Below are positions 1-64,000 of a DNA stretch of 64,000 nucleotides, piece by piece (the stretch's first letter is position 1; the number at the start of each line of letters is the position of its first letter). Position numbers and translations under genes: made by a program. The notes below the pieces were generated by a model. The model ran no database searches and had not been told where the DNA came from. It worked only from the letters and a program-made list of their open reading frames with translations. The stretch is from Stella humosa (lineage in GTDB: Bacteria; Pseudomonadota; Alphaproteobacteria; ATCC43930; Allostellaceae). The DNA lies in NCBI RefSeq assembly GCF_006738645.1, contig NZ_AP019700.1:3702001-3766000 (forward strand). Reading direction: 5' to 3'.

Positions 1-173
1 ATACGCCCGCCGGTCGTCGGCCGATGGCCGGCGATCGCGCGCAGGAGCGAGGTCTTGCCCACCCCGTTGCGGCCCATGACGCAGGTGACGCGTCCGGGCG
101 CCGCTGCCAGGGAGACCTTCTTCAGGGCCTGCGCTGCCCCGTAATGCACGTCGACCGCTTCGACCGTCAGCAT
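1..173 (-). CDS. urtE: Urea ABC transporter ATP-binding protein UrtE (5' part, runs off left edge)
   Basis: This is the N-terminal part of a LIV-type ABC ATPase; the rest lies beyond base 1. The visible peptide begins MLTVEAVDVHYGAAQAL and contains the Walker A motif GRNGVGKTS about 35 residues in, as expected for UrtE. It energises the inner-membrane urea permease UrtBC together with UrtD. The ATG sits two bases after the urtD stop, in fifth place in a urtA-B-C-D-E operon. The family and operon order make the call secure, although only about 57 residues are visible. Confidence 0.9.
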   Translation of the reverse strand, partial: MLTVEAVDVHYGAAQALKKVSLAAAPGRVTCVMGRNGVGKTSLLRAIAGHRPTTGGR

Positions 174-175
174 GG

Positions 176-931
176 CTAGCGTCCCAGATAGACTTCGACG
201 ACGCGCTCGTTGGCGCTGACGGCATCAAGCGACCCCTCGGCCAGGACCGAGCCCTCGTGCAGCACGGTGACGCGCACGCCCAGCGCCCGCACGAAGCTCA
301 TGTCGTGCTCGACGACGACGACCGAGCGGGTGCGGTTGATGTCGCGCAGCAGCTCGGCCGTCTGCTCGGTCTCGGCATCCGTCATCCCGGCCACCGGCTC
401 GTCGACCAGCAGCAGGGCCGGCTCCTGCGCCAGCAACATGCCGATCTCCAGCCACTGCTTCTGCCCGTGCGACAGGGTGCCGGCCGACCGGTCGCGCAGC
501 TCGGTCAGTCGGGTGATCGCCAGGATCTCGTCCAGCCGGTCGCGCTCGGCCCCGGTGAGACGGGCAAAGAGCGTGGTGAAGACGCCGCGCCGCTGCTTCA
601 CGGCCAGCACCAGATTGTCCCACACCGTGTGCATCTCGAACACGGTCGGGCGCTGGAACTTGCGGCCGATGCCGAGGTCGGCGATCGACGCCTCGTCCAT
701 GCGCGACAGGTCGTGCCGGCCGCCGAACAGGACCGTGCCCGTGTCGGGCTTGGTCTTGCCGGTGACGACGTCCATCATCGTCGTCTTGCCCGCCCCGTTG
801 GGTCCGATGATCGCCCGCATCTCGCCCGGCTCGATGAAGAGCGACAGGCCGTTCAGCGCCCGGAAGCCATCGAACGACACCGAGACGCCGTCGACATAGA
901 GGATGGCCGTGGTTTCTACGGTGGCGTTCAT
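176..931 (-). CDS. urtD: Urea ABC transporter ATP-binding protein UrtD
   Basis: A 251-residue ABC ATPase that powers urea/short-chain amide uptake. Walker A is GPNGAGKT near residue 45, the signature is LSHGQKQ near residue 155, and Walker B (LLLVDEP) follows, with the switch His in VVVEHD. The start is the ATG at 931, giving MNATVETT; it overlaps the urtC stop in an ATGA, so the two are probably translationally coupled. An open frame extends far upstream inside urtC, but that part has no family resemblance. The LIV-G-type 'GRKFQRPTVF' segment is typical of UrtD rather than UrtE. Confidence 0.93.
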   Translation of the reverse strand: MNATVETTAILYVDGVSVSFDGFRALNGLSLFIEPGEMRAIIGPNGAGKTTMMDVVTGKTKPDTGTVLFGGRHDLSRMDEASIADLGIGRKFQRPTVFEMHTVWDNLVLAVKQRRGVFTTLFARLTGAERDRLDEILAITRLTELRDRSAGTLSHGQKQWLEIGMLLAQEPALLLVDEPVAGMTDAETEQTAELLRDINRTRSVVVVEHDMSFVRALGVRVTVLHEGSVLAEGSLDAVSANERVVEVYLGR

Positions 932-2061
932 GGGCCCTGCTCCGCCGTGACGGGTGCGGTTGCCGGCGGCGGTGCCGGCTTGCGCCAGCGGATCGCCCGG
1001 ATGGTGCCGAGGATGCCCTTGGGCAGGAAGAGCGTGACGACCACGAAGAGGGCACCCAGCGCGAACAGCCACACCTCCGGCATCGCCCCCGTCATCCAGG
1101 TCTTGAAGGCGTTGACGACGACCGCACCCAGTGCCGCCCCCACCAGCGTGCCGCGCCCGCCGACCGCCACCCAGATCACCGCCTCGATCGAGTTGGTGGG
1201 GGCGTACTCGCCGGGGTTGATGATGCCGACCTGCGGCACGTAGAGGGCGCCCGCCACGCCCGCCATCATCGCCGAGACGACGAAGACGAACAGCTTGTAC
1301 TGGTGAACGCGATAGCCCAGGAACCGCGTCCGGCTCTCGGCGTCGCGGACCGCCACCAGCACCAGCCCGAAGCGCGAGGTGACGATGAAGCGGGCTATCA
1401 GGAAGCCGCCCGCCAGCGCCACGCAGGTGGCGGCGAAGAGCGCTGCCCGCGTCCCGCGTTCGCGCACGCCGAAGCCCAGGATCTCGCGGAAGTCGGTCAG
1501 CCCGTTGTTGCCGCCGAAGCCCATGTCGTTGCGGAAGAAGGCCAGCATCAGCGCGAAGGTGAGCGCCTGGGTGATGATCGAGAGATAGACCCCCGTCACC
1601 CGCGAGCGGAAGGCGAGCCAACCGAAGACGAAGGCCAGCAGCCCCGGAACCGCCACCACCATGATGGCCGCGAACCAGAACTGGTCGAAGCCCCACCAGT
1701 ACCAGGGCAGCTCCTTCCAGTTGAGGAACACCATGAAGTCCGGCAGCGTCGGGTGGCCATAGACCCCGCGCGTGCCGATCTGGCGCATCAGGTACATGCC
1801 CATCGCATAGCCGCCCAGCGCGAAGAAGGCGCCGTGGCCGAGCGAGAGGATGCCGCAATAGCCCCACACCAGGTCGAGCGCGATGGCCAGCAGCGCGTAG
1901 CACAGCCACTTGCCCACCAGCACCACGACATGGGTCGGCACGTGCCAGGGCGAGCTGACCGGCATGGTCAGGTTGGCGAGCGGCACCAGGATGGCGGCGG
2001 CCGCCAGCAGGGCCAGGAAGACGATGCCGGGCCAGCCGGCGAGCAGGTGTCGCGTCAGCAT
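928..2061 (-). CDS. urtC: Urea ABC transporter permease UrtC
   Basis: A 377-residue LivM-type permease, the second membrane subunit of the urea importer. It has about ten hydrophobic segments, starting near residue 10 (PGIVFLALLAAAAILVPLA), and the LivM-like stretch DLVWGYCGILSLGHGAFFALGG near residues 65-85. The C-terminus is a proline- and alanine-rich cytoplasmic tail. It starts 4 bases after urtB and its stop overlaps the urtD start. Length and order match UrtC of other proteobacteria. Confidence 0.95.
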   Translation of the reverse strand: MLTRHLLAGWPGIVFLALLAAAAILVPLANLTMPVSSPWHVPTHVVVLVGKWLCYALLAIALDLVWGYCGILSLGHGAFFALGGYAMGMYLMRQIGTRGVYGHPTLPDFMVFLNWKELPWYWWGFDQFWFAAIMVVAVPGLLAFVFGWLAFRSRVTGVYLSIITQALTFALMLAFFRNDMGFGGNNGLTDFREILGFGVRERGTRAALFAATCVALAGGFLIARFIVTSRFGLVLVAVRDAESRTRFLGYRVHQYKLFVFVVSAMMAGVAGALYVPQVGIINPGEYAPTNSIEAVIWVAVGGRGTLVGAALGAVVVNAFKTWMTGAMPEVWLFALGALFVVVTLFLPKGILGTIRAIRWRKPAPPPATAPVTAEQGP

Positions 2062-2065
2062 CGGA

Positions 2066-3670
2066 TCACGCCTCCACCGCGCGGCCGCGCAGCGCGAACA
2101 GCCCGCGTGGCCGGCGCTGGATGAAGAGGATGATGAGGACGAGGATGATGATCTTGCCCAGCACCGCGCCCGCCACCGGTTCCAGCAGCTTGTTGGCGAC
2201 CCCCAGCGTCAGCGCCCCCGCCAGCGTGCCCCACAGGTTGCCGACCCCGCCGAACACCACGACCATGAAGGAATCGATGATGTAGGACTGGCCGAGGTTG
2301 GGACTGACATTGTCGATCTGCGACAGGGCGACGCCGGCGATGCCGGCCACGCCGGAGCCGAGCGCAAAGGTCAGCATGTCGACCCGGTGTGTGCGGATGC
2401 CCATGGAACTGGCCATCGGCCGGTTCTGCGTGACCGCCCGCATCTGCAGCCCGAAGGCCGTGCGGCGCAGCACCACGAGCAGCAGCACGAAGACCATGAT
2501 GGCGAAGACGATGATCCACAGCCGCGACCAGGTCAGCGTCAGGCCGTAGAAATCGACCGCGCCCGACATCCAGCTCGGGTTGCTGACCTCGCGGTTGGTC
2601 GGGCCGAAGATGCTGCGCACCGCCTGCTGGATCATCAGGCTGAGGCCCCAGGTCGCCAGCAGCGTCTCCAGCGGCCGGCCGTAGAGCCAGCGGATGACCG
2701 AGCGTTCCAGGATGGCGCCAGCGGCCGCCGTCACCAGGAAGGCCGCCGGCAGGGCGATGAAGAGGGCATAGTCGAGGAGCTGCGGGGCGGCCGTGCGGCA
2801 GATCTCCTGCACCACGAAGGTGGTGTAGGCGCCCAGCATGACCATCTCGCCATGGGCCATGTTGATGACGCCCATGACGCCGAAGGTAACGGCGAGACCA
2901 ACGGCGGCCAGCAACAGTACGGCCCCCAACGACAGCCCGTAATAGAGGTTCTGGGCATAGTCCAGCATCGCCAGGTGGCGCTGGATGGCGGCGGCATTGG
3001 TGCGCGCGGCCTCGGCCACGGCCGGTGGCGCGCCGTTGGCGACGGACAGCAGCAGGCCCAGCGCCTCGCGGTCGGTGCGGGTGCCGACGGTGGCGGCCGC
3101 CGCCACGCGCTCGGCCTCGGGCGCGTCGGAAGCCAGCACGATGGCGGCGCGCGCGATCTCCATCGCGCGGCGTACGCCGGCGTCCTTCTCCTGGGCGAGT
3201 GCCGTCGTCAGCGCGGCCAGGCCGGCGGCGTCGCGCTGCTTGAAGAGCGATTCCGCGGCTGCCTTGCGCTCGGCCGGCGTGCCGACGCTGAGCGTCAGGC
3301 TGCCGAGCAGGCCGGATAGCTGGCGACGCAGGCGGTTGTTCAGGTTGGCGGCATCGAGCTCGCGGTCGCCGGCAGAACCGGCGGCGGCACCCGTCGCGGC
3401 ATCGGTAAGCGCGCCACCGGAACTGGTCTGGCCGATCACCACCAGCTTGTCGGATCGGCGCTGGAACAGGCGACCCTCGGACAGGGCCTTGAGGGCGGCC
3501 GCCGCGCGCGGCCCGCCGGCCTTGGCGAGCGCCTCGATCGCCTCGCCCTTGGCCTGGTAGTCGTCGCCGACGAGGGCTGCCAGCGGGGCGGCCATGTCCT
3601 GGGCGGCTGCGGGCAGGGCACCGAGCGCCACGGCCAGCGCCAGCAAGATGGCGCGGAAGAACGAGAGCAT
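2066..3670 (-). CDS. urtB: Urea ABC transporter permease UrtB (with N-terminal periplasmic extension)
   Basis: A 534-residue LivH-type permease. Residues 1-24 form a signal peptide (MLSFFRAILLALAVALGALPAAAQ). Residues about 25-240 are a soluble helical region rich in Ala and Lys, and the remainder carries about eight membrane segments with the LivH-like GVMGVINMAHGEMVMLGAY stretch. The long pre-domain is normal for UrtB and separates it from LivH. An ATG 21 bases further upstream (3691) is possible, but 3670 gives a clean signal peptide. It is cotranscribed with urtA, from which a hairpin at 3726-3748 separates it. Confidence 0.94.
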   Translation of the reverse strand: MLSFFRAILLALAVALGALPAAAQDMAAPLAALVGDDYQAKGEAIEALAKAGGPRAAAALKALSEGRLFQRRSDKLVVIGQTSSGGALTDAATGAAAGSAGDRELDAANLNNRLRRQLSGLLGSLTLSVGTPAERKAAAESLFKQRDAAGLAALTTALAQEKDAGVRRAMEIARAAIVLASDAPEAERVAAAATVGTRTDREALGLLLSVANGAPPAVAEAARTNAAAIQRHLAMLDYAQNLYYGLSLGAVLLLAAVGLAVTFGVMGVINMAHGEMVMLGAYTTFVVQEICRTAAPQLLDYALFIALPAAFLVTAAAGAILERSVIRWLYGRPLETLLATWGLSLMIQQAVRSIFGPTNREVSNPSWMSGAVDFYGLTLTWSRLWIIVFAIMVFVLLLVVLRRTAFGLQMRAVTQNRPMASSMGIRTHRVDMLTFALGSGVAGIAGVALSQIDNVSPNLGQSYIIDSFMVVVFGGVGNLWGTLAGALTLGVANKLLEPVAGAVLGKIIILVLIILFIQRRPRGLFALRGRAVEA

Positions 3671-3725
3671 GGGCGGGGTTCCGTCTCTCACGTCTCAGCG
3701 GGGAAAGGCGTTTCCGGATAGAAGC

Positions 3726-3748
3726 GGGGCCGGCTTGCGGCCGGCCCC
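3726..3748 (-). terminator. Hairpin between urtA and urtB (partial terminator or mRNA stabiliser)
   Basis: A perfect 9-base-pair stem (GGGGCCGGC / GCCGGCCCC) with a 5-base loop lies just after the urtA stop. There is no T run, and the downstream urt genes are clearly part of the same operon. It is therefore more likely to attenuate, or to protect the 3' end of an abundant urtA message, than to terminate fully. Confidence 0.6.
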
Positions 3749-3762
3749 GGTCGAGACAGCGA

Positions 3763-5028
3763 TCAGAACTTGGGCTTCTCGCAGCCGCCGCAGACCCACG
3801 GATAGGTCCAGTCGGCCGTCAGCTTGGCGGACTCGGGGATGTAGGGGGACCAGGCCGCACCGGCGACCAGGCCGCTCGTCTTCCACACCGTGTTGAACTG
3901 CCCGTCGGCCTTGATCTCGCCGATCAGCACCGGCTTGGAGATGTGGTGGTTGACACCCATCACCGAGACGCCGCCGGTCAGGTTCTTCGCCTTCTGGCCG
4001 TACATCGCCTGGCGCACCGCGTTCACGTCGGTCGTGCCGGCCTGCTGGACCGCCTGCACCCACATCTGGAAGCCGATGTAGTGGGCCTCCATCGGGTCGT
4101 TGGTGACGCGCTTGGGGTTCTTGATGAAGGTCTGCCACTGCTTGATGAAGGCGTCGTTCTCAGGCGTCTTCACGCTCATGAAATAGTTCCACGCGGCCAG
4201 ATGGCCGAGCAGCGGCTTGGTGTCGATGCCGGCCAGCTCTTCCTCGCCGACCGAGAAGGCCACGACCGGGATATCGGTCGCCTTCACGCCCTGGTTGCCC
4301 AGTTCCTTGTAGAAGGGAACGTTGGCGTCGCCGTTGATGGTGGAGACGACGGCGGTCTTCTTGCCGGCGGAGCCGAACTTCTTCACCTCGGCCACGATCG
4401 ATTGCCAGTCGGAATGACCGAACGGCGTGTAGTTGATCATGATGTCCTCGGACTTCACGCCCTTGGACTTCAGGTAGGATTCGAGGATCTTGTTGGTCGT
4501 GCGCGGATAAACGTAGTCGGTGCCGGCCAGCACCCAGCGGACGACCTTCTCGTCGTTCATCAGGTAGTCGACGGCCGGGATCGCCTGCTGGTTCGGGGCG
4601 GCGCCCGTGTAGAACACGTTGCGCGAGGATTCCTCGCCCTCGTACTGCACCGGATAGAAGAGCAGGCTGTTCAGCTCCTCGAACACCGGCAGCACGGACT
4701 TGCGGCTGACCGAGGTCCAGCAGCCGAACACGACCGAGACCTTCTGCTGGCTGATCAGCTCGCGCGCCTTCTCGGCGAACAGCGGCCAGTTGGACGCGGG
4801 GTCGACGACGACCGCCTCCAGCTTCTTGCCCAGCAGTCCGCCCTTCTTGTTCTGCTCCTCGACCAGCATCAGCATGACGTCCTTCAGCGTCGTCTCGCTG
4901 ATCGCCATGGTGCCCGAGAGCGAATGCAGTACGCCGACCTTGATGGTGTCCTGTGCCAGTGCCGGAGTGGCCAGTGCGGCCACGGCCATCGTGGCGCCGG
5001 CAATGATGCTTGCAGTGCCTATCTTCAT
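3763..5028 (-). CDS. urtA: Urea ABC transporter substrate-binding protein UrtA
   Basis: A 421-residue periplasmic binding protein for urea or short amides, first gene of the urt operon. A signal peptide (MKIGTASIIAGATMAVAAL... ending ALAQ) is followed by DTIKVGVLHSLSGTMAISE, typical of the UrtA/FmdD group. The C-terminus has the family feature VCGGCEKPKF. The ATG at 5028 is preferred over an upstream TTG at 5046 because GAGGAC lies at proper distance before it. It is preceded by a sigma-54 promoter at 5109-5123, so nitrogen-limitation control is expected. Confidence 0.95.
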   Translation of the reverse strand: MKIGTASIIAGATMAVAALATPALAQDTIKVGVLHSLSGTMAISETTLKDVMLMLVEEQNKKGGLLGKKLEAVVVDPASNWPLFAEKARELISQQKVSVVFGCWTSVSRKSVLPVFEELNSLLFYPVQYEGEESSRNVFYTGAAPNQQAIPAVDYLMNDEKVVRWVLAGTDYVYPRTTNKILESYLKSKGVKSEDIMINYTPFGHSDWQSIVAEVKKFGSAGKKTAVVSTINGDANVPFYKELGNQGVKATDIPVVAFSVGEEELAGIDTKPLLGHLAAWNYFMSVKTPENDAFIKQWQTFIKNPKRVTNDPMEAHYIGFQMWVQAVQQAGTTDVNAVRQAMYGQKAKNLTGGVSVMGVNHHISKPVLIGEIKADGQFNTVWKTSGLVAGAAWSPYIPESAKLTADWTYPWVCGGCEKPKF

Positions 5029-5108
5029 GGCTGTCCTCGTCCCCAATCTCCCGGACGGGTGCCGCAGCCGATTCGTCGGTGCTGGTCACGCCCGTATGCT
5101 GCACAGCA

Positions 5109-5123
5109 GCAAGGGGTGTGCCA
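5109..5123 (-). promoter_or_regulatory. Sigma-54 (RpoN) -24/-12 promoter of the urt operon
   Basis: On the minus strand the sequence reads TGGCAC-ACCCC-TTGC, matching the sigma-54 consensus TGGCAC-N5-TTGC at every conserved base. It would start transcription near 5098, leaving about 70 bases of leader before urtA. The urt operon is a known NtrC target in many bacteria, which fits. I could not identify convincing NtrC sites upstream. The rest of the 327-base gap 5029-5355 shows no gene; it also holds the start region of the divergent cytochrome gene. Confidence 0.8.
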
Positions 5124-5355
5124 CCCGCAGGTTGGGGGACGCGCGGGACGGAATTGGCCGAAGGAAAGCCGGCACGCTGCGGCAACGAGCCTAATTTTTG
5201 GGCATAGGGTCGGCGCGGCCGGGGGCTTGTGCCTTCCTGGATGCAGTGGCTCTTGTCACCCGGCGGTAGAACCGCTTTCCATGGCGCCGCGACTGACCGC
5301 CGCCGATTGACCGTCCCGGCCACCCGGCGTCTCCTGGACCCAAGGATCCCTGCCC

Positions 5356-5859
5356 ATGCGTGAATTCCGCCCGTTGGCCGCCGCCCTGCTGGCAGCGGCC
5401 GCCATTGCAGCCGCCTTTCCCGCCACCGCCCAGGACAACCGCCTGGCGCGGGGCAAGTACCTGGCGTCGATCATGGATTGCGGCGGCTGCCACACGCCGG
5501 GCGTGTTCATGGGCAAGCCGGACATGACGCGTCCGCTGGGCGGCGAGTCGGTCGGGTTCGAGATTCCGGGGCTGGGCATCTTCTACCCGCCGAACCTGAC
5601 GCCGGACCGAGAGACGGGCCTCGGCAAATGGACGGAGGCCGACATCATCAAGGCGGTGCGGACCGGTGTGCGGCCGGACGGTCGGGAACTGGCGCCGATC
5701 ATGCCGTGGCGCGCCTATGCAGCCCTGACCGACAACGATGCCCGGGCGCTGGCCGCCTACCTGAAGAGCCTGAAGCCGGTGGCCAATGCCGCCCCGGCGA
5801 TGGTCGGCGCCGGCCAGCCGGCCAAGGCGCCCTATTTCTCGGTCATCGTGCCGAAATAG
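5356..5859 (+). CDS. Secreted mono-haem cytochrome c
   Basis: A 167-residue exported class I cytochrome c, probably a periplasmic electron carrier. Residues 1-26 are a signal peptide ending ATAQ. The haem-binding CGGCH lies near residue 44 and a likely axial Met is in PIMPW near residue 116. The NLTPDRETGLGKW segment resembles single domains of the tri-haem cytochrome subunits of membrane dehydrogenases, but no dehydrogenase is adjacent, so its partner is unknown. AAGGA precedes the ATG. It is divergent from urt and ends at a strong hairpin. Confidence 0.85.
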   Translation: MREFRPLAAALLAAAAIAAAFPATAQDNRLARGKYLASIMDCGGCHTPGVFMGKPDMTRPLGGESVGFEIPGLGIFYPPNLTPDRETGLGKWTEADIIKAVRTGVRPDGRELAPIMPWRAYAALTDNDARALAAYLKSLKPVANAAPAMVGAGQPAKAPYFSVIVPK

Positions 5860-5868
5860 TTCGACGGC

Positions 5869-5897
5869 GCCGACCCCGGGCCACGCCCGGGGTCGGC
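5869..5897. terminator. Bidirectional hairpin terminator between convergent genes
   Basis: A perfect 13-base-pair inverted repeat, GCCGACCCCGGGC / GCCCGGGGTCGGC, with a 3-base CAC loop sits between the converging cytochrome c and binding-protein genes. No T tract follows on either strand, so intrinsic termination is likely but not certain. Confidence 0.7.
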
Positions 5898-5908
5898 CAC
5901 CGGCAGTT

Positions 5909-7108
5909 CTACTTCTTCACCAGCGAGCACTGGCTTTCGGCCAGCGGGATCGTCACCTCGGCCGCCGGGATCGTGCGCAGGACCTTGAGATAGTCCCACG
6001 CTGCCTTGGACTCGCCGGGGGCCTTCACCTCGACCAGGTACATGTCGTTGGCCAGCCGGCCGTCGGCGCGGATCTTGGCCTTGGGCGCGAAGAAGTCGTC
6101 GACCGGCGTCTCGCGCATCTTGGCCGCGACCTTGGCGCCGTCCGTGGTGCCCGCCGCCTCGACCGCACGCAGGTAGTGCAGGACCGAGGAATAGACGCCG
6201 GCCTGGATCATGCCCGGCATCTTCTGGGTGCGCGCGAAGTAGCGCTTCGACCAGGCCCGGCTGGCGTCGTCGCGGTCATGATAGAAGGCCGTCGTCGTCA
6301 GCAGGCCCTTGGACGCGTTCAGGCCCAGCGCATGGATATCGCTCAGCACGATGACGAGGCCGACCAGCTTCTGCCCGCCCTCGACGATGCCGAACTCGGC
6401 CGCCTGCTTCACCGATGTGATGGTGTCGGCGCCGGCATTGGCCAGGCCCACGATCTTGGCCTTGGAGGCCTGGGCCTGCAGCAGGAAGGACGAGAAGTCG
6501 GCATTGCTGATCGGGTGGCGGACATTGCCCAGCACCTTGCCGCCGCCCGTGGTGACGATCGTCTCCAGGTCCTTGGCCATCTGGTGGCCAAAGGCATAGT
6601 TGGCGACCAGCAGGAACCAGGTGTCGCCCTTCTCGGCCAGCACCGCGCGCGCGGTGCCGTAGGCCTGGGAATAGGTATCGAACACCCAGTGGAAGCCGGT
6701 CGGCGAGCAGTCCTCGTTGGTCAGCCGGGTCGTCGCCGGGCCGGAGAAGAGCGCGATCTTGCCGCGCTCCTTGGCGATCGCCTGGACGGCCAGGGCGACG
6801 GCCGAGTTGGTCAGGTCGGCGATCGCCGTGACGCCGTCGGCGTCGTACCACTTGCGCGCCGTGGCGGCCGCGATGTCGGGCTTGTTCTGGTGGTCGACCG
6901 CCAGGATCTCGATCGGCTTGCCCAGCGCCTTGCCGCCGAAATCCTCGATCGCCATCTTGGTCGCCTCGACCGAGCCCATGCCGCCGAACTCGGCATAGAG
7001 GCCGGTCTGGTCGTTGAGCACGCCGATCTTCACATGGTCCTGCGCCGACGCGGGCAGCGCCAGGCCGAGCGCGGCTGCAAGTGCCGCCGCCGCCCAAATG
7101 CGTTTCAT
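5909..7108 (-). CDS. Branched-chain amino acid-type ABC substrate-binding protein (orphan)
   Basis: A 399-residue type I periplasmic binding protein of the Leu/Ile/Val (Peripla_BP_6) family. The signal peptide is MKRIWAAAALAAALGLALPASAQ, followed by DHVKIGVLNDQTGLYAEFGG, the usual first strand and loop. GGAGGAAG lies 5 bases before the ATG at 7108, which fixes the start. No permease or ATPase gene is next to it, so it probably feeds a transporter encoded elsewhere. The ligand cannot be told from sequence. Confidence 0.85.
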   Translation of the reverse strand: MKRIWAAAALAAALGLALPASAQDHVKIGVLNDQTGLYAEFGGMGSVEATKMAIEDFGGKALGKPIEILAVDHQNKPDIAAATARKWYDADGVTAIADLTNSAVALAVQAIAKERGKIALFSGPATTRLTNEDCSPTGFHWVFDTYSQAYGTARAVLAEKGDTWFLLVANYAFGHQMAKDLETIVTTGGGKVLGNVRHPISNADFSSFLLQAQASKAKIVGLANAGADTITSVKQAAEFGIVEGGQKLVGLVIVLSDIHALGLNASKGLLTTTAFYHDRDDASRAWSKRYFARTQKMPGMIQAGVYSSVLHYLRAVEAAGTTDGAKVAAKMRETPVDDFFAPKAKIRADGRLANDMYLVEVKAPGESKAAWDYLKVLRTIPAAEVTIPLAESQCSLVKK

Positions 7109-7219
7109 GGGTCTTCCTCCGTCCGGGGTCCGTTTCCCCATGCGTGCGCCGCCGGGGTTGCTGGGGCAGTTCTAGCCGAACGGCGGGACTGGCTAAATCC
7201 CCCTTCTCGGCCGATCCGG

Positions 7220-8020
7220 TCAGCGCGACGGCAGCCGGCCGATCCAGCCGGTGACGGCAGCCACCACCGCCCCGTCGAGGCCGATGAAGCCGTGGGCGGA
7301 CTGGGCCTCGCACGGGTCGCCACTGCCGTCGGGCCCGTCGAGCAGGATCACGTCGACCTTGCCGCCATGCCACGCGCGGAACTGGTCGATGGTGGCAGGC
7401 AGGGTGTAGCGGCAGGCATCCTTGCGGTGGCCGACGACCAGCAGCGGCAGGCTGGCACGGGTCGGATCGCCGCCGATGGCGTTCTGGAAGTTGGGCTGGT
7501 TGTCGCCGGTCGGTACCAGCATGGCAGCCGTCATCACCAAGGCATCAGGGACCGCTCCTGCGCTGGCGTGGCGCAGCATGGCGCCGGCCGAGGGCGCGCC
7601 GCGGCTGGTGGCGACGACCACGACCGGCGCCTTCACCTGCCGCATGCGCTGCACGAGCGCCCCCAGGTCCCGCCCATGCGGGGCGGCCGAGCGATACCCC
7701 TGCACCACCCCGCCTGCGGTCTTGAGGTCGAGCGCGATGTCGGGCACGAGCGTGGCGAAGCCGGCCCTGGCATAGGCCGCCCGCGTGCGGACCAGTTGGT
7801 TGCCGCGGCCCCAGCCGATCTGGCCGTCGCTGCCGATGTCGAGCTTGCCGTGCCCGCCGGCCAGCAGGATGACCGAGCCGACCGGTGCGCCCGCCGGCAT
7901 CAGCAGCAGGGCGCGGACCTGCTGCCCGCGCGATTCGACCTCGACCACGGTCTCGGTCTGGGCGGCTGCCGGGCCGGCCAGCGCCAGGAGCAACAGCCCG
8001 GCGCGCAACATGTGCTTCAT
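7220..8020 (-). CDS. Exported alpha/beta hydrolase-like protein
   Basis: A 266-residue protein with a signal peptide (MKHMLRAGLLLLALAGPAAAQ), probably periplasmic. The core shows alpha/beta-hydrolase features: a likely nucleophile Ser in VVVATSRGAPSAG near residue 140 and a His in EAQSAHGF near the C-terminus. The nucleophile elbow (A-T-S-R-G) departs from the strict GxSxG pattern. GGAGGAG is well placed before the ATG at 8020. Substrate unknown. It lies downstream of the TonB receptor on the same strand, separated by a hairpin. Confidence 0.7.
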   Translation of the reverse strand: MKHMLRAGLLLLALAGPAAAQTETVVEVESRGQQVRALLLMPAGAPVGSVILLAGGHGKLDIGSDGQIGWGRGNQLVRTRAAYARAGFATLVPDIALDLKTAGGVVQGYRSAAPHGRDLGALVQRMRQVKAPVVVVATSRGAPSAGAMLRHASAGAVPDALVMTAAMLVPTGDNQPNFQNAIGGDPTRASLPLLVVGHRKDACRYTLPATIDQFRAWHGGKVDVILLDGPDGSGDPCEAQSAHGFIGLDGAVVAAVTGWIGRLPSR

Positions 8021-8036
8021 GCCCAACTCCTCCATC

Positions 8037-8069
8037 CTGCCCGGCGCGAACCGGTTGAACGCCGGGCAG
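8037..8069 (-). terminator. Hairpin downstream of the TonB receptor gene
   Basis: CTGCCCGGCG and CGCCGGGCAG form a perfect 10-base-pair stem around a 13-base loop. It lies 21 bases past the TonB receptor stop and just ahead of the hydrolase start. There is no T run, so it may be a weak terminator or may end the receptor message only. Confidence 0.5.
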
Positions 8070-8090
8070 GATAGTCCATCCGGTCGCCGC

Positions 8091-10181
8091 CTAGAACTGC
8101 ACCTGCCCCACGAGCCGCACCTCGCGCCCGCGCATCGGCGCCACGTCCTTCAGCAGCGAGACGTGGTTGCGGCCCTCAGCGTCGGTCAGGTTGCGACCCT
8201 GGAGCTGCAAGGTGAAGGCGTCGTTGTCCGGCAGCGGCCGCCAGGACATGGAAACGTTGAGGAAGGCATAGCCCCCCGTGTCGGTCTCGTTCGGCGCATT
8301 GCGGCCCTGGCGCAGCGCGCCCTGCACCTCGCCCCGCAAAGTGAGCTGGCCCAGGTCGGCATTGGCCCCCACGGTGTAGGAGACCGGCGGGATACGCGGC
8401 AGCGGATCTCCCGACGACCGGTTCTCGGCCCAGACGAAATCGAGCTGTCCGTCGAGCGAGAGAACGAGGCCGTCGCGCCGCAGGACGGTCCAGCCCGCCT
8501 CCAGCTCGAAGCCCCGGAAGTCGGCGTCGGTCTGGCGGTAGCGCAGTACGTCCAAGCCATCGACAGAGCTGCCGGTGAAGTCGCCGAAGATGAAGTTCTG
8601 GTAGCGCGAGGCAAAGAGGTTAATCCCGCCGGTCACGTCGCCCCGCCGCCGCCGCAACGACAGTTCCGCTGTCCAGGCCGTCTCCTTGCCGAGCGTCGGG
8701 TCGCCGATCTCGAACGAGCTTGTCGCCAGGTGCGGGCCGTTGGCGAACAGCTCCTCGGCCGATGGCGCGCGCTCGGTGCGCGACAGGGATGCCCCGACCT
8801 GCCAGCCATCGCCCAGGCGATAGGTGGCGCCCAGCGCCAGGTTGGCGCCAGTGAAGTTCCTTTCGCTGCCCAGCGCCGCGGCTTCGACCCGCGTATGCTC
8901 CAGCCGCCCACCGGCGGTGAAGAGCCATGGACCCAGCTCGTACTTCTCCAGCAGGAAAGCGGCGTAGCTGTCGGTGACGGTCGGCGGCACGAATGCCTCG
9001 TCGCCGATCGCCCGGAAGTCACGCCGGCCGCCCTGGATGCCGGCGACGCCCTTCAACCCGCCGATCGGTGCATGCTCGGCCTCCAGCCGGCCCTCCCAGC
9101 TACGGTTCTTGAAGACGGTGCCGGCCACTCCGTCCTCCAACTCCTTGTGGCGATAGTCGGCATAGCCGACGCGGCCGCGTACCTCCTCCACCCCTGAGAA
9201 CGGCCGCGTGAGGCCGAACTTCGCATCGTAGCGGGTCTGGCGGAGGTCGATGGTGACCCGCTCCGGCGCTTCCTCTGCATGCTCGTGGTCGTGCTCGTGG
9301 TCGTGTTCATGCTCGTGGTCGTGGTCTTCCCCTTCGTCGGCATGCACATGACCGCCCGAGGGGATGCCGTACTTGCTGGCAAACCGCGCGATGGACAGCC
9401 CGGCATAGCCCCAGTCGCCGATATAGCTGGCCCCGGCCGATCCGCCGCGCGTTCGCACGAAACTGTTCTCGACCCGGCCCTTCACGCCGCGCTCGCGCGC
9501 CTCGTCGTTGGCGAAGCCCGGGATGGCATAGTCCGAGGAATTCTGCGCGAAGCCTTCGGCATGGAGGACGAGGTTGCGCCCGAGTGCTGCGTCGACCGCG
9601 CCGAAGCCCGTCAGGTCGTGGGCGCCGGTGCCGTATTCGAAGCGCGCCGTGCCGGCCAGCCCGCCCTTTGGCCGGCGCTCGGGAATGCGCCCGTCGATGA
9701 CGTTGACGAGGCCGCCCACCGCCGAGCTGCCATAGAGCAGGGTGGCCGGGCCGCGCAGCACCTCCACCCGCTCGACCCCCGCCATCGGCGCGGCCACGGC
9801 ATGGTCCGGGCTGACGTTGGAGGCGTCGAACGTGTCGAGGCCATTCTGCAACACGCGCACCCGCGGGCCGGACTGGCCGCGGATCACCGGCCGGCTGGCG
9901 CCCTCGGCATAGCCGCTGGAGGCAACGCCGGGCGTGCCGCGCAAGGTCTCGCCGATGGTGAGCGCCCGGCGGCGATCCAGTGCGTCGCCCTCCAGCAGCG
10001 TCGTGCCCTCGACGATGTCCGAGCGCGACTGGCCGAGCGGCGCCGTCACCAGGATCGACCCGAGGTTCACCGCGCCGCCCTCGACCAGCGTCTGGGCCAT
10101 GGCCGGCCCCGACGCCGCCAGCGTGCCCAGCATGACCACCGCACGGGCGGCGATGCCGCCGCGCCCCTCCGTCTTCCGCAT
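8091..10181 (-). CDS. TonB-dependent outer-membrane receptor with His-rich loop (ZnuD-like, zinc uptake)
   Basis: A 696-residue TonB-dependent receptor. A signal peptide ends MAQ, then comes a plug domain (ILVTAPLGQSRSDIVEGTTLLEG... PVIRGQSGPRVRVLQNG, residues about 40-160) and a 22-strand barrel ending VRLVGQVQF with terminal Phe. Residues about 277-307 form a loop made almost entirely of His, Asp and Glu (HDHEHEHDHEHDHEH), a metal-trapping feature of ZnuD-type zinc receptors. GGGGAG precedes the ATG at 10181. A Zur-like palindrome 18 bases upstream supports zinc-responsive control. Confidence 0.85.
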   Translation of the reverse strand: MRKTEGRGGIAARAVVMLGTLAASGPAMAQTLVEGGAVNLGSILVTAPLGQSRSDIVEGTTLLEGDALDRRRALTIGETLRGTPGVASSGYAEGASRPVIRGQSGPRVRVLQNGLDTFDASNVSPDHAVAAPMAGVERVEVLRGPATLLYGSSAVGGLVNVIDGRIPERRPKGGLAGTARFEYGTGAHDLTGFGAVDAALGRNLVLHAEGFAQNSSDYAIPGFANDEARERGVKGRVENSFVRTRGGSAGASYIGDWGYAGLSIARFASKYGIPSGGHVHADEGEDHDHEHEHDHEHDHEHAEEAPERVTIDLRQTRYDAKFGLTRPFSGVEEVRGRVGYADYRHKELEDGVAGTVFKNRSWEGRLEAEHAPIGGLKGVAGIQGGRRDFRAIGDEAFVPPTVTDSYAAFLLEKYELGPWLFTAGGRLEHTRVEAAALGSERNFTGANLALGATYRLGDGWQVGASLSRTERAPSAEELFANGPHLATSSFEIGDPTLGKETAWTAELSLRRRRGDVTGGINLFASRYQNFIFGDFTGSSVDGLDVLRYRQTDADFRGFELEAGWTVLRRDGLVLSLDGQLDFVWAENRSSGDPLPRIPPVSYTVGANADLGQLTLRGEVQGALRQGRNAPNETDTGGYAFLNVSMSWRPLPDNDAFTLQLQGRNLTDAEGRNHVSLLKDVAPMRGREVRLVGQVQF

Positions 10182-10198
10182 GGATCTCCCCCATTGAT

Positions 10199-10221
10199 GC
10201 AATGTTATCTTATTACATTAC
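10199..10221. promoter_or_regulatory. Putative Zur operator in the divergent TonB receptor / SDR promoter
   Basis: The 23-base AT-rich sequence contains AATGTTAT-N3-ATTACATT, a near-perfect dyad (16 of 23 positions symmetric). It resembles the alphaproteobacterial Zur box form ATGTTAT-N3-ATAACAT. It lies 18 bases before the ATG of the His-rich TonB receptor and 98 bases before the divergent dehydrogenase, in a window that is otherwise very GC-rich. Zur assignment is an inference from motif plus target. Confidence 0.65.
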
Positions 10222-10318
10222 AGAAAGAGAGCGAGGCAACCATGGAGATCCCCGGGAACGATGCAGGCCTCGTCCGGTTGCAGCTTCAACCACCCGCACG
10301 ACGCCGAGGCCACTCGCG

Positions 10319-11170
10319 ATGCCCGAACAGTTCCCCGCCCAGCAGCAGGCCCGCCAGCCGGGCCTGGAGTCCGAGATGCGGCCGGAGCCCGACCATGCGC
10401 CGCGCTATCCAGGCGCCGGGCGGCTGACCGGCCAGGTGGCCCTCATCTCCGGCGGGGACAGCGGCATCGGCCGTGCGGTCGCCGTCGCCATGGCGCGGGA
10501 GGGCGCGTCGATCGCCATCCTGCACACCGACCGCGAGGCGGGCGACGCCATCGACACCGTGGAATTGATCGAAGCAGAGGGCGGGCAGGCGCTCACCATG
10601 GCCGGCGACATCGGCTCGGAGGATTTCTGCCGGTCGGCGGTGGACGCCACGCTCGCCCGCTTCGGGCGCCTCGACGTGCTGGTCAACAACGCGGCCGAGC
10701 AGCACCCGCAGGACGACCTGACCAAGATCGGCGCCGCCCAGCTCGAGCGGACGTTCCGCACCAACGTCTTCGGCTATTTCTTCCTGACTAAGGCGGCATT
10801 GCCGCACCTGGGGGATGGGGCCGCCATCATCAACACGACCTCGGTCACCGCCTACAAGGGCAGCGGCCACCTGATCGATTATGCCGCCACCCGCGGCGCC
10901 ATCGTCGCCTTCACCCGCTCGCTGGCGGATTCCCTCAACCAGCGTGGCATCCGCGTGAACGCGGTGGCGCCGGGTCCGATTTGGACGCCGCTGATCCCGG
11001 CGTCCTTCCCGCCGGACCGGGTGGCGCAGCACGGCCAGGCGACGCCGATGGGTCGCGCCGGCCAGCCGAACGAGGTGGCGCCCTGCTACGTCTTTCTGGC
11101 GTGCAAGGATTCCTCCTACATGACGGGGCAGGTGTTGCACCCCAACGGCGGCACGCCGGTCAACGGCTGA
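10319..11170 (+). CDS. SDR family oxidoreductase (GSP39/YdaD-like), catalytic Lys replaced
   Basis: A 283-residue short-chain dehydrogenase of the general-stress-protein-39 group: the N-terminus PEQFPAQQQARQPG and the PDHAPRYPGAGRL lead-in are typical. NAD(P) binding is at SGGDSGIGRAV (residues about 45-55), NNAAEQ is present, and the catalytic Ser is in INTTSVTAYKG. The Tyr motif reads DYAATRGA, so the usual YxxxK Lys is Arg. The start was chosen by family length. A better-looking ribosome site precedes an out-of-frame ATG at 10242. It may share the Zur-like operator with the TonB gene. Confidence 0.82.
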   Translation: MPEQFPAQQQARQPGLESEMRPEPDHAPRYPGAGRLTGQVALISGGDSGIGRAVAVAMAREGASIAILHTDREAGDAIDTVELIEAEGGQALTMAGDIGSEDFCRSAVDATLARFGRLDVLVNNAAEQHPQDDLTKIGAAQLERTFRTNVFGYFFLTKAALPHLGDGAAIINTTSVTAYKGSGHLIDYAATRGAIVAFTRSLADSLNQRGIRVNAVAPGPIWTPLIPASFPPDRVAQHGQATPMGRAGQPNEVAPCYVFLACKDSSYMTGQVLHPNGGTPVNG

Positions 11171-11192
11171 GCCCGAGCGAGAGGCCGGGCCG

Positions 11193-12221
11193 ATGCCCCG
11201 CGATGGCGACATCCTGCCCGAGGCCGTCGTCGAGGCGCTGGAGGGCAGCGGCCTCGTCCATAGCAGCGACGACGAACCCGGCATCGCGCGCCGCCGCCGG
11301 GGCCGCGGCTTCGCCTATCTCCGCCCCGACGGATCGCCCATCAAGGACGCGCGCACGCTGGCGCGCATCCGGGCCTTGGCCATCCCGCCCGCCTATCGCA
11401 GCGTCTGGATCTGCCCGCGCGGCGACGGCCACCTGCAGGCAACCGGGCGCGACGCCCGCGGGCGCAAGCAATACCGCTATCACCCCGACTGGCGGCAGGT
11501 GCGTGACCAGGCGAAGTTCGGCCGCATGGCCGCATTCGGCCGGGCCTTGCCGGCGATCCGCGCCCAGGTGGCGGCCGACCTCGCGCGGCCCGAACTGACC
11601 AAGGCCAAGGTGGTGGCCGGCGTCGTCCGCCTGCTGGAGCGCACGCTGATCCGGGTCGGCAACGACCGCTACGCGGCCGAGAACGGCAGCTTCGGCCTGA
11701 CCACGCTGCGCAAGCGCCACGCCGCCGTGGCCGGCGACCGCATCGGGCTGGAGTTCCGTGCCAAGGGCGGCCGGCTGCATGCGACCGAACTGGCCGACCG
11801 GCGCATCGCCCGGCTGGTTGCCGCCTGCCGCGAGCTGCCGGGGCAGCGCCTGTTCCAGTATCTCGATGACGACGGGCAACGCCATCCAGTCGGCTCGGAG
11901 GACGTGAACCTCTACCTGAAGGAAGCGACCGGCCAGGACTTCTCCGCCAAGGATTTCCGCACCTGGGCCGGCACGCTGCTGGCGGCCTGCCATCTGGCCG
12001 ACGCCGAGCGCGGCCTGTCGCAGACGGCCGCCCGCCGCATCGTCATGGATTGCGTGCGCGGGGTGGCAGCGAAGCTGGCCAACACGCCGGCCGTCTGCCG
12101 CAAATGCTACATCCATCCGGGCGTGCTCGACGCCTATGTCGAGGGGCGCCTGCCGCGCCGCTGCGCCGACGAAAAGGCGATGCTGCGGCTTCTCGGCCGG
12201 CTGGCCCGCGCCCAGGCCTGA
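11193..12221 (+). CDS. DNA topoisomerase IB
   Basis: A 342-residue eukaryote/poxvirus-like type IB topoisomerase that relaxes supercoils through a 3'-phosphotyrosine. The N-terminal domain includes DGSPIKDARTLARIRALAIPPAY. The catalytic domain shows RVGNDRYA, KGG, KDFRTWAGT (active-site Arg) and CRKCYIHPGVLDAY, whose first Tyr is the likely nucleophile. Length matches the bacterial family. It starts 22 bases after the SDR stop and may be cotranscribed. Such enzymes are often in stress or repair gene sets of alphaproteobacteria. Confidence 0.92.
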   Translation: MPRDGDILPEAVVEALEGSGLVHSSDDEPGIARRRRGRGFAYLRPDGSPIKDARTLARIRALAIPPAYRSVWICPRGDGHLQATGRDARGRKQYRYHPDWRQVRDQAKFGRMAAFGRALPAIRAQVAADLARPELTKAKVVAGVVRLLERTLIRVGNDRYAAENGSFGLTTLRKRHAAVAGDRIGLEFRAKGGRLHATELADRRIARLVAACRELPGQRLFQYLDDDGQRHPVGSEDVNLYLKEATGQDFSAKDFRTWAGTLLAACHLADAERGLSQTAARRIVMDCVRGVAAKLANTPAVCRKCYIHPGVLDAYVEGRLPRRCADEKAMLRLLGRLARAQA

Positions 12222-12328
12222 AGCCTGGCCGGGGCCGCCGCCCGGAACATTCTCCGCGCCGGGACGTTCATGCACAGTCGATGACTGCGGATGCGTCGCG
12301 CGCCATGCGGCGGGAAAAGCTGAAGAAC

Positions 12329-14223
12329 ATGAAACTGAAATCCGTCCTCCTCGCCGGCACGGTGATGCCGCTCCTGGCCATCGGCTGGGCGCCCGCGATC
12401 GCCCAGGCGCCGATGCGCGATGCGGCGCCGGCCACCCAGATGGCCCAGGCCCAGCCCGACAACCAGGATCAGGATCGCCGTCGCGGCGAGCGCCGCGAGC
12501 GCAGCCAGGAAGGCCAGCAGCAGGGCAATCCTTCGGCGGCTCCGCCGCCGCCGCGCCCGAGCCCCAGCGAGGCCCGGACTCCCAGCGTCCCGAGCGCGAG
12601 AGCCGCCCAGCGCCGCCGCAGCGCGAGCCGCAGCCGCAGCGCGAACAGGCCCAGCCCCAGCCCGCCCCGCGCCCGCCCCAGCCGCCGGCAGCCGAGCGCC
12701 GGCCGGAACCGCCGCCGGCCCAGCCGCAGGCAGCACCGCAGCGCCAGCCGGAGCCGCCTGCCGCCCGGCCGCCGGCACCTCCCGCTCCGCCCCCGTCGGC
12801 GCAGCGGCCGGGCGAGCGTGAAGGACGGCCAGAGCGTGAAGGACGGCCAGAGCGCGAGGCCCGGCCAGAGCGCGACCAGGCCGCACCGCCGCCCACCGGC
12901 CAGCGCCCGCCACAGCCGGGCGACGCCGGCCGCCGGCCGCAAGCCGAATCCGAACAGCAGCGCCCGCCGACCCGACCGGGCGATGCTGGCCGACCGATGC
13001 CGCAGCAGGCGCCGGCCACCGAACGCGCGCCGGAACGACCGCCCACGCCGCCGGCACCCCCGCCCACGGTGCAGCGTCCTGGCGAACGCGATGCCCGTCC
13101 GGGCCAGCCGCCATCCGCGGGCGACCGGAACCAGGGCGACCGCAATCGGGAGCAGGCATCCCCCGACCGACCGCCGACGCGCGGGGAGGCCGAGCGCCGC
13201 CAGGGCGAGCCGGACCGGCGAGGCGAGCCCGACCGCCCGCGCCTGCCGCCCAACGCCCCCCTCGATCAGGCCCGGCCGGGCGTGCCACCGGCCATGGTGG
13301 CACCTCGCCCGGCCACGGCAGACGAGCTGCGTGCACGCCGCATGGACGATGTCCGCGGCAGCCGCACCCAGAGCGAGGAAGGCGGCCGCACCGTGATCCG
13401 CGAAGGCGGCCGGACCATCATCCGCGACGGCGACCGCTCGATCATCCGGCATGACGAGACCAGCCGCTTCCGCGCGGATTCCCGCGACGTACAGGTGCAG
13501 CGCCGCGGCCGCGAGACGGTCTCGACCATCGTCCGCCCGGGTGGCGTGCGCATCGTCAACACGCTGGACGACGACGGCCGCCTGCTGCGGCGCAGCCGCT
13601 TCGATGCCCGCGGCCGCGAGCTGGTACTGATCGACAACCGCCGGGCCGCGCGGCCGGGCGTGCGGCGCTATGTCGACCTGCCGCCGCCGATGCTGCGCAT
13701 CCCGCGCGACCGCTACATCGTGGCGGCGGGCGCGGTCAGCGCCGCCGTGATCTACGAGACCCTGTCGGCCCCGCCCGTCGACCGCATCGAGCGGCCATAC
13801 GCGCTGGACGAGATCCGCTATAGCGCCGGCGTGCGCGACCGCATGCGCCGGGTCGATATCGACACGATCACCTTCGACACCGGCTCCTGGGCGATCTCGG
13901 CCGACCAGACCAGCAAGCTCGACTTCATCGCCCAGGCGATGATGCAGGCGATCCGCGCCAACCCGGCCGAGGTCTTCCTGATCGAGGGGCATACGGACAC
14001 GGTCGGCTCGGACATCGACAACCTGTCGCTGTCCGATCGCCGGGCCGAGGAGATCGCGATCGTGCTGACCGAGCGCTTCGGCGTGCCGCCGGAGAACCTG
14101 ACGACCCAGGGCTATGGCGAGCAGTTCCCGAAGGTCGCGGTCGACGGGCCGGAGCGCGAGAACCGTCGCGTCGCCGTGCGCCGGATCACCCCGCTGCTGG
14201 CGGGCAAGGGCCCGGCGCGCTAG
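12329..14223 (+). CDS. OmpA-family outer-membrane protein with Pro/Gln/Arg-rich spacer; apparent -1 frameshift near 12555
   Basis: The signal peptide (MKLKSVLLAGTVMPLLAIGW...AIAQ) and about 50 following residues are read in one frame, the rest in another. The first frame gives NPSAAPPPPRP; the second continues with PEPQRGPDSQRPERE. One extra C in the CCC at about 12556-12558 would join them without a seam, so the sequence seems to lack one base. After a long Pro/Arg/Gln spacer come RxGG-type repeats (GGRTVIREGGRTIIR) and a C-terminal OmpA peptidoglycan-binding domain (LIEGHTDTVGSD, LSLSDRRAEEI). An alternative start is the ATG at 12305. It may be a sequencing error or a true disruption. Confidence 0.75.
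12814..12885 (+). repeat. Four tandem 18-bp repeats within the OmpA-family gene
   Basis: Copies begin at 12814, 12832, 12850 and 12868. The first two are identical (GAGCGTGAAGGACGGCCA), the next two diverged. They encode the hexapeptide EREGRP, then EREARP. The repeat lies inside the low-complexity spacer linking signal peptide and OmpA domain, and likely arose by slippage. Confidence 0.8.
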
Positions 14224-14240
14224 CCCCGGGGCCGGGTCAC

Positions 14241-14268
14241 CCCCTCGCGGCCGCTCGGCCGCGAGGGG
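14241..14268. terminator. Bidirectional hairpin terminator between convergent genes
   Basis: CCCCTCGCGGCCG and CGGCCGCGAGGGG form a perfect 13-base-pair stem separated by two bases. It is placed 17 bases after the OmpA-family stop and three bases before the stop of the convergent gene. No T tract follows. Confidence 0.7.
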
Positions 14269-14271
14269 CGC

Positions 14272-14652
14272 CTACCACTTGGCGACGGTACAGGTGCCGA
14301 TGTAGGCGGGTCCGGCGCCTTGCAGCGCCTCCGAATAGGTCACCTTCAGCTCGATCTCGCCCTGGTAACTCGGGCTGACCGTGAAGCCCTCGCATTCCTG
14401 CTCGTCGATGCCGCCGCCCAGGATGCGGCTGTCCGCCGCCCAGGCCTTGATCGGCCCCGCCCCGCGCAGGAAGAACTTGCACTCCCCGGCCGACGTGAAC
14501 TTCTGGGCGGGCTCGCTGCCGACCTGGGTCCACAGGGCCTCGCTGCGCAGGGTGTCGACCGTCACGCACAGCGAGAAAGCCATTGCCGCCGATGGCAGTG
14601 CCGCCAGCGCCAGCGCCCCCGCCAGCGCGGCAAACCGGTGATCGAGACGCAT
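14272..14652 (-). CDS. Small secreted protein of unknown function
   Basis: A 126-residue protein with a clear signal peptide (MRLDHRFAALAGALALAALPSAAMA). The mature part is about 100 residues with four Cys (LCVTV, GECKFF, EQECEGF, IGTCTV), which could form two disulfides in the periplasm. CTGGAGGGG precedes the ATG. No family is recognised. It converges on the OmpA-family gene and is followed on its own strand by the shared hairpin. Confidence 0.7.
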   Translation of the reverse strand: MRLDHRFAALAGALALAALPSAAMAFSLCVTVDTLRSEALWTQVGSEPAQKFTSAGECKFFLRGAGPIKAWAADSRILGGGIDEQECEGFTVSPSYQGEIELKVTYSEALQGAGPAYIGTCTVAKW

Positions 14653-14717
14653 CGCCCCTCCAGATCGAACAGATGTCGCCCCATTCTACCCATCGGTCCC
14701 GGGCGTGGCGACAGGGC

Positions 14718-15851
14718 TCATGGCGTCCGCGACAGCCACCACGTTCCCGCCAGCCCGAGGGCGGAGAACAGCGTCATCGCGGCGAAGCCCGCCCCGCCGA
14801 AGAAGCCATAGAGGATGCCCGCCAGCGGCATGGCGATGCCGAAGGCGATGCCGCCGGCGATCGCGCTGTGCAGGCTCTGGGCGCTGGCCGATCGCTCGGG
14901 CGGGATCGTGCGGGCGATGAAGGTCATCGCCCCCAGATGGGCCGCGCCGAACGTGGCGGCGTGGAGCGGCTGGAGCAGCAGCAGCGTCACCGGGTCCGTG
15001 CCGAGCGCGGTCAGCGGCCAGCGCACCAGGCCGGCGACGGCACCCGCCGCCAGCAGGCCGAGCGGCCCGATGCGCGTCAGGGCGTGCTTGCCCCAGGCAA
15101 AGAAGACGATCTCCGCCACCACCGATTCCGCCCACAGCAGACCGATGAAGGCAGGCGACAGCCCCGCCCCCTGCCAATGCAGCGTGCCAAAGCCGTAGAT
15201 CATGGCATGGCTGCATTGCAGGCAGCCGGCCGTCGCCAGGAACGCCAGGAAGCGGCGGTCGCGCAGCAGCGGCCGCAGGGCGCCCGTGCGGTCGCGCTGG
15301 CGGGCAGTGCGGATGTCCGGCAGCAGCAGGGCGGCCGCCGCGGTGGCGGCGACCGCGGCCACGATCATCCACAGCACGCGCTCCGAATGGCCGGCGATGG
15401 CAGCCCCGCCCACGGTCGCCACGACCATGAAGCTGATCGACCCCCACAGACGCGCGCGGCCATAGTCGATGCCGTAGCGTGAGACCGCCAGCATGGCGAG
15501 GTTGTCGCCGAGCGGCATGATCGGCGTGAACACCGCCGCCACCAGCCCCGCCACCAGGACGATGCCGACGAAGCCGCCCGTCAGGTCGAACAGGGCGTAG
15601 CCCAGGGCGGCCGCCGCCGCTAGGATCGCCAGCACCTTTCGCCGCTCGCCGCGGCGGTCCACGCGCGACGCGACCCATGGAGCGGCCGCCACTTGCATCC
15701 AAGAGCCCACGGCCAGCACCACCCCGATCTCGCCGGGGCCGAGCCCGCGCCCCGACAGCCATACCGGCCAGAACGGCATGCGCAACCCGATGACCGCGAA
15801 GATCGCCGCATAGAAGATGGCGATGCGGATGGCGACGGAATGGGGGGCCAC
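14718..15851 (-). CDS. MFS transporter (HcaT / 3-phenylpropionate permease-like)
   Basis: A 377-residue, 12-segment major facilitator. The opening AIRIAIFYAAIFAVIGLRMPFWPVWL and the central PLGDNLAML resemble the PPP/HcaT-like (MFS_1_like, nucleoside/phenylpropionate) branch. The loop between segments 2 and 3 reads DRRGERRK, a variant of the MFS DRxGRR motif. It is inner-membrane, with unknown substrate. Its start is divergent from, and 44 bases from, an EamA transporter gene. Confidence 0.8.
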   Translation of the reverse strand: MAPHSVAIRIAIFYAAIFAVIGLRMPFWPVWLSGRGLGPGEIGVVLAVGSWMQVAAAPWVASRVDRRGERRKVLAILAAAAALGYALFDLTGGFVGIVLVAGLVAAVFTPIMPLGDNLAMLAVSRYGIDYGRARLWGSISFMVVATVGGAAIAGHSERVLWMIVAAVAATAAAALLLPDIRTARQRDRTGALRPLLRDRRFLAFLATAGCLQCSHAMIYGFGTLHWQGAGLSPAFIGLLWAESVVAEIVFFAWGKHALTRIGPLGLLAAGAVAGLVRWPLTALGTDPVTLLLLQPLHAATFGAAHLGAMTFIARTIPPERSASAQSLHSAIAGGIAFGIAMPLAGILYGFFGGAGFAAMTLFSALGLAGTWWLSRTP

Positions 15852-15895
15852 GCTAGTCCGACCTCGTATCGGCCGGACCCCGGTCCGGTCCAGCC

Positions 15896-16813
15896 ATGAC
15901 GATGGCGCAGGAGAAGCTGGGGACCGACATCCTGCGGGGCATCCTGTTCATGTGTCTGGCGGCGACGGTGCTGCCGGTGATGAACGCCTTCGTCAAGTAT
16001 CTCAACGCCGAATACCATCCCTTCGCCATCATCTGGGCGCGCACCACCGGGCATTTCATCTTCGCGCTGCTGCTGTTCGCGCCAGCCGCCGGGCTGGCCA
16101 GCCTGTTCCGCACGCAGCGGCCTGGGCTCCAGGTCTGCCGCTCGCTGCTGCACCTGGCCTCGATGCTGTGCTTCTTCACCGGAATAGCCTTCGTGCCGCT
16201 GGCCGAAGCGTCGGCCATAACCTTCCTGGCGCCCTTCCTGGTCACGGCCCTGTCGGGGCCGATGCTGGGCGAGAAGGTCGGCATCCGCCGCTGGTCGGCG
16301 GTCGTGGTCGGCTTCGGCGGTGCGCTGGTGGTCACCCGGCCGGGATCGGGCGCGGTGCCGCCGGAGGCGATCCTGCTGTTCGGCAGTGCCAGCGCCTATG
16401 CGCTCTACCAGATCCTGACCAAGCGCGTGTCGGCGCTGGACCGGCCCGAGACGTCGGTCATCTACAGCGGCGTCGCCGGCACTCTCATCATGTCCATGGT
16501 CGTGCCGTTCTTCTGGATCTGGCCCAACGACTGGGTGGATGCGGTGTTGTTCCTGTCGCTCGGCATCCTGGGCGGGCTCGGCCACTATTTCGTCGCCCGC
16601 GCGTTCATGTGGGGACCGGCCTCGGTGATATCGCCCTTCAACTACGGGCAGATCGCGGTCGCCACGGTCCTGGGCTACCTCATGTTCGGCAACCTGCCCG
16701 ACATCTGGACCTGGGTCGGCGTCGCCATCATCATCTCCAGCGGCCTCTATATTGCCTACCGTGAAACGCGCCGGCGGGCCGAGCGCACCGCCCTTCGTCC
16801 GGAAGTGAAGTGA
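15896..16813 (+). CDS. DMT superfamily (EamA) transporter
   Basis: A 305-residue protein with ten predicted membrane segments and two EamA repeats (residues about 10-145 and 155-290). PLAEASAITFLAPFLVTALSG is a typical EamA stretch. It is probably an inner-membrane metabolite exporter of unknown substrate. The stop lies one base before the pepN start, so the two genes are probably coupled. Confidence 0.85.
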   Translation: MTMAQEKLGTDILRGILFMCLAATVLPVMNAFVKYLNAEYHPFAIIWARTTGHFIFALLLFAPAAGLASLFRTQRPGLQVCRSLLHLASMLCFFTGIAFVPLAEASAITFLAPFLVTALSGPMLGEKVGIRRWSAVVVGFGGALVVTRPGSGAVPPEAILLFGSASAYALYQILTKRVSALDRPETSVIYSGVAGTLIMSMVVPFFWIWPNDWVDAVLFLSLGILGGLGHYFVARAFMWGPASVISPFNYGQIAVATVLGYLMFGNLPDIWTWVGVAIIISSGLYIAYRETRRRAERTALRPEVK

Positions 16814-16814
16814 C

Positions 16815-19427
16815 ATGAGCCACCAGCCGATCCGCCGTGCCGACTACCTGCCGCCCGACTTCGGCATCGACCGGGTGGAGCTGGAGTTCGACCTGGAACC
16901 CGCCCGCACCCTGGTTCGCGCCCGCCTGGCGATCCGGCGCATCGGCGCCTCCGACGCGGCGCTGGTGCTGGACGGCGAGGACATGGAACTCCTCGGCCTC
17001 GCGCTGGACGGCAACGCCCTGGCGGCCGACCGCTACCGGCTGGAGCCGACCCGCCTCACCATCCCCGGCGTGCCCGATGCATTCGAGCTCGTCATCGACG
17101 GAGCCATCGCCCCGGCCGCCAACACCGCGCTGGAGGGGCTCTACATCTCCAGCAGCGTCTTCTGCACCCAGTGCGAGCCGGAAGGCTTCCGCCGCATCAC
17201 CTGGTTCCTCGACCGGCCGGACGTGCTGTCGGTCTTCCGCACCACCATCCGCGCCGAGCGCGCGCGCTTCCCCATCCTGCTGTCGAACGGCAACCTCGCC
17301 GCGGCCCGCGACCTGGGCGACGGACGCCACGAGGCGGTCTGGGATGATCCGTTCCCCAAGCCCAGCTATCTCTTCGCGCTGGTGGCGGGCGACCTGGCCG
17401 TGGTCGAGGACCGCTTCACCACCCGCTCGGGCCGCGATGTCGCGCTGAAGATCCTGGTCGAGCATGGCAAGGAAGGCCGCGCCGGCTACGCCATGGATTC
17501 GCTGAAGCGATCGATGCGCTGGGACGAGGAGACCTACGGGCTCGAATACGACCTCGACGTCTTCCACATCGTCGCCGTGTCGGACTTCAACATGGGGGCG
17601 ATGGAGAACAAGAGCCTCAACGTCTTCAACGACCGCTTCATCCTGGCCGACCCCGCGACCGCGACCGACCTCGACTATGCCAATGTCGAGGGCGTGGTCG
17701 CGCACGAGTATTTCCACAACTGGACCGGCAACCGCATCACCTGCCGCGACTGGTTCCAGCTCAGCCTGAAGGAAGGGCTGACCGTCTATCGCGACCAGGA
17801 GTTCACGGCCGACGAGCGCTCGCGCGCGGTCAAGCGCATCCAGGACGTGCGCGTCCTGCGCGCGCGCCAGTTCCCCGAGGATGGCGGGCCGCTGGCCCAC
17901 CCGATCCGGCCGGACAGCTACCTGGAGATCAACAACTTCTACACCGCCACCGTCTACGAGAAGGGGGCGGAGGTCATCCGCATGCTGGAGGCCCTGCTCG
18001 ACCGGGACGGCTTCCGCCGCGGCATGGACCTCTATGTCGCCCGCCATGACGGCGAGGCCGCGACCTGCGACCAGTTCGTGGCGGCCATGGCCGATGCCAA
18101 CGGCCGCGACCTCTCCCACTTCCTGCGCTGGTACGGGCAGGCCGGCACGCCGCGTTTGACTTTGGAGCAGAGCCACGACGCCGCGACCGGCACCTACGCC
18201 CTGACCGTGTCGCAGCGCACGCCCCCCACCCCCGGCCAGCCGGACAAGCTGCCGCTGCACCTGCCCGTCCACATGGGACTGATCGGCCGCGACGGGGCGG
18301 AGATCCCGTTGCGGCTCGAGGGCGAGAACGCTCCCCAGGGCACGTCGCGGGTGCTGGAACTGACCGAGGCCAGCCAGACCTGGCGCTTCGTCGGCGTCGA
18401 GGCGCCGCCTGTCCTGTCCATCAATCGCGGCTTCGCCGCCCCGGTCGTCGTCGAAAGCAGCGAGAGCGAGGATGATCTGGCCCTGCGCATGCGCGCCGAC
18501 GCCGACCCCTTCTCGCGCTGGGAGGCGGCCCAGAGCTTTGCCACCCGCCTGCTGCTGGCCGGCATCGCGGCCGCCGCCGAGGGCCGGCCGCCGCCGCCGA
18601 CCGATGCCTTCGTCGCGGCACTCGCCGCCGCGTTCGACGCGGTCGAGGGCGATCCGGCGTTCGCGGCGGAGCTTCTGGCCCTGCCGGGCGAGCTGTACCT
18701 GGCCGAGCAGGTTGCGGTGATCGACGTCGAGGCCATCCACGCCGCCCGCAAGGCCCTGCGCGCGGCCGTCGCCCAAGGCCTGGTGGACCGGCTGCGCCAT
18801 GTGCGGACCGGGCCACCCCGCCCCTTCGCACCCGATGCCGCCTCGGCCGGCCATCGGGCGCTGGCCAACATGGCGCTCGGCTATCTTTCCACCATCGACG
18901 GCCCTGCCGCCGCGATGGCCCAGTACCGCGCGGCCGACAACATGACCGACCGGTTCTCGGCGCTGGCCATCCTGTCGGAACTGGACGTACCGGAGCGGAC
19001 AGCGGCCCTGGCCGACTTCCACGACCGCCATGCCGGGGATGCGCTGGTGCTGAACAAGTGGCTGGGCTTGCAGGCGGGCTCGTCCTTGCCGGACACGCTG
19101 GCGACGGTGCGGGCGCTGCTGGATCACCCCGCCTTCTCCTACGGCAATCCCAACAAGATCTATGCGCTGGTCGGCGGCTTCGCGGGCAACGCGCTGCGTT
19201 TCCACGCCGCGGACGGGTCCGGCTACGCCTTCATGGTCGACCAGATCCTGCGGCTCGACCCGCAGAACCCGCAGGTCGCCTCGCGCCTGCTGAAGGCGTT
19301 CGGCCGCTGGCGGCGTTTCGATGCCGACCGCCAGGCCCTCATGCGCGACGCGATGGAACGGATCGCGGCTACCCCCGGCCTGTCGCCCGACTGCCGCGAG
19401 ATCGTCGGCCTGTCGCTGGCAAGCTGA
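16815..19427 (+). CDS. pepN: Aminopeptidase N (M1 zinc metallopeptidase)
   Basis: An 870-residue cytoplasmic M1 aminopeptidase that releases N-terminal residues from peptides. The exopeptidase motif GAMEN is near residue 260 (NMGAMENKSLNVF). The zinc site HEYFHNW followed 18 residues later by KEGLTV gives the HExxH-E ligands near residue 300. The C-terminal half is the helical domain found in E. coli PepN (870 residues), so the size is exact. It follows the EamA gene by one base and precedes a phosphoesterase gene. Confidence 0.96.
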   Translation: MSHQPIRRADYLPPDFGIDRVELEFDLEPARTLVRARLAIRRIGASDAALVLDGEDMELLGLALDGNALAADRYRLEPTRLTIPGVPDAFELVIDGAIAPAANTALEGLYISSSVFCTQCEPEGFRRITWFLDRPDVLSVFRTTIRAERARFPILLSNGNLAAARDLGDGRHEAVWDDPFPKPSYLFALVAGDLAVVEDRFTTRSGRDVALKILVEHGKEGRAGYAMDSLKRSMRWDEETYGLEYDLDVFHIVAVSDFNMGAMENKSLNVFNDRFILADPATATDLDYANVEGVVAHEYFHNWTGNRITCRDWFQLSLKEGLTVYRDQEFTADERSRAVKRIQDVRVLRARQFPEDGGPLAHPIRPDSYLEINNFYTATVYEKGAEVIRMLEALLDRDGFRRGMDLYVARHDGEAATCDQFVAAMADANGRDLSHFLRWYGQAGTPRLTLEQSHDAATGTYALTVSQRTPPTPGQPDKLPLHLPVHMGLIGRDGAEIPLRLEGENAPQGTSRVLELTEASQTWRFVGVEAPPVLSINRGFAAPVVVESSESEDDLALRMRADADPFSRWEAAQSFATRLLLAGIAAAAEGRPPPPTDAFVAALAAAFDAVEGDPAFAAELLALPGELYLAEQVAVIDVEAIHAARKALRAAVAQGLVDRLRHVRTGPPRPFAPDAASAGHRALANMALGYLSTIDGPAAAMAQYRAADNMTDRFSALAILSELDVPERTAALADFHDRHAGDALVLNKWLGLQAGSSLPDTLATVRALLDHPAFSYGNPNKIYALVGGFAGNALRFHAADGSGYAFMVDQILRLDPQNPQVASRLLKAFGRWRRFDADRQALMRDAMERIAATPGLSPDCREIVGLSLAS

Positions 19428-19438
19428 GGGACGGGCCG

Positions 19439-20239
19439 GTGCTGATCGCCCAGATATCGGACCCCCATGTCCGGCCGGAAGGGGTTCTCTACAAGGGCGT
19501 GGCGCCGTCGAACCGCATGCTGGAGGCGGCCATTGCCCGCCTGCATGGGCTCGACCCGCGACCGGACCTGGTGCTGCTGACGGGCGACCTGACCGAGGAA
19601 GGGCTGCCGGCGGAATACGCGGCGGCGGCCGCCATCCTGGCCCGGCTGGAGATCCCGCTGCTGCTGCAACCGGGCAACCATGACGAGCGCGAGGCGTTCC
19701 GCGCCACCTTCGCCGCCGCCCACCCCTACCTGCCGCCCGCGGGGCCGCTGCATTACGCGATCGGCGACCGCGGCCCGGTGCGGGTGGTCGCGCTCGACGT
19801 CACCCTGCCCGGCCTGCATCATGGGGATGTCGACGACGCGGCCGCGGACTGGCTGGCCGACACGCTGGCGGCCGATCCCGGCCGGCCGACGATCGTGATG
19901 ATGCACCAGCCGCCGGTCGAGGTCGGCGTCCCCTATCTCGACCTCTACCGCTGCCATGGGGCCGACCGGATGGCCGCCGTGGTCGCCCGTCATCCCAATG
20001 TCGAGCGCGTCGTCTGCGGCCATGTCCACCGCGTGTTCCAGTTGCGCTGGGCCGGCACGCTGCTGGTGACGGCGCCCAGCACGGTGACGCAGATCGCACT
20101 CGCCCTGCGCCCGGACGCGGAGCCCGCCTCCTACCTCGATCCGCCGGCCTTCCTGCTGCACCACTGGCGGCCGGAAGCGGGCCTCATCACCCACTACTGC
20201 CCGATCGACGCAGCGCCAGGGCCGTTCCCGTTCGCCTGA
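19439..20239 (+). CDS. Metallophosphoesterase, CpdA-like (3',5'-cyclic nucleotide phosphodiesterase family)
   Basis: A 266-residue calcineurin-like phosphoesterase. The five metal-binding blocks are visible: ISDPHV, LTGDLT, GNHDER, MMHQPPV and CGHVHR. This is the class III cyclic-nucleotide phosphodiesterase (CpdA) layout, though such proteins can also act on other phosphodiesters. GTG at 19439 with GAGGGA upstream is the start. It converges on the CRP-family regulator with only 8 bases between; a cyclase lies just beyond, so cAMP breakdown is a reasonable guess. Confidence 0.82.
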   Translation: MLIAQISDPHVRPEGVLYKGVAPSNRMLEAAIARLHGLDPRPDLVLLTGDLTEEGLPAEYAAAAAILARLEIPLLLQPGNHDEREAFRATFAAAHPYLPPAGPLHYAIGDRGPVRVVALDVTLPGLHHGDVDDAAADWLADTLAADPGRPTIVMMHQPPVEVGVPYLDLYRCHGADRMAAVVARHPNVERVVCGHVHRVFQLRWAGTLLVTAPSTVTQIALALRPDAEPASYLDPPAFLLHHWRPEAGLITHYCPIDAAPGPFPFA

Positions 20240-20247
20240 GGCGGCGG

Positions 20248-20970
20248 TCAGTCGGCCATGTGGTAGTGCTCGACCAGGGCGGCCAGCCGCTCGGGGTCGG
20301 CGATCAGCAGCGCGTCGGCCTCGCGCTTCACCACGGCGTGACGGGTCAGTTCGCCCAGCACGCGGGCCACCGTCTCGCGCGTCGTGCTGGCGCGGCTGGC
20401 AACGTCGGAATGGCGCGGCACCGGGCTGATGCGCCAGTCCTCGTCGTCGCCGTCCTCGCGCGCCAGGCGCAGCAACTCGCCACAGACCCGGCTCTGCGCA
20501 CCCACGGTGCTGAGGTCCATGATGCGGGCATTGGCCTGGCGGATGATGCCGGCCAGCCGGCGCATGATCGCCAGCGCCAGCTCGGGATGCTCGCGCAGCA
20601 GGGCCAGGAAGGCGCTGGGGACCAGGCTGGCGATGATCGTGTCTTCCAGCGCCACCACGTTGGCCGAGCGCGCCGCCCCGTCGATCGCTGCCAGTTCGCC
20701 GAAGAAGCCGCCGGCCGGCACGTCGTCCAAGCTGACCTCGCGCCCGTTCGACGAAAAATTGACGATCCGCACCCGGCCGCTGGTGACGAACAGCACGTCG
20801 CGGCTGCCGCCGTCGCGGTCGATGATCTGGTCCTGCGCGCCGAAGCGCCGCCAGTGGCAGCGCCGGGCGATGGCCGCGCGGTCGTCGACCGACAGCTTCG
20901 CCAGGATGTCGATCCCGTCGAGCGACTGGGGAAAGGATGAGGCGGCGGTCATGGGCTCGGCCCCCATCAT
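20248..20970 (-). CDS. Crp/Fnr-family transcriptional regulator
   Basis: A 240-residue regulator. The cyclic-nucleotide domain (residues about 25-135) includes GGFFGELAAIDGAARSANVVAL; the Glu and Arg-Ser pair correspond to cAMP-contacting residues of CRP. After a dimer helix, a winged helix has DVASRASTTRETVARVLGEL as recognition region. The cysteines of FNR sensors are absent. The ATG at 20970 overlaps the cyclase stop in ATGA, so the two are co-translated; an ATG at 20952 is an alternative. It may act on cAMP made by its neighbour. Confidence 0.88.
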   Translation of the reverse strand: MMGAEPMTAASSFPQSLDGIDILAKLSVDDRAAIARRCHWRRFGAQDQIIDRDGGSRDVLFVTSGRVRIVNFSSNGREVSLDDVPAGGFFGELAAIDGAARSANVVALEDTIIASLVPSAFLALLREHPELALAIMRRLAGIIRQANARIMDLSTVGAQSRVCGELLRLAREDGDDEDWRISPVPRHSDVASRASTTRETVARVLGELTRHAVVKREADALLIADPERLAALVEHYHMAD

Positions 20971-23054
20971 AGCCCGACACCCCGCAGCGGGCCACCGGCG
21001 GCGATCCGGGCCGCCATCACCGCGTGGAACTGCGCCAGCCGCCCATCGGCATCGAGCGTGCGGCAGCGCTCGAGTGCAGCCTCCGACGCCATACGATCCT
21101 CGGCCGCCATCGCCCGGCGCAAGTCGTCGTGGGCTGCCGACAGCGCCGGGAATCCCCCGGCCGAAGCCTGCTCGGCATCGCCCAGCAGGGCATGGACGGT
21201 GACCGGCCGCACCGCGCCCCGCACCACCGTCTCATCCAGCGGGATCATCGCGAGCGCCGGGGCGGCCGCGCGCGTGGCCTCGCCCACCACGATCGGCACG
21301 CCATAGATCCGCGACAGGCCCTCGAAGCGCGCGGCGAAGTTCACCGTCTCGCCCAGGGCCGAATAGTCGAACCGCCGGGTGGATCCGAAATTGCCGACGC
21401 AGCAATCGCCGGTGTCGATGCCGATGCCGACCTCGACCGGCAGCATGGCGGCCGGCAGCACCGCCTCCAGCGCCTGGTTGATGGCCGGCATGCGGCCGGC
21501 CATGTCGAGGGCGGCTGCACAGGCGCGCGCGGCATGGTCGGGCTCGTCCAGCGGCGCGTTCCAGAACGCCATCAGCCCGTCGCCCATGAACTTGTCGACG
21601 GTGCCGCCGGACTCCAGCACGGCATCGGACAGGGGTGTCATCACGCTGTTGACGAAGGCCGTCAGCACCTGCGGGTCGAGCCCGCCCGCGCGGCGCGAGA
21701 AGCCGCGGATGTCGCAGAACAGGACCGTGAGCCGCCGGGTCTCGCCACCCAGGACGAGCTGGTCCGGCCGGGCGGCCAGACGCTCCACCAGCACCGGCGA
21801 CAGATAGTGCTGGAAGGCGTCGCGCACCCGCCGTTGCTCGCTCTCCAGGCGCTGGTAGAGGACGGCCGACTGCCCGGCGAAGGCCAGCAGCACCGCCAGC
21901 ATGGGATAGCTGGCATCGAGCAGCAGCCCCTCGCCCGAGAAGGCGAGCGCGGCGGTGACGGCAGCCCCGCCCAGGCCGGCCAGCGTGGCAGCGGCCGCCG
22001 CCGGCAGCCCGCGCCAGGCCGCCAGCGCCATCGCCAGCAGCACGATCAGGGCAGCGTACCCCGCCTCCGCCAGGGCGGCCCAGGTCGGGCGGATCAGGCC
22101 CTGCCCCAGCAGCATGCCGGCGATCGCCTCGGCCTGGATGTCGACGCCGGCCACGGCCTGGGCGACCGGGGTCGCGCGCAGGTCCTTGAGCCCGGCGGCG
22201 CTGGAGCCGACCAGCACGATCGCCCCCTTCATGGTGGCGGCCGCGCCGCTGCCGTCCAGGACCTGCCAAGCGGGCGTGCGGGCGCCCTCGGCCGCGGCGG
22301 CGAAGCGCAGCCAGATCTCGCCCCGGGCATCGAGCGGCACCATCAGGTTGCCGATGCGCGCGGTGATGCGGCCGTCGGGTTCGCTGCGCAGGACATGGCC
22401 GGCTGCCCCCTGGGCGACGCGCAGCGCCTCGGCCGACAGGGACGGGATCGCGCGCTGGCCCTGGGCCAGGAAGAGCGGCAGGCGGCGGACGACGCCATCG
22501 CGATCGGGCACGACATTGATCGCGCCCTCGCCCTTGGCTGCCGCCGCCAGCGGCGCCAGCGCGCCGACCGCGCCCGGAAACTGCGCCAGGCCCGGCACGG
22601 GGTCCGCGCCCACGACCGCGATCCCGGCCTTGGTCGGCCGCTCTGCCCCCGTCGGCTCGGCCACCAGCACCATGCCCAGCACGCCGCGGCCCGCCGACAA
22701 GGCCTCTGCAAAGCGGCGGTCGCTGGCAGTCGCCCCGTCCGCCCCCCGCTCGCCGCGGTCGGGCTCGGCGAAGAGCATGTCGAAGACGACGACGGCCGCC
22801 CCCGCCTCGGTCAACCGGGTCGAAAGATCGGCCAGCACCGACCGCGGCCAGGGCCACTGGCCGATACGCGACAGCGATGCCTCGTCGACATCGACGACTC
22901 GCACCGGCACGGGCTCGGCCTCGCGCGGGTACCAGCGCTGGAGCTGGTCGAACCCGGCCAACCGCAGCGATTCGAGCACCACCGGATCGCCCGCCCGCAC
23001 GAGCGACAGCGCGATCAGGATCGCGGCGGCAACGGCGGCCTGCACCAGGCCCAC
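20967..23054 (-). CDS. CHASE2-domain class III adenylate/guanylate cyclase
   Basis: A membrane receptor cyclase of about 695 residues. One N-terminal membrane segment is followed by a CHASE2 sensor in the periplasm (VVDVDEASLSRIGQWPWPRS... ), three membrane helices near residues 330-410 and a cytoplasmic cyclase domain. The metal Asp are in LFCDIRGFS and KFMGDGLMAF, and the purine-contact loop is DYSALGETVNFAARFEGL; the Lys in DKFMGDG suits ATP. The start is uncertain: GTG at 23054 places the membrane helix at the N-terminus, but other GTGs lie upstream. It is coupled to the CRP-type gene. Confidence 0.85.
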   Translation of the reverse strand: MGLVQAAVAAAILIALSLVRAGDPVVLESLRLAGFDQLQRWYPREAEPVPVRVVDVDEASLSRIGQWPWPRSVLADLSTRLTEAGAAVVVFDMLFAEPDRGERGADGATASDRRFAEALSAGRGVLGMVLVAEPTGAERPTKAGIAVVGADPVPGLAQFPGAVGALAPLAAAAKGEGAINVVPDRDGVVRRLPLFLAQGQRAIPSLSAEALRVAQGAAGHVLRSEPDGRITARIGNLMVPLDARGEIWLRFAAAAEGARTPAWQVLDGSGAAATMKGAIVLVGSSAAGLKDLRATPVAQAVAGVDIQAEAIAGMLLGQGLIRPTWAALAEAGYAALIVLLAMALAAWRGLPAAAAATLAGLGGAAVTAALAFSGEGLLLDASYPMLAVLLAFAGQSAVLYQRLESEQRRVRDAFQHYLSPVLVERLAARPDQLVLGGETRRLTVLFCDIRGFSRRAGGLDPQVLTAFVNSVMTPLSDAVLESGGTVDKFMGDGLMAFWNAPLDEPDHAARACAAALDMAGRMPAINQALEAVLPAAMLPVEVGIGIDTGDCCVGNFGSTRRFDYSALGETVNFAARFEGLSRIYGVPIVVGEATRAAAPALAMIPLDETVVRGAVRPVTVHALLGDAEQASAGGFPALSAAHDDLRRAMAAEDRMASEAALERCRTLDADGRLAQFHAVMAARIAAGGPLRGVGL

Positions 23055-23207
23055 CCGGCCACCGCCCCGTCGCCCCGTCCCCGCCCAGCCGTACCCCGTC
23101 GCCCCCACCAGCGGTGCAATCCCCGGTCCCCCGACAGCTCCGTTATCCCCAACAGCCTTGAGCCGGACGATGGCCCGGTGTAGGGCTTCACAGCAAGTTC
23201 GGCGTCG

Positions 23208-24377
23208 ATGGCACGGGGTGCGGTGACCAGCAAGGGGGGTCGATTCGCCAGCATCGTCATGGCCTTGCTCCTTGGCATCGGGCTCGCTGGCCCGGCCGCG
23301 GCGCAAGGTGACGACGCGCGTGCGCTGTTCCGCGCGCTTCTGGCGAGCCCCACCGATGTCGGCCTCAACCTGCGCTATGCACGCGCCGTCGAGGCAGAGG
23401 GCGACCCGCGCAAGGCGATGATGGCCTACGAGCGGGTTCTATCGGTCGAACCCGCCAACCGCGATGCCCGCCGGGGCCTGCAGAGGTTGGCCGGCGGCGG
23501 CCGGCAGACGGCCCAGGGCGCTTCGCGCACCGAATTGATCGTCGGCCTAGGCGCCCAGTTCGAGAGCAACCCGCGCCTGTTCGACGACGGGCTGTCCGGC
23601 AACGAGGACCTGTCGGCGGTGGGCGTGCTGCGGCTGGAGGACGAACGCATGCTGTTCGGCCAGCGCTGGCGCAGCCGGCTGAATGCCCAGGGGCGCCTCT
23701 ATCGCACCTTCAGCGGTGGATCGCTGGCCTATGCCGGGGCCGACACCGGGCCAGTCCTGGATATCGGCCGGTGGGGCGAGGCACGACCGCTGTTCGGGCT
23801 GGAATATGCCAGGCTCGGCAACGGCCCCCTCTTCGCATCCGCCTATGGCGGGGTGGAACTGGCCCTGCGCGACATGGGGCCGCTGCGCGCCATCGACACG
23901 CTGGTGTCCTATGCCGATTTCGACGACCGCTATCCGGGCCGCGACGGCGCGCTGCTGCGGCTGCGGCCGCAACTGGCCTGGAACGGGCTGCTGGCCACGG
24001 GCGACCGCCTGACGGTCGACCCGGAGATCGCCTACAATGCCGCCCGAGGCGAGGGCCACCGCTATCGCTACTGGTCGGCGGGTGCGGCCGGCTTCTACAT
24101 GGCGCCCCTGTTCGGGCCGGTCGCGGGGTTCCAGCAGATCCATGCCGGGCCGGAGCTGACGATCGAGCACCGGCAATATGCATCGGCGACGGTGGCCGGC
24201 GACGACGACCGTCGCGACTGGCGTTTGAGCCCCGGATTGCGGCTGATCGGCACCGGATTCCTGGAACAAGACCTGTCGGTCGTGCTGCGCTACTATATAG
24301 ACAACAATCGCTCGAACGAGGCCGACAAGGAATACACCAACCACACGGTCAGCCTCGTGGTCTATCGGAGGTTCTGA
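23208..24377 (+). CDS. Exported TPR plus beta-barrel outer-membrane protein
   Basis: About 389 residues: a signal peptide ending AAAQG, one or two tetratricopeptide-like helices (residues about 35-95, LRYARAVEAEGDPRKAMMAYERVLSVEP), then alternating hydrophobic strands to a terminal Phe (VSLVVYRRF), as in surface-exposed barrel proteins of the SLAM/DUF560-like kind. An internal GTG at 23223 has a slightly better ribosome site. Its TGA overlaps the ATG of the FecR-domain gene. It is divergent from the CHASE2 cyclase, with which such genes often sit. Function unknown. Confidence 0.72.
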   Translation: MARGAVTSKGGRFASIVMALLLGIGLAGPAAAQGDDARALFRALLASPTDVGLNLRYARAVEAEGDPRKAMMAYERVLSVEPANRDARRGLQRLAGGGRQTAQGASRTELIVGLGAQFESNPRLFDDGLSGNEDLSAVGVLRLEDERMLFGQRWRSRLNAQGRLYRTFSGGSLAYAGADTGPVLDIGRWGEARPLFGLEYARLGNGPLFASAYGGVELALRDMGPLRAIDTLVSYADFDDRYPGRDGALLRLRPQLAWNGLLATGDRLTVDPEIAYNAARGEGHRYRYWSAGAAGFYMAPLFGPVAGFQQIHAGPELTIEHRQYASATVAGDDDRRDWRLSPGLRLIGTGFLEQDLSVVLRYYIDNNRSNEADKEYTNHTVSLVVYRRF

Positions 24378-25261
24378 TGCGCCGCATGGTTCCATTGCTG
24401 TTGGGCGGGCTGGCCGCGGGTGCGGCCATCCTGCCGCTCGCCGCCGTCGCCGCCGACCGCGACATCGGGGTCAGTGCGATCGTCGTCAACAAGGTGCAGG
24501 CCGCACTCGGCGGCGCCGACCGGACGCTCAGCGTCGGCGACAGGGTGTTCCAGAACGAACGGATCGAGACCGGGCAGGACGGCCGGACGCAGATCATGTT
24601 CCTGGACGAGACGACGATCACCGTCGGACCCAATTCGTCCGTGGTGCTGGACACCTTCGTCTACGACCCCGACCGCAGCCGCCATTCGGTGGTCATCGAG
24701 GCGACGCACGGCGTGCTGCGCTTCGTGTCCGGCCGCGGCGACAGTCGCGCCTTCCAGATCCGCACGCCGGTCGCCACGGTGGGCGTGCGCGGCACGGTGC
24801 TGGACATCCTGGTCGCCCGCGACGGCGCCACGACCGTGATGGTGGTCGAGGGCGCGGCCGACCTGCGCGCCATAGGCTCCGGCCGGATCGAGGCGCTGGA
24901 CCGGGTTGGCCTCGCCTCCACCGTCTCCAACCGGCAGTCGGCGCCGACGCCGCCGGCGCCGCCGTCCGATGCCGTGCGCAACCGGCTGCGCGTGCTGGCA
25001 CCCACCGGCCGCCAGCTCGCCACGGTGGGCGACATGCCGCTGCCGTCCGGCGTCGACACCAAGGGCGGCATCGTCATCGACGGCACCCTGCCGGCCGAGG
25101 TGATCCGCGACCGGCTGCGCCAGCCCAATCCCACCGCCGGCATCGTGCCGACGACCCCACCCGGCACCGGCGTGCAGCCCGGGCCGGTGCTGCCGGGCGG
25201 CCAGTTGCCGACCGGGCCGGTCACCGTGGCGCCGGGCACGCCGATCAAGACCATCAACTGA
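24377..25261 (+). CDS. Secreted FecR-domain protein
   Basis: A 294-residue protein with a signal peptide (MRRMVPLLLGGLAAGAAILPLAAVAA). Residues about 40-160 are a FecR domain: GDRVFQNERIETGQDGRTQIMFLDETTITVGPNSSV and TPVATVGVRGT are its hallmark motifs. The C-terminal third is Pro/Gly-rich. It lacks the cytoplasmic anti-sigma part of true FecR, so it is a periplasmic sensor or scaffold rather than a sigma regulator. GGAGG precedes the ATG, which overlaps the previous stop. It is linked by position to the barrel protein and the cyclase. Confidence 0.88.
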   Translation: MRRMVPLLLGGLAAGAAILPLAAVAADRDIGVSAIVVNKVQAALGGADRTLSVGDRVFQNERIETGQDGRTQIMFLDETTITVGPNSSVVLDTFVYDPDRSRHSVVIEATHGVLRFVSGRGDSRAFQIRTPVATVGVRGTVLDILVARDGATTVMVVEGAADLRAIGSGRIEALDRVGLASTVSNRQSAPTPPAPPSDAVRNRLRVLAPTGRQLATVGDMPLPSGVDTKGGIVIDGTLPAEVIRDRLRQPNPTAGIVPTTPPGTGVQPGPVLPGGQLPTGPVTVAPGTPIKTIN

Positions 25262-25376
25262 CCCCGACATCGGGCCAGATCTACCGGCCGGGCCCTGGCG
25301 GCCCGGCCCCACCGACCTGCAATCCCGCCGGGCGCCCCATCGGGGGGTTCGCCCGGCCCTCTTTCCGGTGCCCAAA

Positions 25377-26387
25377 ATGATGCTGCGGTATGTCCCGTTC
25401 CTCGCGCTTGCCTCCCTCGTCTCGGCCTGCGCCGACATGCCCGGCGCCGGTCCGGTGACCGGCAACGCCCCGGCCGCGGTCGTGACCATCGGGGCCGGCG
25501 TCCCGGGCGGCACCTACGACCGCATCGGGTCGGCCATCTGCGAGGCCGTGGCCGCCGGGCCGGCCGCCCTGCCCTGCACGCTGGTCGCCAGCGAGGGCTC
25601 GGTCGAGAACCTGCTCGCGCTGCAGCGGGGGAGTGCCGGCTTCGCGCTGACCCAGGCGGACACGGCGCTGGCCGCCCAGCTTGGCGTCGGTCCGTTCAAG
25701 GACAAGGGGCCCGACCGCAGCCTGCGCTCAGTCCTGGCGCTCGGCGTCGAGCCGTTGACGGTGGTCGTGCGCGCGGATTCGGCCATCGCCGGCTTCGCCG
25801 ACCTGAAGGGCAAGCGCATCGACCCCGGCGTCGAGGGCTCCGGCACCGAGCTGACGATGCGCGGGCTGATGCTGAGCCATGGCTGGACCGTGGGACGCGA
25901 CGTGCGGGTCGCCGCCATCCCGTCCGGGACCCACGCCGACGCGCTCTGCCAGTCGCGCATCGATGCCGTCGCCTTCATTGGTGCCCAGCCCAACCCGGCG
26001 GTCGAAGCGGCCGCGTCGGCCTGCCCCGTGCGGCTGCTTTCGGCCGCAGGGCCGGTCATCAACGCCGTCGTCGTGGGCTATCCGACCATCGACCGCGAGA
26101 CGATCCCGGCAGGCACCTATCCCTGGCAGACCGAAGCCGTGCAGACGGTCGGCCTGCAGATGCTGCTGGCGACGACCGAGCGGCAGGGCGACGCCACGGT
26201 GGCGGCCGTCAGCGAGGGCCTGCGCGCCAATATCGACCGCTTCAAGCGCACGCACCCGTCGCTGCGCCGCATCACGGCCAAGTCGCTGCTGGTGGACAAC
26301 GACGTGCTGCCGCTGCATGACGCCGCTGTGCGCTCCGCCACCGCCGCCGGGGTGGTCACGCGCGACGAGCTGTTCCTGCCCAAGTAA
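25377..26387 (+). CDS. TAXI-family TRAP-type solute-binding lipoprotein
   Basis: A 336-residue periplasmic binding protein of the TAXI group. The N-terminus MMLRYVPFLALASLVSAC shows a lipobox with Cys near residue 18, so it is probably membrane-anchored. Family motifs are IGAGVPGGTYDRIG, VASEGSVENLLAL, FALTQADTAL and the SGTELTMRGLM loop. No TRAP membrane subunits are adjacent. A GTG nine bases upstream (25368) is an alternative start. It probably binds a small carboxylate or amino acid. Confidence 0.85.
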   Translation: MMLRYVPFLALASLVSACADMPGAGPVTGNAPAAVVTIGAGVPGGTYDRIGSAICEAVAAGPAALPCTLVASEGSVENLLALQRGSAGFALTQADTALAAQLGVGPFKDKGPDRSLRSVLALGVEPLTVVVRADSAIAGFADLKGKRIDPGVEGSGTELTMRGLMLSHGWTVGRDVRVAAIPSGTHADALCQSRIDAVAFIGAQPNPAVEAAASACPVRLLSAAGPVINAVVVGYPTIDRETIPAGTYPWQTEAVQTVGLQMLLATTERQGDATVAAVSEGLRANIDRFKRTHPSLRRITAKSLLVDNDVLPLHDAAVRSATAAGVVTRDELFLPK

Positions 26388-26398
26388 GGAAGACGCCG

Positions 26399-26731
26399 AT
26401 GCCCCTGCCCGACCTCACCTTGGCCGCGTTCGAGGCCAGCCTGGCCGAGCCGCAGCCGCCAGGCGGGCTGGGCAACGCCCTGTCCGCCCTGTGGTGGGCG
26501 GGCAAGGGCGGCTGGGCCATGGGCGAGGGCTGGGGCCACGCGCACGAACTGGCCCAGGCCGACGACGGCCGCAGCGGTGCCTGGGTGCATGCCCATCTGC
26601 ACCGGATCGAGGGCGACCTGTCCAACGCCGGCTACTGGTATCGCCACGCCGGCCGGCCGCAGTCTACCGCACCCTTGCAGGACGAGTGGCGCGAGATCAG
26701 CGCCGCCCTGCTCGACCGCCAGGCGCCCTGA
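26399..26731 (+). CDS. Conserved hypothetical protein, about 110 residues
   Basis: A cytoplasmic 110-residue protein starting at an ATG with AAGGAAG upstream. It is rich in Trp, His and Gly (ALWWAGKGGWAMGEGWGHAHELAQ) and has a second block HLHRIEGDLSNAGYWYRHAGRP that looks conserved. It resembles uncharacterised proteins often found in alphaproteobacteria; function not known. It follows the TAXI gene by 11 bases, and its last 35 bases overlap the end of the convergent lipoprotein gene. Confidence 0.72.
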   Translation: MPLPDLTLAAFEASLAEPQPPGGLGNALSALWWAGKGGWAMGEGWGHAHELAQADDGRSGAWVHAHLHRIEGDLSNAGYWYRHAGRPQSTAPLQDEWREISAALLDRQAP

Positions 26732-27380
26732 CGGTCGGCGCCGCCAACGGCACCGGCGGCGGACGATTGACGACCGGGGCGAGGTCGGCTTCCAGCGCCC
26801 CCAGAATATCGGCCAGCGCGGCATTCAGGCCGGCCGCCAGGGCGGGCGCGCCGGGCCCGCTTGCGGGTGCCGTCCGGCGATACTGGCGCTGGAACAGGAT
26901 CGGCGTCTCTGCCGCCCGGATGTCGAGCAGCAGGAACTGCACGTCCAGCACCGCCTGATGGCCGCCGCCCGTCGCCTCGCCATGGACCGCCGTCAGGCTG
27001 CCCTCCAGCGCATAGCGGGCGTCGGCCTGGCTGGTGGCCGGCACGGCGGCCCGGAACAGGCCGCTGCGGTCCAGCCATTCCCGCGCCTCGTCGGCCAGCA
27101 TGGCCGCCGGCGGGGCGAAGAAGACGTTGTAGAAATCGGTGCGGAACTGCCCCGTCCCGGTCGCGAAGACGAGTTCCCGCCCCTCATAGCCCGGCGAGGC
27201 GCGGAAGCGGCGCACCGCCACCACGTCGGCCCCGCGCGGGACCGACGTGGTGGCCTCGGGACGGGTCGCATCCAGCGTGTAGTAGCGCTGCTCGATCGGC
27301 GGTTTCTCCAGCGGCGACGAGCAGGCGGCGGCGAGGGCGGCGGCCAGGGCGACCGGCACCCAGCGGATGGGGGAAAGCAT
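26697..27380 (-). CDS. ABC-type transport auxiliary lipoprotein (PqiC/DUF330-like)
   Basis: A 227-residue lipoprotein: MLSPIRWVPVALAAALAAAC gives a lipobox and CSSPLEKPPIEQRYYTLDATRP is typical of the ABC-type transport auxiliary (PqiC/MlaB-associated) family. It likely sits at the outer membrane as part of an MCE lipid-transport bridge. It is the last gene of the operon, and its ATG overlaps the MlaD stop. The Pro-rich tail overlaps the convergent hypothetical gene. Confidence 0.83.
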   Translation of the reverse strand: MLSPIRWVPVALAAALAAACSSPLEKPPIEQRYYTLDATRPEATTSVPRGADVVAVRRFRASPGYEGRELVFATGTGQFRTDFYNVFFAPPAAMLADEAREWLDRSGLFRAAVPATSQADARYALEGSLTAVHGEATGGGHQAVLDVQFLLLDIRAAETPILFQRQYRRTAPASGPGAPALAAGLNAALADILGALEADLAPVVNRPPPVPLAAPTVRAPGGRAGRR

Positions 27381-28468
27381 CAGGGTTCGCTCCGTCGCGG
27401 GGGCTGGCCGAAGAGAAGCTGGGACGGATAGCGCTTGGCCGTCTCGGTCAGTTCCCGCAGGTTCTGCGAGATGGCGGCGAGATTGACCAGCAGCCCCTCC
27501 AGGTCCTGCTGGCCGGTGGCCAGGATGCTGTCGGCGCGCCGGGTGGTGCGCCCGGCCGTCGCCACCATGTCCGGCAGTGCGGCCACCGAAGTGCGCAGGT
27601 CGGCCACCGTGTCGCGTACGCCCTGTGCGATGGCGCGCATGGTGGCGCCGTTGAACTGCGTCGCGATCTCCTGCGAGAAGGTGTTCAACCGCATGGTGAT
27701 CTCGCGCAGGTCGACCATAACGTGGCCGACCGTGTCGTCGGCAGAGGCGGCGAGGCTGCGGATATGCTTGGCCGATTCGGCCACGTCGGACAGGGCCGCC
27801 GTCACCTTCTCGCCGCCGACCAGCACCTGGACCCGGCGGTTGGTCTCGCGCAACTCGCTCAGCAGCAGGCCGGTCTCGACCACGACCTTCTCCAGGTCGG
27901 CTTCCTCCAACCTCGTGAAGACCTGTTCGACCGCCGAACTAAGGCGCGAGATCACGCTGGGCGCCGACGGCAGGTAGAAGAAGTCGGGCGTCCACGAGAT
28001 CTGCAGGGCCGGGTTGCGCTCCGGCGGGACATAGTCGACCTCCAGGTAGGAGGTGCCGGTGACGCCCTGGGAGGCCAGGCGCACGCGCAGGCCGTTGGTC
28101 ACCAGCCGGCGCATGATGCCTTCCAGCTCCTGGCCCGAGGCCTGGCCGCCGGCGATGGCGTCGACGTCGAGCCGCATGCGGACGGCGACGAGCTGGCCCG
28201 CCTGGAAGTAGCGCGGGTCGTCGGGCGTCAGCTTGTAGGCCGTGCCGACGAAGGTGATCTGGCTGACCGCGCCCACCTTCACGCCGCGATAGCGCACCGC
28301 CGAGCCGACATCCAGGCCCTGTACCGATTCCTCGACATAGGTCTCCAGCGTGATCGTCTTCTGGAAGACCGTGCCGCCGCCCAGCACGATGATGCCGGCG
28401 ATGATCAGCAGCAGGGCGCCGAAGACGAACAGCCCGACCCGGAAGTAGTTGCGACTGGGTGCCGCCAT
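27380..28468 (-). CDS. MlaD-family MCE-domain protein
   Basis: A 362-residue protein with one N-terminal membrane anchor (RVGLFVFGALLLIIAGIIVLGG) and an MCE domain (residues about 40-145, TYVEESVQGLDVGSAVRYRGVKVGAVSQI). The rest is long amphipathic helix (residues about 180-340), likely forming the periplasmic tube of the MCE hexamer. It binds phospholipids between inner and outer membrane. The gene follows mlaF by 11 bases. Confidence 0.92.
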   Translation of the reverse strand: MAAPSRNYFRVGLFVFGALLLIIAGIIVLGGGTVFQKTITLETYVEESVQGLDVGSAVRYRGVKVGAVSQITFVGTAYKLTPDDPRYFQAGQLVAVRMRLDVDAIAGGQASGQELEGIMRRLVTNGLRVRLASQGVTGTSYLEVDYVPPERNPALQISWTPDFFYLPSAPSVISRLSSAVEQVFTRLEEADLEKVVVETGLLLSELRETNRRVQVLVGGEKVTAALSDVAESAKHIRSLAASADDTVGHVMVDLREITMRLNTFSQEIATQFNGATMRAIAQGVRDTVADLRTSVAALPDMVATAGRTTRRADSILATGQQDLEGLLVNLAAISQNLRELTETAKRYPSQLLFGQPPRRSEP

Positions 28469-28479
28469 CCCGTTCTCTC

Positions 28480-29304
28480 CTATGCCGCCGGTGCCGTGGC
28501 GGGCGGGGTTTCGGCCTTGCCGGCTGCCTCGGCATCCGCGACCGCCTGGGCTTCGGCGGTCTGGCGATGGAAGAACCGGCGGACGAAGGGGTGCGTGCTC
28601 TCGTCGCGCAGTTGCGCGGGCGGCCCTTCGGCGATGATGCCCTTGGCCTCCTTGTCCAGCATGATGACGCGGTCGGCGATGGCGAAGATGCTGGCCAGCT
28701 CGTGCGTGACGACGACGAAGGTGATGCCGAGGCTGCGCCGGAGCTGGAGGATGAGCTCGTCCAGCTCGGCCGAGGTGATCGGGTCGAGGCCGGCCGAGGG
28801 CTCGTCCAGGAAGAGGATCTCCGGGTCGAGCGCCATGGCCCGCGCGATGGCCGCCCGCTTGCGCATGCCCCCCGATATCTCCGAGGGCATGTGGAAGGCG
28901 AAGCGGTCGAGGCCCACCAGCTTCAGCTTGGCCAGCGCCACCGCGTTCAGCGCGTCCTCCGGCAGGCGGGTGAACTCCTCCAGCGGCAGGCGCACGTTCT
29001 GGATCAGGTTCATCGACCCGAACAAGGCACCCTGCTGGTACATGACGCCGATCATGCGCAGGATGGCCAGCCGCTCGTCCTCGCCCGCACCCACGAGGTC
29101 GCGACCACCGATGTCGATGCGGCCCTGCCAGGGCGCGTAGAGGCCGATCAGGTGCTTCAGCAGCGTGCTCTTGCCGCAGCCCGACCCGCCCAGGATGACG
29201 AAGACCTCGCCGCGCGCGACCGTGAAGCTCAAATCTTCGAACAGCACCGCGCGGCCGAAGCCGGTGCGCATGTGCTCGACCGTGATGATGGGATCTTCAG
29301 CCAT
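28480..29304 (-). CDS. mlaF: MlaF-type ABC ATPase of lipid transporter
   Basis: A 274-residue ATPase: Walker A GGSGCGKST near residue 39, Q-loop YQQGALFGSM, signature LSEISGGMRKRAA (seen as PSEISGGM), Walker B ILFLDEPSAGLDP and the switch His VVVTHE. The GGMRKR signature is characteristic of MlaF/Mkl. It powers MlaE-mediated phospholipid movement. The ATG at 29304 lies 8 bases after the permease stop. The Ala/Glu-rich C-terminal tail is longer than in E. coli. Confidence 0.94.
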   Translation of the reverse strand: MAEDPIITVEHMRTGFGRAVLFEDLSFTVARGEVFVILGGSGCGKSTLLKHLIGLYAPWQGRIDIGGRDLVGAGEDERLAILRMIGVMYQQGALFGSMNLIQNVRLPLEEFTRLPEDALNAVALAKLKLVGLDRFAFHMPSEISGGMRKRAAIARAMALDPEILFLDEPSAGLDPITSAELDELILQLRRSLGITFVVVTHELASIFAIADRVIMLDKEAKGIIAEGPPAQLRDESTHPFVRRFFHRQTAEAQAVADAEAAGKAETPPATAPAA

Positions 29305-29312
29305 CACCCGGC

Positions 29313-30431
29313 CTAGAGGTCGAGATAGAAGAAGAGGACGGCGAAGAGTCCGTCCGCCAGGATGATCAGCAGGATGCCCGAGACGACCGAGCGCGTGGTC
29401 GATTCGCCGACCGCGGCCGCCCCCGTCGTCGTCTGCAGCCCGCGCATGCAGCCCACCCCCGCCACCAGCAGGCCGAACACGGCCGCCTTGAAGAGGCCGC
29501 CCAGCAGGTCGCCATAGCCGGTCGAGCCGACCAGTTGGTGCAGGAAGGTGATGGGCGGGTAGCCCAGCGACATCATGACGACGAGACAGCCGAGCAGGCC
29601 TGCCACGTTCATGATCATCGCCAGGAACGGCATGACGACGATGCCGGCCAGCACGCGCGGCACCACCAGGAAGCGGACGGGCACCAGGCCCATGGTGGTC
29701 AGCGCGTCGACCTCCTCGTTCACCTTCATGGTGCCGATCTCGGCCGCGAAGGCCGATCCGGTGCGGCCCGCCAGCATGATGGCCGCCATCAGCGGCCCCA
29801 GCTCGCGGATCATCGACAGCGACACGAGGTCGGCGACATAGAGGTCGGCACCGAACTTGCGCATCGGGATCGCCGACTGGAAGGCCATGATGAGGCCGAT
29901 GAGGAAGCCCATCAGCGCCATGATCGGCACGGCGCGCACGCCCGCCGCCTCCAGCGCGATCATGAAGTCGCTCCAGCGCAGGCGGCCCGGCCGGCGCAGG
30001 ACCTCCACCAGATAGACCAGCACCTCGCCCACGAAGGTCACCTGGCGGCGCATCTCGCCGCCCATGCGATAGGCCGTCAGGCCCAGGCGCGATATCGGCC
30101 CCAGCCTGGGGCTGGCGCGGACCTCGGGTGCGGCCACCTCGCCTACCAGTTCGACCAGGGCGGCGAATTGCGGCTTCAGCCCGCGGATCGCGAATGGCCG
30201 GTCGCCCATGGCAGAGCGCAGCGCGGCCAGCAGGGCCACGCCCGCGCCGTCGCAATAGTCCACCCCGCCGGCATCGACGGTCAGCCCGCCAATGCCGGCC
30301 GCAGCCGCCATCGCCGGCGCCCACACCGCGGCCGTGCCGTCGGCATCGAGCCGACCTGCCAGGGTCAGCACCGTGCCCCCGGGGTCGGTCCCGACCCCGG
30401 CGCTGGCGGACCTGACGGCCGCTTCGGCCAT
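29313..30431 (-). CDS. MlaE-family ABC permease with fused N-terminal STAS domain
   Basis: A 372-residue fusion. Residues about 1-110 form a STAS domain (VLTLAGRLDADGTAAVW..., VDYCDGAGVALLAAL), the counterpart of MlaB. Residues about 120-372 are the MlaE permease with five membrane segments and the signature MAGRTGSAFAAEIGTMKVNEEVDAL (seen as LAGRTGSAF). The fusion explains why no separate mlaB exists. The ATG at 30431 is preferred; a GTG 24 bases upstream is possible. It is first in a four-gene operon. Confidence 0.92.
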   Translation of the reverse strand: MAEAAVRSASAGVGTDPGGTVLTLAGRLDADGTAAVWAPAMAAAAGIGGLTVDAGGVDYCDGAGVALLAALRSAMGDRPFAIRGLKPQFAALVELVGEVAAPEVRASPRLGPISRLGLTAYRMGGEMRRQVTFVGEVLVYLVEVLRRPGRLRWSDFMIALEAAGVRAVPIMALMGFLIGLIMAFQSAIPMRKFGADLYVADLVSLSMIRELGPLMAAIMLAGRTGSAFAAEIGTMKVNEEVDALTTMGLVPVRFLVVPRVLAGIVVMPFLAMIMNVAGLLGCLVVMMSLGYPPITFLHQLVGSTGYGDLLGGLFKAAVFGLLVAGVGCMRGLQTTTGAAAVGESTTRSVVSGILLIILADGLFAVLFFYLDL

Positions 30432-30510
30432 GGGGCTACCCCGAACCTGCTGCACCTTGCAGTGCCTAGCACGAGTCTGGGGGCGGGTTCACCCGGCGTC
30501 GCGTGACGGC

Positions 30511-31668
30511 CTAGGCACGCCACCTACTCAGCGCCAGCATGCCGCCGCCGGCCAGCAGGCCCCAGAAGGCACCGCCGATGCCGAAGAAGGCGATGCCGGA
30601 TGCCGTCACCAGGAAGGTGATGACGGCGGCCTCGCGGTCGCGGAGTTCGCTGACGGCGCCCATCATGGCGGCCGCAAAGGCGCCCAGCAGGGCCAGGCCC
30701 GCCACCGCCTCGATCAGCACCGGCGGGGCGGCCGCGACGAACGCGGTGGCCGCCCCCGCGGCCAGGCCGAAGGCGACGTAGCCGATTCCGGCGACGACGG
30801 CGGCCCAATAGCGCCGCTCGCGGTCCGGGTGGGCATCGGGGCCGGCGCACATGGCGGCCGTGATCGCTGCCAAGTTGACGGCGTGTGCGCCGAAGGGGGC
30901 GCCGAGCAGGCTGAAGATCCCCGTCGTGCGGAACAGCGGCCCCGGCTCCGGCCGGTAGCCGTTCACCTGCAGCACCGCCATGCCGGGGATGTTCTGGGAC
31001 GCCATGGTGACGATGAAGAGCGGCAGGCCGATGCCGATCATCGCCGCCCAGTCGAAGACCGGCGTCACCAGCACCGGCCGCGGCCAGATGTCGGCCAGCG
31101 GCACCGACACGCCGTCCGCGCCCAGCCAGATCATGGCGGCCGCGACCACGACGGCCGCCGGCACGGCATAGATGCGGCGCAGGCGCGCCATGACCGCCCA
31201 GGCGACGACGATCGCCAGGCCCTGGAGCGGCAGGGCCGCCACGGCGCGGGCCGGCGCCAGGCAGAGGCCGAGCAGGATGCCGGCCAGCATGGCGTTGGCA
31301 AGCGAGGCCGGGATCGAGGCGACCCAGCGGCCGAGCGGCTTCCACAGGCCGGCCACGACGATCAGCGCGCCGCAGAAGAGGAAGGCGCCGACCGCGGCGG
31401 GAAAGCCGCCCGCCGGCATGCCCGACGCCGCCAGCAGGGCCGCCCCCGGCGTCGACCAGGCGACGCTGATCGGCTGGCGCCGTTGCAGGCTGAGGACGAT
31501 GGCGCAAAGGCCCATGGCGATGGCGAGCGCCATCAGGCCCGAGGCGGCCTCGGCCCGCGATGCCCCCACCGCGATCAGCCCCTGAAGGACGACCGCGAAG
31601 GAGCTGGCGAAACCGACGAAGGAGGCGAGCAGGCCCGCGGTCGCGGCCTGGGCGGAGAAGGTGCGCAT
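30511..31668 (-). CDS. Benzoate/H+ symporter family protein (BenE)
   Basis: A 385-residue, 11-12-segment inner-membrane protein of the BenE family. The SVAWSTPGAALLAASG motif near residue 75 and MASQNIPGMAVLQVNGYRP near residue 225 are hallmarks, matching NCS2-like folds. The probable substrate is benzoate or another aromatic acid, but no aromatic catabolism genes are present, so the true substrate is open. It is divergent from the Bcr/CflA pair across a region with three 17-base repeats. Confidence 0.87.
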   Translation of the reverse strand: MRTFSAQAATAGLLASFVGFASSFAVVLQGLIAVGASRAEAASGLMALAIAMGLCAIVLSLQRRQPISVAWSTPGAALLAASGMPAGGFPAAVGAFLFCGALIVVAGLWKPLGRWVASIPASLANAMLAGILLGLCLAPARAVAALPLQGLAIVVAWAVMARLRRIYAVPAAVVVAAAMIWLGADGVSVPLADIWPRPVLVTPVFDWAAMIGIGLPLFIVTMASQNIPGMAVLQVNGYRPEPGPLFRTTGIFSLLGAPFGAHAVNLAAITAAMCAGPDAHPDRERRYWAAVVAGIGYVAFGLAAGAATAFVAAAPPVLIEAVAGLALLGAFAAAMMGAVSELRDREAAVITFLVTASGIAFFGIGGAFWGLLAGGGMLALSRWRA

Positions 31669-31706
31669 GTCGCCGGCAATCTATCCTATGCTGGCCGGCC
31701 ACGCCC

Positions 31707-31757
31707 CAATCGCCATCATCTTTCAATCGCCATCCTTTTCCAATCGACTGCCCCCTC
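31707..31757. repeat. Three 17-bp spaced direct repeats in a divergent promoter region
   Basis: CAATCG begins at 31707, 31724 and 31741, exactly 17 bases apart. The first two copies share 11 bases (CAATCGCCATC); the third keeps only CAATCG. The stretch is less GC-rich than its surroundings and lies 39 bases before benE and 44 before the GTG of the exporter gene. It may be a set of regulator sites, but no known consensus is recognised. Confidence 0.5.
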
Positions 31758-31800
31758 AGCGGTGTCCAGACCCCTTCCCCACCCGGCACCGTCCGGAACC

Positions 31801-32982
31801 GTGCCCAGAAAGCCCGGCATCGTGCTGCTGGCCGGCATCACCGCCTTCGGCGCGGTCGCCATCGACAGCTTCCTGCCGCTTCTGCCGGCGCTGGCCGTCA
31901 CCTTCTCGGTGTCGTCGGCGGACGCGCAGATGGCGGTCGGCGCGGTGATGATCGGCTTTGCGCTCGGCCAGATGCTGTACGGGCCGCTGTCGGACCGCTT
32001 CGGCCGGCGCCGGCCGCTGCTGTTCGGCATGGTGCTGTTCACGGTGGCGGCGGTGGCGGCGGCCACCGCCGACAGCTTCGCCACCATGGTCGGGTGGCGC
32101 TTCGTCCAGGGGGTGGGCGGGGCCGCCGGATCGGTCATCGCGCGCGCCATCGTCCGCGACCTGCATGCCCGCGACGAGGCATCGCGCCAGCTCTCGTACA
32201 TGACGACGGTGATGGGCACGATCCCGATCGCCGCCTCCTTCATCGGCGCGCAGTTGCTGACCCATGTCGGCTGGCGGTCGGTGCCCGCCGCCATGGCGGC
32301 CTATGGCGTCCTGCTGATCCTGCTGGTCGCGCGCGGCCTGCCGGAGACGAACCCGCGGGCGGGAACGGTGCGGCGGCCGCTGTCCGACCTGCTGCTGGGC
32401 TATCGCCAGGCGATCCTGCACCCGGCCTGCATCGCCCATGTCGCCACCAACATCGTGCTGACGACGGCGTTCTTCGTGTTCCTGTCGGCGTCCCCCTTCG
32501 TCCTGATCGGCGGCGGGCGGGTGCCGGCGGAGCTCTATGGCTTCGTCTTCGCGCTGGCGATCGGCGGGCTGATGGCGGGCGCCCTGCTGAACGGGCGGCT
32601 GGTGCGCCATTTCGGCGCCGAGGTGCTGATGCGCCGGGGCAAGGTGGCGCTGCTGGGCCTGTCGCCGCTGCTGGCCCTGTCGGCCACGGAGACGGCGGGG
32701 CTGGCGGCCTTCCTGCCGGCCCTGTTCCTGTTCCAGACCGCGCTCAGCTTCGTCGTCATCAACGCCATCGCGAGCGCGCTGGGCGAGCTGCCGGAGCGGG
32801 CGGGTACCGTCTCGGCGCTGATCGGGGCCGGGCAGTTCGCGGCAGGCGCACTGGCCGGGCGCTGGGCCACGGCCGCGATCGGCCAGGACCTGCTGGCGAT
32901 GGCGCTCTTCATGGCCGCCTTCGCGCTCGCCGGAATTGCCATCCACCGCCTCTGCGCGCCGCGCATGGCGGGGTCGCGATGA
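31801..32982 (+). CDS. Bcr/CflA-family drug efflux MFS transporter, copy 1
   Basis: A 393-residue 12-segment exporter of the DHA1 Bcr/CflA group. FGAVAIDSFLPLLPALA, GQMLYGPLSDRFGRRRPLL and RFVQGVGGAAGSVIARAIVRDL are typical. It is likely a proton-driven multidrug exporter. The start is the GTG at 31801; another GTG at 31762 would add 13 residues. It overlaps by four bases (ATGA) with a closely related gene, so the two are coupled. Confidence 0.87.
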   Translation: MPRKPGIVLLAGITAFGAVAIDSFLPLLPALAVTFSVSSADAQMAVGAVMIGFALGQMLYGPLSDRFGRRRPLLFGMVLFTVAAVAAATADSFATMVGWRFVQGVGGAAGSVIARAIVRDLHARDEASRQLSYMTTVMGTIPIAASFIGAQLLTHVGWRSVPAAMAAYGVLLILLVARGLPETNPRAGTVRRPLSDLLLGYRQAILHPACIAHVATNIVLTTAFFVFLSASPFVLIGGGRVPAELYGFVFALAIGGLMAGALLNGRLVRHFGAEVLMRRGKVALLGLSPLLALSATETAGLAAFLPALFLFQTALSFVVINAIASALGELPERAGTVSALIGAGQFAAGALAGRWATAAIGQDLLAMALFMAAFALAGIAIHRLCAPRMAGSR

Positions 32983-34151
32983 CCCGCCGCCCGCCCGGCA
33001 TCGTCTTCCTGGCGGCGCTGGCCGGCTTCGGCGCGCTCAGCGTCGACGGCTTCCTGCCCCTGCTGCCCGGCCTGGCCGTGGCCTTCGGGCTGACGGCAGG
33101 CGAGGCGCAGACCGCACTCGGCGGGCTGATGCTGGGCATGGCGATCGGCCAGCTCGCCTATGGCCCGCTGTCGGACCGCTTCGGCCGGCGCGGGCCGCTG
33201 CTGGCCGGCATCGGCCTGTTCTCGACCGCCAGCCTGATGGCGTCGCTGGCGGCCGATTTCGAGGCGCTGGTGTTCTGGCGCTTCGTCCAGGGCCTGGGGG
33301 CCTCGGCCTCGCCCGTCATCGTGCGCGCGGTCATCCGCGACCTGCACCAGCGCGACGCCGCCGCCCGCCAGCTCTCCTACATGACGAGCCTGATGGGGGT
33401 GATGCCGATCGCGGCCCCCCTGGTCGCGGCCCAGCTCGTCCTGCAGGGCGGCTGGCGCGCGGTGCCGGTCGCCATGGCCCTGTTCGGCATCGCCATGGGC
33501 ACGCTGGCCTTCCTGCGCCTGCCCGAGACGCTGGCGCCCGAGCGCCGGGTGCGGCTGCCGGTCTGGCAGGTGGCCCGGCTCTATCTCGACGTCTTCCGCG
33601 ACCGCGCCGCCATCGGCCATGTCGCCACCAACATCGTGCTGCAGACGGCGGTCATGGTCTTCGTCTGCGCCTCCCCCTTCGTGATGATCCAGGGGCGCGG
33701 CGTGCCGGTCGAGCTGTTCGGCTTCATCATCATGGTGGAGGTTGGCGGGCTCATCGCCGGGGCCGCCCTCAACGGCCGGCTCGTCACCCACTTCGGCAGC
33801 GAGCGGCTGATTCGCCTGGCCCTGCCGGTGCTGGCCGGGATGGCGGGCGTGCTGGTGCTGGTCGCATGGACCGACGCCGGGGGGCTGGCCGGCTTCCTGG
33901 TGGTCCTCTTCCTCTTCAAGACCGTCACCAGCTTCGTCGGCATCAACGCCATCGCCGGCGCCCTGGCGGCCCTGCCCGAGCGCGCCGGCACCGTGTCGGC
34001 CCTGATCGGGGCTGCCCAGTCGGCCGGCGGCGCGCTTGCCGGGCGCTACGCCACGGCCGTCATCGGCACCGATACCCTGACCATGACGCTGTTCATGGCG
34101 GCCTTCGCGCTGGGGTCGATCGCCGTCTATCTGGTGCTGCTGCGCCGCTGA
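32979..34151 (+). CDS. Bcr/CflA-family drug efflux MFS transporter, copy 2
   Basis: A 390-residue paralogue of the preceding gene. Shared blocks include RQLSYMT, AHVATNIVL/GHVATNIVL, ASPFV and LPERAGTVSALIGA, at the same spacing. This points to local duplication, followed by clear divergence elsewhere. The ATG overlaps the previous TGA. Together they may form a heteromeric or complementary export pair; single MFS proteins normally act alone. Confidence 0.87.
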   Translation: MTRRPPGIVFLAALAGFGALSVDGFLPLLPGLAVAFGLTAGEAQTALGGLMLGMAIGQLAYGPLSDRFGRRGPLLAGIGLFSTASLMASLAADFEALVFWRFVQGLGASASPVIVRAVIRDLHQRDAAARQLSYMTSLMGVMPIAAPLVAAQLVLQGGWRAVPVAMALFGIAMGTLAFLRLPETLAPERRVRLPVWQVARLYLDVFRDRAAIGHVATNIVLQTAVMVFVCASPFVMIQGRGVPVELFGFIIMVEVGGLIAGAALNGRLVTHFGSERLIRLALPVLAGMAGVLVLVAWTDAGGLAGFLVVLFLFKTVTSFVGINAIAGALAALPERAGTVSALIGAAQSAGGALAGRYATAVIGTDTLTMTLFMAAFALGSIAVYLVLLRR

Positions 34152-34228
34152 CGCGGTTGGCACGGCCGGCCGTTTCCCGCACAATCGGCCCTTCGACTCC
34201 CCGTCCCCCGCCCGATGGCCCCTGCCCG

Positions 34229-35074
34229 ATGCGTTTCACCGGTACCGACAGCTATATCGCCACGCCCGACCTGATGGTCGCGGTCAACGCCGCCGTCTCG
34301 CTCCAGCGCCCCTTGCTGGTGAAGGGCGAGCCCGGGACCGGCAAGACCGTGCTGGCGCACGAGATCGCGGCAGCACTCGGCCGGCCGCTCATCCCCTGGC
34401 ACATCAAGTCGACGACCAAGGCGCAGCAGGGGCTCTACGAGTATGACGCCGTCGCCCGCCTGCGCGACGGCCAGTTGGGCGACGCCCGCGTCCACGACAT
34501 CCGCAACTACATCAAGCGCGGCAAGCTGTGGGACGCCTTCACGGCCGAGACGCCACCCGTCCTGCTGATCGACGAGATCGACAAGGCCGACATCGAGTTC
34601 CCGAACGACCTGCTGCTCGAGCTCGACCGGATGGAGTTCCACGTCTACGAGACGGGCGAGACCATCGCGGCCAAGGTGCGGCCGGTCGTCGTCATCACGT
34701 CGAACAACGAGAAGGAGCTGCCCGACGCCTTCCTGCGCCGCTGCTTCTTCCACTACATCCGCTTCCCCGACCGCGAGACGATGGAGCGCATCGTCGCCGT
34801 GCATTTCCCCGACATCCGCAACGAGCTGGTGCGCGAGGCGATGGCCCTCTTCTACGAGATCCGCGACGTGCCGGGCCTGAAGAAGAAGCCGTCGACGTCC
34901 GAGCTGCTGGATTGGCTGAAGCTCCTGATGATCGATGAGATCCCGCCCGAGGTGCTGAAGCAGCGCGACCCGGCCAAGCTGATCCCGCCGCTCCATGGCG
35001 CGCTGTTGAAGAACGAGCAGGACGTGCACCTGTTCGAGCGGCTGGCCTTCCTCAACCGGCGCGAACGCCACTAG
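34229..35074 (+). CDS. MoxR-family AAA+ ATPase (CoxD-like)
   Basis: A 281-residue AAA+ protein, shorter than many MoxR proteins but fitting the CoxD size. Walker A is GEPGTGKT near residue 36, Walker B LLIDEIDKAD near residue 112, then sensor 1 VVITSNNEKELPDAFLRRC. Such ATPases act as chaperones with VWA proteins to mature metal enzymes; CoxD helps build the Cu-Mo site of CO dehydrogenase. The VWA partner starts 16 bases downstream and a Mo-hydroxylase gene lies further along. Confidence 0.92.
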   Translation: MRFTGTDSYIATPDLMVAVNAAVSLQRPLLVKGEPGTGKTVLAHEIAAALGRPLIPWHIKSTTKAQQGLYEYDAVARLRDGQLGDARVHDIRNYIKRGKLWDAFTAETPPVLLIDEIDKADIEFPNDLLLELDRMEFHVYETGETIAAKVRPVVVITSNNEKELPDAFLRRCFFHYIRFPDRETMERIVAVHFPDIRNELVREAMALFYEIRDVPGLKKKPSTSELLDWLKLLMIDEIPPEVLKQRDPAKLIPPLHGALLKNEQDVHLFERLAFLNRRERH

Positions 35075-35090
35075 CCGCCGGCAGTCGCAG

Positions 35091-36269
35091 ATGTTCCTGC
35101 GCTTCTTCACCGAGCTGCGCGAGGCGCGCGTGCCGGCCAGCCTGCGCGAGTACCTGACGCTGCTGGAGGCGATGAAGGCGGGCGTCACCAACCTCGACAT
35201 CGAGGAGTTCTACTACCTGTCGCGCGCCGCCCTGGTGAAGGACGAGCGCCATATCGACCGCTTCGACCGCGTGTTCGGCCGCGTCTTCAAGGGGCTGGAG
35301 GGCGTGGACGGCGAGATCGCGGCCGAGATTCCCGAGGAATGGCTGCGCAAGCTGGCCGAGAAGTTCCTGACGCCCGAGGAGATGGCGCAGGTCGAGGCGC
35401 TGGGCGGCTGGGACAAGCTGATGGAGACGCTGAAGAAGCGGCTGGAGGAGCAGAAGGACCGCCACCAGGGCGGCAGCAAGTGGATCGGCACGGCCGGCAC
35501 CTCCCCCTTCGGCGCCCATGGCTACAACCCGGAGGGCGTGCGCATCGGCCAGGACCAGGGCCGCCAGCGCAAGGCCGTGAAGGTCTGGGACAAGCGCGAG
35601 TTCAAGGACCTCGACGACGGCGTCGTCATCGGCACGCGCGAGATCAAGCTGGCGCTGCGCCGCCTGCGCAAGTTCGCCCGCGAGGGGGCCGCCGAGGAGC
35701 TGGACCTGCCCGGCACGGTGGGATCGACCGCGCGCAATGCCGGCTGGCTCGACATCCGCATGGTGCCCGAGCGGCACAACACGGTGAAGGTGCTGCTGCT
35801 GCTCGATATCGGCGGGTCGATGGACGACCATATCCGCCTGTGCGAGCAGCTCTTCTCAGCCGCCAAGACCGAGTTCAAGCACATGGAGTTCTTCTACTTC
35901 CACAACTGCGTCTATGAGCGGCTGTGGAAGAGCGCCCAACGCCGCCGGGTCGAGAGCACGCCGACCGAGGAGGTGCTGCGCACCTACGGCCCCGACTACA
36001 AGGTGATCCTGGTCGGCGACGCCAGCATGAGCCCCTACGAGATCGTCCAGGCCGGCGGCAGCGTCGAGCACTGGAACGAGGAGGCGGGCGAGGTGTGGAT
36101 GCAGCGCATCCTGTCGACCTGGCCGCATGCGGTATGGCTGAACCCGGTGCCGAAGGAGCGCTGGTCCTACCTGCAATCGATCGAGATGCTGCGCCAGCGC
36201 ATGGAAGGGCGGATGTTCCCCCTGACGCTGGCCGGCCTCGACGAGGCGATGCGGGAACTGGGGCATTGA
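35091..36269 (+). CDS. VWA-domain protein (CoxE-like)
   Basis: A 392-residue cytoplasmic protein. The C-terminal half is a von Willebrand A domain with the metal site [14 protein letters not shown] near residue 240; this DxGGS form is typical of CoxE-like proteins. The N-terminal half is helical and basic. It is thought to work with the adjoining MoxR ATPase in metallo-enzyme maturation. Its TGA overlaps the TTG of the next gene. CoxE is required for molybdenum hydroxylase maturation in CO oxidisers. Confidence 0.9.
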
Positions 36270-36772
36270 GACGGCTGCTGCTGGCCGGCCTGCTGGGTCT
36301 GGTTGCCGTGCCGGCGGCAGCACAGAAGCCGGATGCGGTGCTGGACGCCCTGCGCGGCCGCCCCGCCAGCCTGCTCGACCTGTCGCTCGCCCGGCTGGAA
36401 GGCTTCGTCAACCAGACCGGCCGGCCGCTCGGCTTCGTCGGCTGGGCCGGCGCCCAAGATGGGCGCATCGTCGTCTTTGCCTATGCCGAGGAAGACCCGG
36501 CGACCGAGGCGCGCTGCCGCACGATCGTGAGCGAGCTGAAGCGGGCGGCCGCGGTCCATCCCGACACGGGCGAACCCTACCGGCCGGCATCGGCCTGGGC
36601 GGGGCTCTTTTCGTATCCCGGCCTCGACCAGTTCCGTGTCGATCCCGGCTGGGACGAGACGGTGGACGCCATGTTCGAGATCCGCGCGACCGTCGGCACC
36701 ACCGGCGATGGCAAGGGCGTGGTCTGTTCCAGCCCGCTGCTGGGCCGCGACGTTTCCATCCGGCGGGAGTGA
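36266..36772 (+). CDS. Secreted protein of unknown function
   Basis: A 168-residue protein read from a TTG at 36266 that overlaps the previous stop (TTGA) and is preceded by GGGAACTGGGG. The N-terminus [20 protein letters not shown] is a good signal peptide. The mature region (GRPASLLDLSLARLEGFVNQ..., FSYPGLDQFRVDPGWDETVDAMFEIRATV) has two Cys. No known domain is recognised; it is probably periplasmic. Position suggests cotranscription with the CoxD/CoxE-like genes. Confidence 0.7.
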   Translation: MRRLLLAGLLGLVAVPAAAQKPDAVLDALRGRPASLLDLSLARLEGFVNQTGRPLGFVGWAGAQDGRIVVFAYAEEDPATEARCRTIVSELKRAAAVHPDTGEPYRPASAWAGLFSYPGLDQFRVDPGWDETVDAMFEIRATVGTTGDGKGVVCSSPLLGRDVSIRRE

Positions 36773-36780
36773 GGACGATC

Positions 36781-37677
36781 ATGGATCGCCGCGACATCGA
36801 GTTCGACGCCGACGGCACGACGCTGCGCGGCTGGTTCTACCGGGCGGCGGGCGCCGCCGGGCCCGCCCCGACCATCGTCATGGCGCACGGCTTTTCGGCC
36901 GTGAAGGAGCAGTATCTCGACGGCTTCGCCGAGATGTTCGCCGCCGCCGGGCTGAACGCGCTCGTCTACGACCACCGCAACCTCGGCGCCAGCGACGGCG
37001 AGCCGCGCCAGGAGATGGACCCCTGGGCCCAGGTGCGCGACTATCGTTCGGCCATCACCTATGCCGCCACGCTCGCCACCACCGACCGCGAGCGCATCGG
37101 CGTCTGGGGCACCAGCTATTCCGGCGGCCACGCGCTGGTGGTGGCCGCGATCGACCGGCGGGTGAAATGCGTGGTGGCCCAGGTGCCGCACATCAGCGGG
37201 TCGGAGAGCGGCCGGCGGCGGGTGCGGCCGGACCAGCTTCCGGGCCTGCTCGCCCGCTTCGACGCCGACCGCGAGGCGCGCTTCCGCGGCGAGCCGCCCG
37301 GCCTCTTCCCGGTGGTGGCGGCCGACCCCGCCGCGCCCTGCGCCTTGCCTGGTGCCGACTGCTGGGAATTCTTCGACGGGTCGACGACGCGCGCGCCCTC
37401 CTGGCGCAACCAGGTGACGCTGCGTACGCTGGAGATGGCGCGCGAGTACGAGCCCGGCGTCTATGTCCCCCGCATCTCGCCGACGCCGCTGCTGCTGATC
37501 GTCGCCCCGCATGACCGGCTGACGCCGCCGGACCTGATGCTGGAGGCCTATGAGCGCGCGTTGCAGCCCAAGCGCCTGGTGCTGCTGCCGGGTGGCCATT
37601 TCGATCCCTACATCGCCGGACTGGCCGAGGCGGGTGGTGCCGCCCGCGACTGGTTCGTCCAGCATCTTGCCGGCTGA
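36781..37677 (+). CDS. Alpha/beta hydrolase
   Basis: A 298-residue hydrolase of the dienelactone-hydrolase/X-Pro-peptidase-like type. An oxyanion-loop HGFSAVKEQY lies near residue 35, the nucleophile Ser is in WGTSYSGGHAL near residue 105, an Asp in APHDRLTPP near residue 240 and a His in LPGGHFDPY near residue 270. There is no signal peptide, so it is cytoplasmic. A GTG 12 bases upstream is possible, but the ATG at 36781 has GTGAGGA at correct spacing. Substrate unknown. Confidence 0.87.
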   Translation: MDRRDIEFDADGTTLRGWFYRAAGAAGPAPTIVMAHGFSAVKEQYLDGFAEMFAAAGLNALVYDHRNLGASDGEPRQEMDPWAQVRDYRSAITYAATLATTDRERIGVWGTSYSGGHALVVAAIDRRVKCVVAQVPHISGSESGRRRVRPDQLPGLLARFDADREARFRGEPPGLFPVVAADPAAPCALPGADCWEFFDGSTTRAPSWRNQVTLRTLEMAREYEPGVYVPRISPTPLLLIVAPHDRLTPPDLMLEAYERALQPKRLVLLPGGHFDPYIAGLAEAGGAARDWFVQHLAG

Positions 37678-37696
37678 GAGGCCAGAGGAAACCGCC

Positions 37697-40021
37697 ATGG
37701 GTCAGAACGCCTTCGGGCAGCCGGTGCGCCGCAAGGAGGACCAGTCGCTGCTGACGGGTCGCGGCCGCTTCATCGACGACTACAGCCCGGAGGGGCTGGC
37801 CCATGCCTGGATGGTGCGCTCGCCCCACGCCCATGCCCGCATCCGCTCGATCGACATCGCCGAGGCCGCGGCGGCCGATGGCGTCGTCGCCGTCCTGACC
37901 GGCGCCGACCTGCTGGCGGACGGCATCGGCGGCATTCCCTGCACCTACCAGCCGCCCTGGCCCGCGGGCACGGCACCCGCCCGCCCGAACCTTCTGCCGG
38001 CATGGCCGGCGCTGGCCCATGACACGGTGCGCTATGTCGGCGACGGCGTCGCCATGGTGGTGGCCGAGACGATCGAGGCCGCCCGCAGCGCCGCCGAACT
38101 GATCCAGATCGAGTGGGACGAATTGCCGGCCGTGGTCGATCCGGAGGCCGCGCGCGCCGACGATGCGCCCCGGGTGCATGCCGACATGCCGGACAATGCC
38201 TGCTTCGACTGGGAGACGGGCGACGGGCCGGCGACCGACCGCGCCTTCGCGGCCGCCGCCCGCATCGTCACGCTGGACGTCGTCAACAACCGCGTCGTCG
38301 TCGCCTCCATGGAGACGCGCGGTGCGACGGGCGAGTGGGTCGACGGGCGTTACCGGCTGGCAACTGCCAGCCAGATGCCACACCAGTTGAAGGAACAACT
38401 GGCCAAGCATGTCCTGCATGTGCCGGAGGACGACATCCACGTCGTCGTGCGCGACGTCGGCGGCAGCTTCGGCATCAAGAACTCGCTCTATCCCGAGCAG
38501 ATCCTGGTGATGTGGGCCGCACGCCGGCTGGAACGGCCGGTGAAATGGATCGGCGACCGCGCCGACGCCTTCCTGACCGACGCCCACGCGCGCGACAACC
38601 GCACGCGGGGTGAGCTGGCCGTCGATGCCGATGGCCGCTTCCTGGCCTTGCGCGTCACCACCACGGCCAATATCGGCGCCTACATCGCCAACAAGGGGCT
38701 GCTGTCGCCGACCGTAAACGCGCCCGCCCTGGTCGGGGCCTACGCCACGCCGGCCATCCATCTGCGCGTAACGGGGGTCTTCACGAACACGGTGCCGACC
38801 GACGTCTATCGCGGCGCCGGCCGGCCGGAAGCGGTCTACCTGGTGGAGCGGCTGGTCGACGTAGCGGCGGCCGAGCTCGGCATCGACCGCGTGGCGCTGC
38901 GCCGTCGCAACGTCATCCGACCGGCCCAGATCCCCTACAAGACGCCGATCTGGCTGACCTACGATGCCGGCGACTTCGAAGCCAACCTCGACACCGCCCT
39001 GCCGGCGGTCGACTGGGACGGGTTCGAGGCCCGCCGGGCCGCGGCCAAGGCCGCCGGCCGGCTGCGCGGCATCGGCATGTCCTTCTATGTCGAGCGCTGC
39101 GCCGGCGCCTCGCACGAGGACGCCACGCTGGAAGTAGCGCCCGACGGCCGCGTCACCGTGCTGGTCGGCACCATGGCCAACGGCCAGGGCCATGTGACGG
39201 CCTATGCCCAGATCGTGGCCGAGATGCTGGGCCTGCCGATCGAGCATATCGACGTGATCCAGGGCGACACCGACCGGGTGAAGCACGGCCAGGGCACCGG
39301 CGGCTCCCGCTCGCTGGTGATGGGCGGCAGCGCCGTGCATGGCGCCACCCGCACCGTCATCGACAAGGCGCGCGCGATCGCCAGCCACCTGCTGGAGACG
39401 GCCGAGGTCGACATCGAGTTCCAGGAGGGCACCTTCTCGATCGTCGGCACCGACCGGCGCGTCAGCTTCCGCGACGTGGCGGCGGCCGCCCACGATCCCG
39501 CCCGCCTGCCGCCCGGCACCACACCGGGCCTGGATGCCGACAACCGCTTCAAGGTGCCGGGCTACACCTACCCCAACGGCTGCCACGTCGCCGAGGTCGA
39601 GATCGACCCCGAGACCGGCCGCCCCCAGGTCGTGGGCTACACCATCGTCCATGATTTCGGCCGCGTCCTGAACCCGCTGATGCTGGGCGGCCAGGTCCAT
39701 GGCGGCGTCGCCCAGGGGCTGGGCCAGGCGCTGTTCGAGCACACGGTCTACGACGCGGATTCGGGCCAGCTCCTGTCCGGCTCGTTCATGGACTATTGTA
39801 TCCCGCGCGCCGACGACGTGCCGAACTTCGCCTTCCACATGCGCGAGGACCCGGCACCCGCCAACCCGCTGGGCGTGAAGGGTGCCGGCGAGGCCGGCTG
39901 CGCCGGGGCGCCGCCCGCCATCGTCAATGCCGTCGTCGACGCCTTGAAGCCGCTCGGCATCCGCCATGTCGACATGCCGCTGACGCCCGAGCGGCTGTGG
40001 CGGACGATCCACGCCAGATAA
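37697..40021 (+). CDS. Xanthine dehydrogenase/CoxL-family molybdopterin-binding large subunit (orphan)
   Basis: A 774-residue molybdenum hydroxylase large subunit. The N-terminal domain has GRGRFIDDY; the Mo-cofactor domain has the active-site loop VYRGAGRPEA, the form II pattern rather than the AYRCSFR loop of true CO dehydrogenase. The catalytic Glu is in GVKGAGEAGC near the C-terminus. It cannot work alone: no FAD (CoxM) or 2Fe-2S (CoxS) subunit lies nearby. CoxD- and CoxE-like genes upstream may mature it. Substrate is an unknown aldehyde or N-heterocycle. It starts at 37697 with AGAGGAA upstream. Confidence 0.9.
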   Translation: MGQNAFGQPVRRKEDQSLLTGRGRFIDDYSPEGLAHAWMVRSPHAHARIRSIDIAEAAAADGVVAVLTGADLLADGIGGIPCTYQPPWPAGTAPARPNLLPAWPALAHDTVRYVGDGVAMVVAETIEAARSAAELIQIEWDELPAVVDPEAARADDAPRVHADMPDNACFDWETGDGPATDRAFAAAARIVTLDVVNNRVVVASMETRGATGEWVDGRYRLATASQMPHQLKEQLAKHVLHVPEDDIHVVVRDVGGSFGIKNSLYPEQILVMWAARRLERPVKWIGDRADAFLTDAHARDNRTRGELAVDADGRFLALRVTTTANIGAYIANKGLLSPTVNAPALVGAYATPAIHLRVTGVFTNTVPTDVYRGAGRPEAVYLVERLVDVAAAELGIDRVALRRRNVIRPAQIPYKTPIWLTYDAGDFEANLDTALPAVDWDGFEARRAAAKAAGRLRGIGMSFYVERCAGASHEDATLEVAPDGRVTVLVGTMANGQGHVTAYAQIVAEMLGLPIEHIDVIQGDTDRVKHGQGTGGSRSLVMGGSAVHGATRTVIDKARAIASHLLETAEVDIEFQEGTFSIVGTDRRVSFRDVAAAAHDPARLPPGTTPGLDADNRFKVPGYTYPNGCHVAEVEIDPETGRPQVVGYTIVHDFGRVLNPLMLGGQVHGGVAQGLGQALFEHTVYDADSGQLLSGSFMDYCIPRADDVPNFAFHMREDPAPANPLGVKGAGEAGCAGAPPAIVNAVVDALKPLGIRHVDMPLTPERLWRTIHAR

Positions 40022-40036
40022 GGACCGGAACCGGCC

Positions 40037-40669
40037 ATGTACCGCCTCTATAACAGCCCCGGCACAGCCGGGATGGCACCCCACATCCTGCTGCGCGAAC
40101 TGGCCGTGCCGCACGAGATGGTCTTCGTCGACCGCGACGCCGGCGCCCACAAGACGCCGGAATACCTGGCCCTCAACCCGCTCGGCCGCCTGCCGACGCT
40201 GGTCGATGGCGACCTCGTGCTGTTCGAGGCGGCCGCCATCTGCCTCTACCTGGCCGACCGCCACCCGGAAGCCCGGCTCGCCCCGCCCGTCGGCCACCCC
40301 GACCGGGCGCGGCTCTACCAGTGGCTGATGTTCCTGACCAACACCATCCAGGCCGACCTGATGATCTGGTTCTACCCCGAGCGGGTGGCCGACGATTCGC
40401 ACCAGTCGGAAGCACGGGTGCGGATCGAGGAGCGGCTGGCCGCCATGTTCGCCCCGCTGGACGCGGCACTGGCCGGCCGCGAATGGCTGGTGGGCGAACA
40501 TTTCTCGATCGGCGACGCCTTCCTCTTCATGCTGGCGCGCTGGTCGCGCAACCTGCCGCGCAAGGCGCGCGACATGCCCAACCTCGGCCCCTATCTCGCC
40601 CGCATCGCCAGCCGGCCGGCGGTGCGCGAGATGTTCGCGGTCGAGGGACTGTCCGCGCCCTACTACTGA
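40037..40669 (+). CDS. Glutathione S-transferase family protein
   Basis: A 210-residue GST. The thioredoxin-like N-terminal domain contains MYRLYNSPGTAGMAPHILLREL with a Ser that could activate glutathione, LNPLGRLPTLVDGD (cis-Pro) and FEAAAICLYLADRH. The helical C-terminal domain ends in PYY. It follows the Mo-hydroxylase gene by 15 bases and may be in the same operon. The reaction is unknown. Confidence 0.9.
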   Translation: MYRLYNSPGTAGMAPHILLRELAVPHEMVFVDRDAGAHKTPEYLALNPLGRLPTLVDGDLVLFEAAAICLYLADRHPEARLAPPVGHPDRARLYQWLMFLTNTIQADLMIWFYPERVADDSHQSEARVRIEERLAAMFAPLDAALAGREWLVGEHFSIGDAFLFMLARWSRNLPRKARDMPNLGPYLARIASRPAVREMFAVEGLSAPYY

Positions 40670-40674
40670 CCGCG

Positions 40675-41172
40675 ATGGCGGCCCGGCTGACCACGGCGCG
40701 GCTGCGGCTGGACCCGCCGGTCCTGTCGGACGTGCCGGCGCTGTTCGCTTTCATGGGGGATGCGGAGGCCATGCAGCACACGCACCGCCAGCGGAGCCTG
40801 CGGGCGTGCCGCCGTCACGTCGCCGGGCATGAATGGCAGCGGCGACGGACGGGGATCGCGCCCTGGACCGTGCGTGCACTCGACGACGACCGCATCGTCG
40901 GCTGGGGCGGGCTCTACAACGACCCGTTCGACCCCGGCTGGGGGGTCGAGATCGCCTATTATTTCACGCCGGATTGCTGGGGCCGGGGCTACGCCAGCGA
41001 ACTGACCCGGGCCAGCCTAGAAGTCGCCCGCGCCGCGCACGGACTGGGCGAGGTCGTTGCCTTCGCCCATCCGGACAATCCCGGGTCGCGGCGCGTGCTG
41101 GAGAAGGCCGGGTTTGTCGCCGAGCGTTTCCTGCCGGACATGCAGCGCCACTTCTTCCGGCGGCGGCTATGA
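40675..41172 (+). CDS. GNAT-family N-acetyltransferase (RimJ/RimL-like)
   Basis: A 165-residue acetyltransferase opening with TARLRLDPPVLSDVPALFAFMG, typical of the Acetyltransf_3 branch. The acetyl-CoA loop is GRGYASELTRASLEVA, followed by FAHPDNPGSRRVLEKAGF. The target amine is unknown. Its TGA overlaps the start of the DUF488 gene. It lies 5 bases after the GST stop. Confidence 0.87.
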   Translation: MAARLTTARLRLDPPVLSDVPALFAFMGDAEAMQHTHRQRSLRACRRHVAGHEWQRRRTGIAPWTVRALDDDRIVGWGGLYNDPFDPGWGVEIAYYFTPDCWGRGYASELTRASLEVARAAHGLGEVVAFAHPDNPGSRRVLEKAGFVAERFLPDMQRHFFRRRL

Positions 41173-41741
41173 CCGCCACCGTCCACACGATCGGCCATTC
41201 CAACCATCCGATCGGCCGCTTCGTGGAGATCCTGAAAGCCCACGGCGTGGACGCGGTGGCCGACGTGCGCTCCCGCCCCTACTCCCGCTTCGCCCCGCAG
41301 TTCCGCCGCGACCCGCTGCGCCAGTCGCTGGAGGGAGCCGCTATCGCCTATGTCTTCCTGGGCGCCGAGCTGGGGGCACGCACCGACGACCCGTCCTGCT
41401 GGTGCGACGGCGCCGTCGACTACCACCGGCTGGCCGCCACCCCGCTGTTCCAGGCCGGCCTCGACCGGGTTCGGAAGGGTGCGGCCGACCGGCATGTGGC
41501 ACTGCTGTGCATGGAGCGCGACCCGCTCACCTGCCACCGCTGCATCCTGGTCGGCCGGCACCTCGCCCGGCGCGGGCTGGCGCTGGCGCACATCCATTAC
41601 GACGGCACGGTCGAGACGGGCGCGGACGCCGATGCCCGCCTGATGCGCGAGACCGGCACCGTGCAGGGCGACGTGCTGGCCCCGGATGCCCTGGCGCGCG
41701 CCTACGACATCCGGGGGCAGAAGATCGCCTATCGCAAGTAG
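41169..41741 (+). CDS. DUF488 family protein
   Basis: A 190-residue DUF488 protein. IGHSNHPIGRFVEILKAHGVDAVADVRSRPYSRF is the family hallmark, as is LLCMERDPLTCHRCIL, with Cys and His that could bind metal. Function is not established for the family. It is translationally coupled to the GNAT gene and is the last gene of the plus-strand run, ending 9 bases from the convergent ribH stop. Confidence 0.9.
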   Translation: MTATVHTIGHSNHPIGRFVEILKAHGVDAVADVRSRPYSRFAPQFRRDPLRQSLEGAAIAYVFLGAELGARTDDPSCWCDGAVDYHRLAATPLFQAGLDRVRKGAADRHVALLCMERDPLTCHRCILVGRHLARRGLALAHIHYDGTVETGADADARLMRETGTVQGDVLAPDALARAYDIRGQKIAYRK

Positions 41742-41750
41742 CCGGGCCGG

Positions 41751-42456
<706 letters not shown>

Positions 42457-42510
42457 GCCGCCGGGATGCCCCGGCGACAGAACGGGTCTAGCGGAGGCGG
42501 GCGAACCCCG

Positions 42511-43542
42511 TCAACGGCCCAGCACGGCGGCGAAGGCATCGATCGCGCGATCGATGCCGGCGCGGTCGACATCGAGATGGGTGACGGCGCGGATGTTGGT
42601 GGGGCTGAGGGCGCCGACCACGATGGCATGCGCCTTCAGGCGCTGGACGATCTCGGGCGCGCCGAGGCCGGTGCCCGTCACGTCGAGATAGACCATGTTG
42701 GTCTCGACCGCATCAAGATCGACCGCCACGCCGGGCAGGCCCACTAGGCCCTGGGCCAGGATGCGGGCATGGGCATGGTCGTCGGCCAGGCGGTCGATGT
42801 GATGATCGAGGGCATGGAGGCCGGCCGCGGCCAGGATGCCCGCCTGCCGCATCGCCCCGCCCCAGCGGTGCTTCAGGCGCCAGGCCTCCTCGATGAAGTC
42901 GCGACCGCCGGCCAGCACGGCGCCCACCGGGCAGCCCAGCCCCTTGGTCAGGTCGATCCACAGGCTGTCGCACAGCCGGCCATAGTCGGCCGCCGGCGTG
43001 CCGGAGGCCACGACCGCGTTCATCAGCCGGGCGCCGTCCATGTGGACCGACAGGCCGCGGCCACGCGCGGCCTGGGCCACCGCTGCCACGGTCGCCAGCG
43101 GCCAGACCGTGCCGCCGCCGAGATTGGCCGTGTTCTCGATCGAGACCAGTCGCTGCCGCGGCGCGTGGCGGGTGTTGGGGCGGGCGGCCGCGTCGACGTC
43201 GGCGGCCTGGAAGATCCCCCGCTTGCCGGGCAGCGTGCCGATCAGCACACCGGCCAACGCCGCCGGGGCGCCCGCCTCGAAATGGATCAGGTGCGAGGTG
43301 ACGTCGGCCAGCACCTCGTCGCCCGGCCGGCAATGGACCGCCAGCGCGATCTCGTTGCACATCGTGCCGGACGGCAGGAACAAAGCCGCCTCCTGGCCCA
43401 GCAAGGCGGCCACGCGCTCGCACAGCGCATTGACCGACGGGTCCTCGCCCCGCTGTTCGTCGCCGACCGGCGCCTCAGCGATGGCGCGCCGCATGGCCGC
43501 GGTCGGCAGGGTCTGGGTGTCGCTGTAGAGATTGACGGTCAT
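42511..43542 (-). CDS. Low-specificity L-threonine aldolase
   Basis: A 343-residue PLP enzyme that cleaves L-threonine (and allo-threonine) to glycine and acetaldehyde. The N-terminus NLYSDTQTLPTAAMRRAI and the GDEQRGEDPSVNALCERVAALLG block are typical. The PLP lysine is in IDLTKGLGCPVGAVL near residue 200. It ends about 50 bases before the ribH riboswitch on the same strand. The ATG at 43542 overlaps the stop of an ABC binding protein, so it is the third gene of that operon. Confidence 0.92.
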   Translation of the reverse strand: MTVNLYSDTQTLPTAAMRRAIAEAPVGDEQRGEDPSVNALCERVAALLGQEAALFLPSGTMCNEIALAVHCRPGDEVLADVTSHLIHFEAGAPAALAGVLIGTLPGKRGIFQAADVDAAARPNTRHAPRQRLVSIENTANLGGGTVWPLATVAAVAQAARGRGLSVHMDGARLMNAVVASGTPAADYGRLCDSLWIDLTKGLGCPVGAVLAGGRDFIEEAWRLKHRWGGAMRQAGILAAAGLHALDHHIDRLADDHAHARILAQGLVGLPGVAVDLDAVETNMVYLDVTGTGLGAPEIVQRLKAHAIVVGALSPTNIRAVTHLDVDRAGIDRAIDAFAAVLGR

Positions 43543-44834
43543 CGGACGGCCCCGGCCGGCTTGGGTGGAGGGACGGGCGCAGGCGTGGGCGCCGGCCGGG
43601 CGGGTGCCGCGGGCGGCACGGCGGCGGACGCCGGGCGGGCGAGGCGGGCGGTGTCGAGCGCGCGACCCGGCACCCACACCACCTGCGCGCGGGCGGCGGG
43701 CGCCCCCTGCTCTGCCTGCTGGATCAGCGCGAAGGGAATGTCGATGCGCTGGCGGTGGCGCGGCCCCTTCTCGACCTGGAAACGGATCGGCCCTCGGGTG
43801 CCGATCGCGGGCGCGGTGTCGAGCGCCTTGACGAGGGCCGTCCCCTCCGCCGACTGCGCCCGGCGCAGGGCATCGACGAGGGCGAACACGGCGTCGGCCC
43901 CCTGGTGGAACAGCCGCGTCTCGGGCATGTCGGTCGGCAGCGCCGAGCGCACGGCCTGGCCGCGCGCCGTCAGCGGGATCGCCGGATTGTGCAGCGCGAT
44001 CGACAGCAGGTACTGCCCTGCTTCGCGCGCGTCGTCCCAGAAGACCGCGGAATCGACGATGCCGGCACCGTCCAGTACCAGGCGGCGCGCGGTGGGCGCG
44101 ATCCCGGCCTGGCGCATCTGGCCCAGGAAGCGGGCGCCGGCCGTGCCCCCCTGGATCGCCACGACGAGGTCGGGCACGTCCCGGCGCAGGGCGGCCAGCG
44201 CCGGCGGCTTCAGGGCCGGCACGTCGAGCGACAGGAAGCTGCTGGCGATCGGCGGCTCCAGCGCGGCCAGGGCCGCCTTCAGCGGCTCGGCCCGGGCCTC
44301 GGCACCACGGTCGGCCGCCGGGGCGGCAATGGCGACGCGCTCGGCCCCCAATGCCGCCGCAGACCGCGCCAGCGCCTCGGCCAGGGAGGTGTTGTCGGGG
44401 GAAATATGGAAGACATCGGCCACGCCGGAGAGCCGAAGCGCGGCGTCCCAGCCATTGACGTTGACGAAGGGCCGGCCGGCACGGGCCGCGGCGGCAATCT
44501 GCGGCGGGGCCGTCTGCGAGCCCTGGCCGCCGATCAGGGCGGCCGCCTTGAACTCGCCCAGCAGGCGGGCGGCCACCTCGGCGGACCCCGCCTGCGTGCC
44601 GCGATCGTCGGCGAAGACGATCCTGACCGGCAGGGCCTTGCCCGCCTCTTCGCCATTGGCGACCTGGGCCGCGGCCTCGATGCCGGCGCGGATGAAGCTG
44701 GCCGGCAGGGCGGCCGCAGCCGGCGCCTCGCTCAGCACCACGCCGATCACGATGGGGTCGGCACCGATCGCGGGGACGGCAGACGACAGGATGCCGGCGG
44801 CCAGGGCCGCGGCAGGAAGGATGCGAAACTGCAT
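43539..44834 (-). CDS. Type I periplasmic binding protein, LIV-like with Pro-rich tail
   Basis: A 431-residue exported protein (signal peptide MQFRILPAAALAAGILSSAVPAIGA). It has the Leu/Ile/Val-binding fold: PIVIGVVLSEAPAA, ALIGGQGSQTAPPQIAAAARAGRPFVNVNG and FHISPDNTSL. The C-terminus is an unusual Pro/Ala-rich tail of about 35 residues. It lies between an iron-type two-domain permease and a threonine aldolase, with 1-base and 4-base overlaps. No ATPase accompanies it. Ligand unknown. Confidence 0.8.
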   Translation of the reverse strand: MQFRILPAAALAAGILSSAVPAIGADPIVIGVVLSEAPAAAALPASFIRAGIEAAAQVANGEEAGKALPVRIVFADDRGTQAGSAEVAARLLGEFKAAALIGGQGSQTAPPQIAAAARAGRPFVNVNGWDAALRLSGVADVFHISPDNTSLAEALARSAAALGAERVAIAAPAADRGAEARAEPLKAALAALEPPIASSFLSLDVPALKPPALAALRRDVPDLVVAIQGGTAGARFLGQMRQAGIAPTARRLVLDGAGIVDSAVFWDDAREAGQYLLSIALHNPAIPLTARGQAVRSALPTDMPETRLFHQGADAVFALVDALRRAQSAEGTALVKALDTAPAIGTRGPIRFQVEKGPRHRQRIDIPFALIQQAEQGAPAARAQVVWVPGRALDTARLARPASAAVPPAAPARPAPTPAPVPPPKPAGAVR

Positions 44835-46525
44835 CAGGCGCCGGGACGAGCCCGGCCGATGGCGCGACTCAGGAGCATGACCGGCAAGATACCGGCGACC
44901 ACGATGGCAAGCGAGGCCGTAGAGCTTTCCGCCAGCCGCTCGTCCGACGCCAGCCGATAGGCCCGGATCGCCAGCGTGTCGAAATCGAACGGCCGCACGA
45001 TCAGGGTCGCCGGCAGTTCCTTCATCACGTCGACGAAGACGAGCAGCGCCCCCGTCAGCAGGCCGCCGCGCAGCATCGGCAGGTGGACGCGCCACAGCGT
45101 CCCGCGCGGCCCCTGCCCCAGCACGCGTGACGCCTGGTCGATATGCGGGGTGACGCGGGCCAAGCTGGATTCGGCGGCATTGAAGGCGACCGCCAGGAAG
45201 CGGACCAGATAGGCCATCAGCAGGGCGAACGCCGTGCCGCTGAAGAGCAGCCCCGTCGACAGGCCCAGGGTGCGCCGCGCCCAGGCATCGAGCGCGCTGT
45301 CAAAGGCGCCGAACGCGATCAGGATGCCGACCGCGATCACCGCCCCCGGCATCGCATAGCCCAGCGTCGCCAGCCGCACGGCGGTGCGCACCGCCGGCCC
45401 GGGCGCCAGGCGGGCGGCATAGGCCAGCACGACCGCAACCGACACCACCAGGACGGCCGCCATGGCGCCCAACAGCAGACTGTTGCGGGCAAAGCCCAGG
45501 AACTGCGGCCCGAACAGCGGGTCGCCGCCGGTCATGGCCATTTGCAGCAGCACGCCGCCCGGCACGAAGAAGCCGAGCAGGATCGGCAGCGCGCAGACCA
45601 GGATCGCCACCACCGAGCCCGCCATGCCGAGGCGCTGCACCGGCAGCCGGCGGTAGCGCGGCGTCGTGTGGTGGAAGCGCGCCTGCCCGCGCGACCAGCG
45701 CTCGACCACCACCAGGACCGCGACGCAGGTGACCAGCAGGGCCGAGAGCTGGGCGGCCGCCACCGGCGTGCCCATGGCAAACCAGGTGCGATAGATGCCG
45801 GTCGTGAAGGTATCGATGCCGAAATGCTGGACGGCGCCGAACTCTGCCAGTGTTTCCATCAGCGCCAGCGCCACGCCGGCCACCAGCGAGGGCCGGGCAA
45901 GCGGCAGGGCCACGCGGAAGAACATGCGCCACTGGCCGCAGCCCAGCGTGCGGCTCACCTCCAGCACGCAGACCGACTGGCTGAGGAAGGCCGCGCGCGC
46001 CAGCAGGTAGACATAGGGGTATGCGGCCAGCGTCAGGACGAAAGCGGCCCCGCCGACCGAGCGGATCTCCGGGAACCAGTAGTCGCCCCGGCTCCAGCCC
46101 ATGCCGGCGCGCAGCGCCGTCTGCACCGGCCCCACGAACTGCAGAAAATCGGCATAGGCGTAGGCCATGACATAGCCGGGGGCGGCCAAGGGCAGCAGCA
46201 GCGCCCATTCGAACACCCGCCAGCCGGGGAATCGGTACATGGTGACCAGCCAGGCCGCCGCCGTGCCGATCACCAGCGTGCCCAGCCCGACCCCCAGGGC
46301 CAGCCACAGGGTGTTGGCGACATAGCGCGGCAATACCGTCGACGCCAGGTGGATCCACACCCCGTCGGAGGGGGCGAGCAGGTTGGCGAAGACCGCCATC
46401 AGCGGGATGCTGACCAGGGTCGCAATGCCGATCGCCAGCCACGCCCACACCCGCGCGCCGGAGCGGGTGCGCGGCCGGTCGGGAATGGCGGCAGTGACGG
46501 GGCCGGACAGGGCGGCGTCGGTCAA
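44834..46525 (-). CDS. Iron(III)-type ABC transporter permease (FbpB-like, fused tandem)
   Basis: A permease of about 563 residues with two homologous halves, each about six segments and each carrying the EAA loop (EVSRTLGCGQWRMFFRVALPLARPS near residue 190 and DQASRVLGQGPRGTLWRVHLPMLRGG near residue 470), as in FbpB/CysW-type proteins. The start is uncertain: I chose the TTG at 46525 with GGAG upstream; there is no ATG before the first membrane helix. It is odd to find it beside a LIV-type binding protein rather than an iron-binding protein, and no ATPase is adjacent. Confidence 0.82.
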   Translation of the reverse strand: MTDAALSGPVTAAIPDRPRTRSGARVWAWLAIGIATLVSIPLMAVFANLLAPSDGVWIHLASTVLPRYVANTLWLALGVGLGTLVIGTAAAWLVTMYRFPGWRVFEWALLLPLAAPGYVMAYAYADFLQFVGPVQTALRAGMGWSRGDYWFPEIRSVGGAAFVLTLAAYPYVYLLARAAFLSQSVCVLEVSRTLGCGQWRMFFRVALPLARPSLVAGVALALMETLAEFGAVQHFGIDTFTTGIYRTWFAMGTPVAAAQLSALLVTCVAVLVVVERWSRGQARFHHTTPRYRRLPVQRLGMAGSVVAILVCALPILLGFFVPGGVLLQMAMTGGDPLFGPQFLGFARNSLLLGAMAAVLVVSVAVVLAYAARLAPGPAVRTAVRLATLGYAMPGAVIAVGILIAFGAFDSALDAWARRTLGLSTGLLFSGTAFALLMAYLVRFLAVAFNAAESSLARVTPHIDQASRVLGQGPRGTLWRVHLPMLRGGLLTGALLVFVDVMKELPATLIVRPFDFDTLAIRAYRLASDERLAESSTASLAIVVAGILPVMLLSRAIGRARPGA

Positions 46526-46688
46526 GGGCGGACGGCTCCGGCGGGGATGGCGGTATTGCGAATGCGGATCATGGTCGTGACGGCGCGAATTTGTCACGTT
46601 TCGTCGCAGCCGGCCATGCCCGCCAGACGGCATTCCGTCGCACCGGCCCTTTCCATGTCACCCCGGCGAGCCTTATATATCTCCGTAT

Positions 46689-47717
46689 ATGACGATGACC
46701 CCCGCCGACATCGCCACCGCCCCCCTGATCGACCCGTTCGCGCGCCGGATTTCCTATCTGCGCGTGTCGGTCACCGATCGCTGCGACTTCCGTTGCCTCT
46801 ACTGCATGGCGGAGGACATGACGTTCCTGCCCAAGGCCGAGATCCTGAGCCTTGAGGAGCTGGACCGGCTGTGCAGCGCCTTCGTGCGCATGGGCGTGCG
46901 CAAGCTGCGGCTGACCGGCGGCGAGCCGCTGGTGCGCCGCAATGTCATGAGCCTGGTGCGCAACCTGTCGCGCCACCTGGGCAGCGGCGCGCTCGACGAG
47001 CTGACCGTCACCACCAACGGTAGCCAGTTGGCCAAGCACGCGGCCGAACTGGCGGCCTGCGGCGTCAAGCGGATCAACGTCTCGATCGACACCCTGGACC
47101 GGGCCAAGTTCGCGGCGATCACCCGCTGGGGCCGGCTGGAGCAGGTGCTGGAGGGCGTGGCGGCCGCCAAGGCCGCGGGGCTCGCCATCAAGATCAACGC
47201 CGTGGCGCTGAAGGGCGTCAACGACGACGAGATCGACCGCATGATCGCCTGGTGCGGCGACGAGGGCTTCGATCTGGTCCTGATCGAGGTGATGCCGCTG
47301 GGCGAACTGGGCGGCGACGCCCGCCTCGACCAGTACCTGCCGCTGTCGATGGTGCGGGCGAAGATCCAGCAGAGCTGGACGCTGGACGAAAGCGACCACA
47401 AGACCGGCGGGCCGGCGCGCTACTACACCGTGCGCGAGACCGGCCAGCGCCTGGGCTTCATCACCCCGCTGACCCATAATTTCTGCGAAAGCTGCAACCG
47501 CGTGCGGCTGACCTGCACCGGCACCCTCTACATGTGCCTGGGCCAGGAGGACGCGGCCGATCTGCGCCAGCCCCTGCGTGCCACCGACGATGACGGCCAG
47601 CTCGACACGGCCATCCGGGCCGCCATCGCGCGCAAGCCCAAAGGCCACGACTTCATCATCGACCGCCGCCGCCGCACCGCCGCCGTCTCCCGCCACATGA
47701 GCGTGACGGGCGGCTAG
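46689..47717 (+). CDS. moaA: GTP 3',8-cyclase MoaA (molybdenum cofactor biosynthesis)
   Basis: A 342-residue radical SAM enzyme that starts molybdopterin synthesis from GTP. The CxxxCxxC cluster is [11 protein letters not shown] near residue 33, the C-terminal cluster is [17 protein letters not shown], and the C-terminus ends in the catalytic GG pair (MSVTGG). No ribosome-binding site is visible before the ATG, while TTATAT lies 10 bases upstream, so a leaderless transcript is possible. It provides the cofactor needed by the Mo-hydroxylase encoded about 7 kb away. It converges on the lipocalin gene with a 3-base gap. Confidence 0.96.
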
Positions 47718-47720
47718 CGC

Positions 47721-48284
47721 CTAGACGTCGCAGAGCCGCGGCTTGGCCGCGTCCTGGGTGACGACCAGCTTGCAGGTGTCGTAGCCGGCAGCCGCCAGCC
47801 TGCCCCGCAGTTCCCGCAGTGTCGCGGCCGGCAAGGTCGGCGTGCGCGACAGGATCCAGCCATATTCCCGCGACGGGTGGCCGACGACCGACCAGCGATA
47901 GTCGGGATCGAGCGCGATGATCCAGTAGTCGCCGGCCGCCGGCCAGATCGGGATGCCGAACACCGACAGGAAGCTGACCTCCAGCTTGCCTTCGCCGGGC
48001 GTGCCTGTGGGGCGGGCAACGCCCGTCGCCTCCCGCGTCGATCCATCGGCCTCGCGGCAGCGATTGACGACCGTGATGCGGCCATCGGGCGTGGGCGCAT
48101 AGTCGGCCGTGGTGTCGCTGGCGCATTTGCGCTGGAACCAGGCCGGCATCGCGGCCACCTCGTGCCAGCGGCCGGCATAGCGATCGAGGTCGACGCCCGC
48201 CACCACCGGCAGGTTGGCGCCGCCGGTTCCGGCACAGCCTCCCAGCATCGCCACCGCCGCCGCCATCCCTGCAAATCGCTTCAT
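47721..48284 (-). CDS. Lipocalin-family lipoprotein (Blc-like)
   Basis: A 187-residue outer-membrane lipocalin like Blc. MKRFAGMAAAVAMLGGC is a lipoprotein signal with Cys near residue 17. The lipocalin motif RYAGRWHEVAAMPAWFQRKC is near residue 35, and DYWIIALDPDYRWSVVGHPSREYGWILSR is the conserved strand block. It binds lipids in the periplasm or outer membrane. A 14-base palindrome lies 21 bases upstream. Confidence 0.93.
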   Translation of the reverse strand: MKRFAGMAAAVAMLGGCAGTGGANLPVVAGVDLDRYAGRWHEVAAMPAWFQRKCASDTTADYAPTPDGRITVVNRCREADGSTREATGVARPTGTPGEGKLEVSFLSVFGIPIWPAAGDYWIIALDPDYRWSVVGHPSREYGWILSRTPTLPAATLRELRGRLAAAGYDTCKLVVTQDAAKPRLCDV

Positions 48285-48304
48285 GCCGTCCTCTGCGCCG
48301 CCAA

Positions 48305-48318
48305 TATCCGGACGGATA
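48305..48318. promoter_or_regulatory. 14-bp palindrome upstream of the lipocalin gene
   Basis: TATCCG-GA-CGGATA is a perfect 6-base inverted repeat with a 2-base centre, 21 bases before the lipocalin ATG. It may be an operator for an unidentified regulator. No known consensus fits, and a 12-base match can occur by chance. Confidence 0.4.
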
Positions 48319-48354
48319 CGAACTGCAAGACGGGCCGGATCGTTCCCGCCGGCG

Positions 48355-48807
48355 CTATTCCACCGTGATCTCGGTCGTGACCGAGTTGGCGATGAAGCAC
48401 AGCTCGTGGCTCTCGTGATGGATCTCCGCCACCGTCTCGGCCGAGGGCGGCGTGCCGGAATAGGCGATCCGCGGCCGCAGGACGACCCGGGTCATGGCCA
48501 TGCGGCCGGCCGCGTTCTTTTCCATATGGCCGATGGCGGCATCGCGATAGGCGTCGACGACGATGCCGCGCTTCTGCGCCAGGTTCAGGAAGAACAGCAT
48601 GTGGCAACTGGAGATGGCGGCCACGAACGCTTCCTCCGGGTCGACGTTCTCGGCCACCGAATAGGGCACGCGCACGACATGCGGCGAGGACGAGGCCGGC
48701 ACCACCTGCCCGCCGTCGAAGCGCCATTCATGGCCGCGGCTGTAGCGCCCGTCGGCAAAATTCTGTTCGCCGCGCTGCCAGACGATCTCGGCTTCGTAGC
48801 TGCTCAT
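48355..48807 (-). CDS. OsmC-family protein
   Basis: A 150-residue OsmC/Ohr-fold protein, possibly a peroxidase. [28 protein letters not shown] carries one Cys; the second is in [10 protein letters not shown], the usual pair of catalytic Cys. GGGAGG lies 7 bases before the ATG at 48807. It is divergent from ilvD and probably has its own promoter. An upstream extension in the same frame has no family match. Confidence 0.9.
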
Positions 48808-48919
48808 TTCCAGACCTCCCGATGGCGGAAGAAAATGCACGGCCGCGCATATTGCGCTACTAGAAATCGACCGACGGGGCTCCTGCCCCACCCTGCCGAC
48901 ACCGGAACGAGCGAGCCCC

Positions 48920-50773
48920 ATGCCCACCTACCGCTCCAGAACGACGACCCATGGCCGCAACATGGCCGGCGCCCGCAGCCTGTGGCGCGCAACCGGCATG
49001 ACCGACGCGGATTTCGACAAGCCGATCATCGCCATCGCCAACTCCTTCACGCAGTTCGTGCCGGGCCACGTCCACCTGAAGGACCTGGGCCAACTGGTCG
49101 CGCGCGAGGTCGAGGCGGCGGGCGGCGTCGCCAAGGAATTCAACACGATCGCGGTCGATGACGGCATCGCCATGGGCCATGACGGCATGCTCTACAGCCT
49201 GCCCTCGCGCGAGTTGATCGCGGATGCCGTGGAATACATGGTGAACGGCCACTGCGCCGACGCGCTGGTCTGCATCTCCAACTGCGACAAGATCACCCCC
49301 GGCATGCTGATGGCGGCACTGCGCCTCAACATCCCGACCGTCTTCGTCTCGGGCGGGCCGATGGAAGCCGGCAAGGTCGTGCTCGACGGCAAGACCCGGG
49401 CGGTCGACCTCATCGACGCCATGATCGTGGCCGCCGACGCCAAGGTGCCAGACGCCGACGTGGCCGCGGTCGAGCGGTCCGCCTGCCCCACCTGCGGCTC
49501 GTGCTCGGGCATGTTCACCGCCAATTCGATGAACTGCCTGACCGAGGCGCTGGGCCTGGCGCTGCCGGGCAACGGCACGGTCCTGGCGACCCATGCCGAC
49601 CGCCGCCGCCTGTTCGTCGAGGCCGGTCACCTGGTCGTCGACCTGGCGCGGCGCTGGTACGAGCAGGACGACGCCTCGGTGCTGCCGCGCTCGATCGCCA
49701 ACTTCAAGGCGTTCGAGAACGCGATGACGCTCGACATCGCCATGGGTGGGTCGACCAACACCGTGCTGCACCTGCTGGCGGCCGCCCACGAGGGCGAGGT
49801 GCCCTTCACCATGCAGGACATCGACCGCCTGTCGCGTCGGGTGCCGGTGCTGTGCAAGGTGGCGCCGTCGGTCGCCAACGTCCATGTCGAGGACGTGCAC
49901 CGCGCCGGCGGCATCATGGGCATCCTGGGCGAACTCGACCGCGCCGGGCTGATCCATGGCAGCTCGCCGATGATCCATGCCGAGAGCCTGACGGCGGCAC
50001 TCGACCGCTGGGACGTGAAGCGCACCGACAGCGAGGCCGTGAACACCTTCTATCGCGCGGCCCCGGGCGGCGTGCCGACCCAGGTCGCCTTCAGCCAGGA
50101 GCGGCGCTGGACGGCCGTCGACGACGACCGCGAGGGCGGCGTCATCCGCGACCTGGAGCATGCCTTCTCGAAGGACGGCGGCCTGGCGGTGCTCTACGGC
50201 AACCTCGCCGAGGAAGGCTGCATCGTGAAGACGGCCGGCGTCGACAGCAGCATCCTGAAGTTCACCGGCCCGGCCCGCATCTTCGAGAGCCAGGACGAGG
50301 CGGTCGAGGGCATCCTGGGCGGCAGGATCGCCGCCGGCGACGTGGTCCTGGTGCGCTACGAGGGCCCGCGCGGCGGCCCCGGCATGCAGGAAATGCTGTA
50401 CCCGACCAGCTACATAAAGTCGGTCGGCCTCGGCAAGCAGTGCGCGCTCGTCACCGACGGCCGCTTCTCGGGCGGTTCGTCCGGCCTGTCGATCGGCCAC
50501 TTGTCGCCGGAAGCCGCCGAGGGCGGCCTGATCGGCCTGGTCGAGGACGGCGACACCATCGAGATCGACATCCCCAGCCGCTCGATCCGGCTGGTGGTGG
50601 CCGACGACGTGATCGCCACCCGCCGCGCCGCCATGGAGGCCAAGGGCGACGATGCCTGGCAGCCCAAGGTCCGCCAGCGCAAGGTGTCGGTCGCCCTCCA
50701 GGCCTATGCGGCGCTCGCCACCAGCGCCGCCCGCGGCGCCGTGCGCGACGTGTCGACGCTTCGCCGCCGCTGA
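48920..50773 (+). CDS. ilvD: Dihydroxy-acid dehydratase
   Basis: A 617-residue enzyme of branched-chain amino acid synthesis, converting 2,3-dihydroxy-acids to 2-keto-acids. Cluster Cys are in [12 protein letters not shown] near residue 122 and [20 protein letters not shown] near residue 195. [16 protein letters not shown] is the conserved C-terminal motif. The size equals the E. coli 616-residue enzyme. No other ilv gene is adjacent, and no leader attenuator is visible. It ends before a strong terminator. Confidence 0.97.
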
Positions 50774-50790
50774 TCGCCCCAGCATAGGGG

Positions 50791-50829
50791 CAAAGAAAAA
50801 GGCGGGGCGCCCGATGGGTGCCCCGCCTT
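50791..50829 (-). terminator. Rho-independent terminator of mltA (also likely used by ilvD)
   Basis: A 14-base-pair stem with one G-U (AAGGCGGGGCGCCC / GGTGCCCCGCCTT) has a 3-base loop. On the minus strand it is followed by TTTTTCTTT, a canonical U run for the mltA message. On the plus strand only TTC follows, so it is weaker for ilvD. It lies between these two convergent genes. Confidence 0.9.
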
Positions 50830-50847
50830 CGTCTCGTCAGCCGACTG

Positions 50848-52092
50848 CTATCGCGACGTGCGCTCGGTCAGCTGGGTCAGGATCGTGTGGGTCTTGGGCA
50901 CCAGCATGTAGTACTGGCCGGCCGCATTGGTCGCGAGCGCGCGGCCGCGGGCCTCGTCGCCATGGCCCCAGAACACGTCGCCGCGCACCGGCCCGCTGAT
51001 GGCGCCGCCCGTATCCTGGGCCACCACCAGCCGGCGGACGTCGTCCGCCCCCTGGCCGCGCGGCACGTGCAGCCACAGCAGGGCGCCCAGCGGCACGTGG
51101 CGCGGGTCGACCGCCAGGCTGCGGCCGGCAGTCAGGGGCACGCCCTGGGCGCCGACCGGGTCCTTGCCGTCGCGCAGGCGGAAGAAGACATAACTCGGAT
51201 TGTGGTTGAGCGCCGCCTGGCGGCGGGATTCCGGTAGGCGATCGAGATAGCGGCGCAGGGATTCGAACGAGCGGTCGGCAATGGCGCCGTTGCGCGACAG
51301 GACCGCCGTCAGGTCGACGAAGCGATGGCCGTTCTGGCCGGCGTAGCCGATGCCGACGACGCTGCCGTCATCCATGTGCACGCGGCCCGAGCCCTGGACC
51401 TCCAGCACATAGGCGTCGAACTCGCTGTCAACCCAGAGCAGCGGCTTGCGGCCCTTGCCGAGCGCGCCGCGGGCGATCTGCGCCCGGGTCGGCAGGGTCT
51501 TGCCCTCGGGCCGGCCGGGATAGCCATAGATGGGAACGTTGTACTTAGCGCTCTGCTTGCGCGAGCCGCGGAGCTGGGCCTCGTAATAGCCGGTGAAGCG
51601 GCCGGTGCCGCCATTCTCTGTCTCGACCTTGACCGGCGTGAACCACTGCTCGAAGAAGCGGCGGGCGGCCTGCTGGTCGTTGGGTGCCAGGGAAGCGGCG
51701 TTCAGGCAGACATCGACCCAGTCGTCGGGCGTGGCGTCGATGCCAATCGCGATCATGCGCTGGTTGGTCAGCACCCGGCAGGAGTTCAGCAGGGCCGGGA
51801 TCGCCTCGGCCTGGCGGTCCTGGGACCAGCCGGGCAGGATGTTGGGGCTGACCGCGGTGCGCGGGGTATCGCGCACGGCCACGGCCGAGGATGTCCGCAA
51901 AATCTCGTCCAGCTCTTCCACAGTGCTTTCCGGCGGTGCCAGGATCGCCTGCGGCGGCACCGCGGCGCTCTGGATGGCGGGCGATTGCCCGTCCATGGCG
52001 CAGGCTGCCAGGGTGGATATCAAGGCCAGCGTCCCCACGCCGGCGCGAACACGTCTAAGCAGCGCCCAATGATCCGTCTTGGCCGGCACCAA
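50848..52092 (-). CDS. mltA: Membrane-bound lytic murein transglycosylase A
   Basis: A 414-residue lipoprotein that cleaves peptidoglycan glycan strands to anhydro-muropeptides. The lipobox is TLAAC near residue 31. The MltA domain has RFTGYYEAQLRGSR, KPLLWVDSEFDAYVLEVQGSGRV and GQNGHRF. The 3D domain includes VVAQDTGGAISGPVRGDVFWG with the catalytic Asp. The start is GTG at 52092 with GGGGGG upstream. The terminator at 50791-50829 follows the stop. Confidence 0.93.
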   Translation of the reverse strand: MVPAKTDHWALLRRVRAGVGTLALISTLAACAMDGQSPAIQSAAVPPQAILAPPESTVEELDEILRTSSAVAVRDTPRTAVSPNILPGWSQDRQAEAIPALLNSCRVLTNQRMIAIGIDATPDDWVDVCLNAASLAPNDQQAARRFFEQWFTPVKVETENGGTGRFTGYYEAQLRGSRKQSAKYNVPIYGYPGRPEGKTLPTRAQIARGALGKGRKPLLWVDSEFDAYVLEVQGSGRVHMDDGSVVGIGYAGQNGHRFVDLTAVLSRNGAIADRSFESLRRYLDRLPESRRQAALNHNPSYVFFRLRDGKDPVGAQGVPLTAGRSLAVDPRHVPLGALLWLHVPRGQGADDVRRLVVAQDTGGAISGPVRGDVFWGHGDEARGRALATNAAGQYYMLVPKTHTILTQLTERTSR

Positions 52093-52240
52093 GCCCCCCT
52101 TTCCGCCGCCTGCTCGGCGACGCCCCCCGAAACGATTTCCCCACTGCCGCGCCCGGAAATTCCCCGTTCCCGCGCCGGCCCGGCAAGAGTTAGCCGCCTG
52201 GAAATCCAGAAGTCAACCGGGAGCGATTGGGCCGGTCGGC

Positions 52241-52933
52241 TCAACCGTGGGTCGGCCGGCGGTGACGGGCACCATCCAGGCGGTCGACCACCCCGCGGCA
52301 GAAGAGCGCCCAGGCCGCACCGAAGCACCAGCCCGCCACCACGTCGCTCGGCCAATGCACGCCCAGATAGATGCGGCTCGCCCCCACCAGCACCGTCAGG
52401 GCGATGCCGACGGCCAGCACGTAGCGCCGCAGCGACGCCCGCGGCTGCACCCGCGCCAGCAAGCCGGCCAGGGTCAGGTAGGCGATCGCCGACAGCATGG
52501 CGTGGCCGCTGGGGAAGCTGGCGGTGTAGGTGTCGGCCAGGTGCGCCACCAGTTCCGGCCGCGGGCGAGCGAACACCAGCTTCAGGCCGGCGCCCAGCGC
52601 AATCCCGCCCAGCAGCGAGACACCGAGCAGCAGGATCGCCGTGCGCTCGCGCAGCAGCGCCAGGTAGGCCACCGCCGCCAGCCCGATCAGCAGCACCACG
52701 GCATGGCTGCCGAGCGCCGTCAGGTCGCGGAACATGATCTCGACCCACAAGGGGCCGATCGGGTCGGCCCGGTCGAGCGGGCTGCGCAGCGCCAGGAGGA
52801 CACCCTCGTCGAACCGATGCAGCGGCCCCTCTCCACCGCCGCGGACCAGGGCCGCCAGCAGCACGGCCATGCCGGCCGTCGCCAGGAACAGGGCCCATCG
52901 GCCGCGCGGAATCCCCATCACCATCGCTGTCAT
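52241..52933 (-). CDS. PAP2-family membrane phosphatase
   Basis: A 230-residue protein with six membrane segments. The PAP2 active site is LKLVFARPRPE (KxxxxxRP), then ASFPSGHAMLSA (PSGH) and SRIYLGVHWPSDVVAGW (SRxxxxxHxxxD), all in order from residue 115 on. It probably dephosphorylates a lipid or undecaprenyl pyrophosphate in the periplasm. The start was set at the ATG 52933; two more ATGs follow within 15 bases. It is divergent from a lipid kinase. Confidence 0.9.
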   Translation of the reverse strand: MTAMVMGIPRGRWALFLATAGMAVLLAALVRGGGEGPLHRFDEGVLLALRSPLDRADPIGPLWVEIMFRDLTALGSHAVVLLIGLAAVAYLALLRERTAILLLGVSLLGGIALGAGLKLVFARPRPELVAHLADTYTASFPSGHAMLSAIAYLTLAGLLARVQPRASLRRYVLAVGIALTVLVGASRIYLGVHWPSDVVAGWCFGAAWALFCRGVVDRLDGARHRRPTHG

Positions 52934-53051
52934 CGCCGGACTGGCTCCCTTGCCTGCCGTTGGTGGAACCGGATGGTGGCCGTCGCCATTGTAGCGCGTG
53001 CCCCAGTGCCCGGAAGCCGGGCGAACGCGAGCCGCCAAGCAGGAGTTCCGC

Positions 53052-54014
53052 ATGAGCCAGCGCCTACCCGACGGTCCGCGCAAGGCGCTGCTGATCGTCA
53101 ACGGCCGGGCGCGCAACGGCGGTGCCGCGCTCGACGGCCCCAAGGCGATCCTGGCCGAGGCCGGCATCACGCTCGTCGAATGCCCTTGCGAAGAAGGGAC
53201 CAAGGCCGCCGACGCCATCCGGGCGCGCGCAAGCGAAGGTTTCACCGAGGTCATCGTCGGCGGCGGCGACGGCACGATGAACGCGGCCGCCCCCGGCCTG
53301 GTGGCGACCGGGCTGCCGCTCGGCATCCTGCCGCTGGGGACCGCCAACGACCTTGCCCGCTCGCTCGAGATCCCGACCGACCCCGTGGAGGCCGCCCGCG
53401 TCATCGCCGCCGGGCGGGCGCGGCCGATCGACCTTGGCGACGTCAACGGCCATCTCTATTTCAACGTCGCCAGCATCGGCTTCAGCGCGGTGCTGGCACG
53501 CGAACTGTCGTCGGAATCTAAGAAGCGCTGGGGCGTGCTGGGCTACGCCATCACCGCGTTCCGCCTGCTGCGCCGGATGCGCCCCTTCAGCGTCATCATC
53601 GGCCATGACGGCGGGCGCGAGCAGACGAAGACCATCCAGGTGGCGGTCGGCAACGGCCGCAACTATGGCGGTGGCATGACGGTCGATGCCGATGCCCAGC
53701 CCGACGACGGCATGCTCGACGTCTATAGCCTGGAGATCGACCATTGGTGGCGGCTGGTGGCCCTGGCCCCATCGATGCGCCGCGGCACCCATGGCGCCTG
53801 GAGCGACGTGCGTACGCTCCGCACCAAGGCCTGCACGCTGACGACGCGGCGCCCGATGCGGGTCAATGCCGATGGCGAGCTGGTGACCCAGACCCCGGCC
53901 CGCTTCCAGGTGCATCCGGGCGCGGTCCGCATATTCGCGCCGGAGACGGTCGACAAGGAGGCGGCCGATCAACAGCCAGCCGATCAATCGGCGGGCGGTG
54001 CCAGCGCGGCATAG
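53052..54014 (+). CDS. Diacylglycerol kinase-family lipid kinase (YegS-like)
   Basis: A 320-residue soluble lipid kinase of the DAGK_cat family. The ATP-binding GGGDGTMNAAA is near residue 75 and LPLGTANDLARSL near residue 100; GNGRNYGGGM is conserved too. AGGAG lies 6 bases before the ATG. It phosphorylates diacylglycerol or another lipid alcohol. It is divergent from the PAP2 phosphatase, a pairing of opposite activities. Its last 31 bases overlap the convergent FkbM gene. Confidence 0.92.
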   Translation: MSQRLPDGPRKALLIVNGRARNGGAALDGPKAILAEAGITLVECPCEEGTKAADAIRARASEGFTEVIVGGGDGTMNAAAPGLVATGLPLGILPLGTANDLARSLEIPTDPVEAARVIAAGRARPIDLGDVNGHLYFNVASIGFSAVLARELSSESKKRWGVLGYAITAFRLLRRMRPFSVIIGHDGGREQTKTIQVAVGNGRNYGGGMTVDADAQPDDGMLDVYSLEIDHWWRLVALAPSMRRGTHGAWSDVRTLRTKACTLTTRRPMRVNADGELVTQTPARFQVHPGAVRIFAPETVDKEAADQQPADQSAGGASAA

Positions 54015-54751
54015 ACATCGCCCGAGTTGGCCGACTGCGGCAGGCCGTCGATCCAGCGGGCCATGGCCGGCCCGTCGCGCCAGCCGCCCTCGATCAGGCG
54101 CTGGCTTTCCCCCAGGGCGGCGCAGAAGCGATAGGGGCCAAGCGCCGTCAGCCGCTCGATGGCGACATGGGCGACATCGCGCTGGATGGTGGTGAATTCG
54201 AACGACAGGGCCGCGACCGGGCGCGTCAGGCCGGCCAGCGCCTCGGCCTCGAACCCTTCCACGTCGATCTTCACGAAGGCCGGCTGGCCATGCCGCTCGA
54301 TCAGCAGGTCGAGCGTCGTCAGGGCGACCTCGACCGAATGGTCCCAGGTCTGGCCCTGCCAGCCCTGGGCGCCGTCGGTCGCACGGATGAACTGGTCGGA
54401 CGCGGTCGAGATCGTCGGGTTGGCGCTGTTGACGCGCAGGATGACGCGGCCGGCCGCCCGGCCGACGGCGACGGGCTCCAGCGCCACCGCCGGGTCGCGA
54501 CCGTAGAGCAGGCGCAGCACCCGGTGCAGGGGCGGCTGCGGCTCCACGGCGACGACGCGGCAGCCCAGGCGCCGGAAGGACGCGATACGGTCGCCGACAT
54601 GGCTGCCGACATCGAACACCAGGTCGCCCGATTTCACGAAGCGGGCATGCAGGCGATCCATCGCCCGCGAACGCTCGCGCCCGCGATAGTAGATGGCGAG
54701 CGAGCGGCCGATGCCGCGTGCCTGGCGCAACAATTGACGGAGGCCCGTCAT
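53984..54751 (-). CDS. FkbM-family methyltransferase
   Basis: A 255-residue SAM-dependent methyltransferase. LVFDVGSHVGDRIASFRRLGCRVVAVEPQP is the FkbM motif I region (residues about 45-75) and FVKIDVEGFEAEAL is the characteristic acidic block near residue 170. FkbM enzymes O-methylate sugars or polyketides. It is the last gene of the seven-gene operon, with its ATG overlapping the mdoH stop. Confidence 0.88.
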   Translation of the reverse strand: MTGLRQLLRQARGIGRSLAIYYRGRERSRAMDRLHARFVKSGDLVFDVGSHVGDRIASFRRLGCRVVAVEPQPPLHRVLRLLYGRDPAVALEPVAVGRAAGRVILRVNSANPTISTASDQFIRATDGAQGWQGQTWDHSVEVALTTLDLLIERHGQPAFVKIDVEGFEAEALAGLTRPVAALSFEFTTIQRDVAHVAIERLTALGPYRFCAALGESQRLIEGGWRDGPAMARWIDGLPQSANSGDVYAALAPPAD

Positions 54752-56505
54752 TCCCGGCGCTCCGCAGCCAGGGTCAGCGCCGGCAGGCCGGCCGCCGCCA
54801 GGGCCGGCGGCGGCGTCGTCTCCTCCGGCAGGCGGCCGAGGCCGAAGCGGGTGGCGGCACGGCCGAGCCAGGGCAGCGAGGTCGCCACCGCGAAAGGCAC
54901 GGCCAGCAACATGCCGGCGGCCCCGAACTGGCCGTAGGTCAGGGCCTCCCACGACGACGCCAGCAGGACCACGGTCGCCACGACCCCCATCAATGTCTGG
55001 AACCACAGGGCGCGCAGGGCCAAGAGCCAGGGCACGGCATGGTCGTCGCGCACCTGGCCCGTCCAGGTGCTGCGTCGGCGCAGCGGCAGGCCCAGCATGA
55101 ATACGGTGTGGGCCAGGGTGGTGATGGGAAAGAGCAGCAGCGAGAACAGCAGTTCCGCCGCCAGGCCGAGTGTGAAGCGCAGGGCGCCGCCGAAGCTGCG
55201 GCGCTCCGCCGGTCGGGCCAGCACGTCGATGGCGGTCGCGATCTTGGGCGAGAAGACCAGGAAGATCATCGTCGCCAGGACGACCGGCCCCAGGGTCGGA
55301 TCGAAGATCGGCCCCTGCCCGGCCCCGGCGGCGCTGCGCCAGACGATGAGCGCGAACAGGGCCGCCCAGGCCGGCGCGCCGAAGAACATCAGCATGGCCA
55401 GCAGCAGGTGGAAGCGGCTGCCGGGCAGCAGCCCCCGCATGCCGACCAGCCGGACATACTGCATGTTGCCCAGGCACCAACGCAGGTCGCGGCGCACGAA
55501 CTCCACCAGCGTCGGCGGGTTGGCCTCCCAGCTACCGCCTTCTTCCGGCAGGACGCGGACCTCGAAGCCGGCCCGCCGCATCAGGGCAGCCTCGATCTGG
55601 TCATGGCTCAGCACGTCGCCGCCGAAGGGCGGGCTGCCGGAGAGGCGCGGGATGTGGCAGTGACGGGTGAACGGCTCGACCCGGATGATCGCATTGTGCC
55701 CCCAATAGGGTCCGCAATCGGCCTGCCAGGCCGACGAGCCCAGCGTGTAGGAGCGCATGCCGAGCCGCATGCCGAGCTGGAACAGGCGGGCGAACAGGCT
55801 GGTGCTGGGCATGCCGGCCACCAGCGTCTGGACGATGCCGAACGTCGGCTCGGCCTCCATGATCCGCACCAGCCGCAGCACGGCATCGGGCGCCATGATG
55901 CTGTCGGCGTCGAGCGTCACCATGAACTGGTAGTCGCCGCCCCAGCGCAGGCAGAAGTCGCGGATGTTGCCGGCCTTGAAGCCCTCGTTGGACGTGCGGC
56001 GGCGATAGGTGGACGGGCATCGCGCGGCCAGGTGCCGGGCCTCCGCCTCCTCGGCCGCGGCGATGTCCGGCCGGTCGGTGTCGCTCAGCACGAAGGCATG
56101 GAAGCGCTCGCCCCAGCCGGCCCCGGCCAGCCCCTCCATCAGCCGGCCGACGGCGGCAAAGGCCCGCGCCGGGTCCTCGTTGCGCACGCAGATGAGGATG
56201 GCGGTGCGGCCGGCGATCGGCGCGTCGGGCCGCGCCAGCCGGGCGAAGGGGGCCACGGCCGCGACCGCGTCCGGCGTCGCCATGCGCAACACCAGGAAGA
56301 TGACGGCATTCCAGAAACCGATGACCGACCAGGGCACGGTGAAGGCGAAGAGCAGCAGGATCGCCAGGTCGGACGCGACGAAGCCGCCCGGCATGAGGGC
56401 CGCCGCCATCAGCGCCACCATGGCCAGCGTGCTGGCGGCGCAGACCAGCGCATAGACCCGCCGCCTGCCGGTGATCGCCGCCGCCGAAACCGCCCCTGCC
56501 GCCAT
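54748..56505 (-). CDS. mdoH: MdoH/OpgH-like glucan glucosyltransferase
   Basis: A 585-residue inner-membrane GT2 enzyme, shorter than E. coli MdoH (847). Two N-terminal helices precede ILICVRNEDPARAF; the GT core has TLDADS (DxD) near residue 200, GGDVLSHDQIEAALMRRAGF, and RRDLRWCLGNMQY (the QxxRW-like motif) near residue 330, then about five helices. It uses UDP-glucose to build osmoregulated periplasmic glucans. The usual partner mdoG is absent. It sits in an operon with a pterin-like gene set, just ahead of an FkbM gene, which is unusual. Confidence 0.9.
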   Translation of the reverse strand: MAAGAVSAAAITGRRRVYALVCAASTLAMVALMAAALMPGGFVASDLAILLLFAFTVPWSVIGFWNAVIFLVLRMATPDAVAAVAPFARLARPDAPIAGRTAILICVRNEDPARAFAAVGRLMEGLAGAGWGERFHAFVLSDTDRPDIAAAEEAEARHLAARCPSTYRRRTSNEGFKAGNIRDFCLRWGGDYQFMVTLDADSIMAPDAVLRLVRIMEAEPTFGIVQTLVAGMPSTSLFARLFQLGMRLGMRSYTLGSSAWQADCGPYWGHNAIIRVEPFTRHCHIPRLSGSPPFGGDVLSHDQIEAALMRRAGFEVRVLPEEGGSWEANPPTLVEFVRRDLRWCLGNMQYVRLVGMRGLLPGSRFHLLLAMLMFFGAPAWAALFALIVWRSAAGAGQGPIFDPTLGPVVLATMIFLVFSPKIATAIDVLARPAERRSFGGALRFTLGLAAELLFSLLLFPITTLAHTVFMLGLPLRRRSTWTGQVRDDHAVPWLLALRALWFQTLMGVVATVVLLASSWEALTYGQFGAAGMLLAVPFAVATSLPWLGRAATRFGLGRLPEETTPPPALAAAGLPALTLAAERRE

Positions 56506-56516
56506 CGTCCGGTCCT

Positions 56517-57323
56517 TCAGCTTGCGTGCCCGTCTTGCCGCGGGATGATCAGCAGGTCGCGGTGCCCGACCATGAGGGACAGGGCACCCTGCTGCAGTTG
56601 CCGCCGGCGGCGATCAGCCCAGGCGGCGATCGCATCGTGGTCGGCCGGCGACTGCTCCAGGGCGGCGGCCGCCGCTCCTTCCAGCATCGCCGCCAGCATG
56701 GCCGTCGCGTCCGGCGGCACCCGCCAGTCGCTGGCGGACGACAGCACCTCGGCACCGCGGTGACGAAAGGCCGACGCGACCCTCGCTGGCGCCGCAGGCC
56801 CCAGCGCCAATCCCCGGCCCAGACCTTTGGGCCGGCGCTGGTGGGCGCGGAACAGGTGATCGACCAGCGCGTCACCCGGATCGTGCGGCGACCAGTGCCC
56901 GCGCCCGTCGACGATCAACGGCGCGTAGAGCGGCAGGCGCCGACGGGTCAGGGCGGCAGCCGCCTGCTCGACCCAGCCAGCGGTCGCGAGATCGAGCAGA
57001 GCGAAGGCCGTGACCGCGTCCACACCGCGATCCAGCACCGGCGTCCAGCCGGCCGCCAGGTCGCGGCACTCGCCACGCGCACCGGGGACGCCGGCCACGG
57101 CATGGCGCAACAGCGCCGCATCGCCCTCGACGAAGGTCCAGCGCACCCCATCGCCCAGCAAGGGGCGCAGGGCGCGGCGCGAGGCGCCGGTGCCGGCGCC
57201 GAGATCGACGATGGCGGCACGGGCCGGCAACAGCCGCGCGAACGCGCGCGCCAGACGAGCGGATCGCGCGGCATCGTCGAACGGCGCGCGCAACGCCAGC
57301 CAGTCGGAGGAAAAACCGCTCAT
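56517..57323 (-). CDS. Class I SAM-dependent methyltransferase (unknown substrate)
   Basis: A 268-residue methyltransferase. Motif I is AIVDLGAGTGASRRAL near residue 40, followed by WTFVEGDAALLRHA (acidic Glu). Towards the C-terminus VDHLFRAHQRRPKGLGRGLALGP and SDWRVPPDATAML are conserved-looking. It is flanked by the GT4 gene (4-base overlap) and mdoH (11 bases). Substrate unknown. Confidence 0.83.
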   Translation of the reverse strand: MSGFSSDWLALRAPFDDAARSARLARAFARLLPARAAIVDLGAGTGASRRALRPLLGDGVRWTFVEGDAALLRHAVAGVPGARGECRDLAAGWTPVLDRGVDAVTAFALLDLATAGWVEQAAAALTRRRLPLYAPLIVDGRGHWSPHDPGDALVDHLFRAHQRRPKGLGRGLALGPAAPARVASAFRHRGAEVLSSASDWRVPPDATAMLAAMLEGAAAAALEQSPADHDAIAAWADRRRRQLQQGALSLMVGHRDLLIIPRQDGHAS

Positions 57324-58366
57324 GCCGCGAACCGCAGGACGGCCCGGCCGAACGCACGCGCGGCGTCGTCCCAGCCCGGCAGGGCCGCACCCGCCGCCCC
57401 GGCCGCCGCGGTCAGCCGCGCGCGCAAGGCCTGGTCGCCGATCGCCCGGCGCAGCGCATCGGCCATCGCCGCGGCGTCGCCCGGCGGCACCAGCAGCCCG
57501 GCATCGGCCGGCACGGTATCCGGCACCGCCCCGCCGCCGACCGCGACGATGGGCAAGCCCGCGCGCAGGGCCTCGCTGAGCGCCATGCCATAGCCCTCAT
57601 AGACGGCGGAATGAACGAAAAGGTCGGCGGCGCGATAGGCCTCGGCCACCGCCGCGTCGCTGGCCTCGCCCGCCAGCGTCACCCGGCCGGCCAGCCCGCT
57701 GGCCGCCAACTGTTCGCGCAGGCCCGCGGTCAGGGCCGGGTCGCGATCGGTGGCGCCGATGCAGGTCAGCTCCCACGGCAGGTCGGCGAGCCCGGCCAGG
57801 GCGGCGAACAGAAGGGCATGTCCCTTGCGCGGCACCAGGGCCGCCACCGACAGCAGGCGCACCGGGCCGCCATCGGCCCGCGGCCGGCGCTGCGGCATCG
57901 GGTCGACGCCGGGCGGCACCGCGACGACGCGATCCGGGGCGACGCCATACTCGGCCTGGAGGGTGCGCGCGGTGAACGGGCTGGTGACGACGATGCCGGC
58001 CACGCGCGCCAGGTCGGCCCGCTCGGCCGCGCGCAGGGCGGCGGCGACGTCGCCGGCAAGCCCGGTCTCCTCGGCCAGCGGATGATGGATGAGCGCAATC
58101 ACCGGCGGGCCATCGGTGGCCGCATCGGCGCCCAGGCCAAAGGCCGGCAGCGCCAAGCCGTCGATGACCAGCGGGCCCGCCGCACGCGCGCGCACCGCCG
58201 CAGCCGCCGCGCGTGCCGCCGAATCGACCATCGGATAGCTGCCGGCCATCTCGTGGACCGTCACTCGCCAGCCCTGCCCACGCAGGCCCTCGACGATGCG
58301 GCGGTCATAGATGGTGCCGCCGGTCCGCCGGTCGAGCCGGCCCGGCAACGCCAGGTCCAGCCGCAT
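57320..58366 (-). CDS. Glycosyltransferase family 4
   Basis: A 348-residue GT-B retaining glycosyltransferase. The N-terminal half includes GRLDRRTGGTIYDRRIVEGL and ALIHHPLAEETGL; the C-terminal donor domain includes VPPGVDP, LVPRKGH and EGYGMALSEALRAGLP with the EX7E motif near residue 258. No membrane helix. It adds a sugar to an unknown acceptor. Its start overlaps the preceding stop by one base (TGATG) in the seven-gene operon. Confidence 0.88.
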   Translation of the reverse strand: MRLDLALPGRLDRRTGGTIYDRRIVEGLRGQGWRVTVHEMAGSYPMVDSAARAAAAAVRARAAGPLVIDGLALPAFGLGADAATDGPPVIALIHHPLAEETGLAGDVAAALRAAERADLARVAGIVVTSPFTARTLQAEYGVAPDRVVAVPPGVDPMPQRRPRADGGPVRLLSVAALVPRKGHALLFAALAGLADLPWELTCIGATDRDPALTAGLREQLAASGLAGRVTLAGEASDAAVAEAYRAADLFVHSAVYEGYGMALSEALRAGLPIVAVGGGAVPDTVPADAGLLVPPGDAAAMADALRRAIGDQALRARLTAAAGAAGAALPGWDDAARAFGRAVLRFAA

Positions 58367-58779
58367 CAGCGCGGCGCCGCGACCGGTCCCTCGAAACTGG
58401 CCCAGGCGCGCGGCGATTCGCGCAGGATCACCTTGATCGACTCCAGCCGTCCGGCGGTATCGGGCCCGAGGTCGCCGGCTGCCGCGCGTGCGGCCAGTCG
58501 GCGATGGATCTCGGCCGACAAGAACTCCGTCGTGGTGTTGATGCCGGCCAGGTCAGGCTCGGCGTCGAGGTTGCGGTAGTCGAAGGCGGCCAGCACCTCG
58601 CGCAGCGCCGTCATCGCCCGGCCGATATCACAGACGACGCCGTTGGCATCGAGCTCGGCACGGCGGAACTCCGCCTCCACGGCGTAGGTGGCGCCGTGCA
58701 GCGCCTGGGCCGGGCCGAACAGTTCGCCCTTGAAGCTGTGGGCGATCATGAAGTGGTCGCAGACGGTGACGGCATACAT
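58366..58779 (-). CDS. 6-pyruvoyl-tetrahydropterin synthase/QueD-like protein with degenerate active site
   Basis: A 137-residue T-fold protein of the PTPS/QueD family: FMIAHSF, LHGATYAVEAEF, VCDIGRAMTALREVLAAFDYRNLD and the Glu in ILRES are recognisable. Compared with E. coli QueD, the HGH zinc pair reads HGA, the catalytic Cys before it is missing, and LDHHYLND has become FDYRNLDA. It is thus unlikely to do standard QueD chemistry; it may have a new reaction or bind a pterin. It is between the dehydrogenase and the GT4 gene in a seven-gene operon. Confidence 0.8.
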   Translation of the reverse strand: MYAVTVCDHFMIAHSFKGELFGPAQALHGATYAVEAEFRRAELDANGVVCDIGRAMTALREVLAAFDYRNLDAEPDLAGINTTTEFLSAEIHRRLAARAAAGDLGPDTAGRLESIKVILRESPRAWASFEGPVAAPR

Positions 58780-58827
58780 GGGTCGGGCTCGCCTTCGGTG
58801 CTGCCAGGGGTGGGGGGCCGGAGCGGA

Positions 58828-59820
58828 TCAGCTATAGCGGACGACGTGGCAAAGCGTTCCGTCGGGCGGCCCGGCCAGGCGCCGCATCGTCTGCGGCAGG
58901 TCGGCGAAGGCGCTCTCGCCCGTCAGCAGATGGTCATAGGCCGGGTCGCCCAGCAGGTCGAGCGCCAGCGCCAGGCGCCGGCGATAGCTCCAGCGGCTGC
59001 GCTGGGCGGGTGCCACGCGGCCGACCTGGGAGGCGCGCAGCGTCAGGCGCCGGGCATGGAAGGCGCCACCCAGCGGCAGAGCCGCCGGTGCCGACCCGAA
59101 CCAGCTCAGCACCGTCACCACCGCCTCGTCGCCCGCCAGGTCCAGCGCGGTCACCAGGCCGGCCGGCTTGCCGGAGACCTCGAACACCCCGTCGCAGTCC
59201 CGCGGGGCGGCGTCGGGCAGGGCGAAGGCCACGCCCAGGGCAGCCGCCACCGTCGCCTTGCCGGGATCGACGTCGACCAGCGTCACCTGGGCACCGGGCA
59301 CCGCCGATGCCAGGCGGGCCACCGCCAACCCGACCACGCCGCCGCCGACGACCGCGATCCGCTGGCCGGGGAGGACGGGCGAATCCCACAACGCGTTGAT
59401 CGCCGTCTCGAGGTTGGCCGCCAGCACGGCGCGCCTTGGCGGCAGAGCGGCCGGCAATGGCAGCAGGGCGTCGGCCGGCACGACGAAGCGGTCCTGGTGC
59501 GGATGCAGGCAGAAGACGTTGGTGCCCAGGAGCCCGGGCGGGCCGGAGTCGACACGGCCGACGGCGGCATAGCCGTACTTCACCGCGCCCGAGAACGCGC
59601 CCTCCTGGAAGGGGCAGCGCATCCGCTCCCATTCGGACTCCGGCACGCCACCGGCGAAGACCAGCGTCTCGGTCCCGCGGGAAATGCCGGACCACAGGGT
59701 GGCGACCACCGCCTCGTCCGGTTCCGGCGACGGCACGGCGGCCGGGCGGATCTCGCCCACGCCCGCCGCCACCGTCCAGAAGGCGTGGGCGGCGGGTGGC
59801 GGCTCAGAGCCGGCGGACAT
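58828..59820 (-). CDS. Medium-chain dehydrogenase/reductase without catalytic zinc ligands
   Basis: A 330-residue MDR protein. The N-terminal segment reads TLWSGISRGTETL where classical alcohol dehydrogenases have the zinc Cys (xCGTD); this SGISRGTE form is seen in BchC-like enzymes. The Rossmann region is IAVVGGGVVGLAVARLAS near residue 160 with the acceptor Asp in VTLVDVDPG. So it is probably an NAD(P)-dependent oxidoreductase on a small molecule. Start at ATG 59820; an ATG at 59841 would extend it. It overlaps the RibD-type gene by 17 bases. Confidence 0.83.
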   Translation of the reverse strand: MSAGSEPPPAAHAFWTVAAGVGEIRPAAVPSPEPDEAVVATLWSGISRGTETLVFAGGVPESEWERMRCPFQEGAFSGAVKYGYAAVGRVDSGPPGLLGTNVFCLHPHQDRFVVPADALLPLPAALPPRRAVLAANLETAINALWDSPVLPGQRIAVVGGGVVGLAVARLASAVPGAQVTLVDVDPGKATVAAALGVAFALPDAAPRDCDGVFEVSGKPAGLVTALDLAGDEAVVTVLSWFGSAPAALPLGGAFHARRLTLRASQVGRVAPAQRSRWSYRRRLALALDLLGDPAYDHLLTGESAFADLPQTMRRLAGPPDGTLCHVVRYS

Positions 59821-60646
59821 CGCAGTCGAACAGCACATCATCTCCCATACGGAAGATCCGCGTGGGTGGACGCAGCGCCTCGGAAAGATTTGCCAGCGGC
59901 GGCAACGCCAGCCCCGGCCGGCCGGAACCGAGGATCATCGGCGCGACGGCCACCTGCAGCCGATCGAGGCAGCCCTCGGCCAGGAAGCGCGAGACGGTGA
60001 CGCCGCCGCCCTCGACGAAGATGCGGCGACAGCCGAGGCCGGCCAGCACGTCGATGACCGCGGCATAGTCGATCGTGTCGCCGCGCCGCGGCACGCCCAG
60101 GATGCGGGCATCGCCGATGGTGGCGCGGTCGACCCGGTCATGGGCGCAGAGCACGACCGTCTCCACCTCGCCGTCGCGGAACAGGCGGTAGCGATCGTCT
60201 AGCCGGCGCTCGGTATCGATGACGATGCGGCGCGGGTGGCGACCAGGCACCCGTCGCACGGTCAGGCGCGGGTCGTCATGGCGCACGGTGCCGGCCCCGA
60301 CCACGACCGCACAGGCCAGCGCCCGCATGCGGTGGAGGTGGTCGAGGTTGGCCTGGCAGGTGATGTAGGTCGATTCGCCCGCATCGGTCGCGATCCGCCC
60401 GTCGAGGCTCTGCCCGAGATGCGCGAAGACCAGAGGTCCCGCCTGGCCGCTGGCCAGGAACGGCCCATAGAGGTCGAGCAGTTCGGCGGCGGCAGGATCG
60501 GCCGGGATCGGGCCACGATGGCGCCCGTCGCCGTCGAAAAGGCCGGCACCCGGCCCGGCCACGCACGCAAGCATCGCCGTCCAGGCATCGTCGCCCGCGA
60601 TCGGCTCGGCACAATCGGGGGCCGCGTCAGGGCCGGTGGGCGGCAA
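59804..60646 (-). CDS. RibD C-terminal (DHFR-like) reductase-domain protein
   Basis: About 280 residues. From residue 85 on it is a RibD_C reductase: LVFAHLGQSLDGRIAT, MRALACAVVVGAGTVRHDDPRLTVR and IFVEGGGVTVSRFL match the 5-amino-6-(5-phosphoribosylamino)uracil reductase fold. The RibD deaminase domain is absent. It probably reduces a pyrimidine- or pterin-like sugar adduct. No ATG is near the start; the TTG at 60646 is a guess. It is the first gene of the seven-gene operon. Confidence 0.8.
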   Translation of the reverse strand: MPPTGPDAAPDCAEPIAGDDAWTAMLACVAGPGAGLFDGDGRHRGPIPADPAAAELLDLYGPFLASGQAGPLVFAHLGQSLDGRIATDAGESTYITCQANLDHLHRMRALACAVVVGAGTVRHDDPRLTVRRVPGRHPRRIVIDTERRLDDRYRLFRDGEVETVVLCAHDRVDRATIGDARILGVPRRGDTIDYAAVIDVLAGLGCRRIFVEGGGVTVSRFLAEGCLDRLQVAVAPMILGSGRPGLALPPLANLSEALRPPTRIFRMGDDVLFDCDVRRL

Positions 60647-60759
60647 GGGAGGTCCAGGCTCCGGAATGCTGCGGGACCGGGAGCGGTCGCCGACGTCTTT
60701 GGAGCATAGCGAAATAGGCCGCGCGGCGGCAGATGGAAGCCCCCTGCCCCTCCCGGCCG

Positions 60760-61584
60760 CTACACCGGGGCCAGGCGGGTGCCGACGATGCGGGTGCGCA
60801 GGATCGACGACAACCAGTCGATCGCGGCCACCGTCGCCAGGATCATCAGGATCAGGAAGGCAACCGCCTGCCATTCCAGCGTGCGGATCTCCTCGGCCAG
60901 GTGCAGGCCGATGCCGCCCGCGCCGACGATGCCGATGATCGTCGCCGAGCGGGTGTTGGACTCGATGTAGTACAGAACCTGGCTCAGCATCACCGGCAAC
61001 ACCTGGGGCAGGATCCCGAAGCGGATGCGGTGCAGCCGGCCGCCGCCGCTGGCGACCACGCCCTCGCCCGCCCGCCGGTCGGTCGCCTCGATCGCCTCGG
61101 AGAACATCTTGCCGAAGGCGCCGATGTCCGCCGACATGATCGCCAGCACGCCCGCGAACGGCCCGAGCCCGACGACGTTGATCCAGATGAGGGCCCAGAT
61201 CAGCGTGTCGACGCCGCGCACGGTGTCGAGGCTGCGGCGGGCCAGGAAATGCACCAGCCGCTGGGCGACGACGTTGCGCGCGGCCAGGAAGCCGAGCGGC
61301 AGGGCGATGACGGCGGCCAGACCGGTGCCCAGGAAGGCGATGGCGACCGTCTGCGCCAGGGCATGGGCATAGAGCTGCAGCTTGGCGACCGTGCCGAAAT
61401 CGGGCGGCACCATCAGCACGACGAACGTGCCGAGCCGCCCCAGCCCCGACCACAGACGCTGGGGCGTCAGTCCGACCCACCACAGGCCGAACAGCAGAAG
61501 TGCCACCGGGGCCGCGAACGCCAGCGCCACGCCCGCGCGATGCACGGCGCCTGGCATGGTGGATGGGGGAGTGGCTACGGTCAT
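60760..61584 (-). CDS. phnE: Phosphonate-type ABC transporter permease PhnE (second copy)
   Basis: A 274-residue permease with about six membrane segments. The EAA-like loop is RIRFGILPQVLPVMLSQVLYYIESNTRSATIIGIVGAGGIG near residues 190-230, typical of PhnE. It works with the preceding PhnE as a permease pair. Its ATG overlaps the previous gene by four bases. The end of the phn operon lies 113 bases before the RibD-type gene. Confidence 0.92.
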   Translation of the reverse strand: MTVATPPSTMPGAVHRAGVALAFAAPVALLLFGLWWVGLTPQRLWSGLGRLGTFVVLMVPPDFGTVAKLQLYAHALAQTVAIAFLGTGLAAVIALPLGFLAARNVVAQRLVHFLARRSLDTVRGVDTLIWALIWINVVGLGPFAGVLAIMSADIGAFGKMFSEAIEATDRRAGEGVVASGGGRLHRIRFGILPQVLPVMLSQVLYYIESNTRSATIIGIVGAGGIGLHLAEEIRTLEWQAVAFLILMILATVAAIDWLSSILRTRIVGTRLAPV

Positions 61585-62474
61585 GCCTGTCCCCCGTGCA
61601 GCCGGCCGCGCAGCCGTTCGGTCGCCAGGTCGATCAGCATGACGGTGCCGACGATCAGCAGCAGGATGGCCGACACGTCGGCATAGTAGAACTTGCGGAT
61701 GGCCTCGATCAGGTCCTGGCCGATGCCGCCGGCGCCGACGAAGCCCATCACCGAGGCGCCGCGCACATTGATCTCGAAACGCAGCAGGGTGTAGCTGGCG
61801 AAGTTCGGAAGGACCTGCGGCACGACGGCAAAGCGCATGGTCTCGAGCCAGGTGCCGCCGGCCGCCGTGGTCCCTTCGACCGGCCCCATGTCGGCGTTCT
61901 CGACCACTTCGGCAAAGAGCTTGCCCAGCGCGCCGGTGGTGTGGATGGCGATGGCCAGCACACCCGGCAGCGGCCCCAGGCCGAAGGCGATGACGAAGAT
62001 GAGCGCGAAAACGATCTCGGGAACCGTGCGGCACAGTTCCAGGTAGCGCTTGGCGAGGAAGCGTGCGACCGGCCAGCGGCCGACATTGGCGGCGGCGAAG
62101 AAGCACAGCGTGAACCCGCCGATGAAACCGAGCGCCGTGCCGACATAGGCGACCAGCAGCGTTTCGGCCAGGAGGCGCAGCCAGCGCGCGATGCCCCAGT
62201 ACCATTCGCCGATGTCCAGCAGCACCGAGCGGCCGGCAAGCGCGCCGTCGTCGAAGACGAACAGGCGCGCGAGATAGGTCGGCAGCCGGTCGAAGTTGGC
62301 GACAAGCCGCCCGAGATCGACCTCGGCGACCAGGGCCGCCGTCAGCGTGGCCAGGGCCAGGATGATGCCGCCCAGAACAGTCTGGCGGCGGCGGGCGGCA
62401 ATGGTCCGTTCATAGGCACGGACGAGAGGCACCAGCGCCTCGTCCGGCAGCCGCTGGGGACTGGTGAGGGTCAT
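61581..62474 (-). CDS. phnE: Phosphonate-type ABC transporter permease PhnE (first copy)
   Basis: A 297-residue permease. It has a cytoplasmic N-terminus (VRAYERTIAARRR), about six membrane segments, and the loop RFAVVPQVLPNFASYTLLRFEINVRGASVMGFVGAGGIG. ATG 62474 is the start. It pairs with the second PhnE. A hairpin at 62490-62513 separates it from phnD. Two-permease phn operons (phnCDEE) are common in alphaproteobacteria. Confidence 0.92.
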   Translation of the reverse strand: MTLTSPQRLPDEALVPLVRAYERTIAARRRQTVLGGIILALATLTAALVAEVDLGRLVANFDRLPTYLARLFVFDDGALAGRSVLLDIGEWYWGIARWLRLLAETLLVAYVGTALGFIGGFTLCFFAAANVGRWPVARFLAKRYLELCRTVPEIVFALIFVIAFGLGPLPGVLAIAIHTTGALGKLFAEVVENADMGPVEGTTAAGGTWLETMRFAVVPQVLPNFASYTLLRFEINVRGASVMGFVGAGGIGQDLIEAIRKFYYADVSAILLLIVGTVMLIDLATERLRGRLHGGQA

Positions 62475-62489
62475 GGCATGGGAGCCCAC

Positions 62490-62513
62490 CGGGCCGCGCA
62501 TCGGCGCGGCCCG
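62490..62513 (-). terminator. Hairpin after phnD, before phnE
   Basis: A perfect 10-base-pair stem (CGGGCCGCGC / GCGCGGCCCG) with a 4-base ATCG loop lies 16 bases after phnD and 15 before phnE. No T run. As at urtA, it may limit expression of the downstream permeases or stabilise the binding-protein mRNA. Confidence 0.6.
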
Positions 62514-62529
62514 ATCGCGTTCCTTCAGC

Positions 62530-63447
62530 TCAGCTCGCGCGGCGCTTGCGCATGTCGTCGACGAAACGGTTCAGCTCGACGATCGGCTCGTAGTCCTTGT
62601 GCGTGGTCGGCTTCCAGAGCTGCTGCTGACCGTCGGTCAGCTTGCGGAATGCCTCCGGGTCCTTCTTTTCGACCGCGAAGAAGGCATCGCGGATCGCGGT
62701 CTTCAGCTCGGCAGGCAGGTCCGAGAGATAGGCGAACGGCGAGTTCACGATCTGGTCGGACTTGTAGATGATGCGGAAGTCCGAATACTTGGCCATCCCC
62801 TTGCGCTCCATGCGCTTCAGGTTGGACTCCTTCTCGTCGTTCCACCAGTTGGCGGCGACGTCGACGGTGCCCTGCTGCAAGGCGATGATCGCGTTCTCGT
62901 GGCTGCCGGTATAGACGAGGCGGCCGAAATACTTCTCGGTATCGATCTTCATCTTGTCGAGCGCGAAGCGCGGGACGTTGTTGCCCGAGGTGGAGTTCGG
63001 GTCGACGAGGCCGATGTTCTTGCCCTTCAGGTCCTCGATCGAACGGTAGGGGCTGTCGGCCCGCACATAGAAGACCGAGTGGTAGCCGGCGGTACCGTCG
63101 GCGTTCACTTCCATGGCGAACGGCTCGGTCTTCACGCCGGTCATGGCGGCGCGCGCGTAGGAGGCCGGGCCGTACTTGGCGATATGGACGTTGCCGGCCT
63201 TCTGGCCCTCGATCACGGCGGCATAGTCGTTGGCGACGCGCAGCGTCACCTTGGTGCCCAGTTCGCGTGACAGGTACTCGACGAACTTCTCGAAGCGCCC
63301 GGTCATGCCGGACGCATTCTCGTCCGGGATCGCGGCCAGCACGAGTTCAGGGTACTTGGCCTTCCAGGCCTGGGCCTGGGCGGCGGTGCCGGCGAAGGAA
63401 ATGGCGGCGGCGGCGGCAAGGCCGGTCAGCAGGGTGCGCCTCAGCAT
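62530..63447 (-). CDS. phnD: Phosphate/phosphonate ABC transporter substrate-binding protein PhnD
   Basis: A 305-residue periplasmic binding protein of the PhnD family. The signal peptide is MLRRTLLTGLAAAAAISFAGTAAQA. Typical features are LVLAAIPDENASGMTGRFEKFVEYLSRELG, KYGPASYARA, LVDPNSTSGNNVPRFAL and YTGSHENAIIALQQGTVDVAANWWND. The acidic and Ser/Thr residues would bind an alkyl phosphonate. AGGAG precedes the ATG at 63447. Confidence 0.94.
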   Translation of the reverse strand: MLRRTLLTGLAAAAAISFAGTAAQAQAWKAKYPELVLAAIPDENASGMTGRFEKFVEYLSRELGTKVTLRVANDYAAVIEGQKAGNVHIAKYGPASYARAAMTGVKTEPFAMEVNADGTAGYHSVFYVRADSPYRSIEDLKGKNIGLVDPNSTSGNNVPRFALDKMKIDTEKYFGRLVYTGSHENAIIALQQGTVDVAANWWNDEKESNLKRMERKGMAKYSDFRIIYKSDQIVNSPFAYLSDLPAELKTAIRDAFFAVEKKDPEAFRKLTDGQQQLWKPTTHKDYEPIVELNRFVDDMRKRRAS

Positions 63448-63472
63448 GGGATGCTCCTGGGTGGAAACGAGA

Positions 63473-64000
63473 TCAGACGGTTGCGGGAATGGCGTGGCCC
63501 AGGCCGGGGCCGGGCGCGCGGGCCTGGGGGGCGTCCAGCACCTCGCCTGCCTCCAAACCGTAGAGGGTGCGGGCGACATCGTCGGTCAGGGCGGCCGGCA
63601 CGTCGTCGAACACCACCCGGCCAGCCGCCATGCCGATCAGCCGGTCGCAATAGGCGTGCGCCAGGTCGAGCGAGTGCAGGTTCACCATCACGGTGATGCC
63701 GTAGCGCCGGTTGATGCCGTGGATGGCGTCCATGACGGTGCGGGTGTTGCGCGGGTCGAGCGAGGCGACGGGCTCGTCGGCCAGCAGGATGCGCGGCTCC
63801 TGCACCAGGGCGCGGGCGATGGCGACGCGCTGCTGCTGGCCGCCCGACAGGCTGTCGGCGCGCTGGGCGGCGATGGCGCCGATGTCGAACTGCTCGAGCG
63901 CCGAGAAGGCCAGCGCGCGGTCCTGGGACGGCCACAGGCGCAGCAGGCTGCGATGCAGCGGCACGTGGTTGAGGCGCCCCATCAGCACGTTGGTCAGCAC
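63473..64000 (-). CDS. phnC: Phosphonate ABC transporter ATP-binding protein PhnC (3' part, runs off right edge)
   Basis: The C-terminal 175 residues of an ABC ATPase; the start lies past base 64000. [35 protein letters not shown] holds the signature and Walker B, with the switch His in NLHSLDLA. The [20 protein letters not shown] opening (seen as [13 protein letters not shown]) is specific to PhnC. The ATPase drives PhnD/PhnE uptake. Confidence 0.93.

Follow-up and report, generated by a model that had tools for sequence, protein, structure and literature searches.

The window analyzed here is a 64,000 nt stretch of contig NZ_AP019700.1 of Stella humosa, and all operon coordinates are window positions. 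Seven closely packed genes lie on the minus strand, with phnCDE-type genes directly upstream of them:

59804..60646, minus strand: RibD_C-only reductase, without the deaminase domain (Pfam RibD_C, E 9.7e-40)
58828..59820, minus strand: MDR-superfamily dehydrogenase lacking the usual zinc cysteines (SRGxE is invariant at the place of the zinc Cys)
58366..58779, minus strand: PTPS-fold protein, SCO6650 (3D7J) family (Pfam PTPS, E 3.7e-23)
57320..58366, minus strand: GT4-type glycosyltransferase (PF00534, Glycos_transf_1, E 1.5e-26)
56517..57323, minus strand: class-I SAM methyltransferase (MT; the class-I match is weak, 0.0045, with no model above cut-off)
54748..56505, minus strand: MdoH/OpgH-like membrane glycosyltransferase, a cluster-specific paralog (NCBIfam)
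53984..54751, minus strand: FkbM-family methyltransferase (PF05050, E 3.8e-13; TIGR01444, 8e-22)
60760..61584, minus strand: PhnE-type ABC permease, phnE2 (TIGR01097, E 4.1e-77; Stella-lineage context, membership uncertain)
61581..62501, minus strand: second PhnE-type ABC permease, phnE1 (recognized by eye and from its tblastn match to phnE2; context)
62530..63447, minus strand: PhnD-type substrate-binding protein (TIGR03431, E 2.6e-103; context)
63473..64000, minus strand: PhnC-type ATPase, continuing beyond the window end (TIGR02315, E 1.1e-57 for the part in the window; context)

The open reading frame coordinates bore out the packing of the seven genes described in the first-pass annotation, with overlaps of 17, 1, 4 and 4 bases and gaps of 48 and 11 (an alternative MDR start, the ATG at 59841, is possible), and the RibD_C, PTPS, GT4, FkbM and MdoH families it had named were backed by Pfam or NCBIfam. 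The MdoH-like protein matched NF003963 with an E value of 1.6e-204, yet below the model cut-off, and was above the cut-offs of NF003958 and NF003962. For the MDR, the Pfam match was below cut-off (1.9e-05) and the top NCBIfam models, BchC and HpnZ, were far under theirs; PDB profile searches with the MDR, GT4 and MT proteins returned generic relatives only. A scan of the operon gave no promoter and three terminator sites, with no excess over shuffled sequences.

The gap between phnE2 and the RibD_C gene is 113 bases, and both are on the same strand. As arranged, the transcribed group need not begin at RibD_C, phnCDE being directly upstream in the same orientation. The phnCDE genes had gone unmentioned in the first-pass annotation; the remainder of phnC was read in locus L002. 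As a general partner of the cluster they were rejected, phnC being found within 7 kb in 4/102 loci and phnD in 3/102, and the three loci with phnD are all Stella genomes (L002-L004).

Recurrence of the five-gene core

The RibD_C, MDR, PTPS-like, GT4 and MT genes form a conserved cluster in Pseudomonadota, and are seen less fully on Actinomycetota plasmids, in one member of the Acidobacteria and in one Kofleriaceae MAG. Gene order was compared in 100 loci, near-identical ones having been removed, each with at least 6.5 kb of flank to either side. The MDR gene directly precedes the PTPS-like gene in 94 of these, the order MDR-PTPS-GT4 is kept in 88, this order is followed by MT in 79, and all five genes stand in the Stella order in 37. 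Co-occurrence was scored across 192 related genomes, with thresholds of E<=2e-35 for the PTPS-like protein, E<=1e-20 for MDR and E<=1e-30 for RibD_C. Twenty-nine genomes have a strong PTPS-like match; MDR is present in every one of them and absent from the remaining 163, so that the two are inseparable within this sample. RibD_C was present in 25 of the 29 and in 3 of the 163, and in genome G070 it lies about 62 kb away from the core. Among 102 loci with full flanks, MT was not detected nearby in 16, RibD_C in 13 and GT4 in five, and the PTPS-like gene had no core partner in four (L074, L137, L143 and L202).

The proposal that the first five genes serve one pathway had predicted that they would recur, and the joint occurrence of these genes, by order and by genome, strongly supports that prediction. 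Since they recur in many genomes, a local or chance grouping can be set aside, and the packed gene set very probably acts as one pathway. Of 398 Pseudomonadota genomes sampled, 27 have a strong match to the PTPS-like (SCO6650-type) protein; metabolic maps may thus lack an entire pathway and, with it, probably a metabolite. No published account of the cluster was found among the literature matches listed, in a search whose scope lay largely outside subscription papers. In locus L070, GT4 and MT are fused in one ORF. Many loci, mostly Acetobacteraceae-like, carry kinase-type and aldolase genes behind the core (clusters spanning 53 and 35 loci), which are taken as family synteny.

Core proteins and their predicted activities

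The PTPS-like protein aligns with 3d7j over residues 1-131 (phmmer, E 1.1e-39), which is also the top Foldseek match of its AlphaFold model (pLDDT 90.4; 54% identity in the alignment). Foldseek matches to PTPS and QueD structures were obtained as well, consistent with the T-fold of PTPS/QueD (COG0720). In an alignment of 141 family members, the first two zinc histidines are present throughout, the third is replaced by Ala (140) or Cys (1), and the HGH motif of the three-histidine zinc site (H ... HGH) is found in none. At the positions that we take to be catalytic in PTPS/QueD, Cys is Ala in all 141 and His is Tyr (124), Phe (9), Met (5) or Leu (3), while the ring-binding glutamates are retained. 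The 3d7j sequence likewise reads HGAT. Judged by full-length homology and the same residue losses, the Stella protein belongs to the SCO6650 (PDB 3D7J) family, and its earlier description as a degenerate PTPS/QueD-like protein agrees with this. Stella has a separate PTPS-family gene elsewhere, with an HGH motif.

A bifunctional RibD carries an N-terminal deaminase domain; in the 280 aa of the Stella protein, Pfam found RibD_C and no such domain. The nearest solved structures, 2azn and 6p8c, are archaeal-type reductases (5.1e-23), and the score against TIGR01508 was 112.6 bits, under the cut-off of 186.45. By these matches it is a stand-alone protein related to archaeal-type pyrimidine reductases (RED), with a predicted activity on the phosphate of the ribosylaminopyrimidine. 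Zinc-dependent MDR alcohol dehydrogenases have an N-terminal catalytic zinc Cys and a four-Cys structural site; in 20 aligned cluster MDRs there is no invariant or near-invariant Cys, in agreement with the zinc-less type first proposed, and S47-R48-G49-x-E51 is invariant. The E-x7-E motif of retaining GT4 glycosyltransferases (E257, E265) is invariant in 20 proteins.

These proteins could belong to a tetrahydropterin branch, in which GTP cyclohydrolase I would supply a substrate of the dihydroneopterin type, the RibD_C protein would be a dihydropterin reductase, the MDR would replace sepiapterin reductase, and GT4 and MT would complete a BH4-like glycoside of the cyanobacterial or Chlorobium kind. 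The pterin-type glutamates fit this scheme, as does the PDB match of the RibD_C protein to mycobacterial Rv2671 (E 6.6e-08), which presumably has dihydropterin reductase activity. However, that match is far weaker than those to the archaeal-type reductases, the catalytic residues of PTPS are missing, and the cyclohydrolase partnering the cluster, in neighborhoods scanned for type II, is GTP cyclohydrolase II (GCHII), sometimes with a creatininase. Both pteridine glycosyltransferases and tetrahydropterins bearing sugars have been described (PMC5683033), but overall a tetrahydropterin branch seems doubtful.

Membrane enzymes and GTP cyclohydrolase II around the core

Accessory genes were counted within 7 kb of the core in the 102 loci with full flanks. 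MdoH is found in 16 (no more than 5.5 kb from the PTPS-like gene; one is of the mdoG-linked type), FkbM in 21 and a CDP-alcohol phosphatidyltransferase (CDP-alcohol PT) in 36. In an MdoH tree, midpoint-rooted and with few outgroup rows, 16 core-linked MdoHs split from six others at 100/100 and did not group with opgG-linked OpgH; Stella's own mdoG-linked MdoH is among the six. The only mdoG match in Stella is at C1:1667787, with another MdoH adjoining, and no opgG partner was found adjoining its cluster MdoH. MdoH and CDP-alcohol PT occur together in one of 59 accessory-bearing loci, and the MdoH of that locus (L184) groups with the mdoG-linked type; this apparent swap is non-significant when relatedness is allowed for, the four supported pairs in the MDR tree being too few. 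A sulfatase-like or LPG_synthase_TM protein often stands alongside CDP-alcohol PT. The sulfatase-annotated protein had no Pfam match, and a PDB search with CDP-alcohol PT gave one weak match. Cytochrome b561-like genes are found no more than 7 kb from the core in 15/102 loci.

The first-pass annotation had also suggested that MdoH and FkbM might form a separate glucan module, that is, that the core is one pathway and the pair an unrelated unit behind it. MdoH is normally a glucan enzyme, and of eight loci with Stella's order fetched from outside its family (L112-L119), L119 alone has MdoH at the core. Yet both genes occur in clusters elsewhere, including other families, the cluster MdoHs are distinct in the tree from Stella's separate, mdoG-linked copy, and in 15 of the 21 FkbM loci MdoH is missing or CDP-alcohol PT takes its place. 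MdoH and FkbM are thus recurrent parts of the cluster rather than hitchhikers, and the two-module arrangement is highly improbable. The same membrane enzymes (MdoH-like, CDP-alcohol PT, LPG_synthase_TM, FkbM and the sulfatase-annotated protein) point to the membrane and might indicate an envelope glycolipid or glycan pathway, in which a cofactor or a sugar-like compound, and no pterin-like ring, would be the substrate of the PTPS-like and RibD_C proteins and the product, a glycan or lipid, would be membrane-bound or periplasmic. This is unlikely, as RibD_C and GCHII are hard to fit without a pyrimidine, and it is MDR-PTPS that forms the constant heart of the cluster, whereas the membrane enzymes vary.

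In 33/102 full-flank loci a GCHII gene is situated 7 kb or less from the core; a creatininase is found that close in 11/102, and both are in 8/102. The statement that no riboflavin genes accompany the core therefore holds for the Stella operon and fails in general. The cluster GCHII is not the sole copy: all 22 genomes tested, 21 of them picked for having GCHII in the cluster, carry at least two, compared with 13/24 control genomes lacking a strong PTPS-like match. A GCHII in the same score class occurs in 12/24 controls. Stella has two GCHIIs elsewhere and none in the cluster. Because of this absence and the frequency in controls, the GCHII link rests on the neighborhood in other genomes. Among 35 cluster GCHIIs (near-duplicate pair L008/L112 included), the position of E. 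coli Tyr105 is Tyr in 33 and Met in two. SCO6655, which we take to be of the formyl-stopping type, presumably has Met here; a formyl-stopping variant is therefore not general, and the idea that all cluster GCHIIs are of this type failed. The creatininases retrieved creatinine amidohydrolases in a PDB profile search, and NCBIfam MftE and creatininase models outscore the ArfB model, which gave E 3e-09 and 37 bits (cut-off 180) for the Streptomyces protein and no match for that of Halovibrio.

The RibD_C, GCHII and PTPS folds would fit a divergent form of the riboflavin, queuosine or folate route, but this is barely credible. Stella has its HGH-bearing PTPS-family gene and two GCHIIs elsewhere, on which grounds a riboflavin or queuosine route was rejected, and its lumazine synthase gene lies behind an FMN riboswitch; lumazine synthase had no match as a cluster gene in the loci searched. 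Neither GT4 nor MT is known to take part in any of these routes.

Proposed pathway and comparison with known systems

The reading we tentatively favor, at somewhat less than an even chance, is that the genes form a single dedicated route from GTP to a methylated pyrimidine- or pterin-like glycoside, completed at the membrane; its product, chemistry and location are what we infer from the genes. GCHII, in the cluster in many genomes and elsewhere in Stella, would open GTP, and the creatininase-family hydrolase may take off the formyl group where needed, a deformylase role suggested by its family and position. The deaminase-less RibD_C protein would convert the ribosylaminopyrimidine by reduction to the ribityl form, the PTPS-fold protein could hold the 2-amino-4-oxo ring while the MDR oxidizes or reduces the side chain, and GT4 and MT would add a sugar and a methyl group. 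The last step would take place at the cell envelope by a membrane enzyme, MdoH-like with FkbM in Stella and elsewhere probably CDP-alcohol PT, often with a sulfatase-like or LPG_synthase_TM protein. That the product represents a new class, an envelope-bound ribityl-pterin or ribityl-pyrimidine glycoside exported by an MdoH-like enzyme in some bacteria or tied to phospholipid by CDP-alcohol PT in others, and redox-active or light-absorbing in the membrane, as the nearby cytochrome b561-like genes may hint, is quite unlikely.

According to a 2026 review of bacterial pterins, a pterin efflux system has not been identified to date (PMC13259868). With its pterin-like chemistry and membrane transferases, the cluster is a candidate place to seek one. 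Its product may be a sugar- and methyl-decorated pterin-related ring compound, and the parts can be tested together.

In toxoflavin-type azapteridine clusters the pathway genes include those for GCHII, a RibD-like enzyme and a methyltransferase, and we know of no PTPS-like, MDR or GT4 gene in them; compared by description, Stella differs in having no RibD deaminase domain. Likened by gene kinds, the cyanobacterial and Chlorobium pterin glycosides (cyanopterin, which contains a methylated sugar, and BH4 glycosides) share a PTPS-fold gene, reductases and a glycosyltransferase with the cluster. Those routes start with GTP cyclohydrolase I and a working PTPS, whereas the Stella protein lacks the zinc and catalytic residues. 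OpgGH (MdoGH) synthesis of osmoregulated periplasmic glucans has the MdoH-family membrane glycosyltransferase in common with Stella, but the core-linked MdoH falls in a separate clade and mdoG lies elsewhere beside another MdoH. The BrbF/ArfB formamidases, as described in PMC9478397, are of the same creatininase family as the cluster hydrolase that accompanies GCHII in some loci, although the latter scores higher to MftE and creatininase models.

The closest likeness by homology is to SCO6650 of Streptomyces coelicolor (PDB 3D7J), whose structure was released in 2008 and whose entry is still labeled as an uncharacterized protein. Two of five fetched Streptomyces plasmid loci (L136 and L203) hold MDR, PTPS-like, GT4, MT, CDP-alcohol PT, creatininase and GCHII together, and their GCHIIs are those with Met at the Tyr105 position. 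In S. coelicolor, the neighbor of SCO6650 is SCO6655, presumably a GCHII. The Stella cluster differs from the Streptomyces type in lacking GCHII, creatininase and CDP-alcohol PT, and in having phnCDE upstream and MdoH-FkbM downstream. With the cluster, the orphan SCO6650 gains a fixed set of partners and a probable starting compound, and there are several organisms to choose from, including Methylosinus trichosporium OB3b and Streptomyces.

Operon structure and gene neighborhood

The first-pass annotation described a minus-strand operon of seven closely packed genes (53984-60646), and the ORFs of the window, which corresponds to C1:3702001-3766000 of a Stella-like genome, bear out both the genes and their spacing. 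Family scans match the names assigned to them (RibD_C, MDR, PTPS-like, GT4 glycosyltransferase, SAM methyltransferase (MT), MdoH-like and FkbM), with two weak cases: MT had no family model above the cut-off, and MDR scored below it, its best NCBIfam models being BchC and HpnZ. The closest named relatives of the PTPS-like protein are found in S. vacuolata (93%) and Stella sp. ATCC 35155 (90%), and an alphaproteobacterial MAG carries another at 90%. Directly upstream of RibD_C, on the same strand and separated from it by 113 bases, are phnC, phnD and two phnE genes, an arrangement that adjoins RibD_C in three Stella genomes (loci L002-L004):

window 60760-64000, continuing in Stella locus L002 to 13376, minus strand: phnC-phnD-phnE-phnE set, upstream of RibD_C

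About 12 kb from the operon, at 41751-42456 (minus), an FMN riboswitch (RF00050, 91.6 bits) precedes a lumazine synthase gene (Pfam DMRL_synthase, E 2.7e-37); lumazine synthase was not found in the fetched cluster loci that were searched. A bacteriophytochrome (PHY, GAF, PAS_2 and kinase domains) and a hybrid histidine kinase are encoded near the operon (L002 14345-19749, minus), with cupredoxin-like and cytochrome P460 genes standing in between, and a PAS-rich kinase pair likewise follows the core genes (RibD_C to MT) in a Neorhizobium locus (L198).

Conservation of the gene cluster

The cluster genes occur jointly well beyond Stella. Matches to the PTPS-like protein were present in 34 of 192 related genomes (29 at E ≤ 2e-35, five no better than 1e-6), among 398 sampled Pseudomonadota genomes (27 strong matches at E ≤ 1e-45, three weak ones near 1e-16), and in 20 further plasmid records, including those of Streptomyces, Rhizobium, Methylosinus, Thiodictyon, Arthrobacter and Microbacterium, 17 of which were fetched as loci. 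A protein search of public genomes contributed the best 80 of 100 confirmed relatives, and as only these were kept the loci are skewed to Acetobacteraceae. Actinomycetota are represented by plasmids only, and other phyla by two MAGs (L055 and L080) with unchecked binning.

Neighborhoods were examined at 142 loci, each of them selected for its PTPS-like gene; in 102 the flanking sequence reached 6.5 kb or more on either side. Neighbors were assigned by similarity to chosen queries, so that 'absent' means not detected. Within 7 kb, the 102 full-flank loci carry MDR (98), GT4 (97), RibD_C (89) and MT (86), and less often CDP-alcohol phosphatidyltransferase (PT; 36), GTP cyclohydrolase II (GCHII; 33), FkbM (21), LPG_synthase_TM (21) and MdoH (16). 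Rarer neighbors are cytochrome b561-like (15), sulfatase-like (12), creatininase (11), phnC (4) and phnD (3) genes, and no phnD was detected near the core in full-flank loci other than Stella L002-L004.

When PTPS-like proteins at least 99.5% alike were counted once (100 loci), MDR>PTPS was seen in 94, MDR>PTPS>GT4 in 88, and MT was next as well in 79. The proposal that the first five genes belong to one pathway is strongly supported by such recurrence. The full Stella order, RibD>MDR>PTPS>GT4>MT, occurs at 37 of these 100 loci, and at many others RibD_C lies downstream on the opposite strand. At a 70% cut (38 loci) the corresponding counts are 37, 34 and 30, with the full Stella order in 10.

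A separate search with the window MDR, made independently of neighborhood, recovered 29 of the 192 genomes, identical to the 29 with a strong PTPS-like match, and at E ≤ 1e-20 none of the other 163. RibD_C (E ≤ 1e-30) was detected in 28 genomes: 25 of the 29 and three of the 163 (G031, G108 and G168). It was not found at this threshold in G025, G029, G105 and G137, three of which are at most 80% complete. The RibD_C gene of G070 is distant from the core, at about 62 kb.

Cluster composition and a proposed membrane step

The Streptomyces fungicidicus cluster consists of CDP-alcohol PT, MDR, PTPS-like, GT4, MT, creatininase and GCHII genes, with no RibD_C detected at that locus. In Peteryoungia and Rhizobium sp. 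SL42, MDR, PTPS-like, GT4, MT, RibD_C and cytochrome b genes are accompanied by those for sulfatase, LPG_synthase_TM, FkbM, CDP-alcohol PT and GCHII, and in Methylosinus and Neorhizobium MdoH adjoins MDR; M. trichosporium OB3b is among the bearers of this MdoH version. Halovibrio has CDP-alcohol PT, MDR, PTPS-like, RibD_C, GCHII, creatininase and FkbM together with a GT4-MT fusion, a single ORF of 641 residues (L070 10395-12318, plus), which fits with both acting in sequence. Two Rhodobacterales plasmids (L138 and L140) show no GT4 between the PTPS-like gene and MT, and in Palleronia GT4 is about 4 kb upstream with an inositol-monophosphatase-like gene. At L066 (12093-14209) and at similar Acetobacteraceae loci, two further genes follow the core; in L066 one has SBD_N and NBD_C domains, as in kinases of four-carbon sugars, and the other encodes a class II aldolase. 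Gene clusters of these two kinds are represented at 53 and 35 loci. Many loci have flagellar-looking genes, judged by eye, ahead of the core.

The second MdoH of Stella adjoins its mdoG. In a tree of 22 MdoH proteins, the 16 that are core-adjacent form one clade, split (100/100) from six others that include the mdoG-linked Stella copy and Halomonas-type copies. Among 59 accessory-bearing loci, 15 have MdoH only, 35 CDP-alcohol PT only, eight neither and one both (Fisher 1.6e-7, assuming independent loci, which these are not); the MdoH of the sole double locus (L184) falls outside the core-linked clade. LPG_synthase_TM accompanies CDP-alcohol PT at 21 loci and sulfatase does so at 11, neither ever occurring with MdoH, while the 21 FkbM loci divide into six with MdoH, 14 with CDP-alcohol PT and one with neither. 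The MDR tree, in which many branches are weak, implies at least six changes between MdoH and CDP-alcohol PT, with four supported independent pairs, too few to test. This exchange is suggestive of alternative routes for one last membrane step.

A candidate pterin-related pathway

At E ≤ 0.1 the PTPS-like protein has a single match among solved sequences, SCO6650 from Streptomyces coelicolor (3D7J; E 1.1e-39, residues 1-131). The same structure, 3D7J, is the top structural match of the AlphaFold model of the PTPS-like protein (pLDDT 90.4), followed by PTPS and QueD. Aligned to Stella's other PTPS-family protein (C1:185201), which has HGH, all 141 family members carry Ala in place of the catalytic Cys and none has HGH (third position Ala in 140, Cys in one), and the catalytic His position is Tyr in 124 and His in none. 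The TTTE motif and C-terminal Glu, which we take to be the ring-binding positions of canonical enzymes, are conserved in at least 95%. SCO6650 reportedly lacks zinc and PTPS activity and has a pocket suited to a pterin-like ligand, and the nearby SCO6655 is said to be a GCHII that halts at the formylated pyrimidine. Three Streptomyces plasmids (L137, L143 and L202, at 9001) carry a SCO6650-type gene without MDR or other core partners. Its neighbors there include cupin, MBL-fold, sigma-factor and BTAD regulator genes, and the protein may serve another purpose in this setting.

In-cluster GCHII is not the sole copy in the genomes tested, 22/22 of which have at least two; because 21 of these were chosen for an in-cluster GCHII, it is the additional copy alone that carries information. 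Controls lacking a strong PTPS-like match have at least two copies in 13/24 cases, and since 12/24 hold a high-scoring GCHII (≥198 bits), GCHII alone is no marker of the pathway. Cluster GCHIIs retain the zinc cysteines, and at the position taken to be E. coli Tyr105 they have Tyr in 33/35 and Met in two, both from Streptomyces. Stella has one GCHII at C1:2580345 and another, unlinked and cluster-type-like (C1:5609704-5610798; L211 5705-6850; 42% to that of Halovibrio), that may serve this pathway.

The RibD_C protein lacks the deaminase half, and its nearest relatives of known structure are pyrimidine reductases of the archaeal type (2azn, 5.1e-23; 6p8c, 7.4e-23). In a scheme deduced throughout from protein families, GCHII would open GTP and RibD_C would reduce the ribosyl chain; the side chain of the ring would be the target of the PTPS-fold protein and of MDR, GT4 and MT would decorate the product, and a membrane enzyme would complete it. 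No description of the cluster was found among the matches listed, from literature mostly without subscription papers, so a published account may still exist. Several components are known already, namely 3D7J, the GCHII and creatininase families, pteridine glycosyltransferases (PMC5683033), the BrbF formamidase (PMC9478397) and the subfamilies of COG0720 (PMC5041015).
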